NCBI GenBank assembly: GCA_022539475.1
Contig: VCMS01000414.1
Coordinates: 1-37,495, forward strand
DNA: 37,495 nucleotides
Direction of reading: 5' to 3'
Origin: Gracilaria domingensis
Lineage: Eukaryota > Rhodophyta > Florideophyceae > Gracilariales > Gracilariaceae
Numbering within the stretch: position 1 is the first letter of the stretch; the number at the start of each line of letters is the position of its first letter. Under the pieces are notes generated by a model, which searched no databases, had not been told where the DNA came from, and was given only the letters and a program-made list of their open reading frames with translations. The position numbers and the translations under genes are program-made. Below are positions 1 through 37,495 of this stretch, in pieces.

Positions 1-304
1 TCATGACCAGGCAGAAAAGCAGGTTATGAAGACGACAGTGTTCATCCCACCAACAGCTGTGAACCCATTTGAGGTCGTTATATACTTATCATACCTCGGC
101 CACATAATGGGAGAGAACGACAACATCCGAATGATGAAGAAGAAACAACCGAAAAGAAACGAAAAGTGAACCACCATTGTGTACATACCCACTTTTACGT
201 CGTTCTCCAAAGACAACTGTGATCGACTGGGATTCGCTATCAGTGAGGTCGTATGGGCATGGAGTTGTTTTGCGGCTCATCTTGGATACACGAACGTTCA
301 GCAC
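1..304. other. Left edge, no supported gene
   Basis: Short open frames occur on both strands but none has recognisable content. A frame open from position 170 leads into the ATG at 305, so an upstream exon or 5' UTR of the next gene may lie here. The left end of the transposon proposed below is not seen and probably lies outside the window. Confidence 0.4.
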
Positions 305-838
305 ATGGTGAAACCATACATTTACATGAATATGCAGACGTTGAAGTATACAGCGCTAGAGACACGGGAGTCTGGTTATGCCCCGCCGAGCCAGAGTACT
401 CGATTCAACACAAAGGATGTGCCACAGAGCAGTACTAGTGGATCGGTGGAGACCTTGAGTGATGAATGCGATACAAACCTGCGAATACTGGCTAAGGAGT
501 TTTTGACAGACCTCGAAACCATATGCACCCACGATAGCCTCTATAGCTTACGGGTTGATCAGATGAGGAACTGGATAGAGTTTTCGGAGATACGAATGGA
601 TACCGTATCTAGCTCTGACTCCGGTGAGTTGCCTGCTCGATTTCAGAAGTTTTCGGAGTTGCTATGGAAACCGATACAGGATATGCGTCATGCGGCAGGG
701 TTCCATGTCGGCATTCACGCGAAACCTGATATTGAACTGACGAAAACCCTAAAACTTCCGGTAATGCCGAACCTTCTTCGACCAAGTCTGCCCCACCCCA
801 CCTCGTCGAGAGTATATGAACCTCGTGAGCTCCGATAG
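305..838 (+). CDS. N-terminal exon/ORF of MTase-SET gene, unknown domain
   Basis: An ATG at 305 opens a frame that continues to a stop at 836-838, overlapping the ATG of the methyltransferase-SET frame at 816 in a different frame. The encoded sequence has a Ser/Thr-rich linker (about residues 25-50), then an acidic/hydrophobic helical stretch rich in Leu, Trp and Asp. I recognise no family. A GT at 761 and an AG ending at 812 would remove 52 nt and join residue 152 in phase 0 to the downstream frame one codon before its ATG, giving a protein of about 773 residues. I therefore favour it being the first part of the MTase-SET protein rather than a separate gene. The alternative is a short independent ORF upstream. 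The frame is also open 5' of 305 as far as about 170. Confidence 0.45.
   Translation: MVKPYIYMNMQTLKYTALETRESGYAPPSQSTRFNTKDVPQSSTSGSVETLSDECDTNLRILAKEFLTDLETICTHDSLYSLRVDQMRNWIEFSEIRMDTVSSSDSGELPARFQKFSELLWKPIQDMRHAAGFHVGIHAKPDIELTKTLKLPVMPNLLRPSLPHPTSSRVYEPRELR
761..812 (+). other. Candidate 52-nt GT-AG intron
   Basis: The donor is GTAATG after codon CCG. The acceptor is GAG/AG after a C-rich stretch. Both ends fall in phase 0 and the removal joins two otherwise overlapping frames without a stop. 52 nt is short but workable for a compact eukaryotic genome. No clear branch-point motif is seen. Confidence 0.4.
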
Positions 839-2678
839 CGACGAGTTCGAGAAGCCGGTGAATCTTGCGGAGCATGAATCTCGGGTTGCCGGTTACAACA
901 TCCAAAAGACTGGTATTGAGCCGCCCATGAAGGGGATATCCAGTCTCCTTCGAATGAATATGGACAAGGTATGGAAGGGGATGAGAAAGTCACACTTTGT
1001 AGCGTACAACTGTGACATGAAGGACCTGAGGCACACACACGAAACGTTTGTGAATCAGAGTGAGATTTTATGGGGTGAGGCACAGCTTGTCCTAACAGAC
1101 CCTCCCTTTAACACTCGAAGGAAGAGGAACAAACGGAATAGTGGTCACGATGTCTTCAGTGAGGAAGACATGATCCGTACGGCTGACTTAATAAGTTCCG
1201 CGCTTCGGTCAGGTGGGCACTTCATTATATTCTGTGCCATGGCACAGTTTCATGTGTGGCACAGGATACTTTCGGAAACGGCGAGTACGAAAGATGAAGC
1301 TGGAAGCAAAGGTAAACCAGAACTCATGCCTTCGTTTAAAGTGGATGCGAATCCACTGGTGTTCATCCGGGATCGCAGTAATGTTGGAGGGAATCCACGG
1401 AAGTTTGGGATACAGCCCGTAACGGAGTACGCCGTTCATGGGGTGAAGCGTGGATTGCGACCATCGGAGGAAGCCAGTCTTACTCCATTTGAGGAGAACA
1501 ATTTCATTCCTTCCACTTTCCCGGCTAACAGGAATGTAATTGACCGGGTGCCCAAACCGGGAGCGGGGGAGTGGTTGACATGGAAGGTAAATGAGCCAGG
1601 TAGTTCAGTACCAATTGGGCAGTACATAAGACCGGAGCAGAAGTCGAGGGAGTGGATGAAGGAGTTGATATGTCGCTTCACAAGACCGGGTGATCTTGTC
1701 ATGGACATGTTCGCGGGAACTCTTTCTACGGGTATGGCGTGCCTATCGCTGACAAAGCATAGGAAGTTCTTGGGGTGCGAGAAGAATAGGCCATGTTTCA
1801 GCCATGCGAAGCACCATCTAACGACTCTTATGGCCGAAGTTATTCGCGGGGGGAAGAATGACATCCTGGTTGAACAGGAGGTGGTGGATGCGGCTTCAAC
1901 GACTTATGAACGGGTTCCACATCGGGACCGAGGTCGGCTTGAATGGGAGGCTCCATTTGGTTACCCCCAGTACCAAGTGATGCCTGGACATATTACTCAG
2001 TTCCTAGGAAGATACTGGAAGGACTGGGACTTTGTCGAGAAGTGTGGACAGCGTACTGTAGATGTTTGGGAGGGGAAGTACCGAGGAGCTCTGAATCTAA
2101 TGGATATGCATATGCTGTTGACTGTTGAAGCCAATCGCTATCGCTTACATATAGCATCTTCTAATATTCGACATCCCCGTGCTGGTATGGGGGTGTTCAC
2201 GGAACATAAGATATTGGCTGGGGAAACTATCTGTCATTTCTATGGAACTTTGGTATACACGGATCTGACGAACCGGAAGGAAAGACACTTAACGTATGGA
2301 AGTGCCTGTCTCGGAGCAACTCCAGTGCGGTACAAGTTGTTTTCTATGATGGTCACTGTGACTGGTACGGAGTTTCTGCACCTGAGGAACAGACCAGGAC
2401 AGGCTCAGGATAGAAAGGAGAGCGAAGTCTACATTGTCCCGGCGCCTTTTTGTATCGGGGGCTACATTAACGACGCCGGATATCATGCCGGGGATCCCGA
2501 TTTATCGGAGCCCCGGTCAAACAGGACTCGAAGTGCCAATGTGCAGGTGGTGGAAGCGAAGTCCGTGATACAGTTCAAGTCAGACCTTTCTAACTATGCT
2601 CTACTTCGTTGTAGAGCAGTAAGAGATATTGAGAGGGGCGAAGAGTTGTATTTCAACTACGGAGAGCAGTACGCCTGA
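816..2678 (+). CDS. DNA N6-adenine/N4-cytosine methyltransferase fused to SET domain
   Basis: The frame encodes 620 residues. The N-terminal half is a beta-class amino-methyltransferase. The catalytic motif IV DPPF (95-98) comes before the AdoMet-binding motif I, DMFAGTLSTGMA (297-308), with a likely target-recognition region between (about 150-290). This is the order seen in bacterial CcrM/HinfI-type enzymes. The C-terminal part is a SET domain: GMGVF (457-461), GGYINDA (548-554) in place of the usual RFINHS-like motif, NRTRSAN (569-575) and GEELYFNYG (608-616). DPPF points to N6-adenine or N4-cytosine as target but does not decide which. The product could methylate DNA and a histone lysine at the same locus, presumably in the nucleus. 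The frame is intact. It lies in a cluster that converges on a Plavaka-like transposase. Domain calls are strong; enzymatic activity is inferred. It may be extended N-terminally by the exon at 305-760. Confidence 0.9.
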   Translation: MNLVSSDSDEFEKPVNLAEHESRVAGYNIQKTGIEPPMKGISSLLRMNMDKVWKGMRKSHFVAYNCDMKDLRHTHETFVNQSEILWGEAQLVLTDPPFNTRRKRNKRNSGHDVFSEEDMIRTADLISSALRSGGHFIIFCAMAQFHVWHRILSETASTKDEAGSKGKPELMPSFKVDANPLVFIRDRSNVGGNPRKFGIQPVTEYAVHGVKRGLRPSEEASLTPFEENNFIPSTFPANRNVIDRVPKPGAGEWLTWKVNEPGSSVPIGQYIRPEQKSREWMKELICRFTRPGDLVMDMFAGTLSTGMACLSLTKHRKFLGCEKNRPCFSHAKHHLTTLMAEVIRGGKNDILVEQEVVDAASTTYERVPHRDRGRLEWEAPFGYPQYQVMPGHITQFLGRYWKDWDFVEKCGQRTVDVWEGKYRGALNLMDMHMLLTVEANRYRLHIASSNIRHPRAGMGVFTEHKILAGETICHFYGTLVYTDLTNRKERHLTYGSACLGATPVRYKLFSMMVTVTGTEFLHLRNRPGQAQDRKESEVYIVPAPFCIGGYINDAGYHAGDPDLSEPRSNRTRSANVQVVEAKSVIQFKSDLSNYALLRCRAVRDIERGEELYFNYGEQYA

Positions 2679-2720
2679 GACTGGGCTCTGACATTGGAGC
2701 AATAGATGAGTTCAGTACCA

Positions 2721-2726
2721 AATAAA
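2721..2726 (+). terminator. Polyadenylation signal AATAAA
   Basis: A canonical AATAAA lies 43 bp after the stop of the MTase-SET gene and about 230 bp before the next ATG, so each gene in the cluster probably has its own transcript. Confidence 0.55.
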
Positions 2727-2886
2727 AAGTAAATATGCTTGTGAGTGTTGCAGCTGCCTGCAATACGCGTTGTTGTACATGTACACTGGAGCTCTTCATC
2801 TGTAACGGCGATATTTGCGACCCATTGGGCACCTCAAATTCCTAAAAAGCAGGAACTGCGGAGTCTCCCGGAATATCTGAACCATG

Positions 2887-2917
2887 CACCCCCCCCCCCA
2901 CCCCCTCCCCCCTCCCC
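2887..2917. other. C-rich tract, G-quadruplex-forming on - strand
   Basis: A run of cytosines is broken only by single A or T residues. The - strand reads as four G-runs separated by one-nucleotide loops. It lies 38 bp before the ATG at 2955, in the promoter or 5' leader of the second cluster gene. Confidence 0.75.
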
Positions 2918-2954
2918 AACAATTTCGTTTCATTACCCTGTTTATCTCCACACC

Positions 2955-4103
2955 ATGGGTATAACGCCGAGAAAGCGAAATAGTACGCAGCGGAACAAGA
3001 GTGGACAGAAGAAGAGAAGAGCATCGGATGATACGAATCAGGCTACAAGCACCGCACTTCCTAAACGGAAGTCGTCCTCGACGAAGGAGAGAGTCAGTGG
3101 GCGTCCTTCTACAGTACTCTCTCGCCCATCTCTAAGCGGATCGTCTTTCGGGATTGCGTCAAGAATTCGTGGATCAGCGAACGATGTCGTGCCGTCAACT
3201 GCCGATAATGCAAATCGTGCATCTGTCTCTGCTCCTCAAGAAGATGAGGTAACTCGGCCCAGCGGGTCAGGACAGAAGGACATGACAACCGGAACTGAAG
3301 AGGTTCGTATGACACCAAAAACTTCATGTCCCCGGCCGATATCGAAGACCAGAGCTACTGGGGCGCGGGTTACGCCGCCCAGTGGATCTAGACAACAAGG
3401 GACAATGACGAGAAGTCGTGAGAGCCCTAGTATATTAAGATCGTCACGTCCATCCCTGTCTTCTAGAACTGGGGCCGCTATGAATCGTATCATGCCTCGC
3501 AATGGGTCCGGACAAGGGAGAAAGACAATAAGAAATCGAGAGACAACTGATAGACGAGTTACTCCTCGACCTTCCCCTCTTTCAAGAACGGGGGCCGTTG
3601 CAGCTCGTACGAGGCCCAATTCATCTGATATACCATGCCATGGAGGAGGACACACACGGGAGTTGGAGCTCGGAGCCGTGCCAAGGGTGGACACAGAACG
3701 CCTGCAGCCTCTCGTGTCTAAGGGTATGGCACATGAGGATAGTTCCGATAACGAAATAACACCGAATCCTGCGGCATTACCGGGGCCTCTCGCCGAAGAG
3801 GCTAGGGAAATACCGGAAGATTTCCACACTGGTGTGAAATCAACCTCTATGAACAGACGTGATCTTTTAAATGAACTGAATTGCTTGAAAGAAAAGGTTA
3901 AGACGCTACAAAAGGACTTGATGGTTCCGGGAATTATAGTGAAGGTCGCCCAAGAGCAGAGTACGGCTTTGAAAAAGAGGCTTGAAGAGAAGGATCTAGT
4001 CATTGAAGGGCTAAGAGGGGCACTGAAACAGGAGGGAGATAGGAGTACACGTGCTGGTGAACCTGGGCAGACAGGTCGAAAGAAGCATAAAATTGAGGTG
4101 TGA
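2955..4103 (+). CDS. Basic, repeat-containing, coiled-coil protein of the transposon cluster
   Basis: I chose ATG 2955 because its context, CACCATGGG, is a near-ideal Kozak site. The open frame upstream contains the C tract and no ATG. The 382-residue product begins with a Lys/Arg-rich segment (residues 5-45, several possible nuclear localisation signals), followed by a Ser/Arg/Pro-rich disordered region. Residues 100-221 contain three imperfect repeats of exactly 40 residues, each starting with a Pro/Gly-Ser-Gly-Gln-type motif (100, 140, 180). A predicted coiled coil covers about 301-358, and a basic tail ends the protein. No family is recognised. A chromatin- or DNA-binding scaffold that dimerises through the coil would fit the composition, but that is inference. 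The frame is intact and it sits between the MTase-SET gene and the 384-residue ORF. Confidence 0.7.
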   Translation: MGITPRKRNSTQRNKSGQKKRRASDDTNQATSTALPKRKSSSTKERVSGRPSTVLSRPSLSGSSFGIASRIRGSANDVVPSTADNANRASVSAPQEDEVTRPSGSGQKDMTTGTEEVRMTPKTSCPRPISKTRATGARVTPPSGSRQQGTMTRSRESPSILRSSRPSLSSRTGAAMNRIMPRNGSGQGRKTIRNRETTDRRVTPRPSPLSRTGAVAARTRPNSSDIPCHGGGHTRELELGAVPRVDTERLQPLVSKGMAHEDSSDNEITPNPAALPGPLAEEAREIPEDFHTGVKSTSMNRRDLLNELNCLKEKVKTLQKDLMVPGIIVKVAQEQSTALKKRLEEKDLVIEGLRGALKQEGDRSTRAGEPGQTGRKKHKIEV

Positions 4104-4142
4104 GACGAGTTTTGAGGGGTTGCTCGAGCAGTGTATCACAAC

Positions 4143-5297
4143 ATGCTGACGTGGGCAAGGAGAGAAACAAGTGAGCTATGGCTCGAAGGTGAGTCGCTCA
4201 CCCGAAATTGGGGTAACCGTGCCGAGAAGGTGGAAGACGCAATTGAGAGTGGGGAATGGCTTATTGAGCCGGAGGAAGGTGGTTCATACATGGTTCCTAA
4301 AAACCCCGTGGAGCTCTTGGGCAGTTTTGGCATGTTCACACCGTCGGTAGAGGGGGGGCCAGATGCTTTGCTGAAGAAAATGGTTGAAATCGAGTTGAAG
4401 GAGTTGAGCTGGGAAGGTATTAGAAAAGCATCTCTTACCGACAGGTGTATACTGGAACTTTGTGCAGATATGTGCCTTAGGCAGAGAATGCGGCAGACCA
4501 TGAGTGACGTCGTGGGCGTTCGTAAGAGAAATACGAGGGATAAACTATTTCTGCTCCTGGGGTACGATCTGATTTGGAGAAGAACAAAGCTGGTAGAAGA
4601 GAATGCTGACGAACTCACAATGCAGTTGAAGGAAGCGCAGGAGAACATACTGCGTCTTGACGAAAATGGTGTACCGAACACTTCATGGTGGAGAAAAGCC
4701 CCATTTGTTCGTCTAAAGTACTCCAATGCGGACAATGTCGAGGATTTGCCGGCGGAAGATCAAGACTTGTTCTTCCGAAACCGTGTCGGGGTACAAGTGC
4801 TGAAGGAGTTTATTGGGTATGATGTGGAAGACAAGGATACGGGCACCTTTTTAGATGGCACAATACTGTTGCTCGCACGTTTGGACGCTTGGGTGTTGAC
4901 GGTTGTGAGCCTTCTAAGTACGGATGTGTCAAGGGGTGGCCAGAGACAGAAACTGTTTACAAAGAAGTTTGCCGAACTGCTACCTCTGTGTTTAAAGAAT
5001 GTTCTGGGGGATGTTAGGCAACGTGTCTTGAGGACCAATTCCAGCGAGTTTCATAATTTTGGAACGACAACGGAAGATTGGACTAAGGTTCTTGGTAATG
5101 ATATGAGAGAGGCTACATTTGGATATCGAATGCCGTCGAACGGAAGACTTTACCTCACTGTGAAAGAACAATTTTTTATTGACAGTGTGAGCCGAAGATT
5201 GGGGTCTATTAGCGATTGCTTCGTTGGTGAATGCGAGGAAGGGGATATGGAGTTCAAGGAAATGGACATGAACGATTTCGGAAGTAACACAGGATGA
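4143..5297 (+). CDS. Conserved-looking protein of unknown function, transposon cluster
   Basis: An intact 384-residue frame starts at ATG 4143, 39 bp after the preceding stop; the frame is open upstream but has no earlier ATG. The protein is soluble-looking and mostly helical. It has a Trp-rich N-terminus, a Glu/Arg/Lys-rich central helix (about 110-180), a Trp-Trp-Arg segment near 187, a hydrophobic helix (about 245-265) too short and polar for a confident membrane span, and a very acidic C-terminus. I see no catalytic motif. Its placement and the tiny spacing to the previous gene suggest it works with the MTase-SET and the basic coiled-coil protein, or assists transposition. It is not a recognisable transposase. 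Confidence 0.65.
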   Translation: MLTWARRETSELWLEGESLTRNWGNRAEKVEDAIESGEWLIEPEEGGSYMVPKNPVELLGSFGMFTPSVEGGPDALLKKMVEIELKELSWEGIRKASLTDRCILELCADMCLRQRMRQTMSDVVGVRKRNTRDKLFLLLGYDLIWRRTKLVEENADELTMQLKEAQENILRLDENGVPNTSWWRKAPFVRLKYSNADNVEDLPAEDQDLFFRNRVGVQVLKEFIGYDVEDKDTGTFLDGTILLLARLDAWVLTVVSLLSTDVSRGGQRQKLFTKKFAELLPLCLKNVLGDVRQRVLRTNSSEFHNFGTTTEDWTKVLGNDMREATFGYRMPSNGRLYLTVKEQFFIDSVSRRLGSISDCFVGECEEGDMEFKEMDMNDFGSNTG

Positions 5298-5347
5298 CAA
5301 GAAAAGGCACCACAAGGTGAACATGTAGAGGATGGAGCCCCTAATGT

Positions 5348-8300
5348 TTAAGGCTGTACAAGATCAACGTGGTCAGTTGGTCCTTCATCTGAATCATGAT
5401 AGAATCGATTGATGTAGAATCGGTGTTGAAACCATTGAAGTGGAGGACAAAAAGGTGGAACAGAGTAGTTTGATCGAACAACATGGACAGTTCCCTGTAG
5501 TGCAGAAGCCGGAACCATCCCGTACCAAGGAGTTAACTCTACGATAGTCTCCGCTTTGGAGTGACGAGGGAACGGAAGAGTGTGGTTCTTTTCATCGTTT
5601 GTAGCCCACCGTAAAGATATGCATTTCAATATGTGGTCGATGTTTGTTGCGGGGGGTAAAACCTCGAAATACCGGACGAATGCCACCTCTGGTGCGGTAA
5701 GTGTAGAATCAAGGAGAGATATTCGAATCAGAGCGACTACCTGGGCAACCCAAGTCTCTGAATCTTCTCCGCTTACCAATACAGTGGAAAACTTTGGCTT
5801 TCTACTGGGACCAAATGCTGGGGAAGCGAAGACTCGTTGGATGATGAGGTATTTCGGTCGTCCCAGCTTAAGTGCCTTAGAAGACGAATCGAAGTGTTCA
5901 AGAGTCGGGACGAAACCGTCTTTCACGAGGGCCGAACTCACCAGAGTTATTCTTGTCTTTTCTGGGAAGTATGTAATAGAGTGCTCATCCAGTGTTTCTT
6001 TCACGAGACTGAGGAAAGGAGGAAGAGCCTGTTCACCAATTTGGTCAAGAATCGACCTTGTGTCCGTACTTGAGAACATTTCTCTAACAGCAGTCCATGT
6101 TTTTGAACTGGACATACTTGAAACACAATGTTGAAGAGCTCGTAAAGTGAAAAAACGCCCTCTCATTGCAAATCGAGGAAGCTGTGTGGAAGTTCCTGGT
6201 AAACCTAGATTACGCTGGTAAGGAGTATTGCCATTCCATTGCTTTTTAACATGTCCGTGCTCAATGGAGCGAATAGTCTCCTCCACAGCCGTTGCTGTTC
6301 TTCCGGACGTCTTTTTGTAGTGTCTCTTAAATAGCAGGTGTGCATGTTCGTATATGCCTGCGTCATAGTACTTGATACTTCCCAGACGGCGGATATCGTC
6401 CACGAGATGATCGAGAAGATGAAACTTCAGAGTTCCCAGTCTGGAGGGACGAGAATCGGCCAGAAACTTTGTTGCGGAACGCTTGAAGGCTTCAATCTCC
6501 GAACTAAGACACAGGAGAGAGCTTTCAGTCCAATACGGGTCACGATTGTATCTGAATAAGGTCGAAAGCAAGTCCGAGTACCGAGAGGAAACGGTTGTGA
6601 TTGGGGCAACGTCCTGTTCTCCACAGCATATGTCAAAGAATGCTCCTATGAAGGGGAAGACCATGTCAAGTGCTTTGTAGTTTTTGGCCTCCAGCATTCC
6701 ACGGAGACCGTCTCTCGTGAAGATACCATTCAAAGATTTGCCTTTCTCCTGCGTGAAGAAATCGATACGTAAACCTTTGGCAGGAGAATCGCGTTCTATG
6801 GCAGCTAGAATTGCGTTTGCATGGTTGAAAAGTTGGGTGCGTATCTTTCGAACTGAACACGATGCAGATGTTCCTATTGTGGTGTACAGGGTGTCTGACT
6901 CCAGTCTCTTGATTGTGGCCGTTTTTATCAACTTTGAGATGCCGAGATGCAAGTTGTGTAATGGTTCGAATGAGAACAGACTGTATGGAGACAATCCCGG
7001 GATCATTCCAAGGCTTACGGAAGTTTCGAGGAACGAAGGAATGAGAGATATGGAATTTGAATGCATCAGAGTATCCGCTTGAGATCTCCCCTCCCTCGCA
7101 CGACGTGGACGTCTTTCCGCCTCGTCTTTTTGTGCATGTTGCAAGATAGCTGTGTATGTCTTTCGGATGCTTTTCGTGTGCTTTTGAGAACGTCCGTTGA
7201 ATGAGGTGGGAATAGGACTGCATAAAGATGAGCGAGGGGCTTTGCATCTATGACACGGGCTTTCCGTTTTGGTCCCATGAAGAATGGACAGAATGTCCTT
7301 AGCCTCAGGAATATCCGCACAATAACTTGCAAGCAGAGGATGGCACACTCGACTTAGTTTGTCTTCCCCGATGAACTGAAAACCTTTCTGCGTGAGATTT
7401 AGAATGGGCTCCAGGACTTGACGAAGAGATTCTTGAAGGATTTGCATCCTGGACTCGCGTAGAGACTTGCTAGAAACAAATGGCATTGCGTCTGCTTCAG
7501 ATGCGGAAACTCGATCAGTGTGGTAGGGAAGTATGCCACTACTGTGAGGTCATCACGGATACACTTACGGCGAAGCTCGTCGGAGAAGTTGAGAAATATG
7601 AGGTGAAGAGGATAGGCGGTAACCGATGTTTGCTTTAGAGTTGTTGAAGACTTATCGGTGTATACCTGCAGAAGACCTACGAAAGATTCACTGTAACTTA
7701 TTTCTTGGGAGTACCACACTATTCTACTATCCAAAGAGCCCATGACCATTTCCTTAATCTGAGGTGGCGTCTCTTGCGAGAGAGCCGGACATGGGGTGAG
7801 ATATTTTCGTGGAGTGGGTCTGAGGTATAGGGTGGAAGAATGTGTTTTCGTTGTTAGCCAACTGGAGCTGGTTCACAAGTGTCTGAACGGGGTCTCTCGT
7901 GTAGAGGGTGGCGCTGAACTTACATCCTTCTGGCGAGACAGTTCTGCGATTGAAACCGTCCTTTGAGGCGTATCGTTCGAAAATGGCGTTCTTCAGTTCT
8001 GTACAGCGCTTCGAACTTGTTATGGTCTCGTTGAATCGCTTTTGCGAGAATCGCGGGTCCCGAAGTAGCCCAATTAGCTCGTCCGCCTCACGATGACCAA
8101 GGTTGGAAGCTACTAAAGCCAGACAAACCGTGAGATAATCCATATGCAAATCACCAAGGGCCTCCTCAGAAGGCACTGGGCGGGAACTGCTTCCGTGTTC
8201 TCGCTCTAATGACGCGGGACCCGGGGAAGGAGAAACACAATGCGAAGTGTCCGGAATGGGAGGGGCGCACGGAGTGGGGTCGACGATGTCCTCGGACACT

Positions 8301-8524
8301 GGAGGCTCGGGAAGGCGACAAGGGGCAGTGACCGTTTCGGAAGATGCGGGCGCGGGTGCGGAAAGCTTGAGACGCTTGCTTCTCCGAATGGGCCGGCTAT
8401 TGTCGTCTTCCAGCGCTGCTTTCAGACAAAACGGGCAATGGTTGACATGCTGTTGAAGAGATAAGACTCCTCGGCGAGTAACGAAGGGGCACCCACGCTT
8501 CTTCTGTGTACAGTAGTAGACCAT
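5348..8524 (-). CDS. Plavaka-like (CACTA-related) transposase, frame-disrupted
   Basis: ATG 8524-8522 is the first ATG of the leftward frame. The N-terminus has a C2HC-type finger (C5-x6-C12-x13-H26-x3-C30) and a basic segment. Next comes a Plavaka-type 'RDP' block, then a YTDKSS motif (about 7650-7660) matching the first catalytic Asp region, SDKT in relatives. Beyond it are a C-x2-C near 7240, an EPLHNLHLG motif near 6950-6970 (Asp is usual where Glu stands here) and a YEHAH-type motif near 6345 followed by the conserved lysine/tyrosine block. The frame changes twice. It goes out of frame near 7825-7835 and back near 7515-7525, so the catalytic-Asp segment lies in another frame from both flanks. 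A 118-nt GT-AG intron could explain the first change, but the sequence inside it still looks coding. No intron explains the second. This copy is probably inactive. Confidence 0.8.
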
Positions 8525-8633
8525 GGGAAGAAGAAATGAACGAGAAACGACGACAAAGACTGCAAGGGAAGGGCGTCCGAAGGGAGAAGGAGGTCGAGTG
8601 ACAGTCAATATCGACGTGTTGCTCAGAACGGAG

Positions 8634-8641
8634 AATATATT
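8634..8641 (-). promoter_or_regulatory. TATA-like box for the transposase
   Basis: AATATATT lies about 110 bp upstream of the leftward ATG at 8524, within A/T-rich sequence. The position suits a core promoter, but the motif is short. Confidence 0.25.
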
Positions 8642-9202
8642 TTGAGTTTAAATCACGTGCTTTCGTTCAAAAAGGAACGTAGGTACACGTCGACCTCAAC
8701 ACAAGGGTGTACTTCTCGTATTATCTACCACTGGTTATAAACCTCTGGTTTCCCAACGTTGTACGCTGTACACTTGTCCAATCTCGCACAGAAAAATAAA
8801 TCTCTTCCCTCCGCCGCCGCCCCCGCCCGTCCGACGTCCGATCTTTTGTTACCGTCGTGATCCGTGCCATCCTCGCGTTCTACTCCGCTCCGTCGTACGT
8901 TTTTCCGCCCTCGCACTCGCTACGAAGTGCGAGGGCGGAAAAAAGTACGACGGATTACGAAGTAGCGTGCTGAGAATGGATTCCATTAAGCGGACATGAA
9001 GCGTACCTTATTCTCTTTCTCCGCCCTCGTCGGACGCCTCCATAAAGCGGACAGCATCCGTATCTCACGGATGTATTCCGTGCAGTCTTTTCGTACGTGC
9101 TTCCATTTCCTTCTCCGTATCTTTGTTCTAAACTAACCAATCCTCACCACGTCTCTTCGCGCTCTGCGACATGTAAACGGCAGGAAAAAGGCTTTGGGTT
9201 AC
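8642..9202. other. Gene-poor spacer right of the transposase
   Basis: No credible coding sequence. It holds the hairpin at 8890-8953, recurring CCGCCCTCG motifs (8906, 9021) and two similar 13-bp boxes, CATTAAGCGGACA and CATAAAGCGGACA (8986 and 9041). The right end of the transposon may lie here. Confidence 0.4.
8890..8953. repeat. 28-bp near-perfect inverted repeat (hairpin)
   Basis: Arms 8890-8917 and 8926-8953 are complementary over 28 bp with one mismatch, around an 8-nt loop. The stem contains CCGCCCTCGCACT and ends in a CGTACG-like core. No coding frame covers it. Confidence 0.9.
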
Positions 9203-9343
9203 TTTTGCGAGTTACTAGGTCCCTCGACTTTTCTAGCGCAACGTTTCTGTTTTGCTCTTATCAATGGTACGTTCTATCGCATTTCAACTGTATCCAACGG
9301 AGCATTGACTAACTTTTGGATACCTTCTGCTTGCGTATACAGG
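9203..9343 (+). repeat. 141-bp direct repeat, copy 1
   Basis: It is repeated at 9577-9716 with about six substitutions and a one-base gap (about 96% identity). The copy ends with TGACTAAC, a pyrimidine-rich run and TACAG/G, which resembles a branch point plus 3' splice site. Confidence 0.9.
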
Positions 9344-9576
9344 AAAACGACCAATTTCATTTCGTCTCTCAAGATCGATCTCTGGCTGTTCGGGATAGGC
9401 GATTCTGGTACTTGGTTGGGACATAGGCTGCTCTCTCGTTTATCGCATCTTGCGGTATGTTTGCTGCTTGGGCATTCTTGGTGTCCTTGGTTGTGAGTTC
9501 TCGCTTCGACACCTTTCGCGCTTTACGATGATGGTGGGCTGGTAATCTAACCGATCCCTTTCCTTCTTCTTTTTCA

Positions 9577-9716
9577 TTTTGCGAGTTACTAGGTCCCTCG
9601 ACTTTTCTAGCGCAACGTTTCTGTTTTGCTTTATCAATGGTACGTTCCATCGCATTTCAAATGTATCCAACGGATCATTGACTAACTTATGGATACTTTC
9701 TGCTTGCGTATACAGG
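9577..9716 (+). repeat. 141-bp direct repeat, copy 2
   Basis: This is the second copy, 374 bp downstream of copy 1. It also ends at a TACAGG. A GTATGT donor-like hexamer lies at 9452-9457 between the copies, so 9452-9714 has the form of an intron. Confidence 0.9.
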
Positions 9717-9760
9717 TAAATGACTTTTGATGCGGACGTAGCTCACGAGTTGCAGGTGCA

Positions 9761-9814
9761 CGTTCCTCAAGTAGGGAACCATGCATCTGGGCATGTTTCC
9801 CTACATGAGGAACG
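9761..9814. repeat. 24-bp inverted repeat (hairpin A)
   Basis: Arms 9761-9784 and 9791-9814 pair over 24 bp with two mismatches around a 6-nt loop. Confidence 0.9.
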
Positions 9815-9847
9815 GAGAGGATGAGGCGCTTCGCGCCTCATCCTCTC
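9815..9847. repeat. 15-bp perfect hairpin (B)
   Basis: Arms 9815-9829 and 9833-9847 pair perfectly over 15 bp with a TTC loop. It abuts hairpin A with no spacer. Confidence 0.9.
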
Positions 9848-9893
9848 GGAGTGCGTATTTGTTCTACCGATACAGCCGATGGTGGACGTGCAG

Positions 9894-9913
9894 TCTGCGG
9901 CATCTGCCGCAGA
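9894..9913. repeat. 8-bp perfect hairpin (C)
   Basis: TCTGCGGC and GCCGCAGA flank a 4-nt loop. It is the third strong hairpin within 150 bp. Confidence 0.75.
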
Positions 9914-10869
9914 TTGCGCCTACACCCGCTCCATCATGGGGATATGGTACATGTAATATAGCGAAGTAGTGGTTAGCAAAAGCGGTCGATAGAAGAATAG
10001 ATACGAATAAAACGGTATGATTTCATAATGGGCATCATCTGTACTAGCACTAGTATTCCATGCGTTGCAGGGTATCATTCCGCAGAAGGTATCGTGTAAT
10101 GTGCACCTTAATGGAAACTGAACCTAGACTTCGCGAAATACAGTTCAGGTAGCCCTCGACTAAAGAACTAGCACGAGTGGAAAACCCACCAGTATTTACT
10201 GCACAGCGATTCTGGACGACCCAAGCAATTATCTGCAAATTTTGAAATAATTGATCTCGATATTTTTTCAAAAAATTTACTGGACGACCCTTGCCAATTT
10301 CTGGACGACCCTCGCCAAAAACTAGCATCTGCAAGAGACAGACGTATCAATCGTTCTCTATGGCATTGAATTACATTATGATGCGCTTCTTGATCACCCC
10401 ATACATATCATACGTAATATTTACCTGTATTTTGTTATAGTATTATGCAATCCTTGAAGAGAAAATACCAAGCAAAAAGGTGAGCGTTATTACGCTTTCA
10501 ACATGCACATATTTCATATTTCAACGCAATTTCTTCATGTTATTAGCATCATTAATTCACAATTTATTATTTACTCCTATTGTACTTTTTTATTATTTGT
10601 ACGTCATTTAAGGCATACATACAAATGTTTTCGAAGCAAAGAGAACTGCAAATATTCCTTACTTTCGTACATAGGGCGCACATATGCCTTACGAATAGTG
10701 CCATAGGTTGGTGAAAACGAGAAAATACACTCTATTTACAACTTTTTTCGACGAAAATGTGAATCATTAGCTAACCATTTACTTTATGGCGATTACATGG
10801 CGCATATCTCCTTCATGGTTCTATGCTAGACTCTCCGCCGAATCAGTGCTGATATGCGCCATTTATAGG
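9914..10869. other. A/T-rich stretch without genes
   Basis: No credible ORF. The undecamer CTGGACGACCC occurs three times on + (10212, 10280, 10301), twice followed by a TTGCCAA/TCGCCAA-like tail. Confidence 0.5.
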
Positions 10870-11600
10870 CTACTTATGGTTCCAGTTTTTACTAGGAGTC
10901 GTGTACCGGGGCAAGACAAAGTTTTTGTCTGTCTGCTGCAACAACTTCGCTCTGTTCAGCCTGTTGTTCTTCATCAAACACGCGCTTGTCATCACCATTT
11001 TTCTCGATTCTTCCCCGCCCCGCCGTTCATACCTCCGGTTGCAGGACAGTATCAAGAATTGGGCACCGCTCAGCGCCTCACTACTCCTATCGTCGGACTT
11101 TGCTTTTTTGGGAACATCAATCTTCGGCAACGCAACTATAGACTCACTGTACCCCTGTTGTTTAACCGAACCTGACGGGCGCGTCTCATGCGGATTTTGC
11201 TTTGAAGGTCGTTTGGTCACCCTTGAACTACTTGGCTTCCAAGGCTTGACTCAGGGAATATCTTTACGAGACGGGGACAGGCATATATCTAGTTCCTTAC
11301 GGTCTACCATAAAACTGGAGCTTGTGCTGCTCGCAACTTTCAAGCATAGCATGAATCCGCAGAACAATTACCTCTATTAGCCTTCTTATTCACAACGCTG
11401 CCAAAACAACAAGAGACTCCGTAGGTGTGCCCTGGCTTGCGGGTGCTGCCGGAGAGAAGCGGTTGAGAGCGATTAAACTTCGCAAAGTAGCGAATCCATT
11501 CGCTTCGCAAAGCTTCCATCTTTCTATTTAGATCCACCAGTAGCTTCGAAAGCCGTTTAGTTACTTCTAAAACTCCTCCAATTTTCGCTTCCTACTCTGT
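10870..11600 (-). pseudogene. Possible decayed coiled-coil gene
   Basis: On the - strand, a charged heptad-like segment at about 11600-11460 (Lys/Arg/Glu/Leu-rich, one internal stop) is followed in shifted frames by a Lys/Arg/Ser-rich segment at 11220-10870. The + strand frame over 10901-11380 looks like a shadow: hydrophobic, with no motifs. No family is recognised, and the case rests only on composition. Confidence 0.25.
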
Positions 11601-11794
11601 GATATCTTCTCTTACTTGCGTTAATTTCCTCTACATTGTTCGCCAATCACCGACCGTTACGGCGCTGGTTGTGGACGTCATTTTTGAACGGAATGACGCG
11701 AGTGATGACAAACCCAACAGAAAGCAGACAATGCCAGGGGGTACCAGCCAAGAATGGCAATGTGCAGTGGTGCACAAGAAACAATCAAAGTAGT

Positions 11795-11930
11795 AACGGC
11801 AGAAGCCCACGCCAACTCCAGACGAAGGCTCGAATAATAAACGGCTAAAGTCTGCGTCAAACTTCAGACACAGACTCGACACCAAACGGCTAAAGCTCGT
11901 GCCAGACTTCAGACACAAGCTCGAAAAGAC
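11795..11930. repeat. Three imperfect 45-bp tandem repeats
   Basis: Units start at 11795, 11839 and 11884. Each begins AACGGC(T/A)(A/G)AAG-like and contains a CCAGAC/TCAGACACA block. On the - strand the units read as 15-residue repeats of an SSLCLK...FSRL type. Confidence 0.65.
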
Positions 11931-12498
11931 TTTAAAAGAAAAGTGGGAGCCAATCCCCAGACGTAGGCAAAAGGTGTGATAAAAGAAAGAAAAAAGGGGG
12001 GAAGGCCAGAACCACCAAGTGGCCAAAGAGGTAATAGTAAAGGAAGGCCCACCCCACTAAAGTGAGAGAAAGGGAAAGGTTGATGGCAAGGTTGACAAGC
12101 AGGTGTTGCTGTTTATGTGGGGGTGTGGTGGGTGGTGGGTGGTTGGCGAGGACCGAAGAAGGGTCAACTCGAATGCCACCCTGCTTATATAGACGATTGC
12201 TACCCTCCATTCTAGCTTTTCTTTGAGTGTAGCAAATCGTAGAAACCATTTCTACGCGTTTCTAATTTCTACTCTATCACAAGATTAATTCTAGACACTT
12301 TGTCGCCTTACTAATGCCTTACTAGTTCCTCCTCTGAAGCTCCCAGCCATTCAGCCATTTCTAACAATTTGTTAGGGAGCTTCTAGAAATTCTAGATTAT
12401 ACTAAAGACTTCTAAACCAGTCATTCAGAAACATCCAGAAGCGCCTGTGCTTCTTAAATGTAGAAATCTAACATCACTGATAAGAAGTAAATAGTAAT
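11931..12498. other. Noncoding leader or LTR-like region
   Basis: No convincing gene. It contains a purine-rich run (11935-12080), a TATA-like CTTATATAG at 12184-12192 (TATATAAG when read on -) and several TTCTAGAA-type motifs from about 12240 on. It may be an LTR or promoter region associated with the heat-shock-element array. No terminal repeats were found. Confidence 0.35.
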
Positions 12499-12561
12499 TT
12501 CCAGTGCCTTCTGGAACTTTTCAGAAATTTCTAGGTCACTCCAGAAGGTTCCAGAATTTTC
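12499..12561 (+). promoter_or_regulatory. Heat-shock element array
   Basis: Alternating TTC and GAA triplets occur every 5 bp in one register: TTC 12499, 12509, 12529, 12549, 12559 and GAA 12514, 12524, 12544, 12554, with one-mismatch units at 12519 (TTT) and 12539 (CTC). The block 12544-12561 is a perfect four-unit element. Trimeric heat-shock factor (HSF) recognises inverted nGAAn pentamers; that is established across eukaryotes. The array ends 145 bp before the ATG at 12707. Confidence 0.7.
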
Positions 12562-12706
12562 CTGTAATGGGGAGCACATGCGCTTTTCCCAATCGCGACC
12601 TTTTGTGGCGCGCGTGACGGGTTGTCACTCCAAGCAGTACTGCAGATTTTGCATAACATATTCTGCTTTCTTACTTCGCCCGGGCCCTTCTGTCCTTGCT
12701 ACTACC

Positions 12707-13120
12707 ATGCCTCCTCCTAGTCCTGCCTTCGCTGCCGCTCCTGCCGTTGTCGCTCCCGCCGTCGAATCAGATGACCTTGACGAGCCCGACTCGATCGAGT
12801 TCGTCGGCGAGCTCCGTGCCTCTCCTATCGCGCAGCCTCCCGCTCTATCACCTTCCGTCGCGCGGCCTCCAGCTGCACCCTCTGGTTCTCCGTTGGCGCC
12901 TCCGTTCGTTTCGCTCACCAACCCGGCTTCTTCAAGCTCTGTATCCACCTTCCACCTATCACGAGCCTATTTGGCTGGGTGGCAGGATGCGTACAGATGC
13001 GTGGAGGAGACGATGAACTGTCATGGTCCTTCAGGAATCACGTATGGGGTCCTCTCTAGAACCCTACGGACCATGCGCCGCTTTCCGATGGCCATCGAGG
13101 CCCGCTTGCTAGACTCGTAA
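12707..13120 (+). CDS. Small Pro/Ala/Ser-rich protein of unknown function
   Basis: ATG 12707 has a good context (ACCATGCC) and opens 137 codons. Residues 1-85 are low-complexity Pro/Ala/Ser/Val with an acidic DSDDLDEPDSIEF-type patch. The C-terminal 50 residues are ordered-looking, with Tyr, Trp, Cys and a basic Arg-rich end. GC content and pyrimidine-rich third positions contrast with the A/T-rich flanks. The frame continues upstream to 12578, but the start at 12707 avoids an unlikely N-terminus. It lies downstream of the heat-shock-element array, so heat-induced expression is a reasonable inference. It could be a small retroelement ORF or a host gene. No family is recognised. Confidence 0.5.
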   Translation: MPPPSPAFAAAPAVVAPAVESDDLDEPDSIEFVGELRASPIAQPPALSPSVARPPAAPSGSPLAPPFVSLTNPASSSSVSTFHLSRAYLAGWQDAYRCVEETMNCHGPSGITYGVLSRTLRTMRRFPMAIEARLLDS

Positions 13121-14700
13121 CCGCTCCTGCCTCCCCGTGGATTAGCTTCAAGTAAATATATGCTTTTATTTTTTATTTATTTTTTTTTCTTTTGTGTCTC
13201 TTTCGCTCTTCACACTGGTTTGATCACCTTAGTGCAAAATCTTCTTTCGCGTGTTAGGCGTTTGTTGATTGTAATACTGGAGCAGGAGCTGCTTCGTGCG
13301 TTCTTAGGTACCCGGACTCGAGAGAGTCACGGCATGTTCGGGTATGTTCGGAGGTTCTTCGGACGATTCAGCTAATGGATTCATCACGGTCTCAAGGGCT
13401 TGCTGTGACCTTGTTAGCATGCGTTGTTTCGATTGGGTTTCACTCCTCCAGTTCATAACTATTCGGACCCAAATGATTGTTAATGCAGTTTCGATACAAA
13501 AAAAGGCCAGAATCTTTAATTCTAAAGTGATTGTAATTTTTCAGTTTCTGCTTTCTTGACATTTTTGTTCCGCGATTTGGTCCTATAAATTGTGTCTCAA
13601 TGTTTCTTCTTCAACCGTCTTTCCATATGTTCATCTATTTTTCACGCTTTGGATGAAATGTTTTGGATACTAGTTTGCTACAAAATTTGCAGATGCAGTT
13701 CATTTCTTTGGAGAATTCGACAACATTGCGGGGTGAACCTTCGTTTCAACCCTTTCTAGAAACTTCGAAAGACTAGATATTGTTCATCATACACCACTAG
13801 CTTGAAAAGTTATTTGCTTTTCTTTTGGGACTTTATCACTTTTAGAATATCTTTCGAGGCCGAGATAAAAGTATTTCTTTTTAACAAAACCAGTTCCAGT
13901 TACTAATGGCGATCTCGAATGGAGGTTATCTTCCCATCACTACAACGTTGGGTTTCTTTGAGAACTCCCCGTCCTACGCGTATTGTTAAGAGTTTCGTCT
14001 TTTCCAGTAGAAAAATGACAATAGGATTCTAAAGTGTACTAAAAGGTAAGCAACAATCACAAAAAGCTCAACACAATCGATAAAAAGTTAAATCTATTTC
14101 GATCCTAGACATTCAATAATATAAAAATATCGTTCTACTGGCGTCGCTTTAGTATGTCAATATTTACCTTGAGACATTCCGGGTTATTATTATTCATCGG
14201 TGCATGGAAACCTGACTGCGGCTCTCCTTCACTCTCTAAATCGTACCAGAAGTTGGATCGCATGTTATAATTTTCTTTTTTCGAAAAACTTTTACGATCT
14301 TCACAACAATGGAAATATATATCTACTGAGAAATTCCTTCTCAGCATCTACATTAATATCTTTTGCTCGTCTTGCCAAAACTATCTGCACCATTTCCATA
14401 ATTCGAGTTCCTTTTACAAATTTCTCAACTTTCTGCGATATATTTTGGGAAGCTCTCTGTCTATATCTCCTACATATTCCTTTTCTGTTGTTATTATCCC
14501 ATCGTTCGGGTACTGCATTCTTTTATATTTCTTTATTTATAAGAACTGAGGGGATTTAGAGAGTTTAGACCCTTTGCTGGTCTAGCTAGTGAGGTACTGC
14601 TTAGAATAATCTGAGAATTAACCGATAAATCCGGGGACCCACTGACCGCACTACTCTTAAACAATTTAGTCTAGGGTTCACTCTATTCTAGATCTCTACG
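13121..14700. other. A/T-rich gene-free stretch
   Basis: Only short A/T-rich chance frames (for example 14200-14559 +) are present. Nothing with recognisable composition, motifs or repeats was found. Confidence 0.55.
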
Positions 14701-14984
14701 CCCTATGAACATCGAATATGGCCGAAACATGACCGAAAAATGACCGATATGTGGGCGTTCAGCTCGAAAATTTGTGATAACATGTACTTCGTCAAAATAA
14801 ACAATTCTTTTCATTTTCAAGGAGGTGGCCGAAATATGGCCCAAATTTGGCCGAAATGGGGACACCAAGAAAAATGTAAATTGTTCTTCTCCACCAGTTA
14901 CACGTTCTCACAAATTTTCGAGCTAAACACCCGCATTTTGGTTATGTTTCGGCCATATTTTGGCCATTTGCGATGTTCCTAGCG
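14701..14984. mobile_element. 284-bp foldback MITE-like element
   Basis: The left half (14701 to about 14790) and right half (about 14895-14984) are imperfect inverted repeats. They share CGAAAATTTGTGA, GGCCGAAACAT and the terminus GAACATCG/CGATGTTC. The 14-bp ends CCCTATGAACATCG and CGATGTTCCTAGCG match at 12 of 14 positions. A flanking TACG occurs on both sides (14697-14700, 14985-14988) and could be a 4-bp target-site duplication, although it also partly extends the inverted repeat. The centre carries repeated GGCC(G/C)AAA motifs. No coding capacity. Confidence 0.75.
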
Positions 14985-14989
14985 TACGA

Positions 14990-16700
14990 TTGAGAGGTAT
15001 CCGCTATACCATATCAAGGAATTAAAAGTATACCTCATTTTTATTCAATAAAAGCCATAAAGCACTTTGCCAAAGGAGCGAAAAGAAGCGTTGGAATGAT
15101 TCGACCCATTGTTGACCAGTTTGTGGCTTGCTTTCCTTCATGCGGAGCGCTGAAGAAGAGTGCTTGATGAAAATCGAAAGCCATATTCAAGCTCCTTTAG
15201 AATGAAAAGGTCTTTCAAGTGCTGCTGAACTATTTCATCGGTAATGCCTTGTACTCTATGGTTTTCAAGTGCATTTCTGTTGGATATTGTGTTTAGCAAA
15301 CCTGCTTTTTGCCTCCTTGTTTCATCTGAATTCTGTCTCAACAGTTTCTAAGGCACTCTTCTCGAACCGAGAGAACTGATCGAAAGAAGTGAAGATGTTG
15401 CTCGCTATTTATATATGTCGGATCTGAGAAAAGTTCGCACTTTCTCCTCTTCTACCTGGTTTACAACGTATTCGGGGCATCTGTAGCGATTCGTTGCGTA
15501 TTTGTTGAAGACGCGAGTGTCATGCGCAACATGTGAATTTTGTTCAATGAAAGCGGGAAACCGTGTCGTCATCAGCTACACTATGAAAGTATCAGTCTTT
15601 TCCAAAGTCAGACCTTCCCCATAGGATGAGTCGAAAACATTTGTTCCATCATGGTTATCCTTGTTCCTTTTCCAGTTATGGGGCATCAAACTTGACGCCT
15701 ACTTATGTGTCCGTATTCTCCCGAATGCTTCCAAACTCGGGAAATGAACATAAGAAGCTTTCCGACTAGATACCAAAATTGTTTGTGCAGTTTGGAGCAC
15801 GTCTGATATTTGTTCTGAGGTTGAGGGCCACTGTTCTTCTCATGAAAGGAGTGCAATAGAGATTGGCTACCGCCCAAAGCAATGATAAACATCCTCTTTG
15901 GAACCAGTGCTCTCACAGAAACAGGTTCGTACGAGATTCTTAACCTTTATATCAAACACTTTGAACGCAATTGGCTTTACATCGTCTTGGTTTTTCCGAT
16001 TACGTGCGGAGTGCTGGTCACACTTCTTCACACGGTGATTTAATAAAGTATTTTTCATCATTCTCATTCTGTTTAATGAAAAATGGACAAAGTTGTTATC
16101 TGGTGGTACGTAGATCTCTTGTTCCTGATATCGAGTCTCAAAACGCAGAAGTTTTTTGCGTGCTGTTCGAAAAACAATCCCTTTCCACAGAATCGTGACG
16201 AAATGAATCCAGTCAATATCGACAATCAGTTTCAGAGAGACCCCTAAAGTTCTCGGAAGAACAGAACTTCTGTTATGAGAAACCTTACTTCGTAAGCAAG
16301 AACTAAGAGAGCATCCGTCTGTGAAAATATTATCAGGAGAATTTTGGTATTGCTCAGTACCCTCTTCCAAACTCAATCTGATAGTAGATAGTGCCTGATT
16401 ATGGTAATTATCCGAGTGCGCTATTATCCCAACAAGTTAAACGACGCATACAAGAAAGGATTACAATATGTATCTGCGTCGAAATCATAAATAGTACTCG
16501 TTGGCAAGCGGTATTCTTTTTCAAGTTCATACTCTAAAAATGGACAGTGAAGAACTGTCCTTTCTTCAGAAGCAAATGTGGAACTAAATTTTGTTCGTGT
16601 ACGATTCACACTCGTAAGATTAGAACTTATGGTGACCGGCTCGAGGTCTTCATTCCTCTGAGAAAGATCATTTCTTGCTTGCGGCTTTTCGATTGCTTCA
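14990..16700 (-). pseudogene. Scattered coding-like fragments, no recognisable gene
   Basis: The longest - strand frame (15867-16376) is 169 codons. It has no ATG near its start and is Cys, His, Arg and Lys-rich at the C-terminus. Shorter frames lie at 15686-15916, 15138-15341 and 16424-16609. A/T content is high and the frames do not join without shifts. It may be a decayed gene on -, or chance. Confidence 0.2.
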
Positions 16701-16710
16701 TCCTTCTTCT

Positions 16711-17625
16711 TGTAGAGTAACGCAAAATCGAGTGATAATCGTGAAGATGCTACTCATATAAGCAGAGGTGAGTATAGGAGGATCCACTCACAATGTATGA
16801 ATGGGACCCAATTTTGGAAGTTACTTTTAGATGGCTTTCCCAGATTTTTACCTGTAATCACGGGCGCCATTGCTTGCTGTTACCGCTAGGTGAACGCGTG
16901 TATGACACGACCGTGTGTGCATAACATGGGAGGATAGATGGTGCACCTGAGGCGCCTGACACTGGATTACCGAAGTGTACGGAACCCTGCGGGTGTGCAC
17001 CACGTGCACATAGTTAGTTAGCAGACTTAATTAGGTGAGCGTGATCCCCAGGCAAAACTCGTTAAAGGAAAACTAAAAGGGTTTTCAGTAGACTTGCAGA
17101 CAAGATGACTGGTGTAGTAAGGTAATATCACCAACTTCATTGAAAAATAAGTAAGTTTTTGTTGCACTGACATTTCCATGAGTGTGATTTTTTTACAAAA
17201 TTAAAGTCTTCGAAAGTGCCCTTACACTTTATTGAAAGGCATCAATTTCATTTACTGCCGCATGAAGATTCAATGACAATGAGATTTGCTAGAAATCTCA
17301 CGGACGCGACCGCCTTTGCAAAGTCAACCCGAGCACTCCCCAAGTGAACTCTCTGTCGAGTAGCGCTCCTTCGAGTAGACTCAGCACGAGTGAGGCTCTA
17401 GCGTCAGCCGCCTACGTGGGTTATCACTCTCACGAGTATAAATGCGTCTGGTTACGGTGGTCCTACCCTCTCGGTACCCCTGAGGAACATCTTTCGCTGA
17501 TTTCAGGACTTGCGAGTTATACCGAGGAGGTATCAGACTAGATTACGAAGTGATCCGACTCTGCATAGAGTTTAGCCGTGGTTACGGAACCCCGTGCATC
17601 CCTGTTGGAGGACTCGCGCCGCTCC
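16711..17625 (+). mobile_element. Ty3/gypsy LTR copy (solo or truncated)
   Basis: It begins TGTAGAG..AACGC and matches, in inverted orientation, the LTR at 27150-27809. Long blocks are shared, for example GGACCCAATTTTGG, GTGCACCTGAGG, TTTGCAAAGTCAACCCGAGC, GTGGGTTATCACTCTC and GACTAGATTACGAAGTGATC. It differs by about 250 bp of unrelated A/T-rich sequence inserted near 17048-17300. No gag or pol follows on +, so it is a solo or truncated LTR. The end is set where homology stops. Confidence 0.7.
17048..17300. mobile_element. About 250-bp insertion inside the LTR
   Basis: This segment is absent from the related LTR at 27150-27809; flanking homology resumes immediately on both sides. It is A/T-rich with no ORF. 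Terminal repeats or a target duplication are not evident. Confidence 0.5.
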
Positions 17626-18548
17626 TGTGGTGCAAGCTCTTAAACGGGAAACACGCAGAGAACGTTCGAGATCCTGCTCCCTGTTGAGGTGGAAGCTCGG
17701 CAGGAGAGTCTCTGTTGCCACCCAGGAACTGGGTGTAAAGGCAGTAGTGAACCGAGATAAAACCTACAGAGGTGAAATACAGAAGCCAGAAAGGTAGAAA
17801 AATTGCAGAAAGAATGGGGGAAAAGGTAAGGAAACTCGAGAGAGTGGACTGTCGACTCCAAGAGGAGGCGTAGCGCGAAAAGGAAAGGAGAAAGAAAGAT
17901 ACAGAAAAAGGGAGTCGAGGGCCATGCGTAAGCAGGCAACAGGCCCGAAAGACGGGGAAAGACAAAAGAGAACCAAGGGAAGAACCCAATACTGAGGGGG
18001 AAATCTGTCGTGCAATGAGGAGTAATAATCACACAATAAGGTCAACCCACACTGGGTATGCGGATATCCTGAAGCGTCCCAAGGGAATTTCGTGTACTTC
18101 GATCTCTTGAGGTGACCCTCCGAACGGAGTAGTGCACCAGCAAGGGCAGTAAGGCGGTGTCTAAACAAGAGTGACCAAAAACGTGATCGCTGACTCATTG
18201 TTCTAAAGAGCCCAGGCCATTCACGCTTTCAAAAGTTTGTAAACGCCCCTACCCTTTTCTTAAAGGGTCAAACGGTGTTCAAATTTGATTCTGGAAAACC
18301 ACTAAACGCTATTTGGCTACCTCTTCTCCAATCATTTAAAATTCTGTCCACCATATACATTCCTAAAATCCCAGCTCTCATCCCAATGCTCCTGCGCATA
18401 ATAACATACCAGAACTTCCTCAAACCGGCTGTAAACCAGGTATACTCTCCACACCATTCTTTAATCTCCATCTTGCGTTCCTTCACGTTTCTTTTCCTCT
18501 CTGTGCGCAACAATCTAGAATTGTTACTCCCTTCGTTTGGCACTTGTA
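17626..18548. other. Purine-rich noncoding stretch after the LTR
   Basis: No supported gene. The + strand is A/G-rich from about 17790 to 17990. An ACCCTTT..AAAGGGT inverted repeat lies near 18250. The - strand frames here are hydrophobic shadows of the purine run. Confidence 0.45.
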
Positions 18549-20131
18549 ATGGCAAACGACGGGTTACCACACTCTGGTAATTCTTTGCCGCGTAGAAGTC
18601 CACGAAAGCCCAAATCGTCAGTGCTCAATGATTCTGCGTCGCAGAACACCGCATCCTCTGTGAGGCCTCCGATATCTTCCACGCACACTCCTGCTCGGAC
18701 AACGGAGACGAACCCAACAGCAAGCGACGGCTCTGCGGGAACGGCTACAACCTACGATGACCCCGACTTTTGTGAGAATGATTGCATGACTTGTCTTTAC
18801 TCTTAGTTGATGCTTAAAAAGGTGGATGAACTGAATAATATTTGCAAAGATATCAAGAAACCATAAAAACTGAAGCAACACAATCGGTAGCAAAGTCAGC
18901 TAATAGCGCAAATTATTCTCGACTTTCACACACAAAGCCTGGATGACATACGTGTAAGTGACTGTATCTCTCTCAACCCGGTTTAGCATGCGTTTGCCGT
19001 TTATGAAACAGCAGCGATCGAGAGATTCGTAGCGTTTAGTCCCTTAGTTTCCGTAGGAACGTTTGTAGAGATGTTGCATGCAAAAGATCGCAATTATATT
19101 ATTGCTTCGATCAATTCCTACGAGTCCGAAGTAAGAATCGATCAATCTTTTTTCTCACGCAAGAGAAAGAGCTTTCGAAAAAACCGTCATTTTCATTGAA
19201 TGAGTTTGCTAGGCTCATTATCCTGCTTCGCGACGGTGAATTGGCTAAAAAGGCATTCCAAGACTATTATGGGAAGTCTTTGACACGTCTTGATTTGGAG
19301 TTCGGACGAACCAGAGTTAGTCACTGGTTAGATATTGCTAACCGTTTTAGTGACCCTCTTGTGCAATCGAAAGAGAATTTCACTGGGCGCATGGACGAGA
19401 TTAATTCGAGCCAGAAATCGCTGTGCTATCGAGACCCCTCTGTATTGAAAGAGCAGTTTGAGAACGTCAACAAGATGGTGACAAAAGTGGTGGCTAATTG
19501 GTCCAAATCTAGTCAGAATGACCCCGATAATTTTAAGTCGTTCTTGCGAAGGAATCCTACTGGTGGTCTAAGCGCAGAGTCCAAGCGTATCTATACATTT
19601 TTTATTGTTGCGCGAATGGAGACCAGTAGTGCAGTAGACGAGTTAATTAATTGCACCAAAAGCACTGTGCCAGGTAGTGGAGAGAACTTGGAGGAGGGAA
19701 ATCTGGGAGAGGAACCGGGCAATGGTGATGCAAATTCTGCTGATCGTAGGACAACTAGCGCGAGAAACAGTGGGAGTCGCAAAGAACTGAGCGAGATATC
19801 TAGGTTGGTGAGTCGTTCACTCGACATTTGTAAAGCACAGACCGCAATGGTGAAGGAGCACTTTGAATATGAACGCTCAAGCGATCATGTGAAAGGACAT
19901 GGCGGTAAAGACTCTTCTGACGCGGTAGAAAGCAGCAAGTTTGACCATAGGGTTAAGTTGGCTACATGTCTGGCGGAAAGTTCTGTTCAGATTAAAAGAG
20001 CTCGAGACGTGCAGGATGATGAGCTCGTCGAAATACTGGAAGAAAATCATCGCCATGTGTTGAAGAAGTTTAAGAAAATACTGAAGGAACAGCGTCTTGA
20101 TGGAGATTGTAATGGTGATATGAGTCGTTAA
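18549..20131 (+). CDS. Two-part gene: SPRK-type basic N-terminus plus helical domain protein
   Basis: The first part starts at ATG 18549 (to 18771-18806) and encodes a Ser/Pro/Arg/Lys-rich disordered segment with an RRSPRKPK motif. The second part (about 19125-20131) is an intact 311-codon frame with no ATG near its start, so it needs an upstream exon. It has a roughly 110-residue helical domain (Trp in HWLD, a FTG..DEI block, an NWSKSSQNDP block) resembling a SANT/trihelix-like DNA-binding fold, then an acidic linker, a Leu-rich helix and a Lys-rich C-terminal helix. A GTGAGA donor at 18772 and an acceptor ending at 19124 keep the phase. Nearer acceptors create a stop, so the splice is unsettled. 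Function is unknown. It may be an element-borne or host multigene-family member. Confidence 0.55.
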
Positions 20132-20709
20132 GTCTGTATCCTGCGCTCGCGGTCTTTTTGATAGAAAATTATTGCACACACCGCTCATGCCTTTACCGTT
20201 CTTGTGAGTTTTTTTAGTGTAGGTGAAACAATTGGTGTTCAGTTCTCTTCTTAGCTTTGGATTGCTGCCTGCCAGCCACTTTTTTATTGTTACCTCTCTT
20301 GATAGAGTTGGACGAATTTCCTTCCCCATGTCATCCTGGCTCAGCTTCAATTGACTCTCTAGTTCTCTCTCCAAATCCTTTAGTCCTCGACTTCTTCCCT
20401 TGATTGTAAGATGTGAAAAGCTCCGCCGATGACATTTCCTTGATATCAGCGGCTTGCACCAAATCCGTTTGTGAGAAATGTGATTCATAATAATCTCACA
20501 TCATGCTCAGGTTAGCGCAGTAACGGACTCCTTCAACAAGACCCTAATGTTGTTCACTTGAATCTGCTTGGATGACAAGGACCACAAATGCTCACCACCC
20601 AGCAAGACATTTCGTTCAATCGACGGTGAATACATGCACGACGTGCTGGCCGCATCCTTGGTGATGGTCAGGAGGCCAATCCTAAAGGAAAATGTAAGGA
20701 AGCAGAGGT

Positions 20710-20823
20710 AACGAGTGCGGTTTGGGGGCTGAAATTAGACCGCGAGGTAGATGTGTTTGCTCTCTTTCGATTGCATAGGGGGAATAGGTCGTCGATGACG
20801 GAAGAGGCCGGGGGTTTTCGGGG
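20710..20823 (+). repeat. 114-bp direct repeat, copy 1
   Basis: Identical over 114 bp to 21707-21820, offset 997 bp. The sequences on either side are unrelated. Confidence 0.95.
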
Positions 20824-21706
20824 GTTTGTACTGCGATTTAAGGTGACATTTGTTATTTGACGCAGTCTAAGGGTTTCGAAAGGTGGCCTGAGCGTGTGTA
20901 CCGATGTTTTTGGAGGTATTCAGGACCGTATTGTCATCGCCAATGGCCTGATACTAGGTGGAAGGTGCCAATTTGTGATGGTGAGTTGGTGAGGTAGAGT
21001 AAGTGCTTTTCGTGAAGAGGGAGGCAAACGGATCAGTCTATAAGGGTACTCAGCAGGCCGTTGTTGTTCCAGTTATCAAAAGAGTGCATTCAAGAGGTAC
21101 TCTGCTTCATAGGGGTATGATGGAAGTCGGGAAATGTAGAGAACAGGATAAACGCATTGGGCGGTGCTGGTGCGCCTTTTAGGGGCCCATGTGGCATGAT
21201 GCTAATGAATCGGTTCGGAGCAGATTCATAAAGCATAGAAGTGATGAGCTCTCCATGGTACTTGCATCAGCTTGGTACGTGTTTGCGACAAAAGAGGAGA
21301 GATGATACAATCAAGGTTGTAGAAAGGATTTCCGGAAGTTTGGCCGAGTTTTCAGAGACTAAATCAGCCTTCAATGCAACTAAACGTGGTAGAGGGAGCA
21401 CGAAAATTACGACCTGAAGCGTTTGATAGGAGGTAAGGGCTTCTGATGGGTTGGGCAAGGCATTGAAGATGTTCGGAAACTCTTTGAATTGAGATGCGAT
21501 TGAGGGGCGTTAGTGTACAGGAATTTGTTAGAAGTAATTAGAGCACAGTGCAGCAAGACTCCGCTGAGAAGGTGAAGAGAATGAAGGGGGATATTGGGCA
21601 GGGTGTGGAGGATTGAGTTGAAAAAGTTAGAATTAAAAACGGGAAAATGTAATTAAAAAAGGCGAGAAGTAGCTAAAACGCGATAAAGAATGAGCTGTAG
21701 CGACGA

Positions 21707-21820
21707 AACGAGTGCGGTTTGGGGGCTGAAATTAGACCGCGAGGTAGATGTGTTTGCTCTCTTTCGATTGCATAGGGGGAATAGGTCGTCGATGACGGAA
21801 GAGGCCGGGGGTTTTCGGGG
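21707..21820 (+). repeat. 114-bp direct repeat, copy 2
   Basis: Perfect copy of 20710-20823. Confidence 0.95.
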
Positions 21821-22071
21821 TTGTAGCTTCTATAGTATGTGTGGTTTTGGTTTTGATTTTTGGGCGAGTTGGTGGTGATTTGGACCCGCGTGCAGCAGTG
21901 GTTGACGCTTGGTTGTGATTTTGTAGTAGTGGTTGCGCGTGTGGTTTGGGTGCGGCGTGCGGCGGCGCGCGCACGCCGCTGTGGCGCTGTGGCGGCGCGT
22001 GAGGTGCGTGTTTGAATTTAAAGACATGCATGGTTGTGAAATTTTGAAACGGGGGAACGTTGTGATTTACA

Positions 22072-22186
22072 GAGGGCGCTGCAAGAGGTATGTGTGTAGG
22101 TGTGCATTTGGCAGATTTTAGATGAAGCGAGGGCGCTGCAAGAGAGTGTGTGTAGGTGTGTATTTGGCAGATTTTAGATGAAGCGA
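22072..22186 (+). repeat. 57-bp tandem duplication
   Basis: Units begin GAGGGCGCTGCAAGAG at 22072 and 22129 and share TTGGCAGATTTTAGATGAAGC. They differ by three or four bases. Confidence 0.9.
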
Positions 22187-22700
22187 AAGAAAGCTTGGGG
22201 GTTGGTGGTGGCGTGATTCAGTACGTAATGACGCTTGAATGTTCGTGATTTACGAATGCTGACTTGGTGAATTGGCGGCGGCGGCTCCGATTATGCGTCG
22301 CTGTTTTACAGCGGCTGTTACGAAGCTGGATGAATCAGTGAAACGCCTATAAGCATTAAGAGTGGCGATCTATGGTTTGTGTGATTGATGATATGTGTTG
22401 GGATTGATGATTTGTGTGATTGATATTGAAATTTATGTTTGGTGTTTTGTGTTTTGTATTCATATAATATTATGGTGGTTCAGGTTTTTCCTTTAATAGT
22501 GGTAGCGCCATTGAAAGATTTGTGAATTGAAGATTTGTAATCTAGGTATTGTGAGTGATTTGTACTCTACCGTATTATGTGTTATTTAAATTTATGTTTT
22601 TACATTATGTGCTTGATTCAATTTTGGGTGACTGGATGTGAATGTGGAGCTGTGATTTGAGTATATTTGTAGATTTAGATTTCCGATTTGCAGATCTCAA

Positions 22701-22820
22701 CAGATTTGATTGATTTGTGATTTGCAAATCTGATTGATTTGTGATGTGCAGATTTCATTGATTTGTGATTTGCAGATTTCATTGACTTGTGATTTGTAGA
22801 TTTTTGATTCGTAGATTTTC
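22701..22820 (+). repeat. 24-bp minisatellite, four full units plus a degenerate one
   Basis: Units start at 22701, 22725, 22749 and 22773 with the core GATTGATTTGTGATTTG, plus a degraded fifth unit. On - the 24-bp period keeps frame and encodes an octapeptide repeat of KSQINEIC type, at the end of a frame running from about 22969 to 22697. Confidence 0.9.
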
Positions 22821-22878
22821 TTTTTGGCTTTTTTAGGTCCAAACCTCTGGGCAGCCTCTCGACCTATCACAAAGTGCA

Positions 22879-23846
22879 TCAGATCCCGAGGGCCCAGGAC
22901 CTGCTGAAGGAATCGGAGCTCTGGATGGCAGAGGGAGGGAAGCAGAGCGGGAATTGGTATGGAAACCACTTAGTGGTGTCCCAGTACCAGCGGGGGGAGA
23001 GGGGATTATGAGAACCAAGCGGTGAATGGAACAACGCCGTAGGATCTACTCCAGGAGGACCCCCAGGTGGTTGATAGGTTCCAATACCACCGAAGCCTAC
23101 CATTTGGGTCGGAGGCGTCTGTGACGCAGGAGCGTAATGGTGGAAGCTTTCCACAGGGGGTGGATGCAGTGTCGCATGGCCTTCTACGAGGTTGCTTAGT
23201 TGATCGATCTCACGTTAGAGATTACGCTGGGAGTATCCCATGAACTGATGCAACTCGTTAGTGCGCCGCTTATGACGGTCTAGCACAGAGATTACGTTCA
23301 TCAGAGTATCCACAGCGATGATGATGTCGTTCAGACCGGGTCGGTTGAAGTGCGCCAGTGAAGCATAATTCAGACGGGCCAGAGCACTCCGTATCGCGCG
23401 GCTATCACCACCTGGAGGTACCGGGCCAAGCGAGAGCGACTGGAAACCGACGCGGAGAGGCCAGCTCGAACGGGAGAATAAGCAGCCGCCTGCCGGCCAG
23501 GCGAACTACTGGGGACGGAAATTGCCATGCTGGTTGAAGCATCCGCCTGTACCGGTGCCAACGGAGGCGGCGTAGGAGAGTCATAGTTCTCGGCGGCAAC
23601 CATCAGGGTATCCGGATGACCGAATGCGTCTTCTCCAGCCACATATTGGTTCTGGAGAGCCACGATGCTCTGCCCATTCGGATTGTAAACATCCGAACCC
23701 AGATGCTCACCGCAATTGTGGTTACTCACAGCCGTGAGGTAGCTTTCCAGCTGCTGTCCAGTGAACTTGGTACCCTTTACGATGGAAGAAAGTCCTATAT
23801 TACGGATTTCTCCGATTAATCGGTCAGGATTGCGATGGCATGAGCC
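22879..23846 (-). pseudogene. Unknown ORF replacing pol in element A, frame-broken
   Basis: It reads in the -1 frame relative to the protease from about 23846 to about 23413, then shifts one frame and runs to 22879 with one internal TAA (23215-23217). Composition is coding-like throughout. It has an N-terminal segment with a KFTG..LESYL motif, a Pro/Ser/Ala-rich middle, a helical segment (about 23400-23220) and a Pro/Gly-rich C-terminus. It does not resemble reverse transcriptase or integrase. It could be a gag-like gene from another element joined by recombination. Confidence 0.45.
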
Positions 23847-24532
23847 ACATGGAGCTTAGATGATACCCGGTCGACGGTTGGAACTTCCTGTGAAGCAGGG
23901 AGCGGGACGCGCTTGCGTGTAGCTCTCTTTAGCGGTTTCCTTACAATCGGTATTTCGGAACCATCATCCATGGTAACAACTCGAGCTCGAGGTCGAATCG
24001 CTTCAACAAAACGATCACAAAAGTCACAACCGAGTATCACCGGTGCGGCAATGCTTTTGCAAACCATGAAATCCACTTTAACCATACAGGTTCCTAATCG
24101 TACCATGAGAGTTATGTACCCAGGAGTACGCAACGGGTTATTGTTGGCATCCGCGATGTCCAAACCTGGACCATGACGAATTTCATCCCGTAGCGCGGGT
24201 GGCACCAACTCAAGGTGAATCAGGTTCGGTGCAGCTCCTGTATCCAACACAGACAACTGTCGAACCATGAACTGGTTAGACAAGCCAAGATCGGCATAAA
24301 CTTTGTAGTTTCTCTTGGCCATCACAAGAACTCTTTCCGGAATACGGAGATTACGGGACCGTATCCACGGACGAAGTAGAACCGAAAGGTGTTCTGAGCT
24401 CACATCAGTTGTAGCCGCTATCCTTGAAAGGATTCTAACAGCTGGGGAGCGAAGCTGTGACGCCTCGGGCGCCTTTAACTTCGGCTCGGAAGGCGCCCCT
24501 CCCGTAGGGGAAACTCCCGAAGTCAGTTTTTC
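23816..24532 (-). CDS. Retropepsin-type aspartic protease of element A
   Basis: The frame begins at the slippery site and runs to TAA 23818-23816 (about 238 codons if entered by -1 frameshifting). LSVLDTGA (near 24244) is the catalytic Asp-Thr-Gly-Ala motif of retropepsins. VILGCDFCDRFV downstream matches the second hydrophobic-hydrophobic-Gly element. A basic linker follows, with a stretch near the C-terminus (SSKL.VAHAI) that in related elements leads into the RT connector, but here the frame stops. Retropepsins process Gag-Pol in virus-like particles. The frame is intact, and no internal ATG near the gag stop suits independent initiation. Confidence 0.8.
   Translation of the reverse strand, partial: EKLTSGVSPTGGAPSEPKLKAPEASQLRSPAVRILSRIAATTDVSSEHLSVLLRPWIRSRNLRIPERVLVMAKRNYKVYADLGLSNQFMVRQLSVLDTGAAPNLIHLELVPPALRDEIRHGPGLDIADANNNPLRTPGYITLMVRLGTCMVKVDFMVCKSIAAPVILGCDFCDRFVEAIRPRARVVTMDDGSEIPIVRKPLKRATRKRVPLPASQEVPTVDRVSSKLHVAHAIAILTD
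24478..24532 (-). promoter_or_regulatory. Candidate -1 programmed frameshift site with downstream stem
   Basis: The heptamer GAAAAAC (24532-24526) fits codons AAA AAC at the very end of gag and is followed directly by the gag stop TGA. The protease frame is -1 relative to gag and opens exactly here. Two nucleotides later a perfect 7-bp stem begins (24523-24517 with 24484-24478) enclosing a 5-bp CCCCT/AGGGG pair. An alternative 8-bp GGCGCCTT stem (24497-24490 with 24475-24468) could form a larger structure. A AAA AAC is the classic retroviral heptamer; here the first base is G, which weakens P-site re-pairing. Confidence 0.55.
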
Positions 24533-26592
24533 TGAACCGGGCTCACCGAATTCGGTGCGTGAACTCCGTTCGGGGGGCCTAACTGAACCCCATGCGTGGG
24601 TACTTCGCCTTGAACCTGGTTGGAAGGTGCCTGTGCCGGAACGGAGGGCTGAGCATAGACCGGAACCGGTAATCCCAGTTCAGCTCTGGCCTTATCATAT
24701 TCCTTTCGTGGAACAGATTCCTTTTCCTCGGGCGTGAGGGCGTCGTAATACGCAATGATTTTCGGCCTGTGCGACGGCGGAAATAAGCACTGCGTCGATA
24801 CGTGACCTGGAAGGTAGCACAGGTAACATATGACCGAGGCCGGTTTGTCGCGAGGGCGATTGTCCACCCGACGTTGTGGTGCTGTGTCCTTCCACCCTGG
24901 ACGGTTTAGACGAGACGAATTGTTAGCGTAAGGCAGCGGGGCTGCAGGCACCCGGACACCTTGGGCATACAATGCGGGGTCTTCTTCCGTGCTCGGAATC
25001 GAGGTTGACGGCAGGTCTGTAGGTCCGTAAGAATCGGGGTTACTTGCGATGAAGTGAACGTTATCAGCATCACCGACAGCGGTTTCACGTCGCAAAACCG
25101 ACATCGATGGTGACGAACTCTCCGCGAGTAGCGCTTTCGAGCGGCGCTGCCCCGGGTTGCGGGCTCGATACGTCTCTCCTTCCGCCTGGGCGTAATTAAC
25201 CAACTCTAGGTACGTCATTCGGCGTTTTTCCTCGCGTCGGCGAGCGACCAACGACCGAATGGCGGGGTCCAAACCATCAACAAACATGGTACACCGCTCC
25301 TGTGCGGAATACACATTACCACATCGGTGAAACGCTTTGTTCAACCGCGTTGAATAAACCGTTTCAGATTCTTCACTCTTCTGTCTAGTGTAGCGAACAG
25401 CAAGAGTAGCGCTGTAAATCGCGTTGGAAGTCGCCTACGACCTGAGAAGGTAGTTCACGGCTTCCGGCCAACACGTGACTCCTCCTTCCGAGGCTCTCGA
25501 GGTTCCTCGAACTGAGTTGTACTGATCTTCCGCAGTCCCTGTTAGGAAGTACGGCAGTGCCACATATGCCTGTGCTTCACTCATACCGAGTATATCGGCC
25601 TCCTGGACGAACCTGGCAAGGAAATCCAAGATAAGGATAGGATCTGTCCCCGAGAACTTCCTTGTTTCAAGGGTAACATTCAACCTTCGAATGTAGTTCT
25701 TCACCTTACCGGTTCCTCGCGAGGAGCGATTCGAAGTAATATCTTCCAACCGATAATAGCGGTACGACAACAGCTTTGTGTAGAGCGGGTCCGTCGGCTT
25801 TAACTCTTTGAGTCCCAAGTGGCGCCGTCCTTTCACGCGTGATCTCATCACTGCCTGAGTAGACTGCGTCGCTTTCGACCGTGTCGAACGTGACCTATGA
25901 CGGTTGTCATCACTATCAGATGAATCTGACGAACTGTCTTCAGTCATGCCGCTCGAGTCAGAGCGCGATGAATCCGAATCATAGTGAACTCGTTTTCGGT
26001 GTCGACGTTTCTGCTTCACCGAACGATGGTCTTCATCCGCAGATGGATTTCCTTGAGGAACCTGTGCGTCCACAGCTTCATCCATACGGATTGTATCCTC
26101 CAGCGTTTCCAAGCGCGAACGAATTCGACCGATATCGGTGCGCATTTCCTGGACAAATGCCCGGTACTCCGTGACGAAGACGTCTGGGGTACCCAGATTT
26201 TCCATAATGGAATTCACGTCCCTTCTCAGAAGACGTAAGTCTCCTGAGACATCCTTCACCTGGGCATTATCAACCTGCGTCCTCAACGAGGTAACATCCT
26301 GTAGGAGTTCCACGTGAGCAGCGTGATTAATATCCAAGCGGGATTCCAACCTAGCCAACTCGGCTACGGTAGCAGCGTTAGGATTAACCATGGATGGTGT
26401 CTCAACGACGGGTTGAGCAGAACCCACATTTCCCCTGGGTGCTTCCGTAACTGAACGCGTTCTACGGGGGCGGGGTACGACCTCAAGAGGTTGCGCCTCA
26501 TCTGGGATAGACCGGGACGTCGGTGCAACGGGTGGAACCGCAGCTGACGACCGCGCTGAACCAGCTCGAGAACCTCGAGGCGGTTGCGGCAT
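24523..26592 (-). CDS. Gag polyprotein of element A (one in-frame amber)
   Basis: The start is ATG 26592-26590, with a basic Arg/Ser/Ala/Pro N-terminus. A coiled-coil-like region and an acidic Ser/Asp tract follow. The capsid-type segment (FSGTDPILILDFLARF near 25670-25610) is typical of Ty3/gypsy Gag. A zinc knuckle C-x2-C-x4-H-x4-C lies at about 24828-24787, and a Pro-rich tail runs to TGA 24525-24523. A TAG at 25437-25435 interrupts the otherwise continuous frame. In element B the aligned position reads Tyr, so the TAG most likely arose by one substitution. Gag forms the virus-like particle and binds RNA through the knuckle. Confidence 0.85.
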
Positions 26593-27149
26593 ACTGAAAA
26601 CCAGTAAGCAATCTGATCCAGATGATCCAGTTAAACTCGTACACGAGTCTCCAAAGAACAAGAAAACTCAATAAACCTTCTCGGTAAACCACCACGTCAG
26701 CGGTTCAGGTTCAAAAGTTGTCAACCTCCAAAACTCTAAAGAGTCCCCTCATCGTTGTCAGAAAACGGTGATCCGTCAGCAATCAAGTCAATTCCACGAC
26801 AGTGACCTAAAACGGTTCTAAGTCGGGAGACCACTTTGTGGGGCAAACTCGGAAGAGTGAAACCCACCAGACTGTCCGAAGGTTCGCTCTCGTGAGAGAT
26901 GGCAGACCAGTGACAGAGCCCTCTGTACCACCGTAACTCGGTTGTAAGGCCGAAGTGGCAACTGGTTATACCTACAGAGGTGCTAGGCCACGTCGTGAGG
27001 AAACGATGAGAAACTCCAGGGATGGGGTGGTATCGGCAACGATGAAACACGACCAACGACAGGTGTAGTCCCGAAAGGGAAAGCAACAGAAAACAACAAC
27101 CAAACAACACCCACACGCGACGGGTAGGGCCTCCTCGGCACTGTGCTCG
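26593..27149 (-). other. Leader of element A between LTR and gag
   Basis: No gene is supported. It should contain the primer-binding site, but I could not place it because the exact LTR end is uncertain. Short - strand frames here are not distinctive. Confidence 0.4.
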
Positions 27150-27809
27150 GAGCGAGGCGAGATCCTCCAACGGTAATGCACGGGTTTCCGTAAACATGGC
27201 AAAACTCTATACAGAGTCGGATCACTTCGTAATCTAGTCCTATACCTCCTCGATACGACCCTCAGGTCCCGACATCAACGACAGATGTTCCTCAAAGGTA
27301 CCGAGAGGGTAGGACCACCGTAACCAGACGTGGCTATACCCGCGAGAGTGATAACCCACGTAGGCGGTTGGCGCCAGAGCCTCACTCGTGTAGAGTCCAC
27401 TCAGGAGAGCGCTACTCGACAAAGAGTTCACTTAGAAGTGCTCGGGTTGACTTTGCAAAGGTGCTCGCGACGACGAGTCGAGCTCACCTAAGTAGGTCTA
27501 AACTAACTATGTACACGTGGTGCACACCCGCAGGGGTCCGTACACGTGGCTAGCCCAGTTTCAGGCACCTCAGGTGCACTACCTATTGTGCCGTAATATG
27601 CACACACACGGTGGTGTAGTACACGCGTCCACCTAGCGGTATTGGCCAGCAATGGCAACCCTGATTACAGGTAACTGTGGGAAAGCCATTCCAAAAGTAA
27701 CCGCCAAAATTGGGTCCAACTCATAACTCTTCGAGTGCATCCTCGTATCACTCCCCTGAGTATATGAGGCGCATCATCCTGATAACCACGCAAATTGCGT
27801 TGCTCTACA
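27150..27809 (-). mobile_element. 5' LTR of element A
   Basis: It starts (in - orientation) TGTAGAGCAACGC at 27809 and is homologous to the LTR at 16711-17625. The start is set by the shared TG. The 3' limit is set where homology to the other copy stops, and the true LTR may be longer. Confidence 0.65.
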
Positions 27810-28551
27810 AAACAAACACCAAGTAAGACGTTATCTTATCAATCGCATAGTATTCGATATCGACAAGGCACAGTAGTTTCCATAGCGCAGGACAGAAGAT
27901 ATTGAAAACAGCGCGTCTTTCATAGTGAAATCTGAACCAGTTTTCGAGGCTTACACGTGGAATTGATAAGGAAAATGGCTGCTGTGACAGAGAAAACCAC
28001 GAGACTGGTGATTACTTCTTAAAAGCCTCTCCAGATACAAATCATTGTATCATGATTAACTTTGTGGATAAACATGGTACGAGGATATCAGCGTGACAGA
28101 GTTGAGCCAGAAACGCCACAAGAAGCCATCAAACATTTCAGAAACGTATTTAGACTTTCTTTGTTCAGCAGTCTTTTTGACGAAGTGATATCTCTCGCTT
28201 GGACCGACTCGAGCTTTTTGTTTGGTACACTCAGATATCAGCTTCAACATTCCTGCCGACCTATTAGGCGTCACGAGTTTCAACCTCCGCAGGTTCGAGC
28301 CTATCCGGGGCTCCCTACTAACATCTCGCACTCATCGGTTATATCACATATTTTGGTCTCCCGACCTAGAACTGTGGTTCACAAAGTGATTTTGGAAAGG
28401 GTGGATTTGGAAGTCAGAGTTACCCGAGTGGTTTGTTTCCCGTTGCCAAGCAATTTTCCCCGAAACCAATTACCTAAATTGAAAGAAGGGGCCCGCGATA
28501 CCCGAAGAGGGCATCGAAACCCCACCAAGTGGTCACCCCATAAGTGGTTCA
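27810..28551. other. Spacer between elements A and B
   Basis: Overlapping frames on both strands around 28056-28331 look weakly coding (the - strand reading is Lys/Arg/Glu-rich), but neither is recognised. The 5' end of element B, perhaps including LTR, may begin after about 28260. No LTR homology to element A was seen. Confidence 0.35.
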
Positions 28552-28617
28552 GTGTCCTATCCGGTCTTGGATAACACGGAGGACCTCATTCGGAAGGAGC
28601 GCCCACCCAAAGGAAAG

Positions 28618-29900
28618 ATGAAAAACCGAGATTCTGGAGACAATCTCCACCCTAACCTTCCTGCGCAACCAATTGTTGAAGGACTTATTGACCGCATGGG
28701 GAAAGGGGCAGAGTCTCCCGGCATGGAGAGCCCGAGGTATGTATATCTCCCCCAACCCACTAGTTTAGCTCCGTCAGGACCAGATGGTGGAGTCCCTGAT
28801 GGACACTCATCGAGCGCAGAAGAAGAGCGTCGACGTAAACCAAATGGTGAGAAGAAGAAGACCAAATGGGGAAAGAGAAAGAGTCGACGGTCAGACTCGG
28901 ACTCTTTGTCCTCAGAGACCGATTTGGATTCATCTAGAGACGACGACCGTAAAGGTTCTAGACGCCAGAGATGGAGTCTTGCCTCAAGAAAGAGAAGAGC
29001 TCCCGCAAGAGTAAGACCAAAAGTTATAATGATTCGGACTCAACTTCCGACTAGGAAACTGACCTAGAGGTACGAACGCCGCTCAATGGTTTATTCACCA
29101 AAGCGGACGACTATCGTACCTGCAGGTTGGAGAACACACCGGCTGAGTATACCAAAGATGTAGCTCAGAAGATAACGAAGCATCATAAGAAGCTTCGTTT
29201 CCAGATGGGTGAAACTCGCTTCAGCGGGGATGATCCCATCGCGGTCATTGATTTCCTTCAGAGGTTCAAGATCGCGTGTGACTAAAATGGGTTTTCAGAG
29301 GCAGCGGCCATGAGGTTGCTTCAATTATACCTAACCGTTCAGGCAGGAGCTCTGCTCCACGGCGGCCTCCAGGGTAACACCATGGCGGTGGAAGAAGACC
29401 AACGGAAATGTGTACAACGTACGTAGGTACCCACAAGTGTTTAACTTCCCACTGGAAACCTATGCTACCAATGAGGTGATCCAGGAGACGTACGCGGAAG
29501 TTTTCGCGTATCAGCAACGTGCTGTGCAAACCGAATTGGAGTTTGCTAGCTCCCTATGGGCGCTAGCCGCCCGCTGTGGGAGTGTCTTTATGACCAAAAG
29601 GTTGAAATCTATGTATACCGATATTGTAGCGAAGTCTATCCGATAACAGCTCCGCAACTACTTAGCTCCTAACCGCTTAGTTGACTACAGCGCTCTAGCC
29701 GGCCATGCACAGGGACTAGGCGGTACCGTTCGGTCAGGATCCCGAAGAGACCCCGCACCACTTGGCAAAGCATCGAAGGATAAGGAGAAAGAAAACCAGA
29801 CTGTAATTGTTCGATGTGGAGGAGGAGAAAAACACTACGGATGAGCCCTCCACGCAGTATGCCTCTCATGGGCAACCCATCGACCTGGTAAACACTCAGC
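28618..29900 (+). pseudogene. Gag remnant of element B
   Basis: The frame is open to about 29066 with a Lys/Arg/Ser/Asp-rich tract like that of element A. After a shift, the capsid block RFSGDDPIAVIDFLQRF (near 29222-29275) aligns with A's. It is interrupted by TAA at 29282-29284, then resumes in other frames, including NFPLETYATNEVI (near 29441-29480) and a further stop at 29643. Several stops and shifts make it non-functional. Confidence 0.65.
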
Positions 29901-30540
29901 TCACAGCTCGCTCACAGGGCGATACCTCGTGGCCCAGCTCGGTATCCAGCGAGTCACCCTCGAGTCACCCTCGAGGCCGACATCAACTCCACCATCACAG
30001 GTATCTGCTCCTGTCAGTTCCTTCCTCGCGGTGCCGTTCAAGCAGTATGGAGGAAAGGTAATTAGATCCGCACAGCAACATGGCGCAGCACCTACTGGAT
30101 TACGTCTCTCACTGCGCACCCCGTCGCTTGCGATGAAGGACCCCAAAACGAGCAATCTCCTCCGTTGGTTCTGCATGTCACCTCAAAACTTGGCATCGGC
30201 TTGCACGATTGTGGCTCCGCAGAACAGAGCTGCGGTCCTTAACGCTCGCTAGTAAAACCACCAAGATGTATTTCGGCCCACGGCGCAAAGCGCTGGCCCG
30301 GAGTACGCAAATGCGCGCCCAAGAGCTCGACACCTCAGCAGGTACAATTAATTGCGGACCAGAACCAAATGGATCCCGCCCCACAGGCGAAAAGCGCCGA
30401 AAAGTTAGGAAAGAGGTCTTACTCAACTGTCCAAATCTGGAAGGCCTTCCAGAACCAAGTGGTGCAAGTATGGACGATTAGTCATTGGTTACAGGTGAGA
30501 AAAGCGCCACGGACGACGGCGAACCAATATGCTTCCTCAA
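29901..30540 (+). pseudogene. Degenerate nucleocapsid/linker region of element B
   Basis: Coding-like fragments are spread over all three frames with frequent stops. No intact zinc knuckle is visible. Confidence 0.35.
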
Positions 30541-30549
30541 GCATAGTAA

Positions 30550-31560
30550 CTATAAAGTGAGCACCACCCTCGGGATTCTTTCTAAACACTTCGTACCATG
30601 CGTCACTATTCTGGACACAGAGGCAGGGCCTAGTCTGGTGAATGCCGAACTACTAACTAATCTTCAACTTAATAAGCTTCAGCCGTGTACACTAGCTAAC
30701 CACTGGTTGACGCCAACAATAGACCACCAACCGTCATGGGAGCGCTTACTCTAATGATATTGATCAAGACATGAAGGTCCGAGTTCGCTTCACAGTCGTT
30801 AAGCAATTGGCAACAGACTGTATCCTGGGGACAACTTTTAAAGATCAGCACATCAGGGCAATTTTCCTACGCCCCAAGACGGAACTGTTTTATAATGGTC
30901 CCCGTATCGCCATTGTTGGTAACCACAAGGGTACCTCTCCGATGGAGAAGGGCATTAGAAACCAACCGGTTCCGGAAAAGACACTCTCCAACAAGGTACG
31001 ACTAGCAGAGTCGGTGACTATACCGCCTATGAACCACTTGGTAGTGAAGGTGACATGCCAACAACCCGGTCTGTTATCTATTCAGAGCCATTCACGTTCG
31101 GCTGAAGGACACATAAACCTAATCGTAAATAGTATAGTCGATAGTATACCGACGAAACCTTTTGAGGTCTACCTCATTAATTTTAGCTACCGCACGGTCA
31201 AGTTGCCCAAGCACACCGTAAGTTGGTCCGGCCCTAGTGGCTCCTCGTACGATCTTTACGATCACACCACAATGGTCTCACGAGGTCGTGGACGCTAAGG
31301 AGGGGGGAGAAAATGACAATTCACCGCACACAGACCATATGGTGCTCCGACTAGCGGAGCGAGAAGACCAGAAACTGCAGCTCTACCCAGTTACAAATTG
31401 GAAAACGGAGGTGAATATAGGCCTTGAAGGGAAGGAGCTTAGAGCTCGGATCCTTGAACTCTTGGAGTCATTCAGTACCATGTGGTCTGGGAAGCTGGGA
31501 GCCATTTAGGGACACCTAGCATAGGATCTTGATATAGAGTTTGCTCTTGCCATCCCAGGA
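30550..31560 (+). pseudogene. Protease and RT connector of element B
   Basis: VTILDTEAGPS (about 30604-30636) aligns with the retropepsin DTGA motif but has Glu in place of the Gly. A second segment from 30771 carries DCILGTTF (near 30820), the flap/Gly element. Downstream, VRLAESVTIPP (near 30990) and LLESFSTMWSGKLGAI (near 31460-31508) match the spacer that precedes RT in Ty3/gypsy Pol. The frame stops at 31507-31509 and homology ends around 31560. A frameshift lies between the protease halves, near 30740-30770. Confidence 0.65.
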
Positions 31561-33747
31561 AGAAGCGCCAGCGCAATCACATCACCTGAGAACTTTTCCG
31601 TGTGTTCAAAATCGCTTGTGTCAGCTTCGGTGATGCTATCCCCAGAACCACCTACGACTAGCTTGCAAACTTCGTCAACGACCTCTTCAAGTAGAACATC
31701 TGCTTCTCCAACAAGTACCTCAAAGGTTCTACCGAGAAGATCATCCGAATCTTTTACTTGTTGGACGAGTTTCTGAATCATAGGCACATCAAAGTTTTCC
31801 AGTAGCGTAAGGGCTTTCTCATGAACCAGCTGTGAGGTATAAAACGCGAAAAGAGCATCAATTTGTTCTTCTTGACGTAGCATGGATTCCCTTGCGGTTA
31901 TCAAGCCCTCACCTACCAAATCGGAATTCCATGCTTAGACTGTAGCAAAGACCTGACGCTGGAAACAGACGCATCTGCGCGGCACAAAGTGTCCAAAACA
32001 TCGACGTTTGCTCAGGCGCATAATCTGCTGGCGCAACCTAAGCAAGAAGTCAGCCCACATCGTTTCTATTTCGTCGTCTGCCTGCCAGGAACTTTCAGAA
32101 TCTCCATGTAACTCTACTGCTTCTGATATGAGTTCAAGGTCGTTTCCTTCGCGTTTAATGGCAGTATTTACAATGTTCTGCATATGATAGATCCCTGCAT
32201 CGTGTCAGTCTTGATTTCTAGATTCGACAGCCAGAAGTCGACGTAAACTCAGCATGCGATCCACTTGCTCAGCAGAAACGAGAGAAAATGCTAAGCGCAA
32301 CTCATTCGCAGCCTCCTTCTCTTCAATTAGGTTTCAAGATCATCGACGAGCTCCAAGGCCGCGATTCAACCGCTTGGCCCAAACAGAATTGCAAGATTTC
32401 GACCGTATTGACAGATGAAAAGCCTTGCCTCCTGCTCATGTTTCACTTGAGGCTCTTCATCATTGTCTCCAAAGAGTCCTATTTGCTCCATGACTCCTTG
32501 AATCGAACCGTTTGATGCGAAGGCCATGACTTCGTTATTCGCAGATATAGATAGAACAAAGGGTGACGAGAATATCGTGCTTTGTGGAGGCCTCTCTGCT
32601 CTGTTTGCTAGGGCTCCATCTAGAACCGTTCGATTAGTTATTCCCGTCGCAACGGATGCGAGCGGAGACACAGAATTGCTCCTCTCTTTTCCTCGAGCCT
32701 GTTGAGATGAGGTTTCCTCTGTAGTGCTCAAAGAAACAATTGAATCAGAAATGTCCATGCCGCCCCTGCTCTTGAAGACGGTCTCTAATTCTTCCAGTTT
32801 CTCGCCAAAAGAAGAGTATGTAACCAGTTCCTCATCAACTCTGAGTACCCATCTGTTCTCAGAAAGGGCAAACGCTACAAGCGACTTGCCTACTGCAGAT
32901 AAATGTCGCCTCTAGAAAAGCACCCCTATCAAAGACAGCACCGCAACGCCACCATCTGCTGCAGAGTATTGTCGCTTTTGATTCTCGGAACGTTTCACAG
33001 TTGCCGCAACCGCCAAGACTCCACCTGTGGATATTCTTAACAAATGATGAACTGAGGAGGTAGATACAGGACAATGGTCATCTCAGAGAACGCAACTGAA
33101 GCAATCCGTTCTGGGGGTACATAGTCGCCCAACACCGTGACCTTTTCGCGAACTGGATCGCTATCAGGCTGAACAACAGTCGCCCCTTTCGCAAAGGCTA
33201 CGCGAAACGATTCCGCAACAAGATCCGACCCAAGAGTGGCAACCGAGAACATATATATTGCATTGCATATCGCTTGCAACTCGTCGGGAAGCTCGCCGTC
33301 TAGCTTTTCAACGTTTGGGAATGAATGCAGAGGCAACCTATGCCATTTATAAGAGCCAGTACAACAGCTTTTTGCTCTAGAAGGGAGTTGGTTGCAAAGG
33401 TCGCATATTGCATGCAAGCAATCTCCCGCGCGTAAGCTTCCGTAGTAATTCGTTGCTTCTCGCCACACACGAGCTGGGGGTCATCTGTAGCAGCAATGAT
33501 GCATCCAGTATCCGGGACCGTCGTCGCGCACAAAACACGTGCCCTTCGAGAGTCAACATTGAGAAGTCGACGGCATCGACTTAAAAGTAGTCATTGTTGA
33601 AATATTTGAAATGTGAGTCACTGCGGCGAAGGGAATGTTGTCCACAATGATCAAGCTGAGCATTCCTTTTATACGAATCGTCCTCGAGACTGCATGCACA
33701 TGGCTGTATCGTAAGGAGCACTCGGAGCCCTCTTCATTGACAGGCAA
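31506..33747 (-). pseudogene. Decayed armadillo-like repeat protein gene
   Basis: On -, coding-like segments follow one another in changing frames: 33747-33553, about 33560-33300, 33468-33037, about 33040-32366, about 32330-31935 and 31919-31506. Several look like armadillo repeats: a Leu-Leu helix, Asn/Asp-rich turn, Ala-Gly, hydrophobic helix and acidic turn. Examples are the stretches around 32950-32980 (SENQKRQYSAADGG-like) and 32250-32100. Others are acidic and helical. At least five shifts or stops separate them, so the gene is dead unless sequencing errors are common. The right end of element B abuts it at about 31510-31560. Family assignment is by eye only. Confidence 0.4.
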
Positions 33748-33884
33748 AGGAGCCTTGCGCCACAGCTGATATCTTTATGGGTTTTGACCAAGCATTCGCC
33801 AACACTATCCAGCACGTTGCGTTGCGACAACTTCTTCCCACACCATAACGGAACCGAAGGCCAACAGAGGATACTACGCAATGC

Positions 33885-33917
33885 GTACGCAGTGAGTACG
33901 CAGTGAGTACGCACTGT
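33885..33917 (+). repeat. 11-bp triplicate
   Basis: GTACGCAGTGA occurs at 33885 and 33896, and a 2-mismatch copy at 33907. Confidence 0.85.
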
Positions 33918-35127
33918 GAAAACAAAAGTCCCGGCAAATGTGCCCCGTAAGCTAAGATCCTTGTTGACGTGAATTAGTGTTCGAATGTGACGTTTCGACC
34001 CCACCGTTTCGAGCGTGGAAGGAAGCGGTGACTAACGACGAAAGCTCGGCAGCAAAGAAGAAGTAGATGTCGTGCTTGAAAGCAAGCTAACTTTTTGCGT
34101 CTTGTTAGTAGACGGCGTTTCGTTCGTTACCTGTTGCTGCCACAGCTGAAGTTTCTGAGCTGAGCTCGGAAACGGTGTCAAGGTTTCGGTAGTTTTGTTT
34201 AGGCACCCGCCAAAATTGTGGCATGATACCGACAATCTACGAGAAGAGCAAGTGCAGCGATTGGTGGCACAAAAACCTCTTTTGTAAAGAGGACCGTTTG
34301 CGGTTACATTGGAGCTCGTGGGCGATAGAAGACGGGTATTATGGCCGACAGGACCGGAAGAATGTCATCGGTGTTTGCGTTTTGAAATGGTTTTGTCTTC
34401 GCCTGGTTAAAGCATGGCATAAGTCTAACGAAGACAATAAAATGATCAAGAGATGTGTACGAAAAGTTGGCAGCGCTTTGATGCCACGCGTTTGAGTTGT
34501 TGGACGTAAGTAGTAATGAGCTGAGCTACACATGCGCTCAAAGTATCGACGCTTGTGTAGCTGAGCGTGATGGCAGATTCCCGTCAGTAGTGTCATTCGT
34601 ACAAGAAATTCGGGCACTAACCAACGGTCAGCGAAGCTGACGATGATTGTGGATCTTACGTGGTCATGCTAGTCGCGTATTTTAAGTTTGGTGCCACCAT
34701 TCCCTTAAATCTGTACCCCCCTCACCGCGACGTCCTGGCCGATTTGTCCCTCCCCTCCAAAAGGGGCCAAACTCGTGGGTTCTGCGTCACACCTGAACCC
34801 ACTTACATACCTCTTACGCGTCACGTGTTTGTACTCAAAAGCTGCGTCTGAAAGCCCTCGCGTTCGTGACACACCCGGGTAGTGAATATCACGAAGAGGA
34901 TACTTCGAAGTGCTTCTGAAATGCTGACTAAGAAATAGGACGCTACTCCATCGCGACACAGAAATCGCGCCAGCCCCTTTAGTGTCTCCCACATCTCCCG
35001 AATATTTTCTTCTTCCTGTACTGCCAAATACCGATTGTACTCTACCCATCCACTGATTGATATCTCGATAATCTTTTTCCCTCTTTGCTACATCCATCAC
35101 CATTATCTCACGCTTCCTTCAAGAATC
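33918..35127. other. No supported gene; 5' region of the RING gene
   Basis: Short frames only. A 17-bp-arm inverted repeat (34520-34536 with 34550-34566, two mismatches) is the one structured feature. The 3' end should hold the promoter of the gene at 35128, but no clear TATA box is visible. Confidence 0.45.
34520..34566. repeat. 17-bp inverted repeat
   Basis: Arms 34520-34536 and 34550-34566 match at 15 of 17 positions with a 13-nt loop. It lacks tRNA box A or B spacing, so it is not called a tRNA. Confidence 0.7.
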
Positions 35128-35568
35128 ATGCATATCGGTCATCCTGAGGAATGCTGCATTTGCCTTGACACGTTAGAAGGGAATGTCGTTCAGCTAAACT
35201 GCCTTCATGTATTCCATTTCAACTGCATTCAGCCGATGTTTCCCAAAAAAGGCCAATCACGTTCACCAAGATATCGCATGGTCCGGGGAAGAAACAGAAG
35301 GGAAGAGCTTGAGGTAAACTATCCTACAAGCAACTGCTGTCCCCAATGCCGCAAACCGATTGAGACAAAGGATATGAAGCAATGGCTTGATTATGTCAAC
35401 CGAAAGAAGCGCTCTCGGCCAGGAGACATGTCGGAAAAAGAGTATGAAAGGCGCAAGAAGAGAAACCAAAAACGTATGGAGCGTCGGCTCCGAAAGGAAG
35501 AGAAGGACAAACGGGAGAACGAGAAGAATGCAGAAGCTTCCAATCGCGATATTACCATTATAGAGTGA
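35128..35568 (+). CDS. Small RING-H2 finger protein, putative E3 ubiquitin ligase
   Basis: ATG 35128 opens an intact 146-codon frame; upstream sequence in frame has no ATG. A RING-H2 finger fills residues 9-74: C9-x2-C12, C25-x-H27-x2-H30-x2-C33 and C71-x2-C74. The Cys-His ligand pattern is complete. The C33-C71 spacing (37 residues) is long and contains an Arg-rich insertion. Residues 92-135 form a strongly charged Lys/Arg/Glu helix, probably a coiled coil or nuclear signal. RING-H2 proteins typically recruit E2 enzymes for ubiquitin transfer; activity here is inferred. AATAAA overlaps the stop codon. It is the only intact gene in the right-hand 6 kb. Confidence 0.8.
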   Translation: MHIGHPEECCICLDTLEGNVVQLNCLHVFHFNCIQPMFPKKGQSRSPRYRMVRGRNRREELEVNYPTSNCCPQCRKPIETKDMKQWLDYVNRKKRSRPGDMSEKEYERRKKRNQKRMERRLRKEEKDKRENEKNAEASNRDITIIE

Positions 35569-35573
35569 ATAAA
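35568..35573 (+). terminator. Polyadenylation signal overlapping the stop
   Basis: AATAAA begins at the last base of the TGA at 35566-35568. Confidence 0.4.
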
Positions 35574-35810
35574 TGCACACCTGAAATGTTCAGGACGTCT
35601 TCAGGACGACTCTGAAGCATGTTAAAGTCTGATAAGCAGTGGTGGCCTGAGGTCCAGGACACCAAATGGCTACCAACACAAATCTACTCTCTGCGACGAA
35701 TACAGTTTCAATCACTTCATAGCTCGACTGCTCCGCTGCAATTGCGGAACTATCTGCATTCAGGATATGTTCTGCTCCTTTTTTAGGCGGGCGAATGTTA
35801 ACGGATTCGG

Positions 35811-36110
35811 TTAAGTGTTTTTCCAGGGCATCGGCGCTACAACGGCGCCTGGATCAGTTCGGATAATAACATCAACAGTGTGCAAAACAGTAGCCTCATA
35901 AACGCTGTCACGCTCGAAGACATGAACACTCCTAACATGAGCAAGGTCGCTCCCGCCTGGAAGACGAATCAGCATATCATCATTATAAACAATGGTGAGC
36001 AAATCATTGACACTCCATCCCAAAGCCACTGCACGAAATGCAGTGTCGGTTGGCTTTACATGTTCACGTAGACGCTCAATATAGTCACGTTTTTCACATA
36101 AAGACGACGT
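35811..36110 (-). pseudogene. Coding-like fragment, - strand
   Basis: A frame of about 100 codons is open from about 36110 to TAA 35811. The sequence has balanced, globular-protein composition, such as an ALGWSVNDLL.IVYNDDML stretch. There is no ATG until well inside, and a TAG lies just upstream. It is not recognised, and is probably a decayed exon or gene remnant. Confidence 0.35.
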
Positions 36111-36126
36111 CTACACTGCATGGCGG

Positions 36127-36699
36127 AAGGAGATTAAAAGACTGAAAAAAGAGGTGAAACTAGAACCAAAAGAGAAGAACTAGATGTGGTGATGGACAAA
36201 TCTGTGTCCGTTGTGGTTGCCCGAAAGATGGTCAAACAGTTAGAGTTAGAGCCTTACTCTCCCAACAACTTCCTGAACCCAGATTTACAACGATTTACAC
36301 AGGTCTTGAGAACGCAGCCAGAATTGAGAACACTTAACAGCCGCAGGACGACATGCTCAACCCAAAAGTACCGGAAACGCAAAGTAGGGCTAAGTCCCAC
36401 ATGGAAGAACTGAAAAAACTTGACGCGTGAGTCGACTTTGATGGGGATGGAAAGGCTGAACGCTTCGGAAAGAAGAGTGCCAAACGTGCTGCGGAGCAAG
36501 CAGAAGCGGCTCGCCAACGAGCTGCAAAGAAAAGGCAGTGATGGAGGAAGCGAAGCAAGCCTGCGATGACGCAGTGTACATGAACATGTTCCACGACCAT
36601 TCTCTAAGAAAGCTGAAGAAACCGGATCTGCAGTTGTACTGTCGTGCACATGGATTGCCAGACAAAGGCGCAAATGACAATCTGATTTATACTTATTGA
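36127..36699 (+). pseudogene. Decayed SAP-domain protein fragment
   Basis: Helical Lys/Glu/Ala-rich segments occur in successive frames: a KKEVKLEPKEK-like stretch near 36145-36180, then an MEELKKLDA..RAAEQAEAARQRAAKKRQ-type stretch ending in TGA near 36539. After a one-base shift, 36541-36699 encodes LKKPDLQLYCRAHGLPDKGANDNLI, which fits the SAP motif (helix, Gly-Leu-Pro-x-x-Gly, helix) used for DNA binding. Two or more breaks make it non-functional. Confidence 0.5.
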
Positions 36700-36832
36700 A
36701 GATGACATTCAGAAACATATGCAACCATCAAATCCGATGAAGAGACGAATTGACCGAGAGATAGTGATGTTGAGGATAACTGTATGTATAAAATGTTGCT
36801 GTAAAAGAGCGCCATGAGTTGGTGCTGAAGAC

Positions 36833-37365
36833 TCATTTACGCTTGACATTTTTGGCTGCAGGAGCGACGACATGCTTCTTGCGTTGTCGAAGCATGTTGG
36901 AGCACATGTGGGGAAGTCCTGGTATGTATAAGAAGAGAAGGATGGTACAGCACACGTAGTCTTCAAAGGCAAAGTTGTAGTAATTTGGTAGCGAAAATGA
37001 GAACAGTCTAGAGTCGCGGATGTACGGAAGCAGCATACATTGTGAACTACTCGCTCGACGCGCCAAGCGGGTGAAGGGGAAGGGAATGTTGAATACCTTA
37101 GAAATATCAGCCAAAAGGGGACCTGTGAAGCAAAAGACGACACAGTGAAGTACAAGTATCGCGGAATTTCCGTGAGAGACCATGCAAGCACAATTAGGGT
37201 GAAAGAAATATTGGATCGAAGTTCCGCAACAGGATTAGCTATACCCCTGACCAGCATAAGGCGAGAAGCAACTCGCATCATGGTAGTCGTGACTGGAGCG
37301 CGAATTATACGCGCGAGGCTGTGAATGATCTCGAAGGGGCACCCGTTTGACAAATCTTCAGTGGG
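36833..37365 (-). pseudogene. 3-hydroxyacyl-CoA dehydratase (HACD/PHS1) pseudogene
   Basis: HACD dehydrates 3-hydroxyacyl-CoA in very-long-chain fatty-acid elongation at the ER. Fragments match the family in order. A QTGA start block is near 37345 and FEIIHSLARIIRAPV follows a shift at the CCCC near 37335. Then come ASRLMLV, LAWSLTEIPRYLYF (near 37200-37160), WLIFLRYS and, after another shift near 37050-37100, LPNYYNFAFEDY and YIPGLPHM..MLRQRKK at the C-terminus. The segment expected to hold the catalytic Tyr ('LYPxGxxSE' in relatives) is scrambled: Ser or Pro stands where Tyr is expected. Stop at 36833-36835. At least two frameshifts. The N-terminal transmembrane part is missing or off the recognisable frame. 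Confidence 0.7.
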
Positions 37366-37495
37366 GATCGACAGCCTCGTACACCAAGTGCGTGAGAAGT
37401 GTCTGCTGCCTACTCATAGTGCGGTCAACAAAATACCCAGGGTTCAGCGGTAATTCATGTGGGGAGTGCTGTTGTGTCGTTCACTTGTCTCATCC
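37366..37495. other. Right edge, no supported feature
   Basis: Sequence upstream of the HACD remnant; no conserved N-terminal HACD segment was recognised here. Confidence 0.3.

Follow-up and report, generated by a model that had tools for sequence, protein, structure and literature searches.

A DNA amino-methyltransferase joined to a SET domain in a Plavaka-type transposon of the red alga Gracilaria domingensis

A Plavaka-type DNA transposon of the red alga Gracilaria domingensis, present in many copies in the assembly, encodes a single protein in which a beta-class DNA amino-methyltransferase (MTase) is followed by a SET domain. The two halves stay joined in distant relatives, and the element may therefore itself write two kinds of epigenetic mark. 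We think it fairly probable that the role of this MTase-SET protein is self-directed chromatin marking by the transposon, and leave uncommitted the direction, activation or repression, in which such marking would act. The window referred to below is the whole stretch of DNA analysed, 37,495 nucleotides of contig VCMS01000414.1.

In the window the gene is represented by its C-terminal 59% (816..2678, + strand), a 620-aa open frame, as compared with a complete protein of 1045 aa that is encoded by a single ORF in another copy (L009:6455-9592). Comparison with that ORF places part of the N-terminal region of the window's protein at 179..838 (+), in a 219-aa ORF whose frame differs from that of the rest; the window copy is thus broken upstream. 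The initial annotation had described one intact frame over 305..2678 with both sets of motifs. The stretch from 816 to 2678 is indeed open and holds both domains, but 305-815 belongs to another frame, and intactness can be claimed for the C-terminal part only. Among the 13 sources scanned, 8 have an intact ORF (1036-1045 aa) with a start, and a stop-free open frame of at least 1050 aa is found at 10 of the 71 listed places of the gene, these 71 being the ones scored among 806 candidates and therefore a lower bound.

The order of domains in the 620-aa product is N6_N4_Mtase, then SET. The amino-methyltransferase domain (1083..1796, +) matches PF01555 at 1.2e-13, with 52 bits against a cut-off of 26.7, and the SET domain (2184..2663, +) matches PF00856 at 1e-7, with 32.7 bits against 22.4 and over profile positions 1-105 of 105; the presence of both sets of motifs in one frame, as originally proposed, is thereby borne out. 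In the MTase half, motif IV (DPPY-like, here DPPF) precedes motif I (FxG-like, here DMFAGT) on a Rossmann fold, the arrangement of the beta class, and the DPP[FY] and [FYC]xGT motifs are present in all ten family sequences. This half resembles CcrM, DpnA and M1.HpyAVI in motif order (IV then I), fold and DPP[FY]; those enzymes are bacterial and have no SET domain, whereas the Gracilaria protein adds one. The DPP[FY] motif points to adenine N6, and on the strength of DPPY/F and the similarity to CcrM and DpnA the target of the MTase is most likely adenine N6 rather than cytosine N4.

A predicted structure model holds both the MTase and the SET fold, as the two-domain interpretation had implied. 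PDB fold searches matched the MTase fold to CcrM, M1.HpyAVI and rotifer N4CMT, with MTase entries only among the best 50 listed per search, and a BFVD fold search of the predicted model matched its SET fold to viral SET folds; support for the SET half by fold thus comes from the viral SET folds and by sequence from the Pfam and SET profile matches. That the SET part might align merely to the tail of known methyltransferases, a concern raised at the outset, is answered by its profile matches to the solved SET enzymes EZH2, KMT5A, MLL and PBCV-1 vSET. A second model was predicted for a relative, P0001 (pLDDT 68).

The SET half carries GMGVF, YINDA and ELYFNYG in the window, and in nine of the ten family sequences it retains GxG and the C-terminal catalytic Tyr (ELxxDY-like; C-terminal YG), the exception being P0005. 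Classical SET enzymes have NHxC as their pseudoknot motif; it is absent from all ten sequences, which have NDA, NDP or NDY instead, and no cysteine-rich post-SET was seen by eye. With ND in place of the classical NH and no visible post-SET, the substrate may not be a histone.

For the N-terminal region neither Pfam nor PDB profiles gave a match, and over residues 90-370 it shows 18-37% identity to seven relatives, those whose alignment there spans at least 240 columns. It contains PKKKRKV, the nuclear signal of SV40, in all 8 intact copies, a heptapeptide that arose in 0 of 20000 shuffles of one copy. Pfam scans of the family sequences gave no reader domain (chromo, MBD or Tudor); the chromodomain scan covered 10 sequences, L184 being represented without its N-terminal part.

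The window begins inside the transposon. Alignment with other copies shows positions 1..10344 to be the right-hand part of a copy that lacks some 12 kb on the left, and copies diverge past the right terminus (10322..10344), which ends in CTAGCATCTGCAAGAGACAGACG. This terminus repeats the left one, CGTCTGTGTTCTGCAAAG, in inverted and imperfect form; the left terminus was likewise located where copies diverge, and the element as a whole is about 22.7 kb long with ends CGTCTG..CAGACG. A genome-wide count that tolerated 2 mismatches or fewer gave 562 right and 572 left ends, and 0 for the reversed-pattern controls. Contigs C13 and C400 also end within the element, so that the assembly evidently breaks at it.

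The neighbouring Plavaka transposase named in the initial annotation is confirmed, and the MTase-SET gene lies inside the transposon with it. The main part of the transposase (712 aa, 5348..7486, - strand) is convergent with MTase-SET and gives a partial profile match to PF18759 (3.7e-10; 40 bits against a cut-off of 26.3); Plavaka is the sole Pfam family to match this ORF at E<=1, and no Harbinger transposase was recognised in it. A separate ORF (284 aa, 7754..8608, -), which has a Cys/His-rich stretch and a weak zf-TRAF_2 match below cut-off, probably encodes the transposase N-terminus. The transposase is split in the window copy; open frames of 1100 aa occur in other copies (63 scored of 1555 candidates), and the genome holds at least 123 Plavaka transposase matches (123 scored of 672 candidates). 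Between MTase-SET and the transposase, inside the element, are two further plus-strand ORFs without a Pfam match at E<=1 (2745..4103 and 4131..5297).

Other parts of the element were seen in other copies. In its left part (L029, L014, L030) are two convergent HAD-type ORFs, which on inspection resemble phosphomannomutases, and a further ORF of some 300 aa that has no Pfam match. Divergent from MTase-SET lies a 674-aa ORF (L009:3474-5498) with a weak ParB-like match (PHROG 7.3e-4) and none in Pfam, and the DNA between this ORF and MTase-SET (C218, approximately 6933-7742) is dense in inverted and direct repeats that differ among copies. Two features of the window lie beyond the element: minus-strand ORFs at 23816-26661, gag-, zinc-knuckle- and protease-like by eye (LTR element) with no Pfam family above cut-off, and a 177-aa ORF at 35035-35568 with a RING finger (PF13639, 27.9 bits against a cut-off of 27.3).

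To estimate sizes, right and left ends (97 and 98 typed, respectively) were paired with their nearest partner, giving 49 same-strand pairs within 26 kb. The shortest spans 6.4 kb and the longest 24.3 kb, with a median of 13.4 kb and a mean of 14.7 kb; multiplying this mean by 562 gives a rough total of 8.3 Mb of the 77.9 Mb assembly. In copy C34 the MTase-SET gene lies about 13.1 kb from the left end. Of seven pairs of 22.6-24.3 kb examined with a 201-bp probe, six have the gene at the expected place and one, C57, matched no copy; in the two 19-kb pairs the probe landed in the downstream ORF region, and an N6_N4_Mtase match lies inside C50, one of the two. Four 501-bp samples taken from a 10.2-kb copy show an internal deletion that has removed MTase-SET and one transposase end. 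This copy is nevertheless flanked by a 2-bp target duplication and must have been moved in trans.

Duplications of 2 bp, within the 2-3 bp typical of Plavaka, flank 15 of 28 end pairs, two of which have one right end in common; shuffling gave 2.8 on average, and 3-bp duplications were absent. The 2-bp duplications are very unevenly distributed: 13 of the 14 pairs no longer than 13.8 kb have one, as do 2 of the 14 that measure 16.8 kb or more, the latter about the level of chance. The shorter copies therefore have the appearance of clean insertions. Long pairs with few duplications include C34:184904-207547 and C23:11734-34552. Assembly joins in long repeats, recombination between copies and another mode of insertion are all possibilities here; full-length copies may insert without target duplication, though assembly joins inside long repeats would explain the pattern equally well.

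The MTase-SET arrangement recurs in many copies, in a second Gracilaria family and in metagenomes. The second family (L184, C12) has both domains above cut-off and 37% identity over 636 columns. Single-sequence searches of metagenome proteins gave eight with the MTase-SET architecture (P0001-P0008), the SET domain of P0005 being decayed; across ten sequences the MTase is above cut-off in all and the SET in seven (below in P0002, P0005 and P0006). When the assembly was searched with P0002, 47 candidates were scored of 755; by score, place and identity, 10 of these fall to the window's family and the remaining 37 to other families. Of the 37, 27 extend through SET to P0002 residue 959-960 and 7 end at or before residue 874. 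A convergent Plavaka match lies 4.6-5.2 kb downstream of the end of the MTase-SET match at no fewer than 12 of the 37 places of other families and no fewer than 1 of the 10 of the window's own, counts that are lower bounds because scoring covered 123 transposase candidates out of 672. By profile range the assembly has at least one MTase-SET family beyond that of the window, perhaps several. Three N6_N4_Mtase matches on a single contig (G000:C382:10484, 36683 and 110684), in frames of about 1170 aa and covering profile positions 80-217 only, perhaps belong to another methyltransferase family.

Trees computed separately with FastTree for the MTase half and the SET half of the ten sequences, among which P0004, P0007 and P0008 are close kin, have 7 of 7 internal splits in common; with names shuffled, the mean was 0.24 and the maximum 3 common splits in 2000 shuffles. 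When columns were resampled the number fell to a mean of 4.2 of 7 (range 2-7, 30 draws), and the agreement of the two trees is therefore good, if not fully resolved. The plain reading would be a single ancient fusion whose two halves were passed on together. A search of 5.8 billion proteins with alignment A1 gave no match, though single-sequence queries found relatives, and we take this null result as a limit of the search.

A viral origin was considered and rejected. A query with the single protein found no relative in viral contigs; an alignment query found 120, and in the 80 listed the matched residues lie within 499-803, outside SET. Among the best 50 BFVD entries, none carries an annotation for MTase together with SET.

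The pattern of substitutions among copies shows both halves of the protein to be under apparent purifying selection. The overall pN/pS among the 8 intact copies comes to 0.37 (MTase 0.26, SET 0.34, N-terminal region 0.52), and a codon model gives an omega of 0.48. With expectations drawn from the observed mutation spectrum, and each distinct change counted once without a tree, the MTase has 52 nonsynonymous and 34 synonymous changes in 13 copies of 14 sources (expected 64.0 and 22.0, z -3.0), and the SET has 22 and 18 (expected 28.7 and 11.3, z -2.4). In the 8 intact copies alone, z for the MTase is -4.0; the SET (10 and 8, expected 12.5 and 5.5, z -1.3) is not significant there, and the N-terminal region (49 and 25, expected 52.2 and 21.8, z -0.8) is near neutral.

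As to the host, contig C680 bears phycobiliprotein genes, among them an allophycocyanin beta identical at 158 of 161 positions to PDB 5tjf, from Gracilaria chilensis, in keeping with a Gracilaria-like red alga. The C5-cytosine methyltransferase family has 0 candidates in the Gracilaria assembly, in a search whose control was positive in 10 of 14 genomes. A search for MT-A70 gave no match, and its own control was positive in no genome.

Among the matches listed in the open-licence literature no description of an MTase-SET fusion was found, in agreement with the initial impression that it had not been described. The fusion is an addition to the known transposon-borne chromatin modifiers; transposons with a single modifier are already on record. 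In bdelloid rotifers, which are reported to be without canonical C5 methyltransferases, the amino-methyltransferase N4CMT is fused to a chromodomain reader, makes 4mC and is accompanied by a separate SETDB1 writer (PMC8885841); N4CMT is a host gene joined to a reader, in contrast to the transposon-encoded MTase-SET, which is joined to a writer. TET/JBP genes are borne by Plavaka, Zisupton and other fungal DNA transposons, where they have been read as an escape from silencing (PMC12730594). There too a DNA transposon carries a DNA-modification enzyme, and 2-bp target duplications are as in PlavakaA, but TET is a 5mC eraser in fungal hosts and MTase-SET a writer in a red alga. The termini given for Plavaka groups in the same paper (TGT..ACA or CATCA..TGATG) differ from the CGTCTG..CAGACG of the Gracilaria element. 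HarbingerS and MuDR elements of Phytophthora carry SET genes (PMC12730594); these are likewise DNA transposons with a SET gene, though of other transposase superfamilies and, in the passage that names them, with no mention of a DNA methyltransferase. The giant Plavaka repeats of Amoebidium have tyrosine recombinases as named cargo, and the section on them names no amino-methyltransferase or SET among it, unlike the Gracilaria element (PMC11244446).

Several other accounts of the fusion have to be set beside self-directed chromatin marking, or would give that marking a particular direction. That two adjoining genes were read as one, or an assembly join made the fusion, might be suspected from the broken window copy; the long stop-free frames at 10 of the 71 listed places, the intact ORFs of other copies and the same fusion in P0001-P0008 and the second family rule it out for practical purposes, and we give it next to no credence. 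It is improbable, too, that the gene is captured cargo with no role in the element. The HAD-type and further cargo ORFs would suit such a passenger, as would the deleted 10.2-kb copy that moved without MTase-SET, but the gene's comparable position and convergent arrangement in at least two families, the selection on both halves and the retention of the fusion over deep divergence all speak against it. A more specific use might be in the licensing of transposition, with methylated terminal or internal DNA of the element, or a SET-methylated transposase, timing excision and insertion, by analogy with bacteria, in which Dam methylation times Tn10 transposition. In more than one family MTase-SET and transposase are arranged alike in order, orientation and spacing, which would fit this, but the gene-less copy also moved, so that any need for MTase-SET is in trans, and we regard licensing as unlikely.

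The two directions that chromatin marking might take each have an analogue in the systems described above, and neither commands more than limited confidence. A repressive mark laid on copies of the element might limit their harm and control their number, much like the partnership of rotifer N4CMT with SETDB1; against this self-silencing, to which we give a minority share of belief, stand the abundance of the element as counted by its ends, the selection for restraint that repression by the element's own gene would require, and the scans in which none of the three kinds of reader was found. Conversely, the SET and DNA marks might displace host repression and keep copies open, like the TET/JBP genes of fungal transposons. 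Precedent for such anti-silencing exists in TET in Plavaka and SET in HarbingerS and MuDR (PMC12730594), and it is consistent with the high copy number, but the 5mC writer that would have to be countered was not found in the assembly, and we hold it to be no likelier than self-silencing.

Self-directed marking, with its direction left aside, is accordingly phrased here as a candidate mechanism. The element would have, among its regular components, a gene for a nuclear protein with DNA amino-methyltransferase and SET lysine methyltransferase activities, the protein being brought to the nucleus by the SV40-type signal and presumably acting there. It would act in trans on DNA of the element, its own probable target, while the SET half may methylate lysines, either on nucleosomes close by or on the transposase, and the paired DNA-plus-lysine methyl mark would set the chromatin state for transcription and movement of the element. 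The fuller version of this proposal, in which one polypeptide methylates both the DNA of its own element (6mA or 4mC) and nucleosome lysines, with a mark able to spread over all copies in a host without a cytosine-C5 methylation system, we put forward tentatively, at somewhat short of even chances.

A stable DNA-plus-histone writer would serve epigenome editing. For the alga and its transposons, a single DNA methyltransferase-SET protein would physically couple two epigenetic layers, in a host in whose assembly no C5-cytosine methyltransferase was found, and the hundreds of similar copies of the element make it testable whether a selfish element writes its own heritable chromatin state.
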